A stretch of 64,000 bases of DNA, from the NCBI RefSeq assembly GCF_003182075.1, contig NZ_QGTH01000004.1:1-64000 (forward strand), read 5' to 3'. Shown in pieces: positions 1 through 64,000 of the stretch. Position 1 is the first letter of the stretch, and every line of letters starts with the position of its first letter. The DNA comes from Finegoldia magna. Lineage in GTDB: Bacteria > Bacillota > Clostridia > Tissierellales > Peptoniphilaceae. The translations under genes were made by a program, and so were the position numbers. The notes beneath the pieces are model-generated. The model was not told the origin of the DNA. It saw only the letters and a list, made by a program, of their open reading frames with translations, and made no database searches.

Positions 1-117
1 AGAAATCTATAGGCACTTATAGAGAGTTAGCAAATTGTCGTAAATGGAGAAGTACCATAAAATAGACTTTTATAGAGATTTAGACAATTATCTAAAGTAA
101 AGGGGATTTTCCCAACA

Positions 118-564
118 ATGAAGCCAATTGGAAGTAATTCTTCTAGCAATTCAAAAGATGGTGAAGACAATACAAAAGCTAAGAAATTGGACTTATCAAA
201 AGTGAAAGTTGAACCATTATTTGAAGATTTTGTAGATTTTGACAAATTCTCAGAATCTGATTTCAGAGTAGTAAAAGTAAAATCTTGTGAAGAAGTTCCA
301 AAATCCAAGAAATTATTAAAATTTACATTGAATGATGGATCTGGAAAAGACAGAATCATATTATCAGGAATTAAAAACTACTACAGCGCAGAAGACTTAG
401 TAGGTAAAACATTACTTGCAATCACTAACTTACCACCAAGAAAAATGATGGGTGAAGAATCTTGCGGAATGCTTTTATCTGCAATTTGCGAATATGATGG
501 AGAAGAAGTATTGAATCTTATAATGTTAGATTCAAATATTCCAGCAGGATCAAAAATTTATTAA
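118..564 (+). CDS. MetRS C-terminal-type tRNA-binding domain protein (stand-alone or relic)
   Basis: The 148-residue product is an EMAPII/Arc1p-like OB-fold tRNA-binding domain of the kind found at the C-terminus of clostridial methionyl-tRNA synthetases: a low-complexity Ser/Asn/Lys linker (residues 1-30), VKVEPLFEDFVDFDKF, FRVVKVKSCEEV, KSKKLLKFTLNDG, ILSGIKNYYSAEDLVGK and NLPPRKMMG. No catalytic domain precedes it. The same frame is closed upstream by stops at 73, 58, 28 and 10, and the other two frames are also interrupted before base 100, so an intact metG does not run in from the left edge. ATG at 118 has AAAGGGG at about 99-105 as a rather distant ribosome binding site. It may be a separate beta-type subunit acting in trans with MetRS, or the last piece of a decayed metG. 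Domain identity is secure; status as a functional gene is not. Confidence 0.75.
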   Translation: MKPIGSNSSSNSKDGEDNTKAKKLDLSKVKVEPLFEDFVDFDKFSESDFRVVKVKSCEEVPKSKKLLKFTLNDGSGKDRIILSGIKNYYSAEDLVGKTLLAITNLPPRKMMGEESCGMLLSAICEYDGEEVLNLIMLDSNIPAGSKIY

Positions 565-579
565 TTAAATAAAATCCTT

Positions 580-613
580 AGACGATAGAAATATATTCTG
601 TCGTCTTTTTTTA
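580..613 (+). terminator. Rho-independent terminator after the tRNA-binding protein
   Basis: An 11-bp stem (580-590 with 596-606, one G-U pair) with loop ATATA is followed directly by a run of T. Confidence 0.85.
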
Positions 614-622
614 TTGCTATGA

Positions 623-668
623 ATTTCATATACATTTCATAAAACTTTTGTAACATATACATGTAACA
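623..668 (+). promoter_or_regulatory. Direct repeats upstream of vex1, possible response-regulator site
   Basis: ATTTCATA occurs at 623-630 and again at 634-641, an 11-bp period, which is the spacing typical of OmpR-family response-regulator half sites. TGTAACA occurs at 649-655 and 662-668. A possible -10 (TATACA, 656-661) lies between. The neighbouring OmpR-type regulator at 4083 is the natural candidate to bind; that is inference. Confidence 0.4.
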
Positions 669-685
669 AAGTTAAGGAGATATTT

Positions 686-1963
686 ATGATAAAAAATGCG
701 ATTGCTTATATAACAAGAAAAAGAAATAGATCTTTGATAATACTTATAATTCTAACACTTGTCTTATCATGTTTGTATGCTTGTTTGAGTATAACGAAAT
801 CACAGAAAACACTGGAGAAATCACTGTATGAAACATCGAATTCATCTATTTCAATAACGAAAAAAGACAATAACGGATATTTTGATATAAAAGAATTTGA
901 CAAATTGAAACAGATCAAAGATATAAAAGAGGTTTCATATCATTATGAGGGATTAGCCAACGCAACAAATACCAATGTCGTTGAAAGTAATCAGAAAGTT
1001 ATGCGTGAAGATTTGTCTACAAATATGAAAAATTTAGTATCGATAGATGCTATGACAGATCAAAAACGTAACACATTGTTCACAAGTAACGTGTTTACTA
1101 TAAAACAAGGCAAGAATTTGGATAAAAATGATGACAATAAGATTCTAGTTCATGAAGAATTTGCAAAGAAAAACAAGCTCAAACTTCACGACAAAATAGG
1201 TCTAAAGTTCATGAATATGAATGGAAATGGAGATACAAATAAAGAGACAAAATATGAGATAGTTGGAATATTTTCAGGAAAAAAACAAGAAAAATATACA
1301 GGTTTGTCTTCTGATTTTAGTGAAAACTCAATGTTTGTGAATTACAATTCAGCTCAAAATTCGTTGAATATAAAAGACGGTAACAAAATTGCCAATAAAA
1401 TATCTGTTTACACACAGAATTCAGATTCAATGGATAATATAGTAACTAAAATCAAAAACCAAACTGGGAATTCTTCGAAATACATTATCGAAAAAGATGA
1501 CAATGCATTCAAAGAAGCTATTGATTCGATAAACAGCGTTAAGCACATCATACAGATGATGACATATTCCATAATGGTTGCAGGACTTGTAGTTTTATCG
1601 TTGATTTTAATATTATGGCTAAGAGAAAGAATTTACGAAATAGGAATACTTTTATCAATTGGCTTTAGTAAATCTAAAATCATAGGACAATTCATCATGG
1701 AGCTTGTATTTGTATCCGTTCCTGCGGCAGTTTTATCGTTCATTAGTGGAGATTTCATTATCAAACTAATTGCATCAGGAATAACAGAATCGGAAAATGC
1801 ATCATTTACAGGTAGCCTATTAATTACTAAAATATCAGATAAATTAGAAGTGTTTATCAAAAGCTACGGATTGCTTCTATTAATAATAGCAGTTTCTGTG
1901 ATTATCGCATCGATAATGATATTAATCAAAAAACCAAAACAAATATTATCACAAATAAGTTAG
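686..1963 (+). CDS. vex1: ABC transporter permease, Vex1-like (FtsX/MacB type)
   Basis: A 425-residue membrane subunit of an ABC exporter. One N-terminal membrane segment (about residues 16-36) is followed by a large extracytoplasmic MacB-like domain and three C-terminal membrane segments (about 285-312, 335-365, 395-415) carrying the FtsX-type core, including REIYEIGILLSIGFSKSKI-like and QFIMELVFVSVPAA motifs. ATG at 686 follows AAGGAGA at a good distance. It opens a five-gene locus with Vex2-like ATPase, Vex3-like permease and VncRS-like regulators; subunit order and lengths match the Streptococcus pneumoniae vex1-vex2-vex3/vncRS locus as I remember it. N-terminus and C-terminal core are clearly paralogous to the second permease at 2629. 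The substrate is unknown; peptide export has been proposed for the pneumococcal system. Confidence 0.85.
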   Translation: MIKNAIAYITRKRNRSLIILIILTLVLSCLYACLSITKSQKTLEKSLYETSNSSISITKKDNNGYFDIKEFDKLKQIKDIKEVSYHYEGLANATNTNVVESNQKVMREDLSTNMKNLVSIDAMTDQKRNTLFTSNVFTIKQGKNLDKNDDNKILVHEEFAKKNKLKLHDKIGLKFMNMNGNGDTNKETKYEIVGIFSGKKQEKYTGLSSDFSENSMFVNYNSAQNSLNIKDGNKIANKISVYTQNSDSMDNIVTKIKNQTGNSSKYIIEKDDNAFKEAIDSINSVKHIIQMMTYSIMVAGLVVLSLILILWLRERIYEIGILLSIGFSKSKIIGQFIMELVFVSVPAAVLSFISGDFIIKLIASGITESENASFTGSLLITKISDKLEVFIKSYGLLLLIIAVSVIIASIMILIKKPKQILSQIS

Positions 1964-1973
1964 GAGATATAAA

Positions 1974-2618
1974 ATGAATATTTTAGAAATCAAAAACGTA
2001 TCATACAGTTATTCAAGTTCAAACGAAGAAGTTTTGTCATTAGTTAACAGAGGATTTGAACAAGGAAGATTTTATGCAATAATTGGGAAATCAGGTACTG
2101 GTAAGTCAACACTTTTATCTTTATTGGCTGGATTAGATTCACCAGATACAGGTCAAATTTTATTCAAAAACAACAACATCGAAGAAAAAGGACACAGCTA
2201 TCATAGAAAAAACAATATATCGTTAGTTTTTCAAAACTATAACTTAATAGATTATCTAACTCCTCTTGAAAATATAAGATTAGTAAATAAAAATGCATCA
2301 GAAGATATTTTATTGGAATTAGGATTGGATAAAAGTCAAACAAGAAGAAATGTTATGAAACTTTCTGGTGGACAACAACAAAGAGTTGCGATAGCGAGGG
2401 CTTTAGTTTCAGAAGCACCAATCATATTGGCAGATGAGCCTACTGGAAACTTGGATGATGTGACTGCTGGTGAAATTATAGATATATTGAAGCAACTCGC
2501 AATGGAAAGAAACAAATGCGTAATAGTTGTTACTCATAGTAAAGAAGTAGCAAAAGCAGCAGATATTGTTCTTGAATTAAAAGATAGAAAACTACAAGAA
2601 GTAGTTGACAATATTTAG
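1974..2618 (+). CDS. vex2: ABC transporter ATP-binding protein, Vex2-like
   Basis: A 214-residue ATPase of the MacB/LolD class that energises the two flanking permeases. Walker A is GKSGTGKST (residues 38-46), the signature is LSGGQQQR, Walker B with the catalytic Glu is IILADEPTGNLD, and the H-loop is VVTHSKEVA. The gene starts 10 bases after vex1 with TTAGGAGATATAAA in front of ATG, and its stop sits 10 bases before the vex3 start, so the three genes form one transcript. Length equals that of the pneumococcal Vex2 family. The assignment as an ABC ATPase is certain; the Vex2 label rests on context and on the similarity of the third subunit. Confidence 0.88.
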   Translation: MNILEIKNVSYSYSSSNEEVLSLVNRGFEQGRFYAIIGKSGTGKSTLLSLLAGLDSPDTGQILFKNNNIEEKGHSYHRKNNISLVFQNYNLIDYLTPLENIRLVNKNASEDILLELGLDKSQTRRNVMKLSGGQQQRVAIARALVSEAPIILADEPTGNLDDVTAGEIIDILKQLAMERNKCVIVVTHSKEVAKAADIVLELKDRKLQEVVDNI

Positions 2619-2628
2619 GGAGGAAATT

Positions 2629-4005
2629 ATGATAAAAAACGCATTTGCTTATGTAACTAGAAAAAGTCTCAAATCGATAATTATATTAATTGTAATAATG
2701 TTGATGTCAGCTTTAAGTTTGATTAGTTTATCCATCAAAGATGCCACTGACAAAGCTTCAGAAAAAACATTTGGAAATATTACCAACAGTTTTTCAATGG
2801 AAATTAACAGACAAGTAAATCCAGGAACACCAAGAGGCGGTGGAAATGTCAAAGGACAAGACATCAAAAAAATCACAGACTCACCTGATATTGAAAGCTA
2901 TGTAAAAAGAATAAATAGCGTGGCTGATCTGGATGGATTGGATATAATTGAAACACAAGAAACTTTGGCAAACCAATCCCCAGAACGTGCTAAAAATTTT
3001 AAAAGCACTGTAATGTTGACTGGAGTTAATGAATCATCCAAGGAAACAAAATTTGTATCTGGAGCATATAAATTGGTAGAAGGGGAGCACTTGAAAAATG
3101 ATGATAAGAATAAGATTCTTATGCACAAAGATTTGGCAGCCAAAAACAATTTGAAAATAGGTGACAAATTAAAATTAAAATCCAATTTGTTTGATGCAGA
3201 TAATGAAAAACAAGCCAATGAAACAGTAGAAGTTACAATTAAAGGTTTGTTTGATGGACACAATAATGGAGGTGTGAGCGCCGCACAAGAATTGTACGAA
3301 AACACATTGATTACTGATTTGAATACGGCAGCCAAAGTATACGGTAACACCGAAGATAGTGCTGTCTATCAAGACGCTACATTTTTCGTAAAAGGTAACA
3401 AAAAACTAGAAGATGTCATGAAAAATCTTTCCAAACTTGATATCAATTGGCAAGAATATAATTTAATAAAAAGTTCATCAAACTATCCAGCATTACAAGA
3501 ATCAATCAGTGGAATATATGCAATAGCAGATAAATTATTTGTAGGATCACTTGCATTTGCAGGATTGGTAGTAGCTTTATTATTGTTCTTATGGATGAAC
3601 GCAAGGAAGAAAGAGATTGCAGTATTGTTGTCGTTAGGCATGTCCAAAGCGAAAATATTCGGACAATTTGTCACAGAATTATTGTTAGTTGTTGTACCGG
3701 CTTACATTGGTTCATTCTTCTTGGCTAGATTTGCAGGAGATAAAATTGGAAATAATATACTACAAAAAGTTACAGGAAATATCGCAGAAAAAATCGCCAA
3801 GCAATCAGCGTCAACTGGACTTGGTAGCGGTGCTGAAGTTGATGGATTCAATAAAACATTGACAAGTCTAGATATTAACATTTCATCAAAAGCCTTAGTT
3901 TATGTAGTAGTATTCATGACAATTGTGTTGCTCATATCATTGATTATTTCATCAACAAATATTCTTAGGAAAAATCCAAAAGATTTATTAATAGATACTA
4001 AGTAA
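2629..4005 (+). CDS. vex3: ABC transporter permease, Vex3-like
   Basis: A 458-residue permease. I chose ATG 2629 because GGGAGG (2618-2623) lies six bases upstream and because the product then begins MIKNAFAYVTRK, mirroring the start of Vex1. The extracytoplasmic domain has stretches such as NITNSFSMEINRQVNPGTP, KFVSGAYKLVEGEHLKND and VTIKGLFDGHN that I recognise as nearly diagnostic of pneumococcal Vex3, including the central AEVDGFNKTL segment before the last membrane span. Membrane segments are at about 18-38, 310-330, 350-372 and 430-450. Together with vex1 and vex2 it forms a heterodimeric-permease exporter. The strength of the match across phyla-level distance within Firmicutes suggests either strong conservation or transfer of the whole locus. 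Confidence 0.9.
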   Translation: MIKNAFAYVTRKSLKSIIILIVIMLMSALSLISLSIKDATDKASEKTFGNITNSFSMEINRQVNPGTPRGGGNVKGQDIKKITDSPDIESYVKRINSVADLDGLDIIETQETLANQSPERAKNFKSTVMLTGVNESSKETKFVSGAYKLVEGEHLKNDDKNKILMHKDLAAKNNLKIGDKLKLKSNLFDADNEKQANETVEVTIKGLFDGHNNGGVSAAQELYENTLITDLNTAAKVYGNTEDSAVYQDATFFVKGNKKLEDVMKNLSKLDINWQEYNLIKSSSNYPALQESISGIYAIADKLFVGSLAFAGLVVALLLFLWMNARKKEIAVLLSLGMSKAKIFGQFVTELLLVVVPAYIGSFFLARFAGDKIGNNILQKVTGNIAEKIAKQSASTGLGSGAEVDGFNKTLTSLDINISSKALVYVVVFMTIVLLISLIISSTNILRKNPKDLLIDTK

Positions 4006-4035
4006 AATTATCGGGGCATATGCTCCGATAATTTT
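4004..4035 (+). terminator. Strong hairpin terminator after vex3
   Basis: A stem of about 14 pairs (4004-4017 with 4022-4035, one G-U) closes a short ATAT loop. The 3' arm itself ends in TTTT. It overlaps the vex3 stop codon and separates the transporter from the regulator genes. Confidence 0.8.
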
Positions 4036-4054
4036 GTAATTAAAATAAATATTG

Positions 4055-4060
4055 TATAAT
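4055..4060 (+). promoter_or_regulatory. -10 box of the vncRS promoter
   Basis: TATAAT 4055-4060 lies 22 bases before the vncR ATG. The best -35 (TTGTAA, 4034-4039) is spaced only 15 bases, so the promoter may need an activator. Confidence 0.5.
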
Positions 4061-4082
4061 AAATAAAAGAGAGGAATAAATT

Positions 4083-4739
4083 ATGAACTTACTTGTAGTA
4101 GAAGATGACAAAATGATACGTGAAGGAATTTGTGAATTTTTGTCTGAATTTGGATACAAAACATATCAAGCAGAAGACGGGAAACAAGCCATATCCATAT
4201 TTGAAAATAACGAAATCAACTTAGCAATATTAGACATTCAACTTCCATACATAAATGGACTTGAAGTTCTCAAAAAAATCAGAGAAACAAGTGATATTCC
4301 AGCTATAATGTTGACTGCATTCAGTGATGAAGAATATAAAATCAACGCATTTACAAGCTTAGCAGATGGCTACATTGAAAAGCCATTCTCACTTCCTGTT
4401 CTCAAAGTTAGAATAGAATCTTTAATTAAAAAACATTATGGAAATAATGAAACATTTAATTACAAAAACACCGAAGTTAACTTCACAAGCTACACTGCTA
4501 AAATAAATGGTGAAAAAGTTGATATAAATGCCAAAGAACTAGAAATACTCAAATATATGATAGAAAATGAAGGTCAAGCACTCACGAGAATGCAAATAAT
4601 CGATAGTGTATGGAAAGAAACCGACGAAATACCATTTGACAGAGTAATTGATGTTTACATAAAAGAATTACGTAAAAAATTGCAACTAGATTGCATAGTA
4701 ACCATCCGAAACGTTGGCTATAAATTGGAGAGAAAATGA
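4083..4739 (+). CDS. vncR: OmpR-family response regulator, VncR-like
   Basis: A 218-residue regulator. The receiver domain (residues 1-115) has the acidic pair ED-D at 7-9, phospho-acceptor Asp51 (AILDIQLP), Thr in MLTAF and Lys in IEKPF. The C-terminal winged helix (about 125-218) ends KELRKKLQLDCIVTIRNVGYKL. The gene sits directly behind the vex transporter, has GAGAGGAATAAATT before its ATG, and overlaps the kinase gene by four bases (ATGA), which implies translational coupling. The order transporter, regulator, kinase is that of the vex/vnc locus. No Pep27-like peptide gene is present in the 77-base gap before it. Targets probably include the vex promoter. Confidence 0.85.
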   Translation: MNLLVVEDDKMIREGICEFLSEFGYKTYQAEDGKQAISIFENNEINLAILDIQLPYINGLEVLKKIRETSDIPAIMLTAFSDEEYKINAFTSLADGYIEKPFSLPVLKVRIESLIKKHYGNNETFNYKNTEVNFTSYTAKINGEKVDINAKELEILKYMIENEGQALTRMQIIDSVWKETDEIPFDRVIDVYIKELRKKLQLDCIVTIRNVGYKLERK

Positions 4740-6049
4740 AAAATTTAAAAATATTTCCGAAAATGTTCCTTCAAATATTTACAGCATTAACGCTCACCGT
4801 TTTGTTTATACATTTTATGGTGTTTTTAATATTTCCTAAAACATATTTGGAAGATAGAAAACAAGAGATAAATAAAAAAGCAAATGAAATATCCAAGACA
4901 TTAACAAATAAAGATATAGGATATGTTACACAGTCTTTGGATTTTTATTCTAATAATAACGACATTAAAGCTTATGTTAAGAATAAAAACAACGACAACG
5001 AATTACAAATCAAAGAAATCATCGATTTTGACAAAAAAAGTGAAAACAATTCACTTATAATTGAAGAACGAGATATTACAATTAACACTGGAGAGAAAAT
5101 CTCACTTCAATTCGTATCAACAGCTGATATGAAAAAAGATGCCAAGAATTTGAGTCTAAGATTTCTTCCGTTTTCGCTTTTAATTTCTATGTTTTTCTCA
5201 GCAATCATTTCATTAATTTATGCTAAGTTAATCAACAATAATATACAAGAAATAAAACATATTACTGACAAAATGATGAATAGGGACAAAAACGCACTAC
5301 TGGAAGTAGATTCTACCAATGAGATTGGACAGTTAAAAGTGCAAATCAATGATTTGTACACTACATTGTTACATTCCATTGACGATTTAGAATCAAAAAA
5401 CGAAGAAATTATCAAACTTGAAAAACTAAAATATGACTTTTTTAGAGGAGCATCACACGAACTCAAAACTCCTGTAGCGAGCCTCAAAATAATTTTGGAA
5501 AATATGAAGTACAACATAGGAAAATACAAAAACAGGGATTTGTACATTGACGAATCTCTTAAAATAATTGATGGATTATCACATAGTATTTCGCAAATAC
5601 TAACATTGTCATCAATTGAAAATCTAAAGAATGACGAAGAAAATGTAGAGATTTTACCAATATTAAATGATATAATTAATAAGCAGGAAGTAATTGCAAA
5701 TCAAAAACACATCACAATCGACAATCAGATCACAGATGAAACGATTTTTATTGGTAAATCAGCACTTAAAATAATACTATCTAATGTGATTGGAAACGCC
5801 GTAAAATACACTGATGAATATGGGACAATTACTATCAAATCAGATGGAGAATGGTTTGAAGTAATTAATACTTGCGCAAAGGCAAGCGAATTAGATACCA
5901 CTAAAGTGTTTGATGTGAATTGTGATTTGAATAAAGAAAACAGCAATGGACTTGGGTTGTATATCGTGGGAAATTTATTAAATAATTACAAAATCGATGC
6001 AATCATTGAAACACAAGAAGAAAACGTAACATTCAAAATCAAGTTATAA
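4736..6049 (+). CDS. vncS: Sensor histidine kinase, VncS-like
   Basis: A 437-residue membrane kinase. Two membrane segments (about 11-34 and 140-165) flank an extracytoplasmic domain of about 105 residues; a HAMP-like linker follows, then the dimerisation domain with phospho-accepting His241 (FFRGASHELKTPVASLK). The ATPase domain has the N box NVIGNAVKYTDE and G2 box GLGLYIVGNLL. The usual DxGxG G1 box is not visible; the place reads VINTCAKASEL, a pattern I associate with the Van/Vnc kinase group. It overlaps vncR by four bases. The signal is unknown. In pneumococci VncS has been linked to responses to peptides and vancomycin, but that phenotype is disputed and should not be transferred. Confidence 0.8.
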   Translation: MKNLKIFPKMFLQIFTALTLTVLFIHFMVFLIFPKTYLEDRKQEINKKANEISKTLTNKDIGYVTQSLDFYSNNNDIKAYVKNKNNDNELQIKEIIDFDKKSENNSLIIEERDITINTGEKISLQFVSTADMKKDAKNLSLRFLPFSLLISMFFSAIISLIYAKLINNNIQEIKHITDKMMNRDKNALLEVDSTNEIGQLKVQINDLYTTLLHSIDDLESKNEEIIKLEKLKYDFFRGASHELKTPVASLKIILENMKYNIGKYKNRDLYIDESLKIIDGLSHSISQILTLSSIENLKNDEENVEILPILNDIINKQEVIANQKHITIDNQITDETIFIGKSALKIILSNVIGNAVKYTDEYGTITIKSDGEWFEVINTCAKASELDTTKVFDVNCDLNKENSNGLGLYIVGNLLNNYKIDAIIETQEENVTFKIKL

Positions 6050-6060
6050 AGGAGAACAAA

Positions 6061-6627
6061 ATGTATATTTTAGAATTGAATCAAAATGGTGAAGCGACAG
6101 AATTAGCGTTATTTGACACAATTGAAGAAGGAAGAGAATTTATCAAGAAAACAAACTGCTACGAAATCACAGAAGAAGATGGGTTTGTATATGAATATAT
6201 CATTCCTGAAAAACTAGGTGAATACGTTGAACTAGAATACAATGGAAATATAATTCCAATAACCAAATTCATGTTTACAGAAGAAGGAAAAGCGGAAATA
6301 TTTTGGAAAGAAATTCCGAATCTTTCAGAAAAAGGAAATGGAATAGTAGATAGTTCTACGAGAGTAGACGCTTATGTAATAGCTAACAAAGATGTGAAAA
6401 CTTATATTGAAGCAAGAGAAAAATCCTACAACGAAGTAAAAAAATACTTGCAAGAAAAAGGATATGACGTAGACAGGGCTTACTTCGGATCAGAAGATGG
6501 AGAAGCAATAGTCTACAGAAAAAACGAAAAAGATGAATGGCACTTCTTAACACATATGGATCCTTCATTTTTTGAAGACAAAACACCACAAGAAATAATC
6601 GACGAGATAGAAGAAGATTTAAATTAA
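6061..6627 (+). CDS. Hypothetical acidic protein linked to vncS
   Basis: I do not recognise this 188-residue soluble protein. It has no signal peptide or membrane segment and is rich in Glu and Asp, especially at the C-terminus (EIIDEIEEDLN). The N-terminal third (MYILELNQNGEATELALFD) and the central VDAYVIANKDVKTYIEAREK look like alternating beta and helical structure. It begins 11 bases after vncS with a strong ribosome binding site (AAAGGAGAAC), and the next terminator follows it, so it is almost certainly part of the vncRS transcript. It is not a member of the pneumococcal locus as I know it. A local accessory or an unrelated passenger are both possible. Confidence 0.6.
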   Translation: MYILELNQNGEATELALFDTIEEGREFIKKTNCYEITEEDGFVYEYIIPEKLGEYVELEYNGNIIPITKFMFTEEGKAEIFWKEIPNLSEKGNGIVDSSTRVDAYVIANKDVKTYIEAREKSYNEVKKYLQEKGYDVDRAYFGSEDGEAIVYRKNEKDEWHFLTHMDPSFFEDKTPQEIIDEIEEDLN

Positions 6628-6644
6628 ATAGAATAAAATAGCAT

Positions 6645-6680
6645 AGCTCTTCTTAAAGAAAATAAGAAGAGCTTTTTAAT
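6645..6680 (+). terminator. Terminator of the vncRS operon
   Basis: Perfect 10-bp stem AGCTCTTCTT (6645-6654) with AAGAAGAGCT (6664-6673), followed by TTTTTAATTTTT. Confidence 0.9.
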
Positions 6681-6693
6681 TTTTATATAATCC

Positions 6694-6722
6694 TTGACAA
6701 AATAATAAAAACACTCTAAAAT
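6694..6722 (+). promoter_or_regulatory. Promoter of the zinc transporter operon
   Basis: Consensus TTGACA (6694-6699), 17-base spacer and TAAAAT (6717-6722). The Zur-like palindrome starts three bases downstream of the -10, so a bound repressor would cover the transcription start. Confidence 0.8.
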
Positions 6723-6724
6723 GA

Positions 6725-6745
6725 TAATGCAAATAATTTGCATTA
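6725..6745 (+). promoter_or_regulatory. Zur/Fur-family operator
   Basis: A perfect inverted repeat of 10-bp arms around one central base: TAATGCAAAT (6725-6734), A, then its exact reverse complement (6736-6745). Symmetry, length and AT-rich character fit a Fur-superfamily (Zur) box, and the downstream genes encode a zinc importer. Confidence 0.75.
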
Positions 6746-6768
6746 ATAAATTATTATTTGGAGGGTTT

Positions 6769-7821
6769 ATGAAAAAAATTTATAGAATATTATTATTAGC
6801 TCTTATGATTGGTGTGGCATCAGGATGTACTAGACAAAACAATGATGTTAACAATCAAAAAGTACAAGAACAAAAAGAAAAAAGTGATGACAAATCAACT
6901 GAAAAGTCAGATTCAAAGAAATTATATGTTAGTTTTTATCCGATTGAATATATGGCAAAAGAAATCGCTAAGGATAAAATTGAAGTGGTAAATGTTATGC
7001 CAAAAGGCGCTACAGTTCATGATTGGGAACCAACTGCACAAGATATTAAAAATTTATCTGATTCAAAGATGCTTATTGTTAACGGTCTTGGATTGGAAGG
7101 TTGGTTAGAAGATGTTAAATCTAGTTTAAAAAACACGGAAATAGTTGATTCATCTACAAATATTGATAAGATTAAAGCTGAAGAAGACCACGACCACGAC
7201 CATGAAGAACACGACCACGACCATGACCACGAAGAAAAAGGTCACGATCATTATCACGAAGAAAAAGAACACGGACATGATCATGAACATCATCACCACG
7301 GTGAATTTGATCCACATGTTTGGATGAGTCCAAAACAAGCTAGAATTCAAATGAAAAATGTGTATGAAGCTATTATTAAATTTGACTCTGAAAACAAAGA
7401 TTTCTATGAAAAGAATTACAAAGAATTAGATAAAAAGTTTGAAGAATTAGACAAAAAATACGCTGAAGTTTTGGCACCACAAAAGGACAAATATTTCATC
7501 GTGCCACATGAAGCTTTTGGATATTTAGCTAGAGATTATGAAATAAAACAAGTACCTATTGAGGGTATTAATTCAGATTCAGAACCTGATTTAAATAAGA
7601 TGAAAGAATTGACTAATTTCGCAAAATCACATAAGATAAATACAGTATTTTATGAAATGGGAGAAAGCGATAAGATTGCAAATTCTTTGGCTAAGGAAAT
7701 CAACGCAAAAACTGCTGGTTTGTCCACGATAGAAGCTAAGACTCAAGATATCGAAGATGGAAAGGACAATTATTTTTCATTGTTAGAGAAAAACTTGGAT
7801 GCAATCTCACAAGCAAAATAA
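6769..7821 (+). CDS. znuA: Zinc ABC transporter substrate-binding lipoprotein (ZnuA/AdcA type)
   Basis: A 350-residue cluster A-I metal-binding lipoprotein. ATG 6769 was chosen because GGAGGG precedes it and because the product then starts with a lipoprotein signal peptide (MKKIYRILLLALMIGVASGC; Cys20 is the lipidation site). The first lobe has VSFYPIEYMAKEIAKDK, typical of the family. A long His/Asp/Glu-rich loop (about residues 140-180, repeated DHDHEEH units) follows, then the metal-ligand region FDPHVWMSP and later FIVPHEAFGYLARDY. This charged loop is the hallmark of zinc rather than manganese binders. The gene is first in a three-gene znuACB operon with a Zur-like operator overlapping its start. 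Confidence 0.93.
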   Translation: MKKIYRILLLALMIGVASGCTRQNNDVNNQKVQEQKEKSDDKSTEKSDSKKLYVSFYPIEYMAKEIAKDKIEVVNVMPKGATVHDWEPTAQDIKNLSDSKMLIVNGLGLEGWLEDVKSSLKNTEIVDSSTNIDKIKAEEDHDHDHEEHDHDHDHEEKGHDHYHEEKEHGHDHEHHHHGEFDPHVWMSPKQARIQMKNVYEAIIKFDSENKDFYEKNYKELDKKFEELDKKYAEVLAPQKDKYFIVPHEAFGYLARDYEIKQVPIEGINSDSEPDLNKMKELTNFAKSHKINTVFYEMGESDKIANSLAKEINAKTAGLSTIEAKTQDIEDGKDNYFSLLEKNLDAISQAK

Positions 7822-7822
7822 T

Positions 7823-8464
7823 ATGAATAGTATAATTAGTGTAGAAAATTTGAATTTTTCGTATAGAAACGAAAAACTATTAAGGGATATAAATTTTAAT
7901 ATCGAAAAGGGAGATTTCGTAGGGATAACCGGAGCTAATGGCTCCGGTAAATCTACGTTATTGAAACTTATTTTAGGATTTCTGAAAGCAGATAGTGGTG
8001 AGATTAAATTTGCCGGAGGAAGGGACAATTTTAGTTTTGGATATGTTCCTCAAAATAATCACGAAAAGAGCATTTCTTTTCCTATTACTGCATGGGAAAT
8101 CGTGGCTATGAATGTAAGCGATGATGAGAATATGAAAGCTAATGAAAAAATCGAAAACGCGTTGTCTATTGTAGAAATGAAAGATAAGAAAAATTACGAC
8201 TACAATAAGATGAGCGGTGGAGAACAGGAAAGAGTCATGATTGCAAAGGCGTTGGCTAACGATCCACAAATTTTGATTTTTGACGAACCTACTGCAGGAC
8301 TAGATCAACGAAGCAAGGAAAATCTGTTTGATTTGTTGAAGCATTTGAATATTCATCATAATATAACGATTCTGGTGGTTACTCATGAGCTGGATTTTAC
8401 TAAAGATTATTTTAACAGGATTTTTAGATTGGATAATGAATTTGTTGAGGTGAAACATGTTTGA
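7823..8464 (+). CDS. znuC: Zinc ABC transporter ATP-binding protein
   Basis: A 213-residue ATPase: Walker A GANGSGKST (residues 37-45), signature MSGGEQER, Walker B ILIFDEPTAGLD and H-loop VVTHELDF. I placed the start at ATG 7823, one base after the znuA stop, which gives the normal N-terminus IISVENLNFSY; an upstream in-frame ATG at 7799 would add eight residues overlapping znuA. Neither start has a strong ribosome binding site, so translation is probably coupled to znuA. The 3' end overlaps the permease gene by eight bases. It supplies energy for zinc import through the permease at 8457. Confidence 0.9.
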   Translation: MNSIISVENLNFSYRNEKLLRDINFNIEKGDFVGITGANGSGKSTLLKLILGFLKADSGEIKFAGGRDNFSFGYVPQNNHEKSISFPITAWEIVAMNVSDDENMKANEKIENALSIVEMKDKKNYDYNKMSGGEQERVMIAKALANDPQILIFDEPTAGLDQRSKENLFDLLKHLNIHHNITILVVTHELDFTKDYFNRIFRLDNEFVEVKHV

Positions 8465-9263
8465 GATGTTTTCTTATGATTTTATGAGAAGAGCTTTTAT
8501 CGTGGGGATACTAGTGTCAATTATTGTTCCTTTGATAGGAACCTTTGTCGTTAACAAGAAAAACTCCATGGTAGGAGATGCTTTGAGTCACAGTTCCTTA
8601 GCTGGTGTTGCCTTGGGACTTATTTTTGGAATAAATCCTGTTATAGCGGCGATTTTCGTATGCGTGATTGCAGCTTTTGGAATAGAAATCATCAGAAAAA
8701 ACTTTGCCAAGAGTTCTGATTTGTCAACTGCGATTGTGATGAGTAGCGGTATTGGACTTGCGGCAATCTTGTCAGATTTTGTTCCTGGCGCTGCGAATTT
8801 TCAATCATTTATGTTCGGATCTATTGTAGCTATTCCAGATATTGAATTGTACACAGTAATTATTGTGAGTTTTATTGTTATTGTGACTTATGTGCTGTTG
8901 TACAAAAAATTAGTGTATATTATTTTTGATGAAGATGGAGCTAGATTGTCCAATATCAACGTAGGACTTATCAATAAAATATTTACTTTTTTGATAGCTA
9001 TCACTGTTGCTATTGCGTCTAGAACTGTCGGTGCACTTATGGTTTCAAGCTTGATGGTTATTCCTGTGTCTTGTGCAATAATGGTTTCTCATTCTTTTAA
9101 AAGAACTGTGATTAATTCATCGCTATTTGGAGTATTGTTTACGATTATAGGTATCAATATGTCTTATTATTTTCAATTAAAACCAGGTGGCTCAATTGTG
9201 TTGACAGGACTTTTAGTTCTGATAATTTTGATGATAGTAAATAAATTTAGAAAAAATAATTAA
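8457..9263 (+). CDS. znuB: Zinc ABC transporter permease
   Basis: A 268-residue ABC-3 family permease with about eight membrane segments spread along the chain. The stretch MVGDALSHSSLAGVALGL is the conserved ABC-3 motif near the N-terminus, and VGALMVSSLMVIPVSCA is the conserved motif towards the C-terminus. GAGG ahead of ATG 8457 lies within the end of znuC. It closes the znuACB operon; only a weak, long-looped hairpin can be drawn in the 97 bases that follow. Confidence 0.92.
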   Translation: MFEMFSYDFMRRAFIVGILVSIIVPLIGTFVVNKKNSMVGDALSHSSLAGVALGLIFGINPVIAAIFVCVIAAFGIEIIRKNFAKSSDLSTAIVMSSGIGLAAILSDFVPGAANFQSFMFGSIVAIPDIELYTVIIVSFIVIVTYVLLYKKLVYIIFDEDGARLSNINVGLINKIFTFLIAITVAIASRTVGALMVSSLMVIPVSCAIMVSHSFKRTVINSSLFGVLFTIIGINMSYYFQLKPGGSIVLTGLLVLIILMIVNKFRKNN

Positions 9264-9328
9264 CTGTAAACACTGCATTATGAATTTTGAATTAATTTGT
9301 TTTGTGGTGTTTTTTGGTGTATAAAACG

Positions 9329-9357
9329 TTGTAATTTGCAATTTTTACAAGTATAAT
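9329..9357 (+). promoter_or_regulatory. Promoter of the YitT-family gene
   Basis: TTGTAA (9329-9334), 17-base spacer, TATAAT (9352-9357), ending 21 bases before the start codon. Confidence 0.65.
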
Positions 9358-9378
9358 AAAATGATAGGAGGCGATAGC

Positions 9379-10269
9379 ATGAATAAAATGATTAAAAAAA
9401 TAATGATATTAACATTGGGAACATTAATACTTACTTTTGGCTTTTTCTTTTTTATAATGCCTTTTAATTTAACGATTGGTGGAATTTCTGGTATCGCGAT
9501 TAGCTTGAATGCTTTTGTTCCACAAATTCCAACGGGTATTTTCGTTATGATTATGGATACTATTTTGTATATTATAGCGTTTATTATTTTGGGAAAAAGC
9601 TTTGGGGTTTTGTCGATATATTGTTCATTTATTTTTGCAAGTTCAACGACGTTACTTGAAATTTTGCTACCAAATTTCAAACCTTTAACTGATGATATTT
9701 TGATTAATTTGATTTTTGGAATTATTATTTCCGCTGCTGGTATGGCATTGGTTATCAACCAAGGTGCATCGACTGGCGGTACGGATATTATCGCAATGAT
9801 AATCAGAAAATATTTTTCAATTGATGTGGGCAAATGTATGCTTGTAGCAGACTTTTTTGTTGTGTTACTTGGTATGTATACTTTCGGAACAAAAAGTGGA
9901 ATGTATGCAATGCTTGGTATTTGTATCAACTCAATTGTCATTGACAAGGCTATCGCTGGTCTAAATACAAGGGTAAATATGATGATAACGAGCGATAAAT
10001 ACAAGGAAATTAACGCTTATATTATAGATCAAATTTCAAGAGGATCCACTATTTATAAAGCAGTTGGTGGTTTTTCTGATAATGAAAAATTTGTTATTAA
10101 TACGATTGTTTCAAGAGGAGAGTATATTAAGATTAAAAACTACGTGAAATCTATTGATCCTAAAGCATTCGTATGTATTTCGTATGTAAGTGAAGTGCTT
10201 GGTGAAGGATTTACTTACGATCCAGTGGATAATCCAGAGCTTGAAATACTTCCTGGTGGAATGAGTTAG
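9379..10269 (+). CDS. YitT family membrane protein
   Basis: A 296-residue protein with five or six membrane segments in the first 190 residues (DUF161/YitT module; TIGGISGIAISLN and NQGASTGGTDIIAMI are characteristic) and a soluble C-terminal DUF2179 domain (about 205-290, starting NMMITSDKYKEINAYI and containing SRGSTIYKAVGGFS). ATG 9379 is preferred to an in-frame ATG at 9361 because AGGAGG (9366-9371) is seven bases upstream of it. Molecular function is not established for the family. It is followed at 12 bases by the CvfB-like gene and probably shares its transcript. Confidence 0.85.
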   Translation: MNKMIKKIMILTLGTLILTFGFFFFIMPFNLTIGGISGIAISLNAFVPQIPTGIFVMIMDTILYIIAFIILGKSFGVLSIYCSFIFASSTTLLEILLPNFKPLTDDILINLIFGIIISAAGMALVINQGASTGGTDIIAMIIRKYFSIDVGKCMLVADFFVVLLGMYTFGTKSGMYAMLGICINSIVIDKAIAGLNTRVNMMITSDKYKEINAYIIDQISRGSTIYKAVGGFSDNEKFVINTIVSRGEYIKIKNYVKSIDPKAFVCISYVSEVLGEGFTYDPVDNPELEILPGGMS

Positions 10270-10281
10270 AATGGAGAAGAA

Positions 10282-11139
10282 ATGTATAAATTAGGACAAA
10301 GAGAGAATTTAAAAATTGATAAGATAAATACGGAAGTTTTGTTGAAAAAAGACAACGAAAATAATTTTGTTAGAATGAATGTAGATGAACTTTCTGGAGA
10401 AAAAGTTGGCGATGTTGTCGATGTATTCATTTACAATGACAATAAAAAACTAATGGCAACGAAGAAGCAACCTAAGATTGAATTTGGTAAGATTGCAAGA
10501 CTAGAAGTAAAAGACATTACTAGAATTGGTGCTTTCTTAGATTGTGGCTTAGATAAGGATATTTTGTTGCCATTTAAGGAACAAACTTCAAAATTGGTAA
10601 AAGGTCAAAAATATTTAGTGTATTTGTATATTGATAAGTCGAACAGATTGGCACTTACTATGAGAATTAAAAATTTATTGAAAAACGACAGTGGTTATGT
10701 TAAGAACGATTGGGTAGAAGGCGTTATATACAACATAGTGGACGGTCTAGGAGCTTTTGTAGCTGTAGACAATAAATACGAAGGACTTATTCCTGCAAGT
10801 GAATTAACGGGCGTTGTAGACCTTGGAGAAGAGGTCAAATGTAGAGTTACAGATGTGAAGTCTGATGGAAAATTAGATTTGTCATTTTTTGAACCTGCAT
10901 ATAAGCATATCTCATCAGATGCTGATGTTATTATGGAAGAACTTAAAAACTCAGATGGATTCATTAATTTTAACGATAAAACAGACGCCAATAGAATTAA
11001 ATCTGTATTTAATATGTCAAAATCCAGTTTCAAAAGAGCTGTTGGAAGACTATTAAAAGAAAATATGATACAATTTTATAAAGACGGAATAAAATTAACT
11101 AGTAAAGGGAGAGGTAATAATGGAAGACAACAAAGATAA
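10282..11139 (+). CDS. cvfB: S1 RNA-binding domain protein, CvfB/YitL family
   Basis: A 285-residue cytoplasmic protein with three OB-fold (S1-like) segments, at about residues 1-62, 66-135 (IARLEVKDITRIGAFLDCGL) and 145-210 (WVEGVIYNIVDGLGAFV), followed by a winged-helix domain (about 220-285, FNMSKSSFKRAVGRLLKENMI). This architecture is that of CvfB, which regulates virulence gene expression in staphylococci and is an RNA-binding protein. GGAGAAGAA precedes the ATG. The next gene starts 20 bases before its stop, so expression is coupled to the PpiC protein. Confidence 0.88.
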   Translation: MYKLGQRENLKIDKINTEVLLKKDNENNFVRMNVDELSGEKVGDVVDVFIYNDNKKLMATKKQPKIEFGKIARLEVKDITRIGAFLDCGLDKDILLPFKEQTSKLVKGQKYLVYLYIDKSNRLALTMRIKNLLKNDSGYVKNDWVEGVIYNIVDGLGAFVAVDNKYEGLIPASELTGVVDLGEEVKCRVTDVKSDGKLDLSFFEPAYKHISSDADVIMEELKNSDGFINFNDKTDANRIKSVFNMSKSSFKRAVGRLLKENMIQFYKDGIKLTSKGRGNNGRQQR

Positions 11140-11872
11140 AGTATTAGCAGTAGTAAATGGTGAAGAAATTAAACAATCAGAAGTTGATAATTTTATTCAA
11201 GCTTTAGGTTATAGAGGAGCACAATTCAATAACGAAGAAGGAAGAAAAAGATTAACTGATGAATTAATCAACAGAAAACTTTTATTCTTTGATGCTAAGA
11301 AATCTGGCTTAGATAAAGATGAAATATATGTAAAAGAAGTTAAAAAACAATCCGAAGAATTGTTGAAGGATTTTGCTATGGCTAACATAATCAATTCTGT
11401 TAGAGTATCAGATGAAGATTTGAAGGAATATTATGAAAACCACAAAGATAATTTCAAAGTTCAACCAACATTCACAGCTTCTCACATTTTAGTTGAATCT
11501 GAAGATTTGGCTAACGAAATTAAAGAAAAAATCGATAACGATGGTGATTTTGCACAATTAGCAAAAGAGTATTCTACATGTCCATCAAAAGAACAAGGTG
11601 GAGATTTGGGAACATTTCAACAAGGTCAAATGGTTAAGGAATTTGAAAATGCTTTGATTGAAAATGAAATCGGAGATATCGTAGGACCTGTTAAAACGCA
11701 ATTCGGTTATCACATTATTAATATTAACGATAAAACTGAAGGAAAAGTAAAATCTTTTGAAGAAGCTAAGAATGAAGTTAAACAAACACTATTACAATTG
11801 AGACAACAACAAGCATATATAGACGCTACAGACAAATTACAAAAAGAATACAAAATCGAAAAATTTTATTAA
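11120..11872 (+). CDS. Cytosolic PpiC-type peptidyl-prolyl isomerase
   Basis: A 250-residue SurA/PrsA-like protein with an N-terminal helical chaperone region (VNGEEIKQSEVDNFIQALG, about residues 10-110) and a parvulin domain (about 113-210: FTASHILVES, CPSKEQGGDLGTF, VKTQFGYHIIN). There is no signal peptide or lipobox, unlike PrsA, so it should act in the cytoplasm. ATG 11120 follows GGGAGAGG and lies inside the end of the CvfB gene. The adjacent CWB2/CAP protein is secreted, but the isomerase itself lacks any export signal. Confidence 0.88.
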   Translation: MEDNKDKVLAVVNGEEIKQSEVDNFIQALGYRGAQFNNEEGRKRLTDELINRKLLFFDAKKSGLDKDEIYVKEVKKQSEELLKDFAMANIINSVRVSDEDLKEYYENHKDNFKVQPTFTASHILVESEDLANEIKEKIDNDGDFAQLAKEYSTCPSKEQGGDLGTFQQGQMVKEFENALIENEIGDIVGPVKTQFGYHIININDKTEGKVKSFEEAKNEVKQTLLQLRQQQAYIDATDKLQKEYKIEKFY

Positions 11873-11891
11873 TAACAAATGGAGAAGTTAA

Positions 11892-13451
11892 ATGAATAAT
11901 CTTAAGAAGAAGATAGTAGCTTTATGTCTAACATTTAGTATGGTATTTAGTACAGGTACTGCTGTATTTGCGAAGGAACAAGATGATAATGCAAGTCCTA
12001 AAAAAGTAGAGTCAACTATGAATAGAATTGAAGGGCGAGATAGATTTGCCGTTGCAAATAAAGTGATGGAAGATTATTATGAAAACTCTAAAAAAGTATT
12101 GCTTGTATCAGCTACAAAATTTCCTGACAATATCAGTTCTACTGTCATGAGTCAGGGAGAAATTCCAATATTGTACACTTTTCCAGACAAATTAGATGAT
12201 TCTACTGAAGAGCTTTTGAAATCAAAAGATTTGGATGAGGTTATAATTATAGGTGGGGAAAAATCTGTAAGTAAGGATGTACAAAATCATATTGAAAATG
12301 ATTTAAAAATAAAAGTTGTAAGATATGCAGGATATGATAGATATGTGGTTAACTCAAAAATAGTTTCTGAAAAGTTCTCTAGCAAAAGTGCTGAAAAACA
12401 AAACCTGGTTGTAGCTAGTGGAGAAGTATTTGCAGATGCTATTAACGCTACGTCTTTAGCACAAAAACACAATGCACCAATATTATTGGTATCAAAAAAC
12501 AAGATTTCTAGCGACACAAAAGATTATTTACAATCTTTCTATAAAGGAAATATAGGAAAAATATTTGTAGTTGGTGGACAAAATACAGTTTCTGACAAAG
12601 TGCTACAAGAAATCAAAGCTATTACTAATGTCGAACCACAAAGAATATTTGGCTCTAACAGATATATGACATCTGTCAGAGTTGCAAACGCAAGTTTTAC
12701 TGCACCAACTAAAGCGATATTTGCTAGTGGGGAGGTTTTTGTAGATGCATTGGTAGCGGCACCACTTTCACAAAAGCTAAAAGCACCAATACTATTGGTT
12801 TCAAAATCATCCATTACAAGTGATGTAAAATCCTACATCGGTAGTAATTCTTTTGAAGAAATGTTCATTGTAGGTGGAAAAAAGACAGTATCTGAAGAAG
12901 TAAAAAATTTGATTTTATATAACGATTCAGACGAAACCATTACAACTGATCCAAAATATCCAGGCAAGAAAATAAAACGTACAAAGCCATTGCCAGGATT
13001 AGAAAATGAACAAGAATTTCCTGTTCAAATCAGTGATGATACAATTGTAATGGTACGTGGTCATTACGATAACGAAATGGCGGATGAAATACTAAGACTT
13101 TTGAATCAATATCGCAAAGAAAATGGATTAAAAGCATTAAAACAAGATAATTCATTATCACCAGTTGCAAAAACAAGGGCAACTGAAATTGTTCATTTAT
13201 TTGAACACGTTAGACCAAGAGGTGGATTGGTAACAGATATTTCTAACATCAATGGAGAAAATATCTATAATGGGCCATACACTGCTAGCGGTGCAATGGA
13301 AGCTTGGAAAAATTCTGAAGGACATAATGAGAATATGTTGAGAGAAGTGTTCACAAGAGTTAAAATAAAAGTATTCGTTACAAAAGCATATTACGAAGAT
13401 TCTGATCAAACTTATGACAGATATTACGCAGTTCAAATATTCGGAATTTGA
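11892..13451 (+). CDS. Secreted cell-wall-binding repeat 2 (CWB2) protein with C-terminal CAP/SCP domain
   Basis: A 519-residue surface protein. A signal peptide (residues 1-27, ending TGTAVFAKE) is followed by three CWB2 repeats at about 44-135, 145-248 and 252-345; each starts with an R-x-x-G-x-x-R-like motif (RIEGRDRFAVA, RYAGYDRYVVN, RIFGSNRYMTS), has ASGEVFxDA in repeats 2 and 3, and ends with IIGG/VVGG/IVGG plus SxxV. A linker (350-390) leads to a CAP domain (about 395-519: LLNQYRKENGLKAL, HLFEHVRPRGG, ENIYNG, EAWKNSEGHNENML). CWB2 repeats anchor proteins non-covalently to anionic wall polymers in clostridia. The first repeat is divergent (SATKFPDNIS in place of the ASGExFxDA strand). 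Likely role: envelope-anchored CAP protein of unknown activity. Confidence 0.9.
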   Translation: MNNLKKKIVALCLTFSMVFSTGTAVFAKEQDDNASPKKVESTMNRIEGRDRFAVANKVMEDYYENSKKVLLVSATKFPDNISSTVMSQGEIPILYTFPDKLDDSTEELLKSKDLDEVIIIGGEKSVSKDVQNHIENDLKIKVVRYAGYDRYVVNSKIVSEKFSSKSAEKQNLVVASGEVFADAINATSLAQKHNAPILLVSKNKISSDTKDYLQSFYKGNIGKIFVVGGQNTVSDKVLQEIKAITNVEPQRIFGSNRYMTSVRVANASFTAPTKAIFASGEVFVDALVAAPLSQKLKAPILLVSKSSITSDVKSYIGSNSFEEMFIVGGKKTVSEEVKNLILYNDSDETITTDPKYPGKKIKRTKPLPGLENEQEFPVQISDDTIVMVRGHYDNEMADEILRLLNQYRKENGLKALKQDNSLSPVAKTRATEIVHLFEHVRPRGGLVTDISNINGENIYNGPYTASGAMEAWKNSEGHNENMLREVFTRVKIKVFVTKAYYEDSDQTYDRYYAVQIFGI

Positions 13452-13554
13452 TATCAGATTTTATCTAAAATTATATGATGTTATAATATTGACAAGAAAT
13501 CGAAATATAAATTAAAAGAAATATTTAATTTTTGCAATTTAATAAAAAATATAC

Positions 13555-13629
13555 GAGATTCATAATATGACCCTAACACAATATTTACAGATTATTGTAA
13601 GATTGGGGGCAGTATGAGTCTCTTTTTTT
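13555..13629 (+). ncRNA. Stacked hairpin with U-tract: unassigned structured RNA or regulated terminator
   Basis: Three collinear helices can be drawn: 13555-13564 with 13613-13622 (10 bp, one G-U), 13571-13576 with 13603-13608 (6 bp, one G-U), and ACAATA 13578-13583 with TATTGT 13593-13598. A seven-T tract follows at 13623-13629. A G5 run (13605-13609) faces CCC. It lies 104 bases after the CWB2/CAP stop and 237 before the symporter gene. I do not recognise a known riboswitch class. It may simply terminate the upstream gene, but the multi-helix form is more elaborate than any other terminator in the window. Confidence 0.5.
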
Positions 13630-13766
13630 ACATTAAAAATAGTGGGAAATTACGGCAGTTTGATAAAATATTATGATATTAGTGATTTTATATACGTTAT
13701 TAAAATAAAATAAAACCAAGAATATAACAAAATTTAAATAAATCTGTTAAAAATCTATTGAATTAC

Positions 13767-13828
13767 TTGCTCTTTTTTAAATTGTATTGTAAAATAATTT
13801 GGGTTTAAAATGCAATATGTATTTTACA
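13767..13828 (+). promoter_or_regulatory. Symporter promoter overlapped by an inverted repeat
   Basis: TTGCTC (13767-13772), 17 bases, TAAAAT (13790-13795). TGTAAAATA (13788-13796) covers the -10 and recurs as its exact reverse complement at 13820-13828, a plausible operator pair. Confidence 0.45.
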
Positions 13829-13865
13829 TATAAAACAACATAAAATAAGGAGTGATTTAAAGAAA

Positions 13866-15116
13866 ATGAGTAAAACTGAAAAGAAAAAACTAGGATTAAT
13901 ACCAAAATTATTAATCGCGATTGGATTAGGTACTTTAGCTGGTTTGTATATGCCTCAATGGTTCGTGAAGACTGCTGTAACATTCTCATCAATGTTCGGC
14001 GCATTTCTAAACTTTGTTATTCCACTTATGATTATTGCTTTTGTAACAAAGGGAATTGCTGATCTTGGAGAGGGAGCTGGACAATTATTATTAGTAACTG
14101 TTGTAATTGCTTATGCATCTACTCTTATTGGTGGGTCATTATCATATGTTATGAGCTCAAATGTATTCCCAGCATTTATAAGTCCAGACCAAGTTTCTAA
14201 GATTCAAGCCTCAACTAAGATAGGCATGGATCCGTTTTTTGAAATTCCAATCAAACCATTTTTTGATGTAACTTCATCAATTATTTTTGCTTTTATGATG
14301 GGGATTTCAATATCATGGTTAAGAAAACACGGTGAAGGAGAATATTGCTACAATTTAATCTCAGAATTTAATGACATAATCACAAAAGTATTGTCAACTG
14401 CAATTGTACCATTGTTACCTTTCTTTATTTTTGGTAATTTCTCAAAAATGGCATTCACTGGATCTGTATTTGCAGTTCTTTCAATTTTCTGGAAGATATT
14501 CTTATGCGTAATTGCACTTCACTTAATATATGTTTCTGTATTATTTATAATAAGTGGTACTTACACGAAGAAAAATCCTGTAAAGTTAATCAGAAATCAA
14601 GTAAAAGGATATTTAACAGCGATAGGAACTCAATCATCTGTTGCAACAATTCCAGTAAACTTGGAATGTGCTAAGCAAAATTCAGTAAGTAAAAGTATTA
14701 GAGATTTTGTAATTCCATTGGGAGCTACTGTTCATATGCCAGGTTCAATGATTACAATTACAGCTTGTACTTTTACAATTTTAACAATGTATGGAATGGG
14801 ACATTCTTATTTACTAATGTTAAAATATATGGCAATTCTTGGGATAGCTATGGTTGCTGCTCCAGGAGCTCCAGGTGGAGCAATTATGAGTGCATTGCCA
14901 TTTTTGCCAGTAGTTGGAATTCCATCTGAAGGTGAACTTGCATCATTGTTGATGACACTTTATTTGACACAGGATTCATTTGGAACTGCTGCAAATATTT
15001 CTGGAGATACTGCTATTTCAGTGGCTATCGATAAAATATTTAACAGACATATTGTAAAAAATGATGAGTATAAAGACGGTTTCAATGAAAAAGTGATAAA
15101 TGAAGAAGATTTATAA
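13866..15116 (+). CDS. Dicarboxylate/amino acid:cation symporter (DAACS family)
   Basis: A 416-residue transporter with eight membrane helices and two hairpin-like re-entrant regions. The segment GTQSSVATIPVNLECA corresponds to the serine-rich HP1 tip, followed by VIPLGATVHMPGSM (TM7 region), and APGAPGGAIMSALPFLP to the HP2 loop; these define the DAACS fold (glutamate/aspartate, serine/threonine SstT or cystine transporters). Substrate cannot be assigned from sequence alone: the usual NMDG of glutamate carriers reads HMPG here. ATG 13866 follows AAGGAG at a longish spacing. It is monocistronic, with its own promoter and terminator. Confidence 0.85.
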   Translation: MSKTEKKKLGLIPKLLIAIGLGTLAGLYMPQWFVKTAVTFSSMFGAFLNFVIPLMIIAFVTKGIADLGEGAGQLLLVTVVIAYASTLIGGSLSYVMSSNVFPAFISPDQVSKIQASTKIGMDPFFEIPIKPFFDVTSSIIFAFMMGISISWLRKHGEGEYCYNLISEFNDIITKVLSTAIVPLLPFFIFGNFSKMAFTGSVFAVLSIFWKIFLCVIALHLIYVSVLFIISGTYTKKNPVKLIRNQVKGYLTAIGTQSSVATIPVNLECAKQNSVSKSIRDFVIPLGATVHMPGSMITITACTFTILTMYGMGHSYLLMLKYMAILGIAMVAAPGAPGGAIMSALPFLPVVGIPSEGELASLLMTLYLTQDSFGTAANISGDTAISVAIDKIFNRHIVKNDEYKDGFNEKVINEEDL

Positions 15117-15128
15117 TAAAAATATTTG

Positions 15129-15154
15129 GCTAGGCTCTGTGAGCCTAGCTTTTT
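15129..15154 (+). terminator. Terminator of the symporter gene
   Basis: Perfect 9-bp GC-rich stem GCTAGGCTC (15129-15137) with GAGCCTAGC (15141-15149), TGT loop, five T. Confidence 0.92.
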
Positions 15155-15204
15155 GTTTAGGAAATTTTTTTGTTTTTTCGAGAATGAACACGAATTATTA
15201 TTTA

Positions 15205-15233
15205 TTGAATTAAATACACAGATGATATATAAT
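15205..15233 (+). promoter_or_regulatory. uvrBA promoter
   Basis: TTGAAT (15205-15210), 17 bases, TATAAT (15228-15233). I see no clear LexA box (GAAC-N4-GTTC) near it; a lone GAATGAACACGAATT lies at about 15181-15195. Confidence 0.65.
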
Positions 15234-15266
15234 GTTAAAGTAAAACATATGTTCAAGGGGTGAGTT

Positions 15267-17237
15267 ATGGAATTTAAATTACATTCAAAATTCAAGCCAA
15301 CAGGTGATCAACCACAAGCGATTGATAAACTTGCAAATGGTTTGGAAAATGGAAAAAATCATCAGATTTTAAAAGGTGTTACTGGTTCAGGTAAAACTTT
15401 TACGATGGCGAATATTATTCAAAAAGTTCAAAGACCAACTCTGGTTATAGCTCACAACAAAACTTTGGCATATCAATTGGCTAGTGAGTTTAGAGAATTT
15501 TTCCCAGAAAATGCGGTTGAATTTTTCGTTTCTTATTACAATTATTATCAACCAGAAGCATACGTGGTTCAATCAGATACTTATATTGAAAAAGATTCAA
15601 GTATCAATGAAGAATTGGACAAGCTTCGCCACAGTGCTACGATGAGTTTATTCGAAAGAAGAGATGTAATTATAGTTTCTTCTGTATCTTGTATTTATGG
15701 TTTGGGAGATCCTATTGATTACGAAAATTTGGTTATATCTTTGCGTCCAGGAATGGAAAAAGATAGAACTGAAGTTATGAAAAAATTAATTGACATTCAA
15801 TACGTTAGAAATGACATTAATTTTACCAGAGGAACTTTCAGAGTAAGAGGAGATAGCTTGGATATTTTCCCAGCATCGAGTGGAGAAAAAAGCGTTAGGA
15901 TAGAATTTTTCGGTGACGAAATAGATAGAATTACTGAAATTGATGCTTTGACTGGAGAAATTGTAGGGGAAAGAAATCACGTTGCGATTTATCCTGCAAG
16001 TCACTATGCAACGACTCAGAAAAAAGTCGAAAAAGCTATCGTAACTATTGAAGAAGAATTAGAAGATAGATTAAAATACTTTAAAGACAATAATAAACTA
16101 TTGGAAGCTCAAAGACTAGAGCAAAGAACTAGATACGATATAGAAATGTTAAAAGAAATGGGATTTTGTACAGGAATAGAAAACTATTCAAAACATATGT
16201 CTCAGAGAAAGCCTGGTAGCAGACCTTACACTCTTATCGACTATTTCCCAAAAGATTTCGTGACAATGATTGATGAATCACACGTTACTGTTCCACAAAT
16301 CGGAGGCATGTACGAAGGAGATAGGTCCAGAAAAACTAGCTTGGTTGATTATGGGTTCAGATTGCCATCTGCATTGGACAATCGTCCTTTGAGATTCAAC
16401 GAATTTGAATCGATGATGAATCAAGTAATATATGTGTCGGCAACTCCAGGAAAGTATGAAAAAGCAAAAACTAATGAAGTGGTTGAACAAATTATTAGAC
16501 CTACGGGATTACTAGATCCAAAAATTGAGGTTCGTCCTACTAAAGGACAAATCGACGATTTGGTTAGTGAAATCAATAAAACTATTGAAAAAGGTGAACG
16601 TGTTCTTATCACAACTCTTACTAAAAAGATGAGTGAAGACTTGACACGTTATCTTGAAGATTTGGATATAAAAGTAACTTATTTGCATTCAGATATTGAT
16701 ACAATTGAAAGAATGGAAATTATAAGAGATTTGAGAGAAGGAAAATACGATGTACTGGTAGGAATTAACCTTCTGAGAGAGGGATTGGATTTACCAGAAG
16801 TTTCTCTGATTGCGATTTTGGATGCTGATAAGGAAGGTTTCTTACGTTCAGAGACTTCTCTTATACAAACTATAGGTAGAGCTGCTAGAAACTCAAATGG
16901 TCACGTTATAATGTACGGTGATACTATTACTAGGTCGATGGATGTGGCTATCACAGAAACTAATAGACGTAGAGAAATACAAGAAGAATACAACGAAGAA
17001 CACAACATTATTCCAACTACTATTAATAAATCTGTTAGAAAAAGAATCCAAAATACTTTCGTGGCAGAAGAAAATGAAAGTTATGATGTTAATAAAGTTA
17101 CGGAATTTTCAAAGGACGAAATAGAAGTTATTATTGAAAATTTGAACACAGAAATGTTAAAAGCTGCAGAAGAATTGGATTTCGAGAGAGCTGCTACACT
17201 TAGAGATCAAATCAGGAATTTGAAAAACACTTACTAA
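15267..17237 (+). CDS. uvrB: UvrABC excinuclease subunit B
   Basis: A 656-residue helicase-fold subunit of nucleotide excision repair, normal length. The N-terminus [11 protein letters not shown] is the Q-motif-like start, Walker A is GVTGSGKT (residues 37-44), the beta-hairpin motif [11 protein letters not shown] clamps the damaged strand, MIDESHVT is motif II, and the C-terminal UVR domain (about 617-652, [18 protein letters not shown]) contacts UvrA/UvrC. AAGGGGTGAGTT precedes the ATG. It is followed at 9 bases by uvrA, giving a uvrBA operon. Confidence 0.98.
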
Positions 17238-17246
17238 AGGAGCAAA

Positions 17247-20066
17247 ATGAGCAAAGATAAAATTGTTATAAAAGGTGCTAAGGAGAATAATCTAAAAAAT
17301 GTGGACCTTACAATTCCTAGGAATAAAATGGTCGTGTTCACTGGATTGAGTGGGTCAGGTAAATCTTCTTTGGCATTTGACACTATATATGCGGAAGGGC
17401 AACGAAGATATGTAGAATCTTTGAGTTCTTACGCACGCCAATTTTTAGGGCAAATGGATAAACCAGATGTAGAGTACATTGAAGGATTGTCGCCTTCGAT
17501 TTCTATAGACCAAAAAACAACTAACAACAACCCACGTTCAACAGTGGGAACTGTTACAGAAATATACGATTATTTTAGACTACTTTTCGCAAGAGTTGGA
17601 ACTGCTTATTGTCCTGTTTGCGGGAAAGAAATTGTTAGCCAAACTGTCGACCAAATTGTAGACAGTGTGAAAGAATTAGAGGAACGTTCCAGAATTCAAA
17701 TTTTAAGTCCCGTAGTAAAAGGCAAAAAAGGTGAATTCAAGAAACTTCTTCAAAATTTGAGAAAAGATGGATTCATAAGAGCGATTGTGGATGGTGAGCA
17801 AGTTGAATTAGCAGAAGATATCGAACTTGATAAAAACAAAAAACACGATATTGATGTAATTGTCGACAGAATCATAATTAAAGATGGAATTGATTCAAGG
17901 CTTACAGATTCCATAGAAACAGCTCTTAGATTGTCTGAAAATAATGTAAAAGTTGATGTTATTGGCAAAGATGTAATTTCTTATAGTACATCAATGAGCT
18001 GTCCAGACGGACATATTTCTTACCAAGAATTAGAGCCAAGAGATTTTTCATTCAATAATCCTTTTGGAATGTGCCCTCATTGTAATGGACTTGGTTTTCA
18101 TAAAAAAGTTGATGAAGATTTGGTAATTCCAAATAAAGAGTTGTCGATTTTACAAGGCGCAATAGATCCTTATCAATCTTCGAAACCAGGTGGATATTAT
18201 TTCGAAATAATAAAAGCAATCGCAGATTCTTATGACTTTCCATTGGACAAACCAATTAAGGATGCTCCAAAGAAAATGATAAATGAAATCTTGAATGGAT
18301 CAAAGAAAAATCTTTCATTTATTTTCGATAGTCATTTTTCTGGAAGAAAAAAATTCAACGGTAAATTTGAAGGAGTTTTGAAAAACTTAGAAGAAAGATA
18401 CAATAGAAGCACGACAGATTCTATGCATCAAAAAATTGGTGAGTATATGACTGACGTTGAATGCGATTATTGTCATGGAGCTAGATTAAAAGATGAGTAT
18501 TTGTCAGTTCGCATAAATGAAAAAAATATTTACGAAATTTGTCAAATGCCTGTAAAAGATTCTCTTCAATGGTTCAAAGATTTGGAATTGGAAGAGTCCA
18601 AGAAATTTATTGGAGATGAAATATTGAAGGAAATTATCAGCAGACTTCAATTTTTGAACGATGTTGGGCTTGATTATTTAACTTTGGATAGATCTGCTTC
18701 TACTTTATCAGGTGGAGAATCTCAGAGAATTAGATTGGCAACACAAATTGGATCTGCATTGGTAGGCGTTGTGTATGTATTAGATGAACCTTCAATCGGA
18801 CTTCACCAAAGAGATAATGACAAATTAATTAAAGCGCTTAGAAATTTGACGGATATTGGAAATACTTTGGTTGTAGTTGAACACGATGAAGATACGATGA
18901 AAGAATGCGATTATCTTGTTGACATCGGACCGGGAGCTGGTGTTCATGGAGGCGAAATCGTAGCTTGTGGAACTATTGATGATATTATAAAAGAAAAAAG
19001 ATCAATTACAGGGAAGTATTTGTCGGGCGAATTGGCAATTCCTGTTCCTGAACAAAGACGAAAACCAAATGGATATTTGGAATTTAAAGGTTGTAAAGAA
19101 AATAATCTTAAAAACATAAATGCAAAATTTGCACTTTCATGCTTCAACTGTGTTACTGGGGTTTCAGGATCTGGAAAATCTTCATTAGTTAACGAAATTG
19201 TCTACAAGAAATTAGCCAGAGATTTGAATAATGCTAAGATGAAAAATGGTAAATTCAAATCGGCTACTGGAATTGAAAATTTGGATAAAGTTGTACAAAT
19301 AGATCAATCTCCGATTGGTAGAACGCCTAGAAGTAATCCAGCGACTTATACAAAAGTATTTGATTTGATAAGAGATTTGTTTGCGTCAACACCTGAAGCA
19401 AATATGAGAGGATATCAAAAAGGAAGATTCTCATTTAACGTAAAGGGTGGAAGGTGTGAAGCTTGTAAAGGCGACGGAACTTTAAAAGTAGAAATGCACT
19501 TTTTACCAGATGTTTATGTTCCATGTGATGTTTGTAAAGGAAAAAGATACAACAGAGAAACTTTGCAAGTAAAATACAAAGGCAAAAATATCGCCGACGT
19601 GTTAGATATGACGATTGATGAAGCGTTAGAATTTTTTAGAAACTTCCCTCCTATAAAAAATAAATTGCAAACTTTACAAGATGTAGGTTTGGGTTATATT
19701 AAATTAGGACAATCTTCAACGGAATTGTCTGGAGGAGAAGCACAAAGAGTAAAACTAGCCAGTGAATTATCTAAAAAAAGTACAGGAAAAACTGTGTATA
19801 TTTTAGATGAGCCAACTACGGGTCTTCATTCAGCAGATATTGACAAATTAATTGAAGTATTGCAAAGACTTGTTGATCAAGGAAATACTGTTATTGTTAT
19901 TGAACACAATTTAGATGTTATTAAGGTTGCGGATTATATTATCGATTTGGGACCTGAAGGAGGAAATGGTGGAGGAAAAGTTATCTTCCAAGGAACTCCA
20001 GAAAAATTAATTAGCAAGAAAAATTCTTATACTGGTCAATATTTGGCTCCAAAATTGAATCGTTAA
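17247..20066 (+). CDS. uvrA: UvrABC excinuclease subunit A
   Basis: A 939-residue damage-recognition ATPase of full length. Two ABC modules are present: first Walker [10 protein letters not shown] (residues 33-41) with signature [16 protein letters not shown], second Walker [11 protein letters not shown] (about 638) with [15 protein letters not shown]. Zinc-binding cysteine clusters are seen at CPVCGKEI, at CDYCHGARL, and at CEACKGDG with CDVCKGKRY near 740-770. AAAGGAG lies in front of its ATG. No separate terminator follows; the first hairpin downstream is the inverted repeat that overlaps the next gene's promoter and ribosome binding site. Confidence 0.98.
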
Positions 20067-20077
20067 ATTTTTGTAAT

Positions 20078-20124
20078 AATCACCTTCTGATTTTTAGTGT
20101 ATAATAAAAGTTGAGAAGGTGATT
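20078..20124 (+). promoter_or_regulatory. Inverted repeat embracing the promoter -10 and sequestering the ribosome binding site
   Basis: AATCACCTTCT (20078-20088) is exactly complementary to AGAAGGTGATT (20114-20124). The right arm is the ribosome binding site of the regulator gene and is followed by TTTTT; the 25-base loop contains TATAAT (20100-20105). In read-through RNA from uvrA the hairpin would hide the ribosome binding site or terminate; RNA started at the local promoter lacks the left arm. Confidence 0.6.
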
Positions 20125-20127
20125 TTT

Positions 20128-20817
20128 ATGTACAATATTATGGTTGTCGACGATGAAAAAGATATAGTAAAAGCCATAGAAATATATTTAAAAACAGATA
20201 ATTACAATGTGTTGAAAGCCTATAATGGCTATGATGCGTTAGAATTAATGGAAAAGAATAAAATAGATTTATTTTTGGTAGATATAATGATGGAAGGAAT
20301 GGACGGCTTAGAACTAACACAAAAAATAAGAGAAGTATCAAATGCACCAATCATAATTTTGTCTGCGAAAAGCGAATTGAATGATAAGGTTATGGGATTG
20401 AATTTGGGTGCTGATGATTATATTACTAAACCTTTCGATGCTGTAGAATTATTGGCTAGAATAAAATCATGTTTGAGAAGATTGGAACTTAGCAAGGACA
20501 ATTCTCTAAATGGAAATGTGTTCTCAGCAGGAAGATTGACAATCAACGACGACAAAAAAGAAGTATTGATTGATGGTGAAGAAATAAAGTTAACTCCTTA
20601 TGAATACGGAATAATTTTACTTTTATTGAAAAACAAAGGAATAGTATTCACATCAGAAGAAATATATGAAAATGTGTGGGAAGCTCCACCTTATGATGTA
20701 AAAAAAATAGTTTCAGTCCATATATCAAGACTCAGAGAAAAAGTTGAAATCAATCCTAGAAGACCTGATTTGATTAAATCTGTATATGGTATGGGATATA
20801 AGATAGAGGACATTTAA
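20128..20817 (+). CDS. OmpR-family response regulator
   Basis: A 229-residue regulator with receiver domain (acidic VVDDEKD at 7-12, Asp52 in LVDIMMEGMDG, Ser in ILSAKS, Lys in YITKPFDAVELLARI) and winged-helix DNA-binding domain (about 130-229: LTPYEYGIILLLLKNKG, VSVHISRLREKVE, VYGMGYK). ATG 20128 is preferred over a GTG at 20119, because that GTG is part of the ribosome binding site AGAAGGTGA. It overlaps the kinase gene by one base. The architecture resembles VanR-type regulators, but no target gene identifies the stimulus. Confidence 0.9.
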   Translation: MYNIMVVDDEKDIVKAIEIYLKTDNYNVLKAYNGYDALELMEKNKIDLFLVDIMMEGMDGLELTQKIREVSNAPIIILSAKSELNDKVMGLNLGADDYITKPFDAVELLARIKSCLRRLELSKDNSLNGNVFSAGRLTINDDKKEVLIDGEEIKLTPYEYGIILLLLKNKGIVFTSEEIYENVWEAPPYDVKKIVSVHISRLREKVEINPRRPDLIKSVYGMGYKIEDI

Positions 20818-22094
20818 TGATAAATTGGATTAAAAAAAGTTTTCGTTCTATCGATGGTTATGTTGAAAAACAACTGGTAGATCTACTACTGTATTTTAGT
20901 TTTGGCTTCATTCTTGTATTCACTGTATCATTTTTTATTGAAAATATAATTAATGTATATAATTTTTCGGTTGCCATAACGTTGATATATACTATGTTTG
21001 CTTTCGTTTATTCAATGGTTAAGGTTGTAAGAACTATTTACAAAAAGAAGAAAAATGCTTTTTTAATATATCAATTCATAAGTAATTTCAAAGGAAAATA
21101 CTACAACATTTATGTTGAGTCATTATTAACTTTGATATTTTTGATGTATACGATGGCGACTATTATGGTTGCAAACAGGAATTTGTTTGGGATTGTATTC
21201 ATCGGTGCAATTTTAGCGAAAATTTACATATCAATTTTGATTAATAATCTGGGCAAAATACTGCTTAACAAAAAAGTGGAGGCTATGTATTCTGGAAAAG
21301 ATATTGATGTGTTCATAGATGATGAAATTTACAAAGATTCTGTGTACCTTATAAACCATTTGCATGATTCAGTTATCAACACGATGCAAGATAAAATTAA
21401 TTCAGAAAAAATGAAAACGGAACTAATCACAAATATTTCACATGATATCAAAACGCCTTTAACTTCCATTATAAATTACGTAGATTTGCTGAATCATGAA
21501 ACTGATGAATCAGAAAAGAAAAGATATATAGAAATTCTAGAATATAATGCTAAAAGATTGAAAACAATGGTAATAGATTTGATTTATGCTTCCAAAACTG
21601 GAACGGGAAATATTGATATTGAAATGGAAGTTGTGGAACTAAATGAATTAGTATTACAAGTTTACGGTCAATTTGATTCTGATTTCAATAAGATGGGATT
21701 GGAATTCGAATATAATGATAAAAGGAAAACTGTTTTGATGATGACAGATGGTGCAAAGTTATCTCGTGTAATCGAAAATATTTTCAGTAATATTGTGAAA
21801 TATTCCAAACCTAACACAAAAGTTTACGGAGAATGTGATGTAGTCAATGACAATATTATCCTCAAATTCTCTAATATATCTAAGAATAAAATTGAGGTTA
21901 GTGCAGAAGAATTGATGGGTCAATTTGTAAGAGGGGAAAGGTCTCGCCATTCTGAAGGTAGTGGACTTGGTTTATATATTGCGAAGAATTTGATAGAGTT
22001 GCTTGGGGGAACAAGTAAAATATCAATTGAAGAAGATAGATTTGTTTATGAGATTAATTTTAAAGTTACTAGAAAGAAAAAGATAGATAAATAA
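20817..22094 (+). CDS. Sensor histidine kinase with four membrane segments
   Basis: A 425-residue kinase. Four membrane helices lie at about 22-42, 46-70, 101-119 and 122-142 with almost no extracytoplasmic loop, so it probably senses within the membrane, as intramembrane-sensing kinases do. The dimerisation domain has His209 (NISHDIKTPLTSIINYVDLL); N box NIFSNIVKYSKP and G2 box GSGLGLYIAKNLI are intact, while the G1 box is of the IVKYSKP...FSNISKNKIEV type. It is co-transcribed with the regulator (one-base overlap). No ABC transporter adjoins, unlike the Bce systems. Confidence 0.88.
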   Translation: MINWIKKSFRSIDGYVEKQLVDLLLYFSFGFILVFTVSFFIENIINVYNFSVAITLIYTMFAFVYSMVKVVRTIYKKKKNAFLIYQFISNFKGKYYNIYVESLLTLIFLMYTMATIMVANRNLFGIVFIGAILAKIYISILINNLGKILLNKKVEAMYSGKDIDVFIDDEIYKDSVYLINHLHDSVINTMQDKINSEKMKTELITNISHDIKTPLTSIINYVDLLNHETDESEKKRYIEILEYNAKRLKTMVIDLIYASKTGTGNIDIEMEVVELNELVLQVYGQFDSDFNKMGLEFEYNDKRKTVLMMTDGAKLSRVIENIFSNIVKYSKPNTKVYGECDVVNDNIILKFSNISKNKIEVSAEELMGQFVRGERSRHSEGSGLGLYIAKNLIELLGGTSKISIEEDRFVYEINFKVTRKKKIDK

Positions 22095-22095
22095 G

Positions 22096-22137
22096 AAAAA
22101 GGTTAATTTTGGAATTTTCCAAAATTAACCTTTTTTT
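22096..22137. terminator. Bidirectional terminator between converging kinase and PBP genes
   Basis: A near-perfect stem of about 18 bp (22096-22113 with 22117-22136) has A-tract on the left and T-tract on the right, so it can stop transcription in both directions. Confidence 0.9.
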
Positions 22138-22156
22138 AATTATTTCTATTATTTGA

Positions 22157-25072
22157 CTAATCACGGTCACGATTACGTTTACGATCTCGGTCTCTATTAT
22201 TTCTATTGTTTTCTTTGTCGTCGTCTTTCTTGTCGTTATCTTTTTCGTCCTTGTCGTCTCTGTCCTCGTCATCTTTGTTTTTATCTTTTTTATCCTTAGG
22301 TTTAAAAATATTGAAGATTGTTCTATCAGAATAACCAGGCATACTGTATTTCCAGTCTTTAGGAATAATGTTGTTATGTTCTGATGGTTTGTATGGAGGA
22401 TCTCTTTTTATGAAAACTCCCCATCCTAATTCCCAAGGAGGAGTATTGTCAGTTGCCAATTTTCCATCCACAACATCAATTCGTTTAGATTCATATAAAT
22501 CAGAAACTTCAGTAGGTTCTGTGCCTGCTTTGTAAATTTCTTCTTTTACAATTCCACGAGGATCCCTCCAACTATATTTGCTTGGCAATTTATTTGCCAA
22601 AGTATCAACTTTAACTCGCACAATTCCATCAGGCTCATCAAACTTAATCGGAATTTTATCTTCCAAAGTATATTTGTTGACTGCACTCCAAATTTGTACA
22701 ACTTTTTTCTGACTGATTTGAGTCATCTTCAATTGTTGATTATCAAATCCCAACCAAGTACTAATTGTGTAGTAAGGACTCATTCCAACGAACCATACGT
22801 CTTGGTAGTCTGTTGTAGTACCAGTTTTACCACCGATATCGAATCCGTCTAATCTTGCATATTTTGAATAGTTATAATCTGTAGAAGTTCTAAGAATATC
22901 TCTCATTATATATGCGATTTGAGGGCTTACAACTTCATTTTGTTTTTGAGGATTTTCGATTATAACTTTTCCTAAGCTATCAGTAACTTTTGAAAATGAA
23001 ATAGGCTCTCTGTATTGTCCACTGTTATTAATAGCATTATATGCTCCCGCCATTTCAACAGGTGTAAATCCTTTAGTTAATGAGCCGAGTGCCATTGCTG
23101 ATGTGTTTTCATCGTTTTCTGAAGTGTTTTCAGCTGCACTTATATAATTATCGGCTTTAGGATTTTTTGTATTAATCAATCCAAATTTTTCTAAATAAGT
23201 TTTTGATTTTTCAATTCCAATGTCTTCCAAAACTTTTACGGCAGTAACGTTGATTGAATTTTCAACAGCATGTCTAAGTGAAACTAAACCTTCATAACCT
23301 TCGTACCAGTTTTGTGGCCATAATTCGTGCTTTTCGTTGTAGTGAGGTAAATCATCTAAGCCTGATGCAGGGGAATATCCATTGTCTAATGCTGGAGTAT
23401 ATACACCTAAAGGTTTCATACTAGAACCAACTTGTCTAGGAATATCAGATGCTCTGTTAGTAGTATCTTTATTATCTGAATATCTTCCACCGACCAAAGC
23501 TTTGATTTGTCCAGTTGTTTTATCGACAACCACACTTGATGATTGTGGTTGTTTGATTCCATCCTCATTTATAGTGTAGAAATCCTTAGCAAAAATCAAA
23601 TTGTCATTGTTGTCGTATTTGATTAAATTTGGATTTTCTTTTATATATTGGCTTGAGATTGTGATGTTACCTTCACCATCTGTATTCAAATTTTTGCCAC
23701 CAATATTGATTGAAGATATTTTATGAGTTACCAAATTATTACTATCGTTTACTGAGTAATAATCTTTCAAATCCAAATATTTTCCATATTGTTTTACTTT
23801 AATTGATTTTGAATAATTAAAAGTGACAGAACCATCTGGGTTTTTAGTGTATTGATCTGGTGAAATAAAGAACTCATCGTTGTCATTGATTATATTTTTC
23901 TTTCTAAAATAAATAACTTCATTTAAAGCGTTTGTAATGTTTCTGCCGTCATCGCTTGACCATTTTAATAAATTTGCTGATGAACCATCTGCGATAATAT
24001 CATCGACTTTTTTATCGTATAATTTTTCCAAATTACTTTGCATATTCATATCAACACATGAATATATCTTTAGTCCACCATTGATTAGTTTGCTTTTAGC
24101 TTCTTGTTGTGAGTAACCTTTTTCGATAAGTTTTGCAATAACTTGTTCATAGATAATATCTGAATAGTAGTTGGACAGGTTATCTACGTTTTTAATTCCC
24201 GGTTTTATATTAGCTGCGATGTTTTCTTGAAGAGCTTTGTCGTATTCTTCTTTTGTGATTTTATTGTTATCTAGCATTTTTTTAAGAACGTAATCTCTTC
24301 TGTCGATAGTTTGTTGATTGTAGACAGCTTTGTATGTTTCACCACTTAAAGTAACTTCTCCGACGATTTTTGACTGATCTTTTACTTGACCTGGTTCAAT
24401 CGCCTTGTATAATGCTAAGTTAGTAGGACTCTTTACGATTCCTGCAAGGGTAGCGCATTCTGATAAAGTTAATTCATCTATGTTTTTTTTGAAGTAAATT
24501 TCGGCGGCAGCTTGAACTCCGTAAGCATTTTGTCCCAAGAAAACAGTATTCATATATGTTTCCAATAATTTTTCTCTGCCTAAGTAGTTTGTCAATTCCA
24601 TTGCCAAATAAGCTTCTTTGAATTTTCTATCAAATGACCTTTCATTCGTTAAGTACAAATTACGAGCTAATTGTTGAGCTAATGTACTCGCTCCACGTTT
24701 CATAGAACCAGATTTTAAATTATCAAAAATAGCTGATGTGATACCGATAGGATCCACACCGTTGTGTTTGTAAAATCTTTCATCTTCCACAGATGTGAAA
24801 GCATCCATCATGTATTTTGGTATCTTATCTAATTTAACAACCTCTCTATATTCAGTGGTTTTGATTTTCTCGATTAAATTTCCATCCTGATCCAAAATTT
24901 CTGATGTTTGATTCATCATATTATTGATTTCCTCTGGATTAACCTTTGGAGCTAATTGCATAGCTCGAACTCCAGCTACTCCGATTAATCCACCTACAAA
25001 TGCAAATATACAAATCAAACATAATATTAAAATTTTTATGGATTTCAATATTATATTTTTATCTTTATTCAT
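22157..25072 (-). CDS. pbpA: Class A penicillin-binding protein (PBP1A type)
   Basis: A 971-residue bifunctional peptidoglycan synthase. Start ATG at 25072-25070 is chosen because GGAGG lies just upstream and the product begins MNKDKNIILKS; upstream in-frame codons give an unlikely leader. One membrane anchor (about 14-37) precedes the GT51 glycosyltransferase domain (about 60-230: EDERFYKHNGVD, GASTLAQQLARNLYL, REKLLETYMNTVFLG). The transpeptidase domain has SxxK as SSMK, SxN as SIN and KTG as KTGT. The last 50 residues are a disordered, almost pure Asp/Lys/Glu/Arg/Asn tail. The protein is longer than typical PBP1a, with an insert of about 150 residues before the SSMK motif. Confidence 0.93.
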   Translation of the reverse strand: MNKDKNIILKSIKILILCLICIFAFVGGLIGVAGVRAMQLAPKVNPEEINNMMNQTSEILDQDGNLIEKIKTTEYREVVKLDKIPKYMMDAFTSVEDERFYKHNGVDPIGITSAIFDNLKSGSMKRGASTLAQQLARNLYLTNERSFDRKFKEAYLAMELTNYLGREKLLETYMNTVFLGQNAYGVQAAAEIYFKKNIDELTLSECATLAGIVKSPTNLALYKAIEPGQVKDQSKIVGEVTLSGETYKAVYNQQTIDRRDYVLKKMLDNNKITKEEYDKALQENIAANIKPGIKNVDNLSNYYSDIIYEQVIAKLIEKGYSQQEAKSKLINGGLKIYSCVDMNMQSNLEKLYDKKVDDIIADGSSANLLKWSSDDGRNITNALNEVIYFRKKNIINDNDEFFISPDQYTKNPDGSVTFNYSKSIKVKQYGKYLDLKDYYSVNDSNNLVTHKISSINIGGKNLNTDGEGNITISSQYIKENPNLIKYDNNDNLIFAKDFYTINEDGIKQPQSSSVVVDKTTGQIKALVGGRYSDNKDTTNRASDIPRQVGSSMKPLGVYTPALDNGYSPASGLDDLPHYNEKHELWPQNWYEGYEGLVSLRHAVENSINVTAVKVLEDIGIEKSKTYLEKFGLINTKNPKADNYISAAENTSENDENTSAMALGSLTKGFTPVEMAGAYNAINNSGQYREPISFSKVTDSLGKVIIENPQKQNEVVSPQIAYIMRDILRTSTDYNYSKYARLDGFDIGGKTGTTTDYQDVWFVGMSPYYTISTWLGFDNQQLKMTQISQKKVVQIWSAVNKYTLEDKIPIKFDEPDGIVRVKVDTLANKLPSKYSWRDPRGIVKEEIYKAGTEPTEVSDLYESKRIDVVDGKLATDNTPPWELGWGVFIKRDPPYKPSEHNNIIPKDWKYSMPGYSDRTIFNIFKPKDKKDKNKDDEDRDDKDEKDNDKKDDDKENNRNNRDRDRKRNRDRD

Positions 25073-25100
25073 AAATTCCTCCATAAAATGTATATACACT

Positions 25101-25106
25101 ATTATA
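25101..25106 (-). promoter_or_regulatory. -10 box of the PBP gene
   Basis: On the minus strand TATAAT reads at 25106-25101, about 30 bases before the start codon; a TTGAAT further upstream is spaced too closely (13) to be the -35. Confidence 0.4.
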
Positions 25107-25175
25107 CCACAAAGTGTAGATTCAACATATATTCCTAGAAATACGAAGTACATTTTACTTAAAGACAGATTATTA

Positions 25176-25181
25176 TATAAT
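25176..25181 (+). promoter_or_regulatory. -10 box of hflX
   Basis: TATAAT (25176-25181) lies 18 bases before the hflX ATG; the -35 is weak (TTTACT, 25154-25159). Confidence 0.45.
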
Positions 25182-25199
25182 ATAAATAAAGGAGCAACA

Positions 25200-26456
25200 A
25201 TGAAAGAAAAAACAATTTTAGTTTATTTTGAATTTAAAAACAAAAAAATAAACGATGAAGATATAAAAGAAATGGAAAGTTTGATTGAATCTTCTGGCGG
25301 TGAAGTCTGCGCAATTTCAGAAGTTAGAAAAAACTTTATTGATTCAAAATATTACATAGGAAAAGGGAAATGTCTGGAGATTAAAGATGCTGCAAAAAAA
25401 TTGGACGTAACAACTTTGATATTTAATGTAGAACTATCTGGTTCAAATATAAAAAACTTGGAAGATATAACTGGACTTAAAATAGTAGACAAAACAAATT
25501 TAATTTTAGATATATTTGCAAGTAGAGCTAAAACAAAACAAAGTGTGCTACAAGTTGAACTTGCAGAATACAAATACAGACTTCCAAGATTAATTGGATT
25601 CAGAGATCACTTATCCAGAACTGGTGGTGGAATTGGAACTAGAGGTCCCGGTGAAACAAAACTTGAAGTAGACAGAAGAACAATCCAAAAGAAAATTGAC
25701 AATATAAAACGAGAATTAAAAAGTATTGATAAAAGTCAAGAAAACATGAGAAAACAAAGACTAAAATCTGATATAAAAATGGTGAGTATGGTTGGATACA
25801 CAAATGCTGGTAAGTCTACTTTGTCCAACAAATTGGTGAATTTCTACAAAGATAAGTACACGGAAGAGTTTGAAACAGAGGATTTACTATTTAAAACACT
25901 GGACACTACTTTGAGAAAATGTACATTACCAAATAAAAAACAATGCCTTGTAATAGATACCGTTGGATTTATTAAAGATATTCCAACAGATTTAATCGAA
26001 GCATTTAAGTCAACGTTATTGGATTTGAAACATTCTGACTTGATTTTATTTATATTAGATTCTTCAAGTTCTGATTTGGACAATCAAATCACTACAACGA
26101 TGGATATATTAAAAGAATTAAAAGTATTGGACAAACCAATGGTTACGGTATTTAATAAATCTGATAAAAATCCTAACGTGATTTTCCCGTATAATTTGGA
26201 AAATAAAGTTAAGATATCAGCTTTTAACGATGAAGACATCGAAATGTTATTGTACAAAATTCAAGAAGAATTATATGGCAATTACAAATGTGTTAAAATG
26301 AGATTTGACTACGATCATCAGGACGTTCTGAACACAATTTTACAAAATTTTAAATGTGAAGATGTTTCATACAACAATGAAGATGTACGTCTTAAGGTTG
26401 AGATTTCTGAATCAGAGATAGAAAAATACGAGGAATTTATATATGAAAAATTATAG
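25200..26456 (+). CDS. hflX: GTPase HflX (ribosome-splitting)
   Basis: A 418-residue GTPase. ATG 25200 follows AAAGGAG (25188-25194); reading upstream in frame only adds the antisense of the PBP gene. The N-terminal HflX domain (residues 1-195) has GGEVCAISEV, the conserved YIGKGK and the Gly-rich GGGIGTRGPGE; a helical linker follows; the G domain (about 197-360) has G1 GYTNAGKST, G3 DTVGFI and G4 NKSD. HflX splits stalled or heat-stressed 70S ribosomes. Its end overlaps the next gene by 14 bases. Confidence 0.95.
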   Translation: MKEKTILVYFEFKNKKINDEDIKEMESLIESSGGEVCAISEVRKNFIDSKYYIGKGKCLEIKDAAKKLDVTTLIFNVELSGSNIKNLEDITGLKIVDKTNLILDIFASRAKTKQSVLQVELAEYKYRLPRLIGFRDHLSRTGGGIGTRGPGETKLEVDRRTIQKKIDNIKRELKSIDKSQENMRKQRLKSDIKMVSMVGYTNAGKSTLSNKLVNFYKDKYTEEFETEDLLFKTLDTTLRKCTLPNKKQCLVIDTVGFIKDIPTDLIEAFKSTLLDLKHSDLILFILDSSSSDLDNQITTTMDILKELKVLDKPMVTVFNKSDKNPNVIFPYNLENKVKISAFNDEDIEMLLYKIQEELYGNYKCVKMRFDYDHQDVLNTILQNFKCEDVSYNNEDVRLKVEISESEIEKYEEFIYEKL

Positions 26457-27087
26457 GAGTATTCACAAAAGCATACCTTTTTCTTTTGTAATTAACAAAT
26501 CGGAATTTATCGGAAATTGTAAGTTTGTTGAAACAGAAAAAGAGGCTTTAGAATTTGTGGATAGTATAAAAACAAAATACCATGATGCAACTCACAATTG
26601 TTCTGCATATATCATTGGAGAGGACAAATTAATTCAGAGATTTGACGACGACGGTGAGCCTTCCCAAACAGCAGGGATTCCAATTCTTGAAGTAATTAAA
26701 AAAGAAGATTTGACTAATGTTTGTGTAGTTGTTACAAGATACTACGGCGGAATTAAACTTGGAGCTGGTGGTCTTATAAGAGCATACACAAAAGCTTCTA
26801 GTGAGTGTTTGAATGAGTCGGTTATTGTAGATAAGAAAATATTTAGAAATTTTCAGATAGAATTTGATTACACCAATGTTGGAAGTATTGAAAATTTTTT
26901 GATGAATAATGATATTTACGTAGCTGACAAGCAATATTCAGACAAAGTTGTTTTTCATATTTTATTAGATGAAGATAAATACGAAGAAATAGAAAATAAG
27001 TTAATTGATTTAACAAGCGATAACATAAAGTTTACAATGATTGAATTTACTTACCAATCATCTTTAAATGGTAAGTTAATATTTTAA
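26443..27087 (+). CDS. YigZ/IMPACT family protein
   Basis: A 214-residue protein of the YigZ family: N-terminal UPF0029/IMPACT domain (residues 1-120, KSEFIGNCKFVETEKEA, THNCSAYIIG, DDDGEPSQTAGIPIL, VVTRYYGGIKLGAGGLIRAY) and a C-terminal DUF1949 domain (about 135-205). The family is related to the eukaryotic translation regulator IMPACT; the bacterial role is unsettled. It overlaps hflX by 14 bases, so the two are translated from one message. Confidence 0.93.
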   Translation: MKNYRSIHKSIPFSFVINKSEFIGNCKFVETEKEALEFVDSIKTKYHDATHNCSAYIIGEDKLIQRFDDDGEPSQTAGIPILEVIKKEDLTNVCVVVTRYYGGIKLGAGGLIRAYTKASSECLNESVIVDKKIFRNFQIEFDYTNVGSIENFLMNNDIYVADKQYSDKVVFHILLDEDKYEEIENKLIDLTSDNIKFTMIEFTYQSSLNGKLIF

Positions 27088-27104
27088 AATGATGTAAATT
27101 GTGA

Positions 27105-27110
27105 TAAAAT
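27105..27110 (+). promoter_or_regulatory. Possible -10 box upstream of nadE
   Basis: TAAAAT in GTGATAAAAT, 17 bases before the nadE ATG; no good -35. Confidence 0.3.
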
Positions 27111-27126
27111 TTGAGGGTGGATTAAA

Positions 27127-27852
27127 ATGAATTACGCAAAATTATGTGAAGATATAACAAAATGGATAAAAGAAGAAGTCGAATCAGCTAATTTAAAAGG
27201 AGCGGTTTTTGGAATTAGCGGTGGAATCGACAGCGCTGTATTAGCGTGTTTGTGCAAAAAAGCTTTTGGAGATAACGCGTTAGGTTTGATTATGCCGATA
27301 AAAAGCAATCCAAAAGATGAAGAAGATGCTAGAATATTAGCAGAAGCGATTGATTTGAATTGTAAAAAAGTCGATTTGAATGATGGTTTTGATGCATTGA
27401 TACAAACTTTTGAAAAAACTTCTGAAGAAATGGCAGTATCAAATATTAAGCCAAGACTTAGAATGTTGACGTTGTACTATTATGCTCAAAATAATGGTTA
27501 TATGGTATTATCCGGATCAAATCGTTCCGAATTTATGACTGGATATTTTACAAAATACGGCGACAGTGGAGCTGATCTTATGCCACTTTTGAATTTATAC
27601 AAAACAGAAATTTTTGAGATGGCAAAAGTTTTGGGCGTTCCAGATGTAATTATTAATAAAAAACCTAGCGCTGGTTTGTGGGAAGGTCAAACAGATGAAG
27701 ATGAGTTTGGATTTACTTACGAAGAGCTAGATAATTATTTGATGAATAATTCTGAAACTAAGTCTAAAAATTTGATTGATAAAAAAATTAAACAAAGCGA
27801 ACATAAAAGAAAATTTGCGAAATCATTTGAGTTCGATAGAAATAAATATTAA
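27127..27852 (+). CDS. nadE: NAD+ synthetase, ammonia-dependent
   Basis: A 241-residue enzyme that amidates nicotinic acid adenine dinucleotide to NAD+ with ATP and ammonia. The pyrophosphatase P-loop SGGIDSA is at about 31-37, GLIMPIKSNP and NIKPRLRMLTLYYYAQ follow, and VLSGSNRSEFMTGYFTKYGDSGADLMPL is the substrate-binding region, with KPSAGLWEGQTDEDEFG near the C-terminus. No glutaminase domain is fused, so it uses free ammonia. GAGGGTGG precedes the ATG. YebC follows at 12 bases. Confidence 0.96.
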   Translation: MNYAKLCEDITKWIKEEVESANLKGAVFGISGGIDSAVLACLCKKAFGDNALGLIMPIKSNPKDEEDARILAEAIDLNCKKVDLNDGFDALIQTFEKTSEEMAVSNIKPRLRMLTLYYYAQNNGYMVLSGSNRSEFMTGYFTKYGDSGADLMPLLNLYKTEIFEMAKVLGVPDVIINKKPSAGLWEGQTDEDEFGFTYEELDNYLMNNSETKSKNLIDKKIKQSEHKRKFAKSFEFDRNKY

Positions 27853-27864
27853 GGATGTGATTTT

Positions 27865-28590
27865 ATGTCAGGACATAATAAATGGAGCAAAATAAAAAAC
27901 AAAAAGGGTAGTGAAGATGCTAGAAGAGGTAAAGTGTTCACAAAAATGGCAAGAGCGATAACTGTTGCTGTTAGAGAAGGTGGAGCTGATCCTGAATATA
28001 ATCCTAGCTTAAAATCTGTTATAGAAAAAGCTCGTGCGGAAAACATGCCTAACGATAACATCGACAGAGCAATCAAAAAAGCGAGTGGAGATGGAGATTC
28101 TGCAAACTATGAAAACATAGTATACGAAGGATATGGTCCAGAAGGAGTTGCAGTTATAGTTGAATGTTTGACAGACAATAGAAATAGAACTGCTTCAGAT
28201 GTAAGACATTATTTTGATAAATTCGGTGGAAATCTTGGACAAAATGGTTCTGTATCATTTATGTTCCAAAGAAAAGGGCTATTACTAATTGACGCAGAAT
28301 CCTTGGATGAAGAAGAAGTCATGATGGACAGTTTAGATGCTGGAGCAGAAGATTTTGAAGCTGATGATGGAATTTTTGTAATCAACACAGCAATGGAAGA
28401 TTTTGCACAAGTAAGAGATACTTTGTTAGATAAGGGATATAAATTCGTAAAATCTGACTTGGTTTATGAACCATCAAATTACGTTAAAATTAACGACGAA
28501 TCCAATATAGATAAAATGGAAAAATTAATCGATAATCTTGAAGATAGTGATGACGTTCAACAAGTAAGTCATAACTGGGATAACGAATAA
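27865..28590 (+). CDS. YebC/PmpR family protein
   Basis: A 241-residue protein with the canonical start SGHNKWSKIKNKKG, NMPNDNIDRAIKKA, YEGYGPEGVAVIVE, TDNRNRTASDVRHYF and FGGNLGQNGSVSFMF. The family was long annotated as transcription regulators; work on paralogues indicates that some act in translation, relieving ribosome pausing, so the function here is left open. AAGGATGTGATTTT precedes the ATG; lgt starts two bases after its stop. Confidence 0.95.
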   Translation: MSGHNKWSKIKNKKGSEDARRGKVFTKMARAITVAVREGGADPEYNPSLKSVIEKARAENMPNDNIDRAIKKASGDGDSANYENIVYEGYGPEGVAVIVECLTDNRNRTASDVRHYFDKFGGNLGQNGSVSFMFQRKGLLLIDAESLDEEEVMMDSLDAGAEDFEADDGIFVINTAMEDFAQVRDTLLDKGYKFVKSDLVYEPSNYVKINDESNIDKMEKLIDNLEDSDDVQQVSHNWDNE

Positions 28591-28592
28591 AA

Positions 28593-29339
28593 ATGGACAG
28601 GGTAGCTTTTTCTATTTTTGGAATAGATATAATGTGGTATGGAATATTGATTACTTTAGGGGTAATTTTGGGCTATGTAGTAGCTGTAAGGTTAGCCAAA
28701 TTAGAAAATATTTCAGAAAATACCATATTGGACATTTTAGTGTGGGCACTTCCTCTTGCAATTGTAGGAGCGAGGGCATATTATGTGATATTCGAATGGG
28801 ATTATTATTCCAAAAATTTAGGAGAAATCATCGATATTCGCGGTGGTGGATTAGCGATTTATGGAGGAATAATTGCCGCAGTTATTACTTGTTACGTTAT
28901 TTGTAAAAAGAAAAATCTTAAATTTTTAAAGTTGCTGGATATTTTTATGCCTGCGATTGCATTGGGACAAGCAATTGGTAGATGGGGTAATTTTATTAAC
29001 AAAGAAGCCTATGGTACTCCAACTAATCTTCCTTGGGCAATTACAATAGATGGTGTAAAAGTTCATCCTACATTCTTATATGAATCACTAGGAGATTTTA
29101 TAATATTTTTATTATTGGTGTATATATTTAAAAACAAGAAAAAATTCGATGGACAAATAACAAGTTTGTACATGATTTTATACGGAATATTGAGGTTTTT
29201 TGTAGAAGGACTAAGAACTGATAGCTTGTACATTGGAGCATTAAGAGTGAGTCAATTAGTGAGTATTGCAATTGTAATTGCAGGAATAATTTTACAAATT
29301 AAATACAAAAAGCAAATTATTAAGTCAGATGAAAAGTAA
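28593..29339 (+). CDS. lgt: Prolipoprotein diacylglyceryl transferase
   Basis: A 248-residue membrane enzyme that transfers diacylglyceryl from phosphatidylglycerol to the lipobox cysteine of prolipoproteins such as ZnuA at 6769. Seven membrane segments; signature GRWGNFINKEAYG at about 130-142, preceded by RGGGLAIYGGII, the family's substrate-binding loop, and followed by HPTFLYES and RFFVEGLRTDSL. It starts two bases after YebC without a strong ribosome binding site, so translation is likely coupled. Confidence 0.96.
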   Translation: MDRVAFSIFGIDIMWYGILITLGVILGYVVAVRLAKLENISENTILDILVWALPLAIVGARAYYVIFEWDYYSKNLGEIIDIRGGGLAIYGGIIAAVITCYVICKKKNLKFLKLLDIFMPAIALGQAIGRWGNFINKEAYGTPTNLPWAITIDGVKVHPTFLYESLGDFIIFLLLVYIFKNKKKFDGQITSLYMILYGILRFFVEGLRTDSLYIGALRVSQLVSIAIVIAGIILQIKYKKQIIKSDEK

Positions 29340-29354
29340 CTCATCTGGCTTTTT
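29323..29354 (+). terminator. Terminator overlapping the end of lgt
   Basis: AGTCAGATGA (29323-29332) pairs with TCATCTGGCT (29341-29350, one G-U), followed by TTTT; the stem includes the last lgt codons. Confidence 0.8.
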
Positions 29355-29378
29355 ACAAATATAAAAGAGGTGATATAT

Positions 29379-29963
29379 TTGTGTTCTAGATTTGAACTGA
29401 ATATAAGTAAACTTGATTTATTGAAAAGATACAATAAAAAACAAATCACAAAATTTAATCCAACAACAGAAGTATTTCCTGGTCAACAAATTTTAACTTT
29501 ATGTGACGAATTTGATCATATGAGGTGGGGAATAGATGTTGATTTTATGAAAAAATCTATAATAAATTCTAGAATTGAAAAGATTTATACTTCAAAGTTT
29601 TTCAAGGAAGATTTCGAATGCAGAAGATGCTTGATTCCTGCAACTGCTTTTTTTGAGTGGAATCAGAAAAACAAAGATAAGTATAGATTAACTGTTGCGA
29701 ATCAACAAATATTTTCTATCGCAGGTATTTTCAGAGAATACAAAAGTCAAGAAACAAGTATAAGACATGTGAGTATGCTTACCACAGAAGCAAAAGGATT
29801 AATAGCTGAAATTCATACTAGAATGCCAATTATATTGCCGCAATCTTTTGAACAAACATATTTGCACGGAGAAAATTCCAAAGAAATTCACGAGTTTTTG
29901 TTGGATAATTTTATTGACTTAGATATGGAAAATTTATCAGACAGTCAATTAACTTTTTTGTAA
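29379..29963 (+). CDS. SRAP-family abasic-site crosslinking protein (YedK/HMCES type)
   Basis: A 194-residue SRAP domain protein. The start is the TTG at 29379: GAGGTGAT (29367-29374) is correctly spaced, and only this start puts Cys at position 2 (M-C-S-R-F), where SRAP proteins carry the catalytic cysteine that, after Met removal, crosslinks to abasic sites in single-stranded DNA. Upstream in-frame codons (GTG 29370) belong to the ribosome binding site. Other family landmarks: NPTTEVFPGQ, RWGIDVDF, INSRIEKI, RRCLIPATAFFEWN (catalytic Glu), SIAGIF, TRMPIILP with the conserved His before it (EIHTRMP). Role: protection of abasic sites during replication. Confidence 0.92.
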   Translation: MCSRFELNISKLDLLKRYNKKQITKFNPTTEVFPGQQILTLCDEFDHMRWGIDVDFMKKSIINSRIEKIYTSKFFKEDFECRRCLIPATAFFEWNQKNKDKYRLTVANQQIFSIAGIFREYKSQETSIRHVSMLTTEAKGLIAEIHTRMPIILPQSFEQTYLHGENSKEIHEFLLDNFIDLDMENLSDSQLTFL

Positions 29964-29971
29964 ATTTATGA

Positions 29972-29977
29972 TATAAT
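29972..29977 (+). promoter_or_regulatory. -10 box of the glycine T-box transcript
   Basis: TATAAT at 29972-29977; the -35 at 17-base spacing is a poor TTAACT. Confidence 0.45.
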
Positions 29978-29984
29978 TTATATG

Positions 29985-30166
29985 AATATTGAAAAGCGAA
30001 GAAAGATAAATAATATAACAATTACAGAGAGTTAATGTGTGGTGAAAATTAACAAGTTATAACGGCAGTCTGGAGCTAATAATTCTAAGAGTGATGTTTT
30101 ATCATAATTAGGGTGGAACCGCGGAAATTACATTTCGTCCCTGAAGTTTTACTTCGGGGATTTTTT
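29985..30166 (+). ncRNA. T-box leader, glycine specific
   Basis: The T-box sequence AGGGTGGAACCGCGG spans 30110-30124. Stem I begins near ACAGAGAG (30023-30030). The predicted specifier is GGC in AACGGCAGTCTGGAG (30064-30066), which aligns with TTC in the second T-box of this window. The terminator helix is CCCTGAAG (30139-30146) with CTTCGGGG (30152-30159) and six T. Uncharged tRNA-Gly would favour the antiterminator and expression of glyS. Confidence 0.92.
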
Positions 30167-30191
30167 ATTATTTAAAAAAATGGAGGGTTTT

Positions 30192-31589
30192 ATGAAAAAC
30201 GAAGAAAAAACTATGGAGAAAATAGTAAGCTTATGTAAATCAAGGGGAATAATATTTCCTGGTAGTGAAATCTATGGAGGATTATCAAATACTTGGGACT
30301 ACGGTTCATTAGGTGTTGAAATCAAAAATAATATAAAAAGAGCTTGGTGGAAAAAATTTATCCAACAAAGCCCTTACAATGTTGGTTTGGATGCAGCTAT
30401 CCTTATGAATCCTCAAACTTGGGTAGTATCTGGTCATGTTGGTGGATTCTCAGACCCATTAATCGACTGTAAAGAATGTAAATCTAGATTTAGAGCTGAT
30501 AAATTAATTGAAGACTATTTCATGGATGAAAAAAATGAAGAAATAACTGGATTAGACGGAAAATCAGAACAAGAATTATTGGATATTATTGAAAAAGAAA
30601 ACATAAAATGTCCAGAGTGTGGTAAACACAATTTTACAGATATCAGAAAATTCAATTTGATGTTCAAAACTTTCCAAGGTGTTACTGAAGATAACAAATC
30701 AGAAATTTATTTGAGACCGGAAACTGCACAAGGTATTTTTGTGAATTTTAAGAATGTTCAAAGAACTTCAAGAAAGAAAATTCCTTTTGGAATTGGTCAA
30801 ATCGGTAAATCATTCAGAAACGAAATCACTCCAGGTAACTTTATTTTCAGAACAAGAGAATTTGAACAAATGGAATTAGAATTCTTCTGTGAACCAGGAA
30901 CTGATTTGGAATGGTTCGAATATTGGAGAAATTTCTGTAAAGAATTCTTATTGAATTTGGGAATGAAAGAAGAAAACTTAAGACTTAGAGATCACGAACA
31001 AGAAGAACTATCATTCTACTCAAAAGCTACAACAGACTTTGAATATCTATTCCCATTTGGATGGGGAGAATTATGGGGAATTGCAGACAGAACTGATTAC
31101 GATTTGTCAAAACACAGCGAAGGTTCTGGAGAAAAGCTAGAATATATGGATCCAACTACAAATGAAAAATACATTCCATATTGTATAGAACCATCTGTAG
31201 GTGTAGACAGAATGTTTTTATCTTTCTTGTGTGATGCTTATGAAGAAGAACAATTAGAAGACAACTCTACAAGAACTGTTTTAAAAATTCATCCTGCATT
31301 AGCTGCATATAAAGTTGCAGTTCTTCCTTTAACTAAAAAATTAAATGATAAGGCAATGGAAGTTTATAATGAATTAGCTAAGAATTTCATGACTCATTTT
31401 GATGATGCTGGTTCAATTGGTAAGAGATATAGAAGAGAAGACGAAGCAGGAACTCCATATTGTGTAACTATTGATTTTGATACTTTAGAAGATAATACCG
31501 TTACTATCAGAGATAGGGATACTATGGAACAAAAAAGAATGACAGTTGAAGAAATTATAAAATTTGTTAATAAAGAAATGGAGTTTTAA
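30192..31589 (+). CDS. glyS: Glycyl-tRNA synthetase, single-chain alpha2 type
   Basis: A 465-residue class II synthetase of the eukaryote/archaea-like dimeric kind, not the alpha2beta2 form. ATG 30192 is chosen over ATG 30180 because GGAGGG (30182-30187) lies between them. Landmarks: [20 protein letters not shown] near the N-terminus, a zinc-type Cys set (CKECKSRF and CPECGKHNF), motif 2 [21 protein letters not shown], motif 3 [12 protein letters not shown], and an anticodon-binding domain (about 365-465). It sits behind the glycine T-box. Glutamate dehydrogenase begins four bases after its stop. Confidence 0.97.
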
Positions 31590-31593
31590 TTAT

Positions 31594-32859
31594 ATGACAG
31601 AAACATTAAATCCGTTGGAAAATGCAAGATATCAAATTAAAAAAGCTTGCGAAATTTTAAAATTAGACGATAGCGTTTATGAATTATTAAAAGATCCTTA
31701 CAGAGTCATTGAAATAAATATTCCCGTGAAAATGGATGATGGATCAATGAAAGTGTTTAAGGGCTATAGATCACAACATAATAATGCAATGGGTCCTACA
31801 AAAGGTGGTTTGAGATTTAGAGAAGATGTCAACTTGGATGAAGTTAAAGCTTTGTCTATATGGATGACTTTTAAATGCCAAGTAACTAATCTACCTTATG
31901 GTGGAGGAAAAGGTGGAATAATTGTAGATCCATCAAAGCTTTCTGAAGGGGAATTGGAAAGATTATCCAGAGGATTTGTTGATGGAATGTATAAGTATTT
32001 AGGAGAAGATTTTGATATTCCGGCCCCAGATGTTAATACAAATGGAAAAATTATGAGTTGGATGGCAGATGAGTACAACAAATTAACTGGGACTAATCAA
32101 ATTGGAACTTTTACTGGTAAACCAATTGAGTTTGGGGGATCATTGGGAAGAACAGAAGCTACAGGATTTTCAGTAGCTTTGAGCGCTAAAAAAGCTGTTC
32201 TAAATTTAAATAAAAAATTAGAAGAAACAACTGTTGCATTACAAGGATTAGGTAATGTTGGGATTTATACATTAAAATACGTTCTTGAACATGGCATGAA
32301 AGTAAAATATATAATGGAGTATAACAAACAAAGAGGAGTATTTGCAATTTATAAAAAAGACGGATTCAACTTTGATGAATGTTTTAAAATTTCTCAAACT
32401 AAAGAAAAAGATTTTGCTAGTATTGAAGGATGCGAAGTAATTTCAACAGAAGATTTCTTCTCAGCAGATGTAGATGTTATTATACCTGCAGCTTTGGAAA
32501 ATGCAATCACTACAGAAAATGTGAATTTGATAAAAGCAGGAATTATTGTCGAAGGAGCAAATGGACCTATAACTAAGGATGCAGATGAAATCTTAAATGA
32601 AAAAAATGTAGTTATTGTTCCAGATATTTTGGCAAACTCTGGTGGAGTCACTGTATCTTATTTTGAATGGGTACAAAATAAAGCAGGATATTATTGGTCT
32701 GAGGAAGAAGTCAGAGACAAAGAATATCAATTGATTAATAAATCATTTGATGAAATTTGGGAATTATCTGAAAAGCTTAATATAACATTGAGACAAGCTG
32801 CCTATGTAAATTCAATAAAAAAGATTAGCGAGACAATGAAAATACGCGGATGGTATTAA
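31594..32859 (+). CDS. gdhA: Glutamate dehydrogenase (Glu/Leu/Phe/Val family)
   Basis: A 421-residue hexameric-type dehydrogenase converting glutamate and 2-oxoglutarate. The start at ATG 31594 (MTETLNPLENARYQIKKA) is four bases after glyS with GGAG at 31579-31582. Motifs: KVFKGYRSQHNNAMGPTKGG (substrate site with catalytic Lys nearby), LPYGGGKGGI, IPAPDVNTNG, nucleotide-binding LQGLGNVG, and NSGGVTVSYFEWVQN. Length and sequence type resemble the catabolic NAD-linked enzymes of amino-acid-fermenting anaerobes, but cofactor choice is not proven. With no promoter or terminator in between, it should be read through from the glycine T-box transcript. Confidence 0.95.
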   Translation: MTETLNPLENARYQIKKACEILKLDDSVYELLKDPYRVIEINIPVKMDDGSMKVFKGYRSQHNNAMGPTKGGLRFREDVNLDEVKALSIWMTFKCQVTNLPYGGGKGGIIVDPSKLSEGELERLSRGFVDGMYKYLGEDFDIPAPDVNTNGKIMSWMADEYNKLTGTNQIGTFTGKPIEFGGSLGRTEATGFSVALSAKKAVLNLNKKLEETTVALQGLGNVGIYTLKYVLEHGMKVKYIMEYNKQRGVFAIYKKDGFNFDECFKISQTKEKDFASIEGCEVISTEDFFSADVDVIIPAALENAITTENVNLIKAGIIVEGANGPITKDADEILNEKNVVIVPDILANSGGVTVSYFEWVQNKAGYYWSEEEVRDKEYQLINKSFDEIWELSEKLNITLRQAAYVNSIKKISETMKIRGWY

Positions 32860-33743
32860 TGCAAACACAAATAGAATTTAATGATGAATTAAAACTTACT
32901 AAAATTAAACAATCATCTTTTAACCCTACCCACATTTTTGAGTGTGGGCAGGCGTTTAGATGGTACAAAGAAGACGATATGTCCTATACAACTGTTGATG
33001 GTGACATGTACTGTAATGTAAGTTTGGTTGGAGATTACGTTTATATCAAAAACTGTTCAGAAGATGATTACTATAAAAAATGGGAAAATTATTTTGATTT
33101 GAAAACAGATTATTCAGAAATCAAAGAAAAATTATCTTTCAATGAAACTTTAAAAAACGCATTAGAATATGGTGATGGAATCAGAATATTAAATCAAGAT
33201 AAGTTTTCTACAATAATTTCATTCATAATCTCAGCAAACAATCAAATACCTAGAATTATGAAATCCGTAAATATAATTTGTGAAAATTACGGAAATTTTT
33301 TGGGAGAATTTAACGGTAGAAAATTGTATTCTTTTCCTAAGCCTGAAGATTTAGCAAAGGTACCAGTAGAAGAAATGAGAGAAGTGTGCCGTGTTGGATT
33401 CAGAGATAAAAGAATTGTAGATGTGTCAAAAATGGTTGCAAATAACGAGTTTGATATTTTAGAAATAGATAAATTTTCGAATGAAGAATTAAGAAAAGAA
33501 CTAATCAAACTTCCAGGAGTCGGACCAAAAGTTGCTGATTGTATTATGCTTTTTTCATACAACAGACATAGTACATTTCCAGTTGATGTGTGGATTAAAC
33601 GAGTTATGGAATTTTTGTTTATTAAAGAAGAAACAAATAAAAATTTAATTGCAAAATACGCGGACGATTTGTTTGGAGATTATGCTGGATATGCACAGCA
33701 ATATTTATTCTACTATGGAAGAGAAAATACTATCGGAAAATAA
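32859..33743 (+). CDS. ogg: 8-oxoguanine DNA glycosylase, OGG1-like
   Basis: A 294-residue HhH-GPD glycosylase with the OGG N-terminal domain (FECGQAFRWYKEDD, about 28-41). The helix-hairpin-helix LPGVGPKVADCIMLFS carries the catalytic Lys, and the catalytic Asp is in FPVDVWIKRVM; both match human OGG1. ATG 32859 overlaps the gdhA stop by one base; an ATG at 32850 would add three residues. It excises oxidised guanine (8-oxoG) and acts as a lyase. Third gene of the T-box-led glyS-gdhA-ogg run. Confidence 0.9.
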   Translation: MQTQIEFNDELKLTKIKQSSFNPTHIFECGQAFRWYKEDDMSYTTVDGDMYCNVSLVGDYVYIKNCSEDDYYKKWENYFDLKTDYSEIKEKLSFNETLKNALEYGDGIRILNQDKFSTIISFIISANNQIPRIMKSVNIICENYGNFLGEFNGRKLYSFPKPEDLAKVPVEEMREVCRVGFRDKRIVDVSKMVANNEFDILEIDKFSNEELRKELIKLPGVGPKVADCIMLFSYNRHSTFPVDVWIKRVMEFLFIKEETNKNLIAKYADDLFGDYAGYAQQYLFYYGRENTIGK

Positions 33744-33774
33744 CTTTGAGAATTTCATCATAGAAAATAGAATT

Positions 33775-33813
33775 AAAGCAAGAAATATCAAAATAAATTG
33801 AGTTATTTGCTTT
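33775..33813 (+). terminator. Possible weak terminator after ogg
   Basis: AAAGCAA (33775-33781) pairs with TTGCTTT (33807-33813) over a 25-base loop; T-run only TTTT. Weak. Confidence 0.3.
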
Positions 33814-33832
33814 TAAATGCTAATAAATACGT

Positions 33833-33861
33833 TTGATTAAAATAAAAACGTGGTTTATTAT
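33833..33861 (+). promoter_or_regulatory. groESL promoter
   Basis: TTGATT (33833-33838), 17-base spacer, TATTAT (33856-33861), ten bases upstream of the CIRCE element. Confidence 0.65.
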
Positions 33862-33870
33862 ATAAGAGGA

Positions 33871-33897
33871 TTAACACTCAACAGGTTAGAGTGCTAA
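33871..33897 (+). promoter_or_regulatory. CIRCE operator (HrcA site)
   Basis: TTAACACTC, nine bases, GAGTGCTAA: the CIRCE inverted repeat with one deviation (A for G at position 4 of the left arm). It lies between promoter and groES, so HrcA repression of groESL is expected. Confidence 0.95.
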
Positions 33898-33921
33898 CAA
33901 AAGATTCTGAAGGAGGATATC

Positions 33922-35839
<1,918 letters not shown>

Positions 35840-35849
35840 ACAAATCAAA

Positions 35850-35876
35850 GGTGAGGATATATTCCTCATCTTTTTT
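35850..35876 (+). terminator. groESL terminator
   Basis: GGTGAGGA (35850-35857) with TCCTCATC (35863-35870, one G-U), followed by six T. Confidence 0.85.
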
Positions 35877-35886
35877 GTAAGAAGAA

Positions 35887-36573
35887 AACCCCCAGTTAGA
35901 CTGGGGGTTCAGTATAGCTTTAGCGATGAAAAACCAACAAAAAACCTCCTATGATATATAATTAAATTGTAGTTCGCCAACTGCAATAAAAAATATCAAG
36001 GAGGTAAGAAAATGTCATCAATAAATGACAAACATAGTTTATCACATACAAAATGGAACTGTAAATACCATATAGTATTTGCACCGAAATATAGGAGAAA
36101 AGAATTTTACGGAAGCAAAAGATTAGAAATAGGACAAATACTTCGAGAATTATGTAGCTGGAAAGAAGTAAACATAATAGAAGCTGAAGTATGCCCAGAT
36201 CATATTCATATGTTAGTAGAAATACCACCGAAACTATCAGTATCAAGTTTTATGGGATTTTTAAAAGGAAAGAGTAGCATAATGATATATGAAAGATGGG
36301 GAAGCTTAAAATATAAATACAGAGGAAGACAGTTTTGGTGTAGAGGATATTATGTAGACACAGCAGGTAAAAATGCAAAAGCAATCCAAGAATATATCCA
36401 AAACCAATTAAAACAAGACCAGTTAAGTGAACAACTAACATTTGATGTAGTTGACCCTTTTAAAGGGTAGCAAGTAGAAGTTGCAAGTGGCGGACTAACC
36501 AACGCCATTGAGGCGTGGCTGGTAATACAGGCCCTTTGGGTCGCATGAGAAAAACCCCCGGCTACGCCGGGGG
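35887..36573 (+). mobile_element. IS200/IS605-family insertion sequence (TnpA only)
   Basis: The element is bounded by two GC-rich subterminal hairpins: left AACCCCCAGT (35887-35896) with ACTGGGGGTT (35900-35909), right CCCCCGGC (36555-36562) with GCCGGGGG (36566-36573). Both have three-base loops of the form TAx. There are no terminal inverted repeats or target duplications, as expected for Y1 HUH transposition through single-stranded ends. It carries only tnpA; no TnpB or IscB. It lies between the groESL terminator and the GTPase gene. Exact cleavage sites cannot be fixed from one copy. Confidence 0.85.
36012..36470 (+). CDS. tnpA: IS200-type Y1 transposase TnpA
   Basis: A 152-residue single-domain HUH nuclease, of full length for the family. 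The HUH motif is in CPDHIHMLVEIP (His-Ile-His), the N-terminus WNCKYHIVFAPKYRR is typical, VSSFMGFLKGKSS is the central helix, and the catalytic Tyr is in AIQEYIQNQ. AAGGAGG lies seven bases before the ATG. The reading frame is intact, with no frameshift, so it could be active. Confidence 0.95.
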   Translation: MSSINDKHSLSHTKWNCKYHIVFAPKYRRKEFYGSKRLEIGQILRELCSWKEVNIIEAEVCPDHIHMLVEIPPKLSVSSFMGFLKGKSSIMIYERWGSLKYKYRGRQFWCRGYYVDTAGKNAKAIQEYIQNQLKQDQLSEQLTFDVVDPFKG

Positions 36574-36649
36574 ATGATTATTTTGCAAGGAACTAAAAAT
36601 GTTAGTTGAAAATGGATATCGGGTATATATACAATAAGTTGGTGAGATA
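36471..36649. other. 3' end of the insertion sequence and leader of the GTPase gene
   Basis: From the tnpA stop to 36573 the sequence is GC-richer and full of small inverted repeats (for example CGCC at 36503-36506 facing GGCG at 36511-36514) and belongs to the element. The rest (36574-36649) is AT-rich; GGTGAG lies before the GTPase ATG and no clear promoter is seen. Confidence 0.5.
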
Positions 36650-37768
36650 ATGAATAATTACGATTTAATAAATGAAGTGCTTGGAAAAACAAGTGAAGAA
36701 ATACAAAAAATGAGTCCAATAAATATATTATTGGTTGGAAAAACTGGAGTTGGTAAATCAACGTTAATTAATGGAATGTTTAGAGATAATTTAGTGGAGA
36801 CTGGAGTTGGAAAGCCTGTCACTAAATATTTGCAAAAAATTACTAAAGAAAATATTCCTATTAATTTATACGACACTCAAGGACTTGAACTTAACTCACA
36901 AAATCAAAGAGAAGTTCTTACAGAAATAACAACTTTATTAAAAGATTTAAAACGTCAAGGCGAAAAAGATAGAATTCATTTGGTATATTATTGTATTAAC
37001 TCAAATGGATCTAGGATAGAAGATTCTGAAATATCTCTTATTAACTCCTTAAAACAGTTCGCACCAGTAATTATAGTCTTAACACAATCTCTAGGAGAAA
37101 ATTCTGAAAAATTAAAAGAATACATTCAAGATTTGAATTTAGACGTGGCAGATGTTATTGAAATACTTGCAAAGCCATACCGAATTAACGATATGGTCAT
37201 TGAAGAAAAAGGATTAAAAGAGCTGATGACTAAAAGTTTTGAACTTTTAGATGAGGAAATTAAAAATTCTTTTATTAATGCCCAACATGTCGATATTGAT
37301 TTAAAAACAAAAACGGCAAGACGTTGGGCAAAAAGATATATAAAAACAGCTTTTGGTATTGGATTTGTTCCTATACCTTTCTCAGATGCATCGATTTTAG
37401 TGCCTATGCAAATTGGAATGATAGCTCATATTAATTCTATATTTGGAATATCGATGGATAAACAAAGAGTTGCTTCAATCATAGCGGCGATTGGAGGGAC
37501 TGGAGGGGCTACTTTTGCAGGAAGATTTATAGTAACAAATGCTTTGAAGTTTATTCCAGGAATAGGTAGCTTGGCTGGTGGATTAATTTCTGCAGCGACT
37601 GCATCTATAATGACTACTGCATTAGCCATGAGCTATATAGAAGTGTTGAGTTATATTGCTAAAAGAGAAAAGCTAGGAATTAACATGGATTTTTCTGAAA
37701 TTGAAAAATTAATGCAAAAAACTTACACAGAATATTTGAAGAATAGGAAGAAGAAAGACGATGAATGA
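36650..37768 (+). CDS. Era-like GTPase with C-terminal DUF697-type membrane domain
   Basis: A 372-residue protein. The G domain (about 22-200) has G1 GKTGVGKS (residues 30-37), a Thr-containing switch region (VGKPVTKYLQ), G3 DTQGLEL and VIIVLTQS in the position of G4, where the usual NKxD reads TQSL. The C-terminal third (about 225-355) is a DUF697-like hydrophobic helical domain (ASILVPMQIGMIAHIN, Gly/Ala-rich GGTGGATFAGRF, IPGIGSLAGGLISAATAS), as in YcjF-type GTPases. Likely membrane-associated; molecular role unknown. It overlaps the small downstream gene by eight bases. Confidence 0.8.
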   Translation: MNNYDLINEVLGKTSEEIQKMSPINILLVGKTGVGKSTLINGMFRDNLVETGVGKPVTKYLQKITKENIPINLYDTQGLELNSQNQREVLTEITTLLKDLKRQGEKDRIHLVYYCINSNGSRIEDSEISLINSLKQFAPVIIVLTQSLGENSEKLKEYIQDLNLDVADVIEILAKPYRINDMVIEEKGLKELMTKSFELLDEEIKNSFINAQHVDIDLKTKTARRWAKRYIKTAFGIGFVPIPFSDASILVPMQIGMIAHINSIFGISMDKQRVASIIAAIGGTGGATFAGRFIVTNALKFIPGIGSLAGGLISAATASIMTTALAMSYIEVLSYIAKREKLGINMDFSEIEKLMQKTYTEYLKNRKKKDDE

Positions 37769-37976
37769 TTTAACTAAAAAAGATTTTATTGAAAAATACA
37801 AAGATGGAAAATTTGATTTTGCAGTTCAAAATACTTGCAGAGCTGTTGAATACGCAAAGCTTGAAGACTGTTTCAATGTAGCTGAAAGAAATAGAGAACC
37901 ATCTGATATCATTATCTATGAAGATGATGATATGATTGACTATTTTCACTTTGATGGGTTAAAATATCAAGATTAA
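37761..37976 (+). CDS. Small acidic hypothetical protein
   Basis: A 71-residue acidic protein without recognised domain (MNDLTKKDFIEKYKDGKFDFAVQ start; aromatic and Asp-rich end, DDDMIDYFHFDGL). Its ATG lies within the GTPase gene and AAGAAAGAC precedes it; the overlap implies coupled translation and a function with the GTPase, perhaps as a regulator. Codon use looks like its neighbours. Confidence 0.6.
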   Translation: MNDLTKKDFIEKYKDGKFDFAVQNTCRAVEYAKLEDCFNVAERNREPSDIIIYEDDDMIDYFHFDGLKYQD

Positions 37977-37993
37977 AAATCACATAAGTGTGG

Positions 37994-37999
37994 TATAAT
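37994..37999 (+). promoter_or_regulatory. Extended -10 promoter of the folate operon
   Basis: TGGTATAAT (37991-37999) is an extended -10; the -35 is not obvious. The riboswitch begins about 10 bases downstream. Confidence 0.65.
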
Positions 38000-38007
38000 A
38001 ATAATTA

Positions 38008-38100
38008 CAGAGTAGGGTTGATGCGTTTAGTGTAATGGGATAGGGAGTTGCCCATTAACGAAATTATTGCGATATCAATGCCGCTTCCGCTGATAACATG
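38008..38100 (+). ncRNA. Tetrahydrofolate (THF) riboswitch
   Basis: The leader of folE has the THF-II/THF aptamer landmarks: GAGTAGGGTTGATGCG (38010-38025), the conserved GTTTAGTG that follows, a GGGA-capped hairpin (TAATGGG with CCCATTA, 38033-38039 and 38051-38057), and the 3' strand ATATCAATGCCGCTTCCGCT that closes on the first segment (GTTGAT with ATCAA). I assign it from sequence pattern and from position upstream of folE, the classical location for this class in Clostridia. Ligand excess should promote the downstream terminator. Confidence 0.82.
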
Positions 38101-38110
38101 AATTAGTGGG

Positions 38111-38147
38111 AGCATTATCTTAGAAAAATAGGATAATGCTTTTTTTT
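38111..38147 (+). terminator. Attenuator terminator of the THF riboswitch
   Basis: AGCATTATC (38111-38119) with GATAATGCT (38132-38140), then a T7 tract. Confidence 0.88.
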
Positions 38148-38167
38148 GGAGCACTCTCGAGTGCTCC
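38148..38167 (+). other. Second hairpin between attenuator and folE
   Basis: GGAGCACT (38148-38155), CTCG, AGTGCTCC (38160-38167): a perfect 8-bp palindrome directly behind the T-tract, followed by TATATTTTTAT. It may be a back-up terminator or a 5' stabiliser of the RNA. Confidence 0.55.
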
Positions 38168-38195
38168 TATATTTTTATAAAAGAGAGGGATTTAA

Positions 38196-38750
38196 ATGGA
38201 TAAAGAAAAAATTGAACAAGCAGTGTCAATGATAATAGAAGCTATTGGTGAAAATCCAAACAGAGAAGGATTATTGGAAACTCCTCAAAGAGTAGCTAGA
38301 ATGTACGAAGAAATTTTTAGTGGACTAAACCAAGATGCGAAAGTGCACTTGTCAAAATCTTTTGAAATAGTTGATGATAATATGGTTATAGAAAAGGATA
38401 TTCCTTTCTATTCTATGTGTGAACATCATTTACTACCATTCTGGGGAAAAGTTAATATTGCTTATATTCCTGATAAAAGAGTTGCTGGTTTATCAAAATT
38501 AGCTAGAACTGTTGACGTTTATTCAAAAAAACCGCAATTACAAGAGCGTTTAAATATAGAAATAGCTGATGCATTAATGAAATATTTAAATTGTAAAGGA
38601 TGTTTGGTTACTATTGAAGCTGAACACATGTGCATGAATATGAGAGGGGTTAAAAAACCAGGTACTTCAACAATGACTTCAGTAGCAAGAGGAGCTTTTG
38701 AAGAAGATTTGGATTTGAAAAACGAAGCATACAGATTAATGGGATTATAA
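38196..38750 (+). CDS. folE: GTP cyclohydrolase I
   Basis: A 184-residue FolE converting GTP to 7,8-dihydroneopterin triphosphate, the first folate step. Landmarks: [19 protein letters not shown], zinc ligands Cys75 and His78 in [45 protein letters not shown] and [13 protein letters not shown] (third zinc Cys region). AGAGAGGGA precedes the ATG. First gene of the riboswitch-led operon; it overlaps the HD gene by one base (TAATGA). Confidence 0.97.
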
Positions 38751-39229
38751 TGAAAAATACCGACATTGTCCTTAATCACAAATTATTTAATAAAAAAATA
38801 AAAAAAATTGAAGATGATGAGAAAACTCGTGTGTTTTGCAAACATGATTTCTCTCATCTTATGGATGTAGCTAGAATCTGCTATATTATTAACTTAGAAG
38901 AGAATCTGAATATTGATAAGGATTTAATATATGTTACAGCGCTTTTGCATGATTTGGGAAGAGCTGACGAAGTAGATATAGGGATTAATCACAGTATATT
39001 ATCACAAGAAATTGCACAAGAAATTTTGAAAGATTTAGATTTTAATGATGAATCAAAGCAACGAATAATAAATGCTATTAAACATCATAGAACTAATGAA
39101 GAAAATGACGATAGATTTATAGAGATTTTTTACAAAGCAGACAAGTTATCGAGGATGTGTTTCAGATGTCCTGCTAGAAGTATTTGTAATTGGCCAGAAG
39201 AAAAGAAAAATAAAACAGTTATATATTGA
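38750..39229 (+). CDS. HD-domain phosphohydrolase in the folate operon
   Basis: A 159-residue HD-superfamily protein. Predicted metal ligands: His in HDFSHLMDVAR (about residue 29-33), the His-Asp pair in TALLHDLGRADE (about 67-71), and a later His pair IKHHRTNEE with Asp in YKADKLSR. A short C-terminal Cys patch, CFRCPARSICNW, may bind metal. It overlaps folE by one base and ends 11 bases before folP. The operon has no Nudix FolQ, so this protein is a candidate for removing phosphates from dihydroneopterin triphosphate; that is a hypothesis from context only. Confidence 0.85.
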   Translation: MKNTDIVLNHKLFNKKIKKIEDDEKTRVFCKHDFSHLMDVARICYIINLEENLNIDKDLIYVTALLHDLGRADEVDIGINHSILSQEIAQEILKDLDFNDESKQRIINAIKHHRTNEENDDRFIEIFYKADKLSRMCFRCPARSICNWPEEKKNKTVIY

Positions 39230-39240
39230 AAGGATACAAA

Positions 39241-40056
39241 ATGTTAATTAGAAACAAAGAATTTGATTTTAAAAACGATGCTTATATAATGGGAATTTTA
39301 AATGTTACACCGGATTCTTTTTCAGACGGAGGAAAATGGAATGAAGTTGACAGAGCTGTGAAACACGTCGAAGATATGATAAACGAAGGAGCTAGTATCA
39401 TTGATATTGGTGCTGAATCCACAAGACCAGGACACACTCCTGTATCTTCTGAAGAAGAACTTGAAAGAGTAATTCCTATCATTAGAAAAATAAGAGAAAA
39501 CTTTGATATTCCAATTTCTTTAGACACATATAAAGCTAATACTTTAAGAGAAGTTGTGAAAGAAGGGGCAGATATTTTAAATGATGTTTGGGGATTGAAA
39601 TCAGATCCAGAAATGGCACAAACTGCTAAAGAATTAGATATTCCTGTAATATTGATGCACAACAAAGATAATAATAATTACAATGACTTAATGAAAGATT
39701 TAAACAGAGAAACATTAGAATCAGTTGAATTAGCGAAAAAAGCGGGAATCAAAGATGAATTAATTATATTGGATCCGGGAGTTGGCTTTGCACTTGATTA
39801 CGAAAAAGATTTAACCGTTGTAAACAGAATCAAAGAATTTGTCGATTTGGGATATCCTGTTTTATTGGGAACGAGTAGAAAAAGATTTATTGGTAAAGCT
39901 ATGGGAATAGATGTAGCTACTGAAAGAGATTTTGGAACAGCAATAACAACTGCTATTGGTGTAATGAATGGATGTTCAATTTTCAGAGTTCACAATGTAA
40001 AAGAAAGTTATGATGCTATGAGAATGGCTTTGGCTATAAAAAGAGAAGGAAAATAA
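39241..40056 (+). CDS. folP: Dihydropteroate synthase
   Basis: A 271-residue DHPS joining 4-aminobenzoate to 6-hydroxymethyl-dihydropterin pyrophosphate; target of sulfonamides. ATG 39241 with GAAAGG upstream is preferred to a TTG at 39226. Landmarks: IMGILNVTPDSFSDGGKW, GASIIDIGAESTRPGHTPV, PISLDTYKA, ILNDVWGLKSD, ILDPGVGFALDYEKDL, LLGTSRKRFIG and IFRVHNVKE. Its stop overlaps the folBK start by one base. Confidence 0.97.
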   Translation: MLIRNKEFDFKNDAYIMGILNVTPDSFSDGGKWNEVDRAVKHVEDMINEGASIIDIGAESTRPGHTPVSSEEELERVIPIIRKIRENFDIPISLDTYKANTLREVVKEGADILNDVWGLKSDPEMAQTAKELDIPVILMHNKDNNNYNDLMKDLNRETLESVELAKKAGIKDELIILDPGVGFALDYEKDLTVVNRIKEFVDLGYPVLLGTSRKRFIGKAMGIDVATERDFGTAITTAIGVMNGCSIFRVHNVKESYDAMRMALAIKREGK

Positions 40057-40874
40057 TGGACTACCTTTTAGTAAAAGATTTAGAAATTTACGCTAACCAT
40101 GGAGTATTTCAATCTGAAAAAGAATTGGGACAAAAATTTTTGGTGACATTAAAAATGGGATACAACATGAAAAAAGGCGCAACTTCCAATAATTTAGAAG
40201 ATTCAATACACTATGGGGTTTTGAGTAAAGAAATTTACGATTATTTTCGTTCAGAATCCATAGATTTAATAGAAACAGTCGCTTATAAATTGATTGAGTT
40301 TATATTTGAAAAATACAAAATCGTACAAGAACTTACTGTAGAAATTAAAAAACCATGGGCTCCAATAAATTTGCCGCTTGATACTGTTAAAGTGACAATT
40401 AATAGAAAAAAAAGAAGATATTTTCTGGGAATAGGATCCAACATTGGAGATAAACAAGAATATGTTAATTCTGCTATTGATAGATTGAAAAACACAAATA
40501 GTATTGAATTAAAAAACGTGTCTGAAATGTACACTACAAAAGCTTGGGGGAAAACTGATCAGGAAGATTTTCTAAATTGTGCCGTTGAAATAGAATCATA
40601 CGAAGAGCCAGAAGATTTGCTGAAAATAACTCAACAAATTGAGTTGGATCTTGGCAGAGAAAGACACGAAAAATGGGGACCTAGAACTATAGATATCGAC
40701 ATTCTATTTTGTGATGATGAAATAATATATACTGATGATTTGAAAATTCCACATCCTTATGTTCAAGATAGAAAATTTGTGTTGGAACCTTTGAATGATT
40801 TTGCTGAATTTTTGATACATCCTGTCTTAAATAAAACACTCAAGCAATTGCTGAATGAATCAGAAAGCAAATAG
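40056..40874 (+). CDS. folBK: Bifunctional dihydroneopterin aldolase / HPPK
   Basis: A 272-residue fusion. The FolB part (about 1-118) has VKDLEIYANHGVFQSEKELGQKF and SIHYGVLSKEI and aligns as a complete aldolase; a short basic joint (INRKKRR, about 114-122) leads into FolK (about 123-272): FLGIGSNIGDKQEYV, VSEMYTTKAWGKTDQEDFLNCAVEI, RERHEKWGPRTIDIDIL, IPHPYVQDRKFVLEPL. The two consecutive reactions give 6-hydroxymethyl-7,8-dihydropterin and its pyrophosphate for FolP. The fusion agrees with the operon order. FolB retains conserved Glu and Tyr. Confidence 0.95.
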   Translation: MDYLLVKDLEIYANHGVFQSEKELGQKFLVTLKMGYNMKKGATSNNLEDSIHYGVLSKEIYDYFRSESIDLIETVAYKLIEFIFEKYKIVQELTVEIKKPWAPINLPLDTVKVTINRKKRRYFLGIGSNIGDKQEYVNSAIDRLKNTNSIELKNVSEMYTTKAWGKTDQEDFLNCAVEIESYEEPEDLLKITQQIELDLGRERHEKWGPRTIDIDILFCDDEIIYTDDLKIPHPYVQDRKFVLEPLNDFAEFLIHPVLNKTLKQLLNESESK

Positions 40875-40883
40875 AAAATTTGT

Positions 40884-40915
40884 AAAAACAACGATTTTTA
40901 AGTCGTTGTTTTTTT
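40884..40915 (+). terminator. Terminator of the folate operon
   Basis: AAAACAACGA (to 40894) with TCGTTGTTTT (from 40903), continuing into a T-run. Confidence 0.88.
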
Positions 40916-41030
40916 ATTTAAAAATACAATAAATGAAAACTTGAAATTATCACATAAAAAATAAGATAAAATCGTGATGAGTAAGTTTCAATTAAAATTT
41001 TTCTTTGAATTTTAATAGGCTTTATATTAT

Positions 41031-41036
41031 TATAAT
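41031..41036 (+). promoter_or_regulatory. -10 region of cstA
   Basis: TATAAT (41031-41036) in a very AT-rich stretch; TTGAAT at 41005-41010 is at a 20-base spacing. Alternative TATTAT boxes nearby leave the exact promoter open. Confidence 0.4.
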
Positions 41037-41066
41037 ATCATAGTAAATTTTTAATTAGGGGGAAAT

Positions 41067-42533
41067 ATGATTTTATTTATAGTCGGTATATTAATTTTAT
41101 TTGTCGGCGGTTATTTTTATGGAAAATACTGCGAAAAAGTATTCCAACCAGACGATAGAATAACACCTGCAACATCAATGGCTGATGGTGTAGACTTTGT
41201 CGAAATGAAAAAATGGAAGAATCAACTTATTGAACTTCTGAATATTGCAGGAACTGGACCTATTTTAGGACCGATTCAAGGTATTTTATTTGGGCCTATA
41301 GCTTTTCTAACTATTCCAATTGGATGTGTTTTAGCGGGAGCAACTCACGATTATTTCATAGGAATGATGTCTATGAGAAATGAAGGTGCTCAAGTTCCAA
41401 AAATGATAAGAAAGTATATGGGAAAAACTACTAATAAAGTTTATAATATTATTATTTGGATATTAATGCTTTTAGTTGGTGTAGTATTTATTTATACTCC
41501 AGGAGATTTAATTGTTAATGACATTCTACATATGGATGTCGACGGTGGAATAATTTGGGTTATATATGGAATTATTTTGATTTATTATCTATTAGCTACA
41601 CTTTTTCCAATTGATAAGATAATAGGAAGAGTTTATCCTGTTTTTGGTGCTATTTTAATAGTCAGTGCTATTGGTGTATTAATCGGTGTTTTCATAGATG
41701 GTGGAGCTAATTTGCACAATATTACTGAAGGGGTTTTATTAAGTAAGCATCCTTTGGGTCAAAGTTTTATTCCGGTATTTTTTATCACAGTTGCTTGTGG
41801 AATTCTTTCGGGATTTCACGGATCACAAATTACACTTATTTCTAGAACTGTAAAAAATGAACATGAAGGAAGATCCACATTCTACAATATGATGATTGTA
41901 GAAGGACTTATAGCTATGTGTTGGGCTTCAGGTGCCATGGTACTATTCAATAGAGGTACAGCACTGGATACTAACGCTACTTTAATGGTTGGTCTAATTT
42001 CTAAAACTTTTATGGGCAAAATTGGTGGCTTGTTTGCAATTATAGGAGTAATTGTATTACCAATTACAAGTGGAGATACTGCATTTAGATCGCTTCGTTT
42101 AATGATAGGTGAACAATTCAATATAAGTCAGAAATCTGTTAAAAATAGAATTTTGTTAAGCTTACTCATTTATGTTTTTGCTATCGCGATTCTTTATTTT
42201 GCCAAGACAAATGGAAATGGATTTAACTTATTATGGAGATACTTCGGTTTTACTAATCAATTGGTAGCTGTATTTGCTTTAATGTTGATTACAGTATATT
42301 TATATATCAATAAGAAAAATTACTTTATAACAATGATACCAGGAATGTTTTATGCATTTATAGTTTCAAGTTATATTGCGCATGCTGATTTGGGATTCTC
42401 ACTTGATAAGAGATTAGGAATGGATGGATACTTAGCAAGTTATATTGTAGGTTTCATATTCGTAGTTTTATTTACAGTATTTGTTATTAAAAAAGGTAAA
42501 ATTGGACAAACTAAATCAGAATTAATAGGATAA
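41067..42533 (+). CDS. cstA: CstA-family peptide/pyruvate transporter
   Basis: A 488-residue membrane protein with about 13 segments. Conserved CstA sequence: GYFYGKYCEKVFQPDDRITPATSMADGVDFV (a short form of the N-terminus), LLNIAGTGPILGPIQGILFGPIAFLTIPIG, HDYFIGMMSMRNEG, CGILSGFHGSQITLISRT and TSGDTAFRSLRLMIGE. CstA proteins were named for carbon starvation and transport pyruvate or peptides. GGGGGAA precedes the ATG. It is monocistronic with its own terminator. The family in E. coli has about 700 residues; the 488-residue form is common in Firmicutes. Confidence 0.92.
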   Translation: MILFIVGILILFVGGYFYGKYCEKVFQPDDRITPATSMADGVDFVEMKKWKNQLIELLNIAGTGPILGPIQGILFGPIAFLTIPIGCVLAGATHDYFIGMMSMRNEGAQVPKMIRKYMGKTTNKVYNIIIWILMLLVGVVFIYTPGDLIVNDILHMDVDGGIIWVIYGIILIYYLLATLFPIDKIIGRVYPVFGAILIVSAIGVLIGVFIDGGANLHNITEGVLLSKHPLGQSFIPVFFITVACGILSGFHGSQITLISRTVKNEHEGRSTFYNMMIVEGLIAMCWASGAMVLFNRGTALDTNATLMVGLISKTFMGKIGGLFAIIGVIVLPITSGDTAFRSLRLMIGEQFNISQKSVKNRILLSLLIYVFAIAILYFAKTNGNGFNLLWRYFGFTNQLVAVFALMLITVYLYINKKNYFITMIPGMFYAFIVSSYIAHADLGFSLDKRLGMDGYLASYIVGFIFVVLFTVFVIKKGKIGQTKSELIG

Positions 42534-42540
42534 TTTTAAA

Positions 42541-42571
42541 AATCAAGCAGCTAAGTCTGCTTGATTTTTTG
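42541..42571 (+). terminator. cstA terminator
   Basis: AATCAAGCAG (42541-42550) with CTGCTTGATT (42557-42566), loop CTAAGT, T-tract. Confidence 0.92.
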
Positions 42572-42595
42572 TTATTCAAATTAATTGCAGAATTA

Positions 42596-42624
42596 TTGAA
42601 ATTAAAATATTTTTTTGATATAAT
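42596..42624 (+). promoter_or_regulatory. rex promoter
   Basis: TTGAAA (42596-42601), 17 bases, TATAAT (42619-42624); no complete Rex box is visible here. Confidence 0.7.
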
Positions 42625-42654
42625 TATATTAATAACAATGAATGGAGTGATAAT

Positions 42655-43302
42655 ATGGCAAGGGCAAGAGTATCATTAGCTGTTGTTAAGAGACTTCCAA
42701 AATATTACAGATATTTAGGAATGATCGAGCAAAAGGGAATAATAAGAGTATCAAGTCAAGAATTGAGCAGCATTACTGGTTTAACTGCTTCTCAAATTAG
42801 ACAAGATTTAAATCATTTCGGTGGTTTTGGTCAACAAGGATACGGATACAATGTCGAAGAATTAAAATCAGAAATAGAAAAAATTATGGGGATAAACAAA
42901 TCTTATAAGGCAATTATTTTGGGTTGTGGAAATATTGGGAAAGCCATAATGAACTACAGAGGATTTAAATCTTCAGGTTTTAATATTGTTGATGTATTTG
43001 ACCATGGAAAAAAGGTAGGTACAAAAATTTCAGATTATGAAATCAAAGATATTGATAAAATTGAAGAGTATCTAAAAGAAAAGAAACCAGAAATAGCTGT
43101 TATTGCCCTACCAACAGATGTAGCTCAAGATGTTTGTGATAAGCTAGTTGATGGTGGCATAAAAGGTATTTGGAATTTTGCTTCATTGGATTTGAAATTA
43201 CCAAAAAATGTTGTATTGGAAAATGTACATCTTGATGAAAGTTTGTACACATTAACATACTACATGAATAATTTGGCAGATTATCCAGGAACTAAAAATT
43301 AA
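42655..43302 (+). CDS. rex: Redox-sensing transcriptional repressor Rex
   Basis: A 215-residue repressor that senses the NADH/NAD+ ratio. Winged helix (residues 1-80: VVKRLPKYYRYL, RVSSQELSSITGLTASQIRQDLNHFGGFGQQGYGY) followed by a Rossmann domain (about 85-205: ILGCGNIGKAIMNY, IWNFASLDLKLP) and a C-terminal swapped helix (LTYYMNNL). AATGGAGTGATAAT precedes the ATG. Single gene with own promoter and terminator. In clostridia it controls fermentative and NADH-linked genes. Confidence 0.97.
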   Translation: MARARVSLAVVKRLPKYYRYLGMIEQKGIIRVSSQELSSITGLTASQIRQDLNHFGGFGQQGYGYNVEELKSEIEKIMGINKSYKAIILGCGNIGKAIMNYRGFKSSGFNIVDVFDHGKKVGTKISDYEIKDIDKIEEYLKEKKPEIAVIALPTDVAQDVCDKLVDGGIKGIWNFASLDLKLPKNVVLENVHLDESLYTLTYYMNNLADYPGTKN

Positions 43303-43309
43303 TTATATT

Positions 43310-43333
43310 CGGCGTTTTATAACGCCGTTTTTT
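43310..43333 (+). terminator. rex terminator
   Basis: CGGCGTT (43310-43316), TTAT, AACGCCG (43321-43327), six T. Confidence 0.92.
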
Positions 43334-43354
43334 ATTGTAACGAATGTTACAATA
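43333..43354 (+). promoter_or_regulatory. Perfect palindrome upstream of the hemerythrin-like gene
   Basis: TATTGTAAC (43333-43341), GAAT, GTTACAATA (43346-43354). Nine-base arms around four bases, 14 bases ahead of TATAAT (43368-43373), at the -35. The TTGTAAC-N4-GTTACAA form fits CRP/FNR-type (HcpR-like) sites or a deviant Rex box. Confidence 0.7.
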
Positions 43355-43401
43355 TTTTTTACGCTTTTATAATATAATTATTGTATAAAAGGAGTGATAA
43401 T

Positions 43402-43947
43402 ATGGATAGTATATTGGTTTTAGAAAAAGAACACGAAAATATAAGTAAGATAATAGATTTAATGAAAGAAAAGTCAATTGAATTTATCAATAACAAAAAT
43501 ATAAATGTTGAATTTGTCGAATTATTGATTTATATTTTAAAAGAATACGCAGATAAATTTCACCACAGAAAAGAAGAAGAAATATTGTTTAAAAAGATGC
43601 AAGAAGATTTGGGTAGAATTGGTGAAGTTATGGTTTTGAATGGAATGTTAGTTGAACACGAAATAGCAAGAGGTATAATTTTTGACCTTGGTCAAAGTAT
43701 TAAAGAATACGAAAAAGACAGATCGGATGAGAATTTTGTTGAAGTAATAGGAAATCTAATGCGATACAGAAGACATTTACAAAAACACATTGAAAAAGAA
43801 AATACAGTGGTGTATCCTTATGGAAAGAACAATTTATCTGATGAGAGATTAAAAGAAGTTGAAGATGAAACTATAAAATTTTTAGAAGAAAATAAAGAAG
43901 TTCACATTAATTTGATGAAGAAAATTGATAAATTATTTAATATGTAA
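43402..43947 (+). CDS. Hemerythrin-like domain protein
   Basis: A 181-residue helical protein with hemerythrin HHE-type ligands: His in EKEHENI (about residue 10), KFHHRKEEEILF (about 54-66), VEHEIARG and HLQKHIEKENTVVYP. ATG 43402 with AAAGGAGTG upstream is preferred to a TTG at 43381. Such proteins bind a di-iron centre; relatives (ScdA/Ric, bacterial hemerythrins) act in repair of oxidatively or NO-damaged iron centres or bind oxygen. The palindrome in its promoter points to redox or NO control. Confidence 0.85.
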   Translation: MDSILVLEKEHENISKIIDLMKEKSIEFINNKNINVEFVELLIYILKEYADKFHHRKEEEILFKKMQEDLGRIGEVMVLNGMLVEHEIARGIIFDLGQSIKEYEKDRSDENFVEVIGNLMRYRRHLQKHIEKENTVVYPYGKNNLSDERLKEVEDETIKFLEENKEVHINLMKKIDKLFNM

Positions 43948-43955
43948 TGTATGAG

Positions 43956-43981
43956 AGGAATTAGGTAATAATTCCTTTTTT
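43956..43981 (+). terminator. Terminator after the hemerythrin-like gene
   Basis: AGGAATT (43956-43962) pairs with AATTCCT (43970-43976), T-run follows. Confidence 0.7.
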
Positions 43982-44016
43982 ATTTGCATAAAATGTAATA
44001 TTATTGTAACAAATAC

Positions 44017-44055
44017 ACACCTTTCATTTATGTTATAATTTTATGTGGAAGGTGT
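44017..44055 (+). promoter_or_regulatory. Inverted repeat embracing -10 and ribosome binding site
   Basis: ACACCTTTCAT (44017-44027) can pair with GTGGAAGGTGT (44045-44055) over 11 positions with two G-U pairs. The loop contains an extended -10 TGTTATAAT (44031-44039), the right arm is the ribosome binding site GGAAGGTG, and TTTT follows. Same design as at 20078-20124. Confidence 0.55.
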
Positions 44056-44058
44056 TTT

Positions 44059-45213
44059 ATGAAAATATTAATAACTACAGATACATACAGACCGACAATA
44101 AATGGAGTTGTAACATCTATTGAATCTTTAAAAAAAGCTTTAGATAGATTAGGACACGATGTTAGGATTTTAACTTTTTCAGATAGTTTTAATTCAAAAC
44201 AAGAAGGCGACATTTATTATATGGGCTCTTTAGGAGCTGGAAAATTTTATCCAGACGCTAGAATGAATAAGTTATTTTATAATAGATTTTATGAAGATAT
44301 TATGGATTGGAAACCAGATATAGTTCATTCACAAACAGAATTCACTATGTTTATCCAAGCAAAAAAGATTGCTAAGGATTTGGATATTCCACTTTTGCAT
44401 ACTTACCACACTGTTTACGAGGATTACACTCATTATTTTTCTTTGAATAAAAAGATTGGCAAGGAACTTGCAAAACAATTTACGAAACAAATTATTAAAA
44501 CTACTGACGGTGTAGTAGTTCCAACTAATAAAATATATAATTTGCTAACAGAATACAATATACACGAAGATATATATGTAGCACCAACTGGAATTAATGT
44601 TCATAAGTTATCTGAATGTGACGATTTTGATATACGAAGTGGCTATAAAATTCCTGAAGATAAGCATATAGTACTATTTCTTGGAAGAATCGGAAAAGAA
44701 AAAAATATCACTGAAATTCTACAGTATCTTGAAAACATTGATAGAGATGATATTGTGTTCATTATTGCAGGTGCAGGACCATTTCTTTCAGAATTAAAGG
44801 ATATTTGTTCAAATTCAAAAATAAGAGATAGATTGATATTTACAGGAATGATTGATTCTTCAAAAGTAGGAAACTTTTACTCCAAAGCAGATGTATTCGT
44901 ATCTGCATCGACATCCGAAACACAAGGCTTGACATTTATTGAGTCAATGGCATGTTCTACACCAATAATTTGTAGGCACGATGACTGCTTGGACGGGGTG
45001 TTGATTGATGGTGAAACAGGATTCGGTTACGATACAGAAGAAGAATTTATCGATTATCTAAATCAAATTCTGGACAATGAAAAACTTAGAGATAAAATGG
45101 GTAAAAATTGTAAACAATTAGTATATGAAAACTATACTGAAGATTCTTTTGCAAATAAAATTGAGCAGATATATAAAAAGGTAATTGAAAATCATGCAAA
45201 ATCTGTTCAATAA
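44059..45213 (+). CDS. Family 4 glycosyltransferase, glycolipid-synthase type
   Basis: A 384-residue GT-B enzyme. The N-terminal start MKILITTDTYRPTINGVVTSIESL is the pattern of diacylglycerol glucosyl/galactosyltransferases of Gram-positives (LafA-like). The C-terminal domain has FLGRIGKEKNI, IAGAGPFL and the E-x7-E motif in SETQGLTFIESMACSTPII. Its end overlaps the VTT gene by 20 bases, and a second glycosyltransferase follows, so a membrane glycolipid (lipoteichoic-acid anchor) is a reasonable guess. Substrates are not proven. Confidence 0.85.
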   Translation: MKILITTDTYRPTINGVVTSIESLKKALDRLGHDVRILTFSDSFNSKQEGDIYYMGSLGAGKFYPDARMNKLFYNRFYEDIMDWKPDIVHSQTEFTMFIQAKKIAKDLDIPLLHTYHTVYEDYTHYFSLNKKIGKELAKQFTKQIIKTTDGVVVPTNKIYNLLTEYNIHEDIYVAPTGINVHKLSECDDFDIRSGYKIPEDKHIVLFLGRIGKEKNITEILQYLENIDRDDIVFIIAGAGPFLSELKDICSNSKIRDRLIFTGMIDSSKVGNFYSKADVFVSASTSETQGLTFIESMACSTPIICRHDDCLDGVLIDGETGFGYDTEEEFIDYLNQILDNEKLRDKMGKNCKQLVYENYTEDSFANKIEQIYKKVIENHAKSVQ

Positions 45214-45817
45214 GATACTTGACGCTGACAACAAAAAATTTCAGATTATTATCCATGTGCTAAATGCAATTGGAATATTACTAAGTATATGCGTTATGAT
45301 TTACGCATGGAAAACAGGAATACTTAAAGATATCGATAAGTTTCAAGAATTTATGAATCAGTTTGGGAAATTAGCTGTTCTGATGTTTATCTTATTTCAG
45401 ATTATGCAAGTAATTATCCCAATAATTCCCGGTGGTATAACTTGCCTGGGTGGAGTAATTTTATTTGGATCTTGGATGGGATTTGTATACAATTATGTAA
45501 GTATTTGTATAGGATCAATAATTGTATTTTTTATTGGCAGAAAATATGGTACTCCATTGATTATAGCAATTTTTGGAGAAAGGGCATATAACAAATACAT
45601 CAAAATTCTTACCAAAAAGAACAGATTTGATCATGTATTTGCGGCTTTGATATTTTTTCCAATTGCACCAGATGATATGCTATGTTACATAGCTGGAACA
45701 ACAAAAATGAAATTCCAAAAATATTTCTGGATAATTATATTAGGAAAGCCTATGTCTATAGCTCTTTATTCATTAGGATTGGAAGTATTATTTAAGAAAC
45801 TAGTATTAAGGATTTAA
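45194..45817 (+). CDS. TVP38/TMEM64 (VTT/DedA-like) membrane protein
   Basis: A 207-residue protein with about five membrane segments and the VTT signature region: IIPGGITCLGGVILFGSWMGFVYNYVSICIGSIIVFFIGRKYG (the Pro-Gly-rich re-entrant loop and following helix), then FFPIAPDDMLCYIAGTTKMKF. ATG 45194 lies inside the end of the first glycosyltransferase; a TTG at 45185 is less likely. VTT proteins are lipid scramblases or flippase-like, so a role in moving a lipid for the flanking transferases is plausible. Confidence 0.85.
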   Translation: MQNLFNKILDADNKKFQIIIHVLNAIGILLSICVMIYAWKTGILKDIDKFQEFMNQFGKLAVLMFILFQIMQVIIPIIPGGITCLGGVILFGSWMGFVYNYVSICIGSIIVFFIGRKYGTPLIIAIFGERAYNKYIKILTKKNRFDHVFAALIFFPIAPDDMLCYIAGTTKMKFQKYFWIIILGKPMSIALYSLGLEVLFKKLVLRI

Positions 45818-45823
45818 GAATAA

Positions 45824-46822
45824 ATGAAAATTTTGATATATAAAGGAGATTATGATTTAGTAAAGCAAAGTGGAGTAGGTCAAGCGATTGAACACCAGGA
45901 AAAAGCTTTGAAACTAAATAATATTGCATACACAACCGATGAAACTGACGATTATGATATTGTTCATATAAATACTATAATGCCAAAATCAAAAAAATTC
46001 GGACGAAAAGCAAAGAAACAAGGTAAGAAAGTTATTTATTATGGACATTCCACGATGGAAGATTTTAGAAATTCTTTTCGTGGAGCGAATTTATTGAGCA
46101 GACTTTTTAAAAAATGGATTATTAGTTGCTACAATATTGGAGATATTATTATAACTCCATCACAATATTCGAAAAACATACTTGAAGGATATGGAATTAA
46201 TAAGAAAATATATAGCCTATCGAATGGTATTGACCTTGATAAATTTAAGGGCGACAAAGATAGCAGAAAGAGATTTCGAGATAAGTATAATTTTAAAGAT
46301 GATGATAAAGTTATTATTTCTGTAGGTCATTTGATGAAGAGAAAGGGTCTGGATGATTTTATAGAAGTTGCAAGGAAGCTTCCGCAATACAAATTTATTT
46401 GGTTTGGTCACACTAATCCTAAACTATTGACTACTAATATTAAAAAATCAATAAAAAATAAGCCGGATAATGTAATTATGGCTGGATATGTTGATCAAAA
46501 AGAACTGGTAGATTGTTATCGAGGGAGTGATTTGTTCCTATTTATGACCAGAGAAGAGACAGAAGGAATTGTGCTATTAGAGGCTTTCGCTTCTAAAATA
46601 AAAGTTTTGGTAAGAGACATTAAGATTTACGAAAATATGTTTACTGATGGTAAAGAAGTTATCAAAGCAAAAACCAATGATGAGTTTAAAAACAAAATTG
46701 TTAATATAATAAATGGCAAATATTCTACTGTTGAAGAAGCGTATAGATATGTTAAAGAACGAAGTGTTCAGAAAATTGGAGAAAAATTGAAAAGCATTTA
46801 TTTAAAATTAGAAGATGCCTAA
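45824..46822 (+). CDS. Family 4 glycosyltransferase, second of the pair
   Basis: A 332-residue GT-B enzyme: N-terminal MKILIYKGDYDLVKQSGVGQAIEHQ, VIYYGHSTMEDF, central TPSQYSKNILEGYGI, LSNGIDLDKF, C-terminal SVGHLMKRKGLDDFIEVA and the E-x7-E motif EETEGIVLLEAFA. It begins six bases after the VTT gene. Probably adds the second sugar to the product of the first enzyme (LafB/CpoA-like role), by analogy with two-step glycolipid pathways. Confidence 0.82.
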   Translation: MKILIYKGDYDLVKQSGVGQAIEHQEKALKLNNIAYTTDETDDYDIVHINTIMPKSKKFGRKAKKQGKKVIYYGHSTMEDFRNSFRGANLLSRLFKKWIISCYNIGDIIITPSQYSKNILEGYGINKKIYSLSNGIDLDKFKGDKDSRKRFRDKYNFKDDDKVIISVGHLMKRKGLDDFIEVARKLPQYKFIWFGHTNPKLLTTNIKKSIKNKPDNVIMAGYVDQKELVDCYRGSDLFLFMTREETEGIVLLEAFASKIKVLVRDIKIYENMFTDGKEVIKAKTNDEFKNKIVNIINGKYSTVEEAYRYVKERSVQKIGEKLKSIYLKLEDA

Positions 46823-46890
46823 GATTTAGTGACATCTTAATCTCACAAAAATATATTATATATAAATGTTTTGTTTAATATTTACATTTA

Positions 46891-46919
46891 TTTACAAAAG
46901 AGTTTTTTAGCGGTATAAT
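46891..46919 (+). promoter_or_regulatory. spoVG promoter
   Basis: TTTACA (46891-46896), 17-base spacer, TATAAT (46914-46919). A vegetative sigma-A promoter. Confidence 0.8.
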
Positions 46920-46949
46920 TATATATATAAAACACAAGGTGGTGAGGTT

Positions 46950-47270
46950 ATGCAAATTACAGATGTTAGAGTTAAAATACTAAATATTGATAACAGATTA
47001 AAAGCAATTGCTTCTGTTACTTTTGATGACGAAATAGTAATTCATGACATCAAAGTTATAGAAGGTGAAGAGGGATTATTCTTAGCTATGCCTAGTAGAA
47101 AAATCGGTAATAATAAATATCGTGACATAGCTCATCCAATTAGTTCTCCAGCCAGAGAAAAAATTGAAGTGGCAGTTATCAATAAATACAATGAAGAATT
47201 TGAAAAGCAATCTTCTGAAGAAACTGAGCCAGTGACTGAAGAAAATATAGAAACTGCAGAAAATGAATAG
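46950..47270 (+). CDS. spoVG: SpoVG-family RNA/DNA-binding regulator
   Basis: A 106-residue protein with the SpoVG domain (residues 1-85: ITDVRVKI, RLKAIASVTFDDEIVIHDIKVIEG, GLFLAMPSRKIGNNKYRDIAHPI) and an acidic C-terminal tail (EETEPVTEENIETAENE). SpoVG proteins bind nucleic acid and regulate capsule, cell division and stress genes in non-sporulating Firmicutes too. GGTGGTGAGG precedes the ATG. Own promoter and terminator. Confidence 0.97.
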   Translation: MQITDVRVKILNIDNRLKAIASVTFDDEIVIHDIKVIEGEEGLFLAMPSRKIGNNKYRDIAHPISSPAREKIEVAVINKYNEEFEKQSSEETEPVTEENIETAENE

Positions 47271-47273
47271 TAC

Positions 47274-47301
47274 AAAAAGCATCTATTAAGGTGCTTTTTT
47301 T
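47274..47301 (+). terminator. spoVG terminator
   Basis: AAAAAGCATC (47274-47283) with GGTGCTTTTT (47290-47299), loop TATTAA, T-tract. Confidence 0.88.
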
Positions 47302-47329
47302 AGTGCTTAAATTATTCGATTCAAATTAT

Positions 47330-47357
47330 TTTACATATTTCGTATGTTTGATATAAT
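47330..47357 (+). promoter_or_regulatory. asnA promoter
   Basis: TTTACA (47330-47335), 16-base spacer, TATAAT (47352-47357). Confidence 0.7.
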
Positions 47358-47394
47358 AATTAAATATGGTTAATTTTGAATAAAGGAGATATTT

Positions 47395-48405
47395 ATGGAA
47401 TTAAAAGTACCGAAAGGATACAAATCCTCTTTGGATTTATTAGAAACACAGAAAGCTATTAAAATTATCAAAGATTTTTTTCAATATAGGTTGTCTGAGA
47501 CTTTAAATTTGACTAGAGTTTCTGCTCCGCTATTTGTTAGAGCTAATACTGGGATTAATGACAACTTAAATGGTATCGAAAAACCCGTAGGTTTTGAATT
47601 CCTGGAAGATGGTTCAATGAGTAGGTTGGAAATCGTACAATCACTTGCAAAATGGAAGAGAATAGCATTAAAAAACTACGAGATTCCAGTAGGAGAAGGG
47701 ATTTATACGGATATGAATGCTATCAGACCTTCAGAAGTTTGTGACAACACACATTCATTGTATGTGGATCAGTGGGATTGGGAAAAAGTAATTTCAAAGG
47801 AAGACAGAAATGTCGGATTTTTAAAAGATACAGTAAGAAATATATATCAATGTTTCTTAGACACTCAAACAATGTTGATTAATTCTTATGATGATTACAA
47901 AAAAATACTTAGAGATGAAATTACTTTTGTAACTACTGAAGAGTTAGAAGAAATGTATCCGGATAATACTTCAGATGAAAGGGAAACTTTGATTACTAAA
48001 AAATACGGATCTGTATTTTTGATTGGAATTGGTGATTCTTTAAAATCGGGGAAATCTCATTCTGACAGATCTCCCGATTACGACGACTGGAGCTTAAATG
48101 GAGATATATTAGTTTATAATCCTGTTTTAGACAATTGCCTTGAATTAAGCTCTATGGGAATTAGAGTTGATAAGGATAGATTGATTTATCAATTAGACAA
48201 AAAACAAAATAATGATAGGAAAAATTTAGAATATCATCAAATGCTGATTAATGATACACTTCCCCAATCTATAGGTGGAGGTATTGGTCAATCTAGAATT
48301 TGTATGTTCTTCTTACAAAAAGCACATATAGGAGAAGTTCAATCATCGATTTGGCCGAAAAAAATGCTTGAAGAATGTGACAAGTTGGGAATTAAATTAT
48401 TATAA
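47395..48405 (+). CDS. asnA: Aspartate-ammonia ligase (asparagine synthetase A)
   Basis: A 336-residue class II synthetase-like enzyme that makes asparagine from aspartate, ammonia and ATP. Landmarks: YKSSLDLLETQKAIKIIK, RVSAPLFVRANTGINDNLNGIEKPV, LAKWKRIAL, YTDMNAIRP, HSLYVDQWDWEKVI, SDRSPDYDDWSLNGDI and SIGGGIGQSRICMFFL (motif 3). AAAGGAGATATTT precedes the ATG. It uses free ammonia, like NadE in this window. Confidence 0.97.
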   Translation: MELKVPKGYKSSLDLLETQKAIKIIKDFFQYRLSETLNLTRVSAPLFVRANTGINDNLNGIEKPVGFEFLEDGSMSRLEIVQSLAKWKRIALKNYEIPVGEGIYTDMNAIRPSEVCDNTHSLYVDQWDWEKVISKEDRNVGFLKDTVRNIYQCFLDTQTMLINSYDDYKKILRDEITFVTTEELEEMYPDNTSDERETLITKKYGSVFLIGIGDSLKSGKSHSDRSPDYDDWSLNGDILVYNPVLDNCLELSSMGIRVDKDRLIYQLDKKQNNDRKNLEYHQMLINDTLPQSIGGGIGQSRICMFFLQKAHIGEVQSSIWPKKMLEECDKLGIKLL

Positions 48406-48433
48406 TTTAGAGTTATAAAATTAGTTTTATAAG

Positions 48434-48471
48434 AGAGTTATTTATTTCAATAAATAAGTAACTCTTTTTTT
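48434..48471 (+). terminator. asnA terminator
   Basis: AGAGTTATTTATT (48434-48446) pairs with TAAATAAGTAACTCT (48451-48465) with one bulge or mismatch, followed by T6. Confidence 0.85.
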
Positions 48472-48492
48472 GTAAAATGTTCAATATATGTT

Positions 48493-48521
48493 TTACTTTT
48501 AAATTCTTTTGTAGTATGATT
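48493..48521 (+). promoter_or_regulatory. ktrB promoter, predicted to give a leaderless message
   Basis: TTTACT (48493-48498), 17 bases, TATGAT (48516-48521). The expected start of transcription falls on or beside the ATG at 48527. Confidence 0.55.
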
Positions 48522-48526
48522 TGTTT

Positions 48527-49861
48527 ATGAAACATTTAAAAAAATATTTAGAAGACAATCCACCATTGGTATTGATTCTAAGTTTTCTTTTTTTGATTAT
48601 AGTAGGGTCGTTATTATTGTCACTTCCTATAAGTCAAAATGCAACAAAAGTTCCATACATTGATTGTTTGTTTACAGCAACATCTGCCGTATGTGTAACA
48701 GGTCTTGTTACAGTTGCAACGTATAGTGCTTGGAGCGTTTTAGGAAAACTAATTATTATCATTTTGATCCAAATGGGTGGACTTGGTTTTATGACATTTG
48801 CAACCTTAATTGCACTTGTAATGGGAAGAAGAATTACCTTAAAAGATAGATTAATTATTAAAGAACAAACGAATAGTATTGATATGCAAGGAATGGTAAA
48901 ACTAATTAGATATATACTGATATCTACTTTTTCCATTGAAACAATTGGTGCTTTTTTGTTAATGACGAAATTTATACCAATGTATGGATTTAAGGGAATA
49001 TTTTATAGCTTTTTTCATTCAATTTCAGCTTTCTGTAATGCTGGATTTGATATTTTGGGGCCAAATTCATTAATTGATATTAATACTAATGTATTTGTTT
49101 TATTGATAATTGGACTTTTGATCGTGATAGGTGGTATTGGATTTAACGTAATACTTGATGTATTACATAATAACTTTAAATTTAAAAAATATTCTTTGCA
49201 TTCAAAAATTGTACTTACCACAACTATTTTGATGTTATCAATTACTTCGATTTTAATTTTTGCTATGGAGTTTTCGAACCCGGGAACAATTGGAAATTTG
49301 GGATTTATCGATAAAATTTCTAATTCGATTTTCCAAGCAATTACATTGAGGACAGCAGGCTTTGCATCAATTAATCAATCGAAATTACTAGACAGTTCAA
49401 GCGTGTTATCTATTTTGAATATGTTTATAGGGGGATCCCCAGCAGGTACTGCAGGTGGTATCAAAACTACAACTTTTGCATTATTAATTATTGTAGCTCT
49501 GAGTGAGATTAAAGGTCAAGAAGATGTAGAAGTGTTCAATCGTAGAATTAGATTTTCTCAAGTTAAAAAAGCTTTAGGTATCATTACTTTATCAATGGTT
49601 TGGGTAATTTTTGTTACATTTGCAATTTTAGTTATAGATAAAGCAAAATACTTAGATGTAGTGTTCGAAGTAGTAAGTGCTTTTGGTACAGTAGGACTAA
49701 CCAGAAGCTTAACTCCAGGAATCAATAGTATTTCTAAAATTTTAATAATTTCAACTATGTATATTGGAAGAGTTGGATCTTTAACAATACTTTATGCTCT
49801 ATCCAATACAAAAAACAAAAAAGCTTATAAAGAAGCTCACGAAAATATTATAATAGGTTAG
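48527..49861 (+). CDS. ktrB: Potassium channel-forming subunit, KtrB/TrkH family
   Basis: A 444-residue protein with four M1-P-M2 repeats. Selectivity-filter Gly positions are seen in TSAVCVTGLVTV, ISAFCNAGFDIL, QAITLRTAGFASI and VSAFGTVGLTRS; the GGSPAGTAGGIKTTTFALL stretch is the intramembrane loop gate. ATG 48527 is the only sensible start (M-K-H-L-K-K-Y), yet no ribosome binding site precedes it. It is the pore of a Ktr-type K+ uptake system with KtrA nine bases downstream. Confidence 0.93.
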   Translation: MKHLKKYLEDNPPLVLILSFLFLIIVGSLLLSLPISQNATKVPYIDCLFTATSAVCVTGLVTVATYSAWSVLGKLIIIILIQMGGLGFMTFATLIALVMGRRITLKDRLIIKEQTNSIDMQGMVKLIRYILISTFSIETIGAFLLMTKFIPMYGFKGIFYSFFHSISAFCNAGFDILGPNSLIDINTNVFVLLIIGLLIVIGGIGFNVILDVLHNNFKFKKYSLHSKIVLTTTILMLSITSILIFAMEFSNPGTIGNLGFIDKISNSIFQAITLRTAGFASINQSKLLDSSSVLSILNMFIGGSPAGTAGGIKTTTFALLIIVALSEIKGQEDVEVFNRRIRFSQVKKALGIITLSMVWVIFVTFAILVIDKAKYLDVVFEVVSAFGTVGLTRSLTPGINSISKILIISTMYIGRVGSLTILYALSNTKNKKAYKEAHENIIIG

Positions 49862-49870
49862 GTTTTAAAT

Positions 49871-50548
49871 ATGAAACAATTTGTAGTAGTTGGCTGTGGT
49901 AGATTTGGTAGAGCATGTGCTATTGAATTATCCAATACTGGCCACGAAGTTTTATTAATAGATAATAATGAAGATACTGTAGATGAAATGAGTCGTATTG
50001 TTACTCATGCGGTGTATATTGAACATTTGACAGAAAATTCATTGAGTTCAGTCGGTGTTGGAAATTTCGATGTGGCGATAGTTGCTATATCTTCAAATTT
50101 TGAAGCATCAATTCTATCTACTGTAGTTTGTAAAAAATTAGGGGTAAAAAAAGTAATCACAAAGGCTAAGGATACTCTTCATGGTAATATTTTACTTAAG
50201 GTTGGAGCAGATAGAGCAATAATTCCAGAAAATGATTCAGCTGTAAGACTTGCTAAGAGTTTGATAAGTGATCAAATTTTCGATTATATTGAATTTACAG
50301 ATGACTATTCAATTGCAGAGATTACCCCAAAAAAAGAATGGATAGGAAAGAACTTCATTGATATTGGTATTAGAAGTAAATACGGTATTAACGTAGTTGC
50401 TGTTAAGAATAATGGAGAAATGAATATCAACCCTTCACCAGAATATACAGTAAAGTTTGAAGATTACTTGATAGTAATTGGATCAAATAAAGATTTGGAT
50501 AAAATTACTGAGACAGGTGATAAAGATGATAACCTCTACTTCAAATAA
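49871..50548 (+). CDS. ktrA: Potassium channel regulatory subunit, KtrA (TrkA-N/C)
   Basis: A 225-residue RCK protein. N-terminal Rossmann domain binds ATP/ADP or NAD (GCGRFGRACAIEL at residues 8-20, LIDNNEDTVDEM, VITKAKDTLHGNILLKVGADRAIIPE) and a TrkA-C domain follows (about 140-215, IAEITPKKEWIGKNF). It forms an octameric ring that gates KtrB. Its end overlaps the methyltransferase gene by 23 bases. Confidence 0.95.
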   Translation: MKQFVVVGCGRFGRACAIELSNTGHEVLLIDNNEDTVDEMSRIVTHAVYIEHLTENSLSSVGVGNFDVAIVAISSNFEASILSTVVCKKLGVKKVITKAKDTLHGNILLKVGADRAIIPENDSAVRLAKSLISDQIFDYIEFTDDYSIAEITPKKEWIGKNFIDIGIRSKYGINVVAVKNNGEMNINPSPEYTVKFEDYLIVIGSNKDLDKITETGDKDDNLYFK

Positions 50549-51257
50549 AATATACAAACACGTAAAATCACTTTATAAGAAAAAATATAGGTACAAGTGT
50601 AACGAATTTATAATAGAAGGTTATAAGCTTTATGAAGAAGCGATTAAATCAAATTTAAATATCAAACAAATAATACTAAGAGAAGGGGAAGAAATTATTG
50701 ATGGCTGTGTTTGTTTTGATTCAAAAACTTTCAACAGTCTCAGCGAAATGAACAATCCTGAAGGTATAATTTGTGTAGTTGATTTCATTGAGAACAAAGA
50801 TAAGGATACAGATAAAATTCTATTTCTCGAATGTATAAACGATCCAGGAAATTTGGGGACAATAATAAGAAGTGCAGAAGCATTTGATTATAATAAAATT
50901 ATTTTATCTGACAATAGTTGCGATATTTATAATTTAAAAACTATTAGAAGTGCTATGGGTAGCTTATTCAGAATAAATATTTCTTATGAAAGTATTGATG
51001 TTTTAGAGAATTATAAATCAAATGGATTTAAAATTTATGAGACATCTTTGGAGAAAAATTCTAAAAGTATTCTTGAGGTTAAGGACAAAGAAAAACATGT
51101 TCTAATAATTGGAAATGAAGCAAATGGAATTAGTAATGAAATAAAAAAATACGCTGATGAATTTTTAATAATTCCTATGGACAATGTAACCGAATCATTA
51201 AATGCTTCCATAGCTGCTAGTTTGAGCATGTTTTACCTATCAAAATTGACAAATTAG
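50526..51257 (+). CDS. SpoU/TrmH-family RNA 2'-O-methyltransferase
   Basis: A 243-residue SPOUT enzyme. ATG 50526 follows CAGGTGATAAAG; earlier in-frame starts would extend deep into ktrA. An N-terminal substrate-binding domain (about 1-85, YKKKYRYKCNEFIIEGYKLYEEAI) precedes the knotted catalytic domain: motif 1 NDPGNLGTIIRSAEAF, motif 2 LIIGNEANGISNEI, motif 3 IPMDNVTESLNASIAASLSMFYL. In Firmicutes this gene often precedes pheST. The RNA target (23S rRNA or tRNA) is not defined. Confidence 0.92.
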   Translation: MITSTSNKIYKHVKSLYKKKYRYKCNEFIIEGYKLYEEAIKSNLNIKQIILREGEEIIDGCVCFDSKTFNSLSEMNNPEGIICVVDFIENKDKDTDKILFLECINDPGNLGTIIRSAEAFDYNKIILSDNSCDIYNLKTIRSAMGSLFRINISYESIDVLENYKSNGFKIYETSLEKNSKSILEVKDKEKHVLIIGNEANGISNEIKKYADEFLIIPMDNVTESLNASIAASLSMFYLSKLTN

Positions 51258-51289
51258 TAGTTATATTATACAATAATTAAAAATGTTGA

Positions 51290-51480
51290 AGAAGAAAATA
51301 CAAAACTAGATACAAAGAGAGATATGGTTTGGTGTGACATATTTATCGAATTTTGTTGGTTCGCTTTGAAGTTGCTAATATAGCCGTGTAGAGTGCGTTA
51401 AACTTGCGAGTGATGTTATCATAATTTGGGTGGTACCGCGGAAATACAATCTTTCGTCCCATATGGGATGAGGGATTTTT
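51290..51480 (+). ncRNA. T-box leader, phenylalanine specific
   Basis: T-box sequence TGGGTGGTACCGCGG at 51427-51441. Stem I begins with AAAGAGAG (51314-51321) and has the GGTGTGA motif (51331-51337). The specifier is most likely TTC at 51360-51362 in GGTTCGCTTTGAAG, aligned with GGC of the glycine T-box. The stem CGTCCCAT with ATGGGATG followed by AGGGATTTTTTT is the terminator. Confidence 0.9.
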
Positions 51481-51501
51481 TTATTGTTTAAGGAGAAAAT
51501 A

Positions 51502-52524
51502 ATGAAAGAAGAAATTTTGAAAATTAAAGAAGAAACTGTTGGTTTAATCGATAATGCCAGTGATTTAAAATCTTTAGAAGATATTAGAGTAAAAGTTCTT
51601 GGCAAAAAAGGTGATTTGACACTTGTTCTAAGAAATATGGGTAAACTTTCTAAAGAAGAAAGACCGATTATGGGACAATTAGCAAATGAAGTTAGATCTG
51701 AAATAGAAGAATTGTTGTCCAATAAATTTGAACAATTAAAACAAGAGCAAAAAAAGATTAAATTAAAAGAAGAAGAATTAGATGTAACTGCAAATAGAGG
51801 CGTCAGAGAGATCTCTCACAGACATCCACTTAATGAAACAATAATCCAATTGGAAAATTTATTCCAAACAATGGGATTTGATATTGTAGATGGCCCTGAA
51901 ATTGATACGGTGGAAAATACATTTGATTTATTAAATTCACCGAAATATCATCCTTCAAGATCTTTATCTGATACTTTTTATTTGGATGATAAAACTGTAC
52001 TTAGACCACACACATCAAGTGTACAAATCAGAACAATGAAAGCTCAAAAACCACCTATTAGAATGGTTTCTGCGGGAAGAACTTTTAGATTTGATGATGT
52101 AGATGATACACATTCACCAATGTTCCATCAAATCGAAGGATTGGTTGTGGATAAAGGCGTTACTATGGCTAACTTAATGGATACAATCAATATTTTTATC
52201 AAAAACTTATTTGGAGAAGAAATAGAAACAAGATTTAGACCACATTATTTTCCATTTACGGAACCTTCAATGGAAGTAGATGTTACTTGCTTCGATTGTA
52301 AAGGCGAAGGATGCCCAAGTTGCAATTATACAGGTTGGAGCATGGAGCTTTTAGGATGTGGAATGGTTCATCCTAATGTTTTAAGAAATTGTGGAATAGA
52401 TCCTGAAGTTTATACTGGATTTGCATTTGGTATGGGAGTTGACAGGATTACAATGGTAAAACACAAAATCGACAATATAAGATTGTTGTACGATAACGAT
52501 AAGAGATTTTTGGAACAATTCTAG
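51502..52524 (+). CDS. pheS: Phenylalanyl-tRNA synthetase alpha subunit
   Basis: A 340-residue class II alpha subunit. ATG 51502 follows AAGGAG; a TTG at 51484 is discarded. N-terminal coiled coil (1-85), then HPLNETIIQLENLFQTMGF, motif 2 FDDVDDTHSPMFHQIEGLVVD, VDVTCFDCKGEGCPSCNYTGW and motif 3 GFAFGMGVDRITMVKH. It forms an alpha2beta2 enzyme with PheT, controlled by the Phe T-box. Confidence 0.97.
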   Translation: MKEEILKIKEETVGLIDNASDLKSLEDIRVKVLGKKGDLTLVLRNMGKLSKEERPIMGQLANEVRSEIEELLSNKFEQLKQEQKKIKLKEEELDVTANRGVREISHRHPLNETIIQLENLFQTMGFDIVDGPEIDTVENTFDLLNSPKYHPSRSLSDTFYLDDKTVLRPHTSSVQIRTMKAQKPPIRMVSAGRTFRFDDVDDTHSPMFHQIEGLVVDKGVTMANLMDTINIFIKNLFGEEIETRFRPHYFPFTEPSMEVDVTCFDCKGEGCPSCNYTGWSMELLGCGMVHPNVLRNCGIDPEVYTGFAFGMGVDRITMVKHKIDNIRLLYDNDKRFLEQF

Positions 52525-52532
52525 GAGGAAAT

Positions 52533-54905
52533 ATGTTATTACCTATTAATTGGCTTAAAGATTACGTCGATGTAGACGAATCGATAAAAGCTATTACAGA
52601 CAGACTTTCTGAAACAGGAAGTCACGTTGAATCGGTTATAGATAAAAGTAAATATTTAAACGATAAATTAATTGTAGCTCAAATAAAGAAAATTGATAAG
52701 CATCCAAATGCCGATAGATTATCGATAGTTACATTGGATACAGGAAATTCAGATATCGAAGTAGTTACAGGTGCAAAAAATATCAAAGAAGATATGTTTG
52801 TTTGTTATGCACAGGTAGGGGCAACTCTTCCGGGAGGTATTGTTTTAAAAGAAGCTGATCTTAAAGGAATTATGAGCCCTGGAATGTTGACAAGCTTTGA
52901 AGAAATGGGATTTGAAACTTCAGTTGTAGATAAAAACTCCAAAGATGGAATCGCTGTTTTATCTGAAAACGAAATTGGCGAAACTGTTATTAATGCACTT
53001 GAAATCAATGAGCCTATAATTGAATTTGAAATCACACCAAACAGACCGGATTGCTTATCCGTTTTAGGAATGGCAAGAGAATATGCTGCCTCTTTTGGCA
53101 AAAAAATCAAATATCCTTCTATTGAAATCAAAAACTTTGATGAAGATATTAATGATTACGTAAATTCTGTTGATATTCAAACTAACAAGTGTACTCGTTA
53201 TGTGGCTAGAGTTGTAAAAAATGTAAAGATAGGAGATAGTCCACAATGGCTAAAAAATAGACTTATTCAATCTGGAATTAGACCTATTAACAATATTGTT
53301 GATATTACAAATTTTGTAATGTTGGAAACTGGTCAACCAATTCACGCCTACGATTTGGATAAAATCGCAGATAAGAAAATTATAGTAAAAGAATCTGGTT
53401 CACAAAAATTTACAACACTAGACGATGTTGAACGTGAATTATCAGATGATATAATAATTTGTGACGGTGAAAACACATTAGGTATCGCTGGAATTATGGG
53501 TGGTTTTGATTCAGAAATAACATCAGATACTACAAATGTGCTTATTGAAGCTGCAAGTTTTGATAGCGATACAATTAGACTTTCATCAAGAAGATTATCT
53601 TTAAGAACTGATGCTTCTACAAGATTTGAAAAGGGTGTAAGCCAACAATTATGTGATTTAGCATCATTGAGAGTTTGTAAATTAATTGAAGATATTACAA
53701 ATGCCACTGTGATTAATAATTCTATAGATGTGATTACATGTAAAGAAAAATTAGAAGATGTAGAGCTATCTTACAAAAAATGCAATGATTTATTAGGATC
53801 AGATATTTCAAATGAAGAAATTAAAAATATATTACAATTATTGGAATTTAAAATTGTGTCAGAAGACGACGAAAGAATCAAAGTTAAAGTTCCATTCCAC
53901 AGACAAGACGTTTCAATTTATCAAGATTTAATTGAGGAAGTTGGAAGAATTTACACATTTGAGAAAATTGGCGCTAAACCTCTTATCGGAAAACTAAAGA
54001 GAGGTGTTAAGAGCGAAGAAAGAATTGCCATAGACAATACGAAAAAAGCTTTGTATTCTATGAATACTTTTGAAGTGTTGTCTTATTCATTCATCAGCCC
54101 AAAATCCTATTCTAAAGCAATGGTTGAAATGGATGATGATAAATTGATCAAACTAATCAATCCACTAGGAGAAGATTTCTCTGTGATGAGATCCACAATT
54201 ATACCAAATATTTTGGATATACTATCTAAGAATTATAAAAATAAAATCAAAGATATTTGCGTATATGAATTGGGCAATACTTTCCACTTGGTCGGAAACA
54301 AAAGGATTGAAACTAAAAAATTAGCTTTGGGAATGTATGGAGATTATGATTTCTACGATGTTAGATCTATGATTTTGGCATTATTTAACGAATTGGGAAT
54401 TGATAATTATGAAATTGTAAAAAACAAAGATAATAAAACTTATCACAGCGGTAGGTGCGCTGATATATTGGTAAATGGTGAATTGATCGCAACATTTGGT
54501 GAAATAAGTTATGAAGTAAGAGACAACTATGACTTTGATAATAGAGTTTATATTGGAGAAATTCATTTTACAGAATTAATTAAACATATGGATTTCAAAA
54601 AGCTTTACTCACCAATTAGTAAATATCCTTCAATTGAAAGAGATATAGCTCTTGTGGTGGATAGAGAATTGGAAAGTATTGAAATTGAAAAAGAAATTCT
54701 AAACCACTCTAATGGTATCATCAAGGATGTTTACTTATTTGATGAATATAAAGGTGAACATGTTGATAATGATAAGAAGAGCTTAGCATACAGAATTATA
54801 TATCAATCAAAAGATGAAACATTAAAAGACAAAACTATTGAAAAAATACAAGAAGAAATATTAAATTCATTAGAACAAAAATTCAACGCAACATTGAGAA
54901 AGTAG
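52533..54905 (+). CDS. pheT: Phenylalanyl-tRNA synthetase beta subunit
   Basis: A 790-residue beta subunit of standard length: tRNA-binding OB domain (about 40-150; KIDKHPNADRLSIVTLD), B3/4 editing domain (about 215-385; RPINNIVDITNFVMLETGQPIHAYD), B5 domain, catalytic-like core and the C-terminal ferredoxin-fold anticodon-binding domain (about 695-790). AGGAGG starts 8 bases upstream of ATG. Eight bases separate pheS and pheT, and the next gene starts 8 bases after pheT, inside the same run. Confidence 0.96.
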   Translation: MLLPINWLKDYVDVDESIKAITDRLSETGSHVESVIDKSKYLNDKLIVAQIKKIDKHPNADRLSIVTLDTGNSDIEVVTGAKNIKEDMFVCYAQVGATLPGGIVLKEADLKGIMSPGMLTSFEEMGFETSVVDKNSKDGIAVLSENEIGETVINALEINEPIIEFEITPNRPDCLSVLGMAREYAASFGKKIKYPSIEIKNFDEDINDYVNSVDIQTNKCTRYVARVVKNVKIGDSPQWLKNRLIQSGIRPINNIVDITNFVMLETGQPIHAYDLDKIADKKIIVKESGSQKFTTLDDVERELSDDIIICDGENTLGIAGIMGGFDSEITSDTTNVLIEAASFDSDTIRLSSRRLSLRTDASTRFEKGVSQQLCDLASLRVCKLIEDITNATVINNSIDVITCKEKLEDVELSYKKCNDLLGSDISNEEIKNILQLLEFKIVSEDDERIKVKVPFHRQDVSIYQDLIEEVGRIYTFEKIGAKPLIGKLKRGVKSEERIAIDNTKKALYSMNTFEVLSYSFISPKSYSKAMVEMDDDKLIKLINPLGEDFSVMRSTIIPNILDILSKNYKNKIKDICVYELGNTFHLVGNKRIETKKLALGMYGDYDFYDVRSMILALFNELGIDNYEIVKNKDNKTYHSGRCADILVNGELIATFGEISYEVRDNYDFDNRVYIGEIHFTELIKHMDFKKLYSPISKYPSIERDIALVVDRELESIEIEKEILNHSNGIIKDVYLFDEYKGEHVDNDKKSLAYRIIYQSKDETLKDKTIEKIQEEILNSLEQKFNATLRK

Positions 54906-54913
54906 GAATGTAT

Positions 54914-55546
54914 ATGAACAAATTACAAGTTGTAATTCAAGGTTCAACTTACAATATTGTTACTGAAAAATCTAAAGAAGAAACAGATAAGATAGTTGAG
55001 AAAATTAACAAGGATATTGCAGATTGCAAAAACAGAAATTCAAAATTAACGACTTTGAATGCAACTATCTTAGCTCTTATGAATTTGGCAGAAACTCACG
55101 ATAATTTAACAACTGAATTAAATGAATACAAAAAAGAGAATGATCCAATTATCAAGGATTATTCTAACTTAAAATCTGATTGCGAAAAATTATATCAAAA
55201 TTTGGTTATTAAAGAAACAAACTTAAAACAAATGACTAAACAATACAATGAAATTAAAGAAAATTCTGAAAAGGAAAAAGAAGATATAAAGAAAAAAGCT
55301 GAAAAATACGCTAACGAAATCAAAGCGCAATATGAACAAAAAGCATCAGATTTAAATACAAAACTCAAAAAAGAGAATAAAACTACGGAAGATTTGAAAA
55401 AACAAATTGAATTTTACGAAACAGAAAATGATGATATATCTCAAAAATACAAAGATTTAAAAGATGAATATAATAAATTAGCTTTTGAAAAAAATAAGCT
55501 AGAAAATATTTTAATGGATTATCAAAGGGATGAAATCATTGATTAG
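54914..55546 (+). CDS. zapA: ZapA-like cell-division protein with extended coiled coil
   Basis: A 210-residue protein. Its N-terminus (VVIQGSTYNIVTEKSKEETDKIVEKINKDI, then NSKLTTLNATILALMNLAE) is the ZapA domain that bundles FtsZ filaments. After residue 85 it is almost wholly coiled coil (Lys/Glu-rich), about 115 residues longer than a typical ZapA. ATG 54914 has AGGA seven bases upstream; ATG 54908 is too close. pheT-zapA-U32-mutS2 order is conserved in Firmicutes. The gene overlaps the next by 17 bases. Confidence 0.85.
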   Translation: MNKLQVVIQGSTYNIVTEKSKEETDKIVEKINKDIADCKNRNSKLTTLNATILALMNLAETHDNLTTELNEYKKENDPIIKDYSNLKSDCEKLYQNLVIKETNLKQMTKQYNEIKENSEKEKEDIKKKAEKYANEIKAQYEQKASDLNTKLKKENKTTEDLKKQIEFYETENDDISQKYKDLKDEYNKLAFEKNKLENILMDYQRDEIID

Positions 55547-57671
55547 TGAAATATTAGCTCCTTGCGGAAATTGGGACATGGTAAAAGCAAGTGTCCGTGC
55601 GGGAACTGATGCCATTTATCTTGGAACAAAAGAATTTTCCGCAAGGGCTTATGCTGAGAATTTTACTGTAGAAGATGTTAAGGAAGTTGTAAAATACTGT
55701 CATTTAAGAAACGTAAAAGTTTATGTAACATTAAACACTCTTATAAAGCAATCAGAAATTCACAAGGCAATTGATTATGTAAACAGATTATATAATATCG
55801 ATATTGATGCACTAATTGTTCAAGATATTGGTCTGGCATATCTTGTAAACAAATTATTTCCTGATTTGGATTTACATGCATCTACTCAGATGAACATTAA
55901 TAATTTGAATGGGGCATTAATTGCCAAAGAACTTGGTTTCAAAAGAATTGTATTGGCTAGGGAAACTGATTTAGAAGAATTAAAAAATATTAGGAAAAAC
56001 TGTGACATTGAAATAGAAGTTTTCATTCATGGATCATTATGTGTGTGCCAATCAGGGCAATGCTTGATGAGTTCATTAAATGGTGATAGAAGTGCAAATA
56101 GAGGAAGATGTGCTCAACCTTGTAGGAAGGATTACAAGATTATTTTAGCCAACGAAACTATTAATTCAAAGCTGTCTTACCTCAGTCCAAAAGATTTGTG
56201 TACTATTGATAATGTTGACGAAATCGCAAAATATTGTGATAGTTTGAAAATCGAAGGAAGAATGAAATCCAAGGAATACGTGTACTCTATTGTAAAATCT
56301 TACAGAGAAAAATTAGACAATGGTAAATACGATTATTATTTAGACGAAGTTAAAAATCGTGGATTTACAAAAGGATTAATCAATAATACAAATGGATACA
56401 ATTACGTTGAACTTGGTAGGAAAAATCAAATTAAAGGTAACACAGTAGGAAAAGTATTAGGAAAAGGGAAAATAAAATTTACAAAAGATGTATTAAAGAA
56501 AGATATTCTAATACTTTCTAATGGGAAAAATACTTTTCCGTTGACATTAACTGAAAATTATACGAAAAATAGCATAGCTTCATTTAAAAACATAGGTGAT
56601 GCTCTTGAAAATTCTGATGTAAAAAGAGTTAGTCACATTAAAATAGTTGATGAGTCAAATGAAGAAAAAAATGTGAAATTTGATTTACAAGTCAAGTTTA
56701 TTTGTAAAAAATTTCAACCTATTCAAATATTTGTAAATGATCTAATATATAACACTAATATAATTTGCGATGACGCAAAAAATAAGCCAATAGATGATGA
56801 TTTTATACGTAATCAAGTACTAAAAACAGGAAACTATCCAGTAAATATTTCTGAGCTGGAAATTATACTAGATGATGGATTATTTTTATCGAAAAGTCAG
56901 ATAAATCAGATAAGAAGAGATTTCATAGAATTCTATTTGGAAGAAAAAGCTGATTTTAATCATAGAAAACAAAAAAATGTTGATTTGAAAAAATTAGATA
57001 ATCTAATAGAAAAAAATAGAATTAATAATTCAAGTTATAAAACAGTTTATGTAGATGAAGTGGATGGTTACAGCGATAAAATTTCATCAGAATACATCGT
57101 GAGAGTTCCAAGATTTTTAAATCAAGAAAAAACGGATAAGTTTATAAAAAAATGCAGAGAAAATAATGTATCCAAACTTTTAATCAATAATATTGGAGAT
57201 ATTATTATAGCTAGGGATATTAGAGCTGATTTTGTTGTTAGTGACTATCAGATGAATGTATTTAATACTTTATCAGCAAGAGTTTTAAATGATTTGGGAG
57301 TAGATGTAATGACTTTATCAGTTGAATTAAACAAATCTGAAATTAAAGAAATTGTAGAAAATTCAAATTACAATTATGAATTGGTTGTTGAAGAAAACTT
57401 AGTTAATATGATTACTATTTATTGTCCTTTTTCGAGCATAATAAAATGTAATGGGAAAAATTGTGAGTTCTGTAAGTTTAATGATTGTTATATTGAAGGA
57501 GATTTTTCTAAATATAAGGTTGTAAGAATGGACGATTACTCTTTAATTTATTCTTGTGATAGAATTAAGATAGACGAGAATGATATAGATTTCAACTTAT
57601 ATTCAATTAGAAAAAACAAATATGCAACTGGAAAATCTAATGAATTTCATTTTAAAAAAGGAATTTTATAA
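55530..57671 (+). CDS. Peptidase U32 family protein, long form
   Basis: A 713-residue protein. N-terminal U32 domain (about 5-330): ILAPCGNWDMVKASVRAGTDAIYLG, VYVTLNTLI, HASTQMNINN, CVCQSGQCLMSSLNGDRSANRGRCAQPCR (cysteine-rich signature), LKIEGRMKSKEYVY. The rest is the DUF3656-type middle and a C-terminal segment with CNGKNCEFCKFNDC. U32 proteins such as RlhA and TrhP hydroxylate rRNA or tRNA rather than degrade protein, so an RNA-modifying role is likelier than a collagenase. Start ATG 55530 lies directly behind AAAGGG; a TTG at 55539 would give better spacing. Confidence 0.9.
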   Translation: MKSLISEILAPCGNWDMVKASVRAGTDAIYLGTKEFSARAYAENFTVEDVKEVVKYCHLRNVKVYVTLNTLIKQSEIHKAIDYVNRLYNIDIDALIVQDIGLAYLVNKLFPDLDLHASTQMNINNLNGALIAKELGFKRIVLARETDLEELKNIRKNCDIEIEVFIHGSLCVCQSGQCLMSSLNGDRSANRGRCAQPCRKDYKIILANETINSKLSYLSPKDLCTIDNVDEIAKYCDSLKIEGRMKSKEYVYSIVKSYREKLDNGKYDYYLDEVKNRGFTKGLINNTNGYNYVELGRKNQIKGNTVGKVLGKGKIKFTKDVLKKDILILSNGKNTFPLTLTENYTKNSIASFKNIGDALENSDVKRVSHIKIVDESNEEKNVKFDLQVKFICKKFQPIQIFVNDLIYNTNIICDDAKNKPIDDDFIRNQVLKTGNYPVNISELEIILDDGLFLSKSQINQIRRDFIEFYLEEKADFNHRKQKNVDLKKLDNLIEKNRINNSSYKTVYVDEVDGYSDKISSEYIVRVPRFLNQEKTDKFIKKCRENNVSKLLINNIGDIIIARDIRADFVVSDYQMNVFNTLSARVLNDLGVDVMTLSVELNKSEIKEIVENSNYNYELVVEENLVNMITIYCPFSSIIKCNGKNCEFCKFNDCYIEGDFSKYKVVRMDDYSLIYSCDRIKIDENDIDFNLYSIRKNKYATGKSNEFHFKKGIL

Positions 57672-60023
57672 ATGGATAAAAAGACATTAAACACACTTGA
57701 ATACAACGAAATAAAAAATAAAATTGAAAAACTTTGCAAATCTAAATTGGGGAAAAGTATAGCCAATAAATTGGAACCTATGATAAATGAGGATGAAATC
57801 AGACAAAGCTTGGATGAAACTTATGAAGCTATGAGTATGATTTACAAATTTTCTAATCCTCCTATATATGAGATTATAAATGTTAAAGCAAGTATAATGC
57901 ATGTATCAAAAGGTGGATACATAGTTCCAGAAGTTTTGTTGAAAATCGGTCAAATATTGAGTAGCGTTCACGATATAAAAAGATATGCTGGAGAATCTGA
58001 CGAAAATCACGAAAATTACCCTATGATTATGGCAATGATGGATTCTTTGGTGGAAGAACCTGATTTAGTTGCAACTATTAATAATGCAATAATTTCAGAA
58101 GATGAGATTAGCGATAATGCTAGTAGGAATCTCGCTAGAATTAGACAAACTAAAAGGCAGAAGACAGAAAATATTAGAGATAAAATAAATAGTATTTTAT
58201 CTTCTAATGATCAAGCATTACAAGAAAACATCGTAACTATGAGAGATGATAGATATGTAATTCCTGTAAAAGTTTCACATAAATCATCTTTTAAAGGAAT
58301 CGTACACGACCATTCATCTTCGGGTCAAACAGTCTACATCGAACCGATGGAGGTTGTAGAATTAAATAACGAATTGAGAATGCTTGAAGCAGAAGAAAGA
58401 GAAGAAATAATAAGAATTTTGAAAGAAATTTCTGATAGAGTTTATGATGCCAAGGATTCGATTTTTGTGGATCAGGATGTTTTATCAAGATTAGATTTCA
58501 TATTCGCTAAAGCAAAATATGCTATAGAAATTGATGCGACAAATCCCAAACTAAACACTAATGGATATTTTAATTTCAAAAATGCAAGACATCCTTTATT
58601 GGACAAGAAAAAAGTTGTGCCTATAAGTATTTATCTTGGTGATGATTACAATACATTGGTTATAACTGGACCTAATACTGGTGGTAAAACTGTAACACTT
58701 AAAACAGTAGGTCTGATAACTTTAATGGCACAATCTGGAATTTTAATTCCTGTAGATGAAAATTCGGAAGTAGCAATTTTCGACAATATCTTCACAGATA
58801 TTGGTGATGAACAAAGTATAGAACAATCTTTGTCTACTTTTTCAGCTCATATGAAAAATATTGTACACATTGTAAATAATATTACATTTAATTCTCTTGT
58901 GTTATTCGACGAACTTGGTGCAGGAACCGATCCAACAGAAGGAGCAGCACTAGCAATTGCAATTTTGAGAATTTTCTTAGACAAATCTATAAGAACAATT
59001 GCTACAACTCACTATTCTCAACTTAAAATATTTGCATTGACAGAAAAATACGTAAAAAATGGTTCAGTAGAATTTGATGTAAATACTTTATCACCAACTT
59101 ATAAATTGAGAATTGGGATTCCTGGTAAATCAAATGCTTTTGAAATTTCTAGAAGACTTGGTCTTGATGATGATATAATTAATAATGCAAAGGAAATTTT
59201 ATCTCAAGAAGACAAAGATTTTGAAGATGTTTTATCTGACATTGAATCTGGAAAGAAACAAATTGACGAAGAAAAAAAAAGACAATTAGAGCTTAAAGAA
59301 GATTTATTGAAGCTTCGCGACAGATACGAAAAAGAACTTGAAAAGACAAAATTAGAAAAAGAAAGAATTATTAACGAAGCAAAAGAAAATGCAAACGAAA
59401 TTTATATGCAAGCTAAGGAAGAATCACGTGAGCTTATCAATAAATTAAAATTCTTAGAGAAAGAATCTGATGCTAGAACAGTAGCTAATGATGTTGAAAG
59501 TAAATTTAACAAAAGAATTAAAAAGAGTTCCAATAAGAAACTTTTGAATGAAACGTCTAAAAAACAAAATCTACAATTAGGAGATGAAGTCGAAATCTTA
59601 GGAATTGACCAACAAGGTACTATTGTTACAGAACCTGATAAAAAAGGTGATTTATTGGTTCAAGTGGGTATCTTAAAGATAAATGCCAATGTTAAGAACT
59701 TGAAGAAAATTAAAGAACAAGAAGTGATTCAATCATCAAAGAGCATTAAAAGTATTATAAAAAATAAAGCTAATTCTGATATAAAAAGCGAAATAGATTT
59801 GCGTGGAAAGAATATTGAAGAAGCAATATACGAACTTGACAAATACATTGATGACTGTGTAATTGTTGGTTTGAAAAAAGTGAATATAATTCACGGCAAA
59901 GGAACTGGTATGCTCAGAAAAGGTATCAGAGAATACCTAAGAAGTGATAAAAGAATCAAAAAGATTGAAGATGCAGGTTACAATGAAGGCGGTCTTGGAG
60001 CTACTTTCATTTATTTAAAATAA
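57672..60023 (+). CDS. mutS2: MutS2/RqcU
   Basis: A 783-residue MutS-family ATPase without mismatch-recognition domain. Helical core (1-320), ATPase with Walker A GPNTGGKTVTLKTVG (about 333), Walker B region LVLFDELGAGTDPTEGAALA, a coiled-coil insertion (520-620), a KOW-like segment (LQLGDEVEILG, about 640) and a C-terminal Smr endonuclease domain (about 710-783; DLRGKNIEEAIYELD, HGKGTGMLRKGIREYL). In Bacillus it acts on stalled ribosomes. ATG directly follows the U32 stop. Confidence 0.96.
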   Translation: MDKKTLNTLEYNEIKNKIEKLCKSKLGKSIANKLEPMINEDEIRQSLDETYEAMSMIYKFSNPPIYEIINVKASIMHVSKGGYIVPEVLLKIGQILSSVHDIKRYAGESDENHENYPMIMAMMDSLVEEPDLVATINNAIISEDEISDNASRNLARIRQTKRQKTENIRDKINSILSSNDQALQENIVTMRDDRYVIPVKVSHKSSFKGIVHDHSSSGQTVYIEPMEVVELNNELRMLEAEEREEIIRILKEISDRVYDAKDSIFVDQDVLSRLDFIFAKAKYAIEIDATNPKLNTNGYFNFKNARHPLLDKKKVVPISIYLGDDYNTLVITGPNTGGKTVTLKTVGLITLMAQSGILIPVDENSEVAIFDNIFTDIGDEQSIEQSLSTFSAHMKNIVHIVNNITFNSLVLFDELGAGTDPTEGAALAIAILRIFLDKSIRTIATTHYSQLKIFALTEKYVKNGSVEFDVNTLSPTYKLRIGIPGKSNAFEISRRLGLDDDIINNAKEILSQEDKDFEDVLSDIESGKKQIDEEKKRQLELKEDLLKLRDRYEKELEKTKLEKERIINEAKENANEIYMQAKEESRELINKLKFLEKESDARTVANDVESKFNKRIKKSSNKKLLNETSKKQNLQLGDEVEILGIDQQGTIVTEPDKKGDLLVQVGILKINANVKNLKKIKEQEVIQSSKSIKSIIKNKANSDIKSEIDLRGKNIEEAIYELDKYIDDCVIVGLKKVNIIHGKGTGMLRKGIREYLRSDKRIKKIEDAGYNEGGLGATFIYLK

Positions 60024-60033
60024 GGGGATTAAA

Positions 60034-61728
60034 ATGATAAATTTTAAAGAAGAAGTAAAACAAATTATACTAGGATTTGACACTGGTCTAACTGAAGAAG
60101 AAATATCAGATTTAATCGAAATTCCACCAAACAGTGATATGGGAGATTATGCGTTTCCAGTGTTTAAATTAGCAAAAACTTTTAGAAAAGCACCTAATTT
60201 AATCGCAGAAGAATTAGCTAAAAAAGAATTCAGCAATGAAAATATCAAAAAAATTGCAAATGTAGGTCCTTACGTAAACTTTTTTGTAGATAATTCAAAA
60301 TTAGTAGAAAGTGTTCTAACAGAAGCTGTTAAAGATGATTTTGGAAGTAGTCATATTGGCGTTGGGAAAAATGTTGTGTTCGACTTTTCTTCTACAAATA
60401 TTGCAAAGCCATTTCATATTGGACATTTACGCTCCACTGTAATAGGAAATGCCATAAGAAACATAATGAAATATCAAGGGTTTAATACAACAGGTGTTAA
60501 TTACATCGGTGATTATGGAACTCAATTTGGTATGATGATATCAGCTTATTTAAAATGGGGAGACGAAGATAAAATAAATGCTGATCCAATAAAAGAACTT
60601 TTAAATCTTTACGTAAAATACAATAAAATTGCAAAAGAAGATGAAACTTACATGGATGAGGCACGCGATTGGTTCGATAAATTAGAAAAAAAAGATCCTA
60701 CAGCTGTAAAATTATGGTCATGGTTTAGAGAAATTTCTCTAAAAGAATTTCAAAGAGTTTATGATTTACTAGGAGTTGAGTTTGACAATTTTAATGGTGA
60801 ATCATTCCACTCACAATTTATTGGAGATGCATTAGAAGCAATTGATAAGAAAAATTTGCTAGAAGAATCCGATGGTGCAATGATAATCAATTTGGATGAT
60901 GAAAACTTGCCACCTGTTTTAATAAAAAAATCAAATGGGTCTTCAACATACTTAACAAGAGATATTGCTACTGCAATGTATCGTAAAAAAACTTACGATT
61001 TTTATAAAAATGTATACGTTGTTGCTAGTCAACAAAAACTTCATTTTGAACAATTAAGAACCGTTTTGAAAAAAATGGGATTTGATTGGTGGAATGATTG
61101 CGAACATGTTTCTTTTGGTATGGTTAGCATGAAAGATGGATCTATGAAAACAAGAGAAGGTAAAGTTATTTTCCTAGAAGATGTTTTAAATAGAGCTATT
61201 GATAAAACAAAATCAATCATAGAAGAAAGAAATCCTAATCTTGACAATAAAGAAGAAGTGGCAAAACAAGTTGGTGTTGGAGCTGTAATATTCCAAGATT
61301 TATTCAATAATAGAATAAAAGATTATACGTTTGATTGGGATCAAGTTTTGAATTTTGATGGAGAAACTGGACCATATACACAATATACATTTGCAAGAAG
61401 CTGTTCTATATTAGACAAGGGAGAATTTGAATTAAAAGACAATAGCAAATTTGATTTATTAGTTGACGATACAGAAATCGACATTGTAAAACACTTATCA
61501 AAATTTGAAGAAGTTTTATTAAATGCTACTGAAAAATACGAACCTTCTTTCTTAACACGTTATACAGTAGAATTAGCAAAACTATTCAATAAATTTTATG
61601 CAAATTGTCCAATCAACACTGTAGAAGATGAACTAAAATATCAAAGATTGTATTTAACTTATTCTGTTAACAAATGCTTGAAATTATCTTTGAGCTTGTT
61701 AGGCATTGAAGCACCAGTTAGAATGTAG
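60034..61728 (+). CDS. argS: Arginyl-tRNA synthetase
   Basis: A 564-residue class I synthetase of normal length: N-terminal Add1 domain, HIGH motif as FHIGHLRSTVIGNAI (about 128), YIGDYGTQFGMM, the tRNA-binding region DYTFDWDQVLNFDGETGPYTQY, and the DALR anticodon-binding domain at the C-terminus (about 445-564, ending SLLGIEAPVRM). A canonical KMSK is not visible; GMVSMKDGSMKTREGKVIFLEDV is its functional equivalent in ArgRS. AAGGGGATTAAA precedes the ATG. No T-box of its own lies in the 10-base gap. Confidence 0.97.
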   Translation: MINFKEEVKQIILGFDTGLTEEEISDLIEIPPNSDMGDYAFPVFKLAKTFRKAPNLIAEELAKKEFSNENIKKIANVGPYVNFFVDNSKLVESVLTEAVKDDFGSSHIGVGKNVVFDFSSTNIAKPFHIGHLRSTVIGNAIRNIMKYQGFNTTGVNYIGDYGTQFGMMISAYLKWGDEDKINADPIKELLNLYVKYNKIAKEDETYMDEARDWFDKLEKKDPTAVKLWSWFREISLKEFQRVYDLLGVEFDNFNGESFHSQFIGDALEAIDKKNLLEESDGAMIINLDDENLPPVLIKKSNGSSTYLTRDIATAMYRKKTYDFYKNVYVVASQQKLHFEQLRTVLKKMGFDWWNDCEHVSFGMVSMKDGSMKTREGKVIFLEDVLNRAIDKTKSIIEERNPNLDNKEEVAKQVGVGAVIFQDLFNNRIKDYTFDWDQVLNFDGETGPYTQYTFARSCSILDKGEFELKDNSKFDLLVDDTEIDIVKHLSKFEEVLLNATEKYEPSFLTRYTVELAKLFNKFYANCPINTVEDELKYQRLYLTYSVNKCLKLSLSLLGIEAPVRM

Positions 61729-61736
61729 GGAGAATA

Positions 61737-62393
61737 ATGGACTCATTTATAGAAATAATCAAAAATTCTTTTACAAGAACCGCACATACAATTAAATATT
61801 TTCCGTTGATTTTTGCATCAATGATTGTAATGAAATTATCGTTAAATATGTCTAATAATATTTTGTTTAGATTATCTGTATCTAAAGAAATATCTAACGT
61901 TATAATAGCGGTTTTGGTTACATTTCTGTTGAGTATCCTTTTAAATATGCTTAGTATTTCGGTTCATACAAGAGATAACTATCAAATAGAACCGATTACT
62001 ATTCCCAAATTAATGTTAAAGGTCGCTTTTAATGGAGGAATTTTATTATTGTTGTATTTTTTCTTAAAAAAATACGAAGGAGCAGTAATTGTTCATTTAT
62101 TAATATTTAATCCGTTAGTGGAGACACTTTACATGATTGACGAAGAATTTTATAAATCGATTTGCACATCATTAAAATTTAATTTTAAAAATTTTTTAAC
62201 ATGGAATATACCTAATGTTGCGATTTTTGCAATTTTGTATAATTTGATTATGAAGAATTACACATTTGAAGACTTTATAATGTCAAATGAAGTTGTGTCG
62301 ATTTTGAAATTTGGATTACTTTTGATGTTCATTTCGTTGTTCATGTTGTATAGGGCTAATTTGTACAGGATTTTAGAAACGGGGGAGAAATAA
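61737..62393 (+). CDS. Hypothetical multi-pass membrane protein
   Basis: I do not recognise this 218-residue protein. It has five or six membrane segments (about 22-42, 56-80, 95-113, 115-130, 155-172, 183-207) and few charged residues. Starts nine bases after argS with GGGAG upstream, and the TPR gene begins directly after its stop. The pattern resembles DUF975 or colicin-V-like membrane proteins only loosely; no function offered. Confidence 0.6.
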   Translation: MDSFIEIIKNSFTRTAHTIKYFPLIFASMIVMKLSLNMSNNILFRLSVSKEISNVIIAVLVTFLLSILLNMLSISVHTRDNYQIEPITIPKLMLKVAFNGGILLLLYFFLKKYEGAVIVHLLIFNPLVETLYMIDEEFYKSICTSLKFNFKNFLTWNIPNVAIFAILYNLIMKNYTFEDFIMSNEVVSILKFGLLLMFISLFMLYRANLYRILETGEK

Positions 62394-63509
62394 ATGATTA
62401 ATAAGATTGACGAATATTTCAGTAAATTTATGAATCAATTGGTTTATGTGAATTTATTAGAATCAAATGATTACATTGATAAAGATATTCCACTACCTGT
62501 TTTAGAAAAAGATTTGTTAGATGGAGTCAGGAACAATGATTTCGTCAAAAATTTTGATTTGGAATTAATAATTAAAGGAATGATTTATAACATAGCTTAC
62601 GATAGAACATTCAAATACTGTGTAAACTACACAGATATTATGTACAATATTTTCCCTGATATTGAAAAATCAATAATATCTATGGGAGTTGAAAAAATTT
62701 CAGATCCAAAAGAAGCAGTTATTTATTTTAGAACAAATGATATATTAAAATCGGACATTGCGGATAATGCTTATTACTATGCGTATTGTTTGAGATTAAT
62801 GGCGCTTGAAGATGAGTTTAATTCTAGTATTTTTATTGAAGAAGCTTTCAGAGTTTTAAATGAAAATGTTGCAAATTTTCCTGATTTCTTCTTAAGTTAT
62901 GTAGAACTTGCAAATTTAGAATTACTAAATCATAATTATATAAAAGCTTATGATTACTTAAAAAATACACACAAGATGGCAACTTCTCCTAACGATTACG
63001 ATGAAAAAAGAGTATTAATTGTGATAAATGAAGTTGAACGTTTAATGGAAGATATAAAGCCTCTCAGAGATTTGGATTTTGCGACTACTTTAATCAATTC
63101 AAAACCACAAAAGGCACTTGAAATTTTCAGAGAACTTGAAAAAACTTCCAGAATTGTTTATTTAATGGGTAAATGTTACTTGAATTTGAATGATTTGGAT
63201 AAAGCTATAGAATATTTTGAAAAAGCTGAAAGTATGGGATTTGATCACGTTGATTTGTATAATGATATGTCTGTGGCTTATTTCAACGATTATGATTTTG
63301 AAAAATCAATTCAGGTTTTAAATCGTGGGCTTAAAATTCATAAAGACAACGAGATTTTATTGTACAATAAAGGCGTTATTGAACTAAACTCAAATAGAGT
63401 TGCAAAAGCAAAAGACACATTGTCAACTTTGGTTTCTTATGATGATGTACACGAAGATATTTTTAATATGGCAATGCAATTATTGCAAAAAATAGAAGAA
63501 GACAATTAA
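62394..63509 (+). CDS. TPR-repeat protein
   Basis: A 371-residue helical repeat protein without signal peptide. Clear TPR units lie at about 240-345 (VYLMGKCYLNLNDLDKAIEYFEKAE, VDLYNDMSVAYFNDYDFEKSIQVLNRGLKIH, EILLYNKGVIELNSNRVAKAKDTL); weaker helical repeats fill residues 130-230. It begins immediately after the membrane protein's stop and probably acts with it. Its last seven codons form the 5' arm and loop of a hairpin shared with the converging gene. Confidence 0.8.
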   Translation: MINKIDEYFSKFMNQLVYVNLLESNDYIDKDIPLPVLEKDLLDGVRNNDFVKNFDLELIIKGMIYNIAYDRTFKYCVNYTDIMYNIFPDIEKSIISMGVEKISDPKEAVIYFRTNDILKSDIADNAYYYAYCLRLMALEDEFNSSIFIEEAFRVLNENVANFPDFFLSYVELANLELLNHNYIKAYDYLKNTHKMATSPNDYDEKRVLIVINEVERLMEDIKPLRDLDFATTLINSKPQKALEIFRELEKTSRIVYLMGKCYLNLNDLDKAIEYFEKAESMGFDHVDLYNDMSVAYFNDYDFEKSIQVLNRGLKIHKDNEILLYNKGVIELNSNRVAKAKDTLSTLVSYDDVHEDIFNMAMQLLQKIEEDN

Positions 63510-63521
63510 ATGTCTTCTTCT
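63494..63521. terminator. Bidirectional hairpin inside the two converging gene ends
   Basis: AGAAGAAGACA (63494-63504), ATTAAA loop, TGTCTTCTTCT (63511-63521): perfect 11-bp stem. Plus-strand tail is GTTATTTTA; minus-strand tail is ATTTTTTG, so it is better in the minus direction. Both stop codons (TAA and TAA) lie in the loop. Confidence 0.75.
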
Positions 63522-64000
63522 GTTATTTTAAGCGTATTGTCCAATCGGTCGATGATTTCTAAAGCACTTATTATGTTTTTTCTTGCTTTGTAACAATCCA
63601 AATTAATATCTACCAATTCATTAATTTTGTTTATTCTATAAACGATTGAGTTTCTGTGAACATTCAGTCTTTGAGATGCTTTGATTAATGAGCGTTCTTC
63701 TACAAGGTAAAAGTATAATGTTCTGAGAAGGTCTGTGCCATTATTTATATCGTCATATTTTAATTTATAGATGAATTCTGGAACTAATATTTCTATTTCA
63801 GAATCCAAGCATACCAAATCATAGATGATTTTACAGCAATTATCGTTTATGTTTTCAGTTAATTCTATATTGTTTTCTAAAATTCTTCTAGATAAATCAT
63901 AAGCTTTTTTCAAATTGAACAGGTTGTTTTTTAGTGATAATTTAATGCTTTTTAAGTCGTATTTTTCAGTAAAGAAGTTTAAATTTGTCTTTACTGATGA
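63506..64000 (-). CDS. PucR/CdaR-type transcriptional regulator, C-terminal part (runs off the edge)
   Basis: The minus-strand frame is open from its stop at 63508-63506 to base 64000, giving 164 residues without a bona fide start; the first apparent start (TTG at 63913) is only an internal Leu. The C-terminal PucR helix-turn-helix is clear: LRTLYFYLVEERSLIKASQRLNVHRNSIVYRINKINEL. The preceding part (DLSRRILENNIELTENINDN, IYDLVCLDSEIEILVPEF) looks like the central region of CdaR-like regulators. The N-terminal half lies outside the window. Convergent with, and overlapping by four bases, the TPR gene. Confidence 0.85.
   Translation of the reverse strand, partial: SSVKTNLNFFTEKYDLKSIKLSLKNNLFNLKKAYDLSRRILENNIELTENINDNCCKIIYDLVCLDSEIEILVPEFIYKLKYDDINNGTDLLRTLYFYLVEERSLIKASQRLNVHRNSIVYRINKINELVDINLDCYKARKNIISALEIIDRLDNTLKITEEDI

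Follow-up and report, generated by a model that had tools for sequence, protein, structure and literature searches.

In folate synthesis, a drug-target pathway (PMC5526541), the substrate of FolB is dephosphorylated dihydroneopterin, and as of 2007 the gene for the step from FolE to FolB was missing in most genomes (PMC1971073). FolQ/NudB, a Nudix dihydroneopterin triphosphate pyrophosphatase, is described for this step (PMC1971073, PMC5526541). Additionally, HDIG-superfamily proteins in folate gene clusters were named FolQ2 in 2007 as an unverified prediction, with CPE1020 of Clostridium perfringens as an example (PMC1971073, Table 2), and FolQ2 is among the folate roles listed in PMC6593275. 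We found no published test of a FolQ2-type enzyme in the open-access literature; subscription papers may contain one. The archaeal methanopterin pathway uses an HD phosphodiesterase, MptB, which has a cyclic phosphate substrate and by description matches the role proposed for the protein considered here, in that it follows GTP cyclohydrolase directly and has a dihydroneopterin phosphate as its substrate. Cleavage of anhydrides by HD enzymes has precedents in YpgQ and YqeK (PMC8177086, PMC9426524).

Here we analyse a FolQ2-like HD-domain protein of Finegoldia magna, encoded in a 64,000-nucleotide stretch of DNA (the window). We judge it, with a probability of roughly 0.68, to be a FolQ2-type phosphohydrolase of dihydroneopterin triphosphate, most likely yielding the monophosphate and pyrophosphate, where substrate, bond and metals are predicted and the reaction itself (loss of PPi, PPPi or Pi) is read from gene position and HD chemistry. 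Like FolQ2, it is an HD(IG) protein within a folate cluster in Firmicutes and has the same proposed step, and a pterin-phosphate role for it is thus a rediscovery of the FolQ2 prediction as presented in the available text of PMC1971073. The subfamily boundary, the co-occurrence numbers, a four-cysteine set, the riboswitch link and a FolC fusion are new relative to the available portions of PMC1971073 and PMC6593275, which do not mention the cysteine set or the fusion for FolQ2. Our alignment holds members from seven named Clostridium species, CPE1020 not among them, and orthology to CPE1020 is presumed.

The gene belongs to a folate operon of four + strand genes, called from open reading frames and profiles, with the order folE, HD, folP and a folB-folK fusion. 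folE (38196..38750, +) encodes a GTP cyclohydrolase I (PF01227, GTP_cyclohydroI, 251.8 bits; TIGR00063, 220.4 bits, cut-off 181.6) whose product has 4uqf as its closest PDB relative (1.6e-64), and the Pfam, NCBIfam and PDB comparisons show a FolE of the canonical kind. The HD gene (38750..39229, +) opens with ATG and encodes 159 amino acids matching PF01966 at 55.7 bits (cut-off 22) and the HDIG model TIGR00277 at 32.5 bits (cut-off 27.6). Downstream lie the dihydropteroate synthase gene folP (39241..40056, +; Pterin_bind 276.7 bits, TIGR01496 316.4 bits, cut-off 162.6) and, in one open reading frame, the folB-folK fusion (40056..40874, +; FolB 110.3 and HPPK 132.9 bits; TIGR00525 120.1 and TIGR01498 147.1 bits, both above cut-off). 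These matches confirm what the initial annotation had claimed, namely that the HD gene lies between folE and folP in an operon with a folB-folK fusion. The single-base overlap it reported is present at the folE junction (TAATG; folE stop 38748-38750, HD start 38750), and also at the folP/folBK junction (40056), but not between HD and folP. There, folP starts either at TTG 39226, with a four-base overlap, or, as is more likely, at ATG 39241, which lies 11 bases past the HD stop and behind AAAGGA.

Upstream of folE we identified a THF (tetrahydrofolate) riboswitch aptamer, RF01831, at 38006..38094 on the + strand (61.8 bits by cmscan against a gathering score of 36; window-wide E 1.4e-11), which the earlier description of this DNA lacked. 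As this riboswitch precedes folE, the HD gene is part of an operon that senses tetrahydrofolate. Folding of 38006-38195 (MFE -59.4, z -4.33) gives a hairpin followed by a U-run at 38110..38147 (+), after the aptamer and before folE. This hairpin is likely the terminator of the riboswitch expression platform, a role that we infer; a consensus scan did not list it and listed 38083-38113 and 38148-38167 instead.

Several lines of evidence place the protein in the HD superfamily: the PF01966 match above cut-off, the residues H36, H67, D68 and D131 in 81/81 sequences, and the fold. The AlphaFold2 model (mean pLDDT 94.9) has the HD hydrolase 2pq7 as its best solved match (Z 13.3, rmsd 2.9, 137 aligned), which is also the one match at E <= 0.001 by Foldseek alone. 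HD is the only Pfam family matched at E <= 0.001, and no Nudix family is among the 18 NCBIfam matches; thus the protein shares a proposed reaction and pathway place with FolQ/NudB, but has an unrelated domain. The top NCBIfam matches besides HDIG are Cas3'' HD (37.9 bits, cut-off 43.45) and RNase Y (29.7 bits, cut-off 454.35), both under cut-off, and we regard them as superfamily likeness only. Six presumed metal ligands (H36, H67, D68, H81, H113 and D131; 38855..39142, +), each invariant in 81/81 sequences, form the extended H..HD..H..H..D motif, described as the mark of a dinuclear site (PMC8177086).

This motif is shared with YqeK, a diadenosine tetraphosphate hydrolase/diphosphatase that cleaves phosphoanhydrides (PMC8177086). 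However, YqeK occurs in clusters or fusions with nadD (PMC9426524), and the HD protein scores 14.6 bits on TIGR00488, well under the equivalog cut-off of 70.15. YpgQ, an HD nucleotide pyrophosphohydrolase listed as a diphosphatase on dNTPs (PMC8177086), shares the HD fold (5dqw, Z 10.6, rmsd 3.2, 134 aligned, a Z that is not decisive for a helical fold), but is described with a mononuclear Mn site (PMC8177086) and is 19% identical to the HD protein. We propose that 7,8-dihydroneopterin triphosphate, the FolE product, is the substrate, and that its phosphate chain would be hydrolysed so that FolB can use the pterin. The dinuclear site formed by the six ligands would most likely cut the alpha-beta anhydride, and the predicted products are dihydroneopterin monophosphate and pyrophosphate, as for Nudix FolQ/NudB.

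The fold comparison also returned PPX/GppA, SAMHD1, YhaM, Ddi2 and GlyRS, where Z below about 13 in helical folds can reflect a common arrangement. SAMHD1 chains (Z 10.4-11.0) raise the alternative that the HD enzyme strips all phosphates, taking dihydroneopterin triphosphate down to dihydroneopterin either by releasing PPPi or step by step, and so replaces both FolQ and the 'non-specific phosphatase'. PMC8177086 lists triphosphatase activity for SAMHD1 and mono-, di- and triphosphatase activity for OxsA, and the open reading frames of the operon include no separate phosphatase gene. A fold match, however, cannot tell these reactions apart, and we consider complete stripping unlikely.

The distribution of the protein is consistent with the proposed cleavage of dihydroneopterin triphosphate. 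We searched 245 genomes drawn evenly from the class with a profile built from 80 loci found by peptide patterns; members occur in 40/245 genomes at E <= 1e-51 and the next match is at 3.4e-17, the subfamily line being drawn at this gap after it was seen. Some HD match at E <= 0.001 is present in 236/245 of the same genomes, and judged by profile the HD protein is a member of a sharply bounded subfamily. All 40 members fall within the 61 genomes whose FolE, FolB and FolP all score over cut-off (this threshold removed 2 genomes with weak FolE and 10 with weak FolP), and the subfamily is found in 0/184 genomes without the full set, including 0/9 with FolE without FolB and 0/5 with FolB without FolE (Fisher p 8e-31 for the co-occurrence, kinship ignored). 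This pattern is the one expected for a step between FolE and FolB. The HD gene is absent from 21/61 full-pathway genomes, and thus the step can be done otherwise.

Gene order is similarly persistent. Across 61 related genomes, that of the window included, the ten strongest matches (E <= 3e-31) all have folE immediately ahead of them and folP or folBK behind. Within the window's family, 9/10 genomes with FolE have the HD gene; in the exception (G020), folE abuts folBK, no subfamily member is found by profile, and the sole HD-profile match is weak (25.4 bits) and inside a 520-aa frame. Among the 40 class-sample loci, 39 have a same-strand fol or pab gene no more than 250 bp away, with a folP match beginning 884 bases off in the remaining one (L146), and the nearest listed neighbour within 250 bp is FolE upstream in 21/40 and FolP downstream in 30/40. 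At several loci where the HD gene is apart from folE it lies alongside pab genes or after folK. In named genomes, two peptide patterns yielded 390 confirmed relatives; of the best 80, 78/80 lie within ~4 kb of a fol or pab gene, 42/80 show the order folE-HD-folP, and 12/80 show folE-HD-folB or -folBK without folP between. The HD gene sits between folE and folB also in genomes with folP elsewhere. The two remaining loci of the 80 have no fol or pab gene; there, the subfamily members at L095:4001-4480 and L098:4001-4480 have none in a stretch of ~8.5 kb, and each is preceded by a gene of 604-610 aa that is similar in the two loci.

In two genomes that share a genus (G107 and G249), FolC is fused to the HD domain, which forms the C-terminal portion of proteins of 560 and 552 aa. 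The fusion genes (L165:1894-3576 and L174:1873-3531) score above cut-off on TIGR01499, contain the HD part by profile, keep the four conserved cysteines, and each sits behind a THF riboswitch. Scans for this riboswitch covered all 40 class loci, with 8 positive (the window included, all upstream on the operon strand), and 16 of the 80 other loci, with 3 positive. Thus co-occurrence in 40/40 genomes, persistent adjacency, the FolC fusion and the THF riboswitch strongly support placement of the HD protein in the folate pathway. Against a more specific reading, operon position alone fits another folate-pathway step too, and 8/40 riboswitch loci are a minority.

The choice of FolC, rather than FolE or FolB, as fusion partner is among the observations that would fit a house-cleaning enzyme, which destroys damaged or wrong pterins or nucleotides and performs no pathway step. 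YqeK beside NadD has been reported as such a proofreading diphosphatase (PMC9426524), and the lack of the HD gene in 21/61 full-pathway genomes would agree with house-cleaning. The absence of the subfamily from all 9 sampled genomes that have FolE but not FolB and all 5 that have FolB but not FolE, together with its position between folE and folB, nevertheless points to an intervening step, and we think house-cleaning scarcely probable.

The extra cysteine patch noted in the initial annotation proved to be a conserved feature, made up of C30 (38837..38839, +) and C137-x2-C140-x5-C146 (39158..39187, +), each invariant in 81/81 sequences. The count for C30 is biased, as the 80 loci were collected with two peptide patterns and one of these includes this residue; in a re-test on the profile-found class sample, C-x-H-x3-H and C-x2-C-x5-C were each present in 40/40 members. 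The C-terminal trio is absent in 9/9 non-folate HD relatives, which are more distant members of the same order (9 of 15 weaker HD loci, those that tblastn listed), and 3/9 have a cysteine one column from C30. In sequence the cysteines flank the metal ligands, with C30 six residues before the first (H36) and C137 six after the last (D131), and a metal site of four cysteines close to the active centre is therefore likely, its closeness being judged from sequence order. The four cysteines probably coordinate an Fe-S cluster or zinc in a structural role.

The C-x2-C-x5-C spacing occurs in the iron-staple nucleases AddB and Cas4. These enzymes likewise have one N-terminal and three C-terminal cysteines around the catalytic domain (PMC3466216), the layout found here, but differ in fold and substrate, and the likeness extends only to how the cysteines are arranged. 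The main text of an HD review (PMC8177086) uses neither the word cysteine nor iron-sulfur. A more speculative proposal, which we regard as rather doubtful, is a [4Fe-4S] or zinc 'staple' HD enzyme, mostly of anaerobes, that converts dihydroneopterin triphosphate to dihydroneopterin with activity tied to cluster integrity and hence oxygen sensitive. If true, this enzyme would close both open steps of the pterin branch together. The clean subfamily with its 40/40 co-occurrence, the diagnostic cysteines and the FolC fusion make the FolQ2 prediction annotatable by profile and testable with one protein.

The initial annotation saw no Nudix FolQ, and at the level of profiles this stands: across the whole genome the NudB profile reached 18.8 bits at best against a cut-off of 103, and a NudB-type FolQ was rejected on this basis (best 18.8-19.7 bits), by a model that is narrow (over cut-off in 1/14 controls) and does not reach the L. 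lactis type of FolQ. However, three Nudix-domain proteins are encoded outside the window, and a cryptic FolQ may be among them. Use of the FolE product for queuosine was likewise set aside, as PTPS gave no hit at E <= 1 in the same genome and the PTPS control was positive in 9/14 genomes. As FolE is canonical, FolB needs a dephosphorylated pterin, neither NudB nor PTPS was detected and HD enzymes have precedents for anhydride cleavage, hydrolysis of dihydroneopterin triphosphate is the most economical reading.

The three Nudix proteins also bear on a different division of labour, in which one of them takes off pyrophosphate and the HD enzyme is only a dihydroneopterin-monophosphatase, a type of activity known for HD proteins such as YfbR (PMC8177086). 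All three fall short of the NudB cut-off (19.7 and 18.8 bits at best vs 103), and a Nudix-box scan of 119 loci, which recovered 2/3 control genes, returned only L096 and L111, with an HD gene in L096 only. Additionally, the dinuclear motif is described for YqeK, whereas mononuclear sites are described for YfbR and YGK1 (PMC8177086). We thus consider a monophosphatase-only role highly improbable and retain hydrolysis of the triphosphate as the preferred reading. The genome also has five Metallophos_2 matches, and these or the three Nudix proteins might do the work between FolE and FolB.

Operons without the HD gene contain other genes that may be substitutes, a lead only, fitting a step filled several times in evolution. 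In 4/21 HD-less full-pathway genomes, all of one family (G144, G169, G235 and G275; f70), a Metallophos_2 gene adjoins folP, and this phosphoesterase may fill the same gap in the pathway in a different way; the genes lie at L129:4585-5085, L130:4771-5274, L135:2019-2507 and L139:4466-5029. A nucleotidyltransferase-like gene adjoins folE in five HD-less genomes, one of the 21 (G090) and four of the first sample (G042, G043, G051 and G058); the proteins of G090 and G042 were scanned, and that of G090 was under cut-off. These genes are at L124:4476-5201, L108:5540-6211, L109:5188-5904, L110:5382-6095 and L113:4687-5358, and by eye line up with pab and fol genes in 4 of the 5 genomes. In one genus (g109), a gene of ~310-340 aa precedes folE in 5/6 genomes, and the two scanned encode an AraC-type regulator. 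By eye, the remaining HD-less loci have no common extra gene.

Two RNA matches lie elsewhere in the window. An Rfam STnc490 match at 35887-36002 directly precedes a transposase-like open reading frame (36012-36470, IS200-like by eye), and is likely part of an insertion element rather than an Hfq sRNA. A T-box leader at 51277-51464 scores 94.0 bits, where the gathering score is 93.
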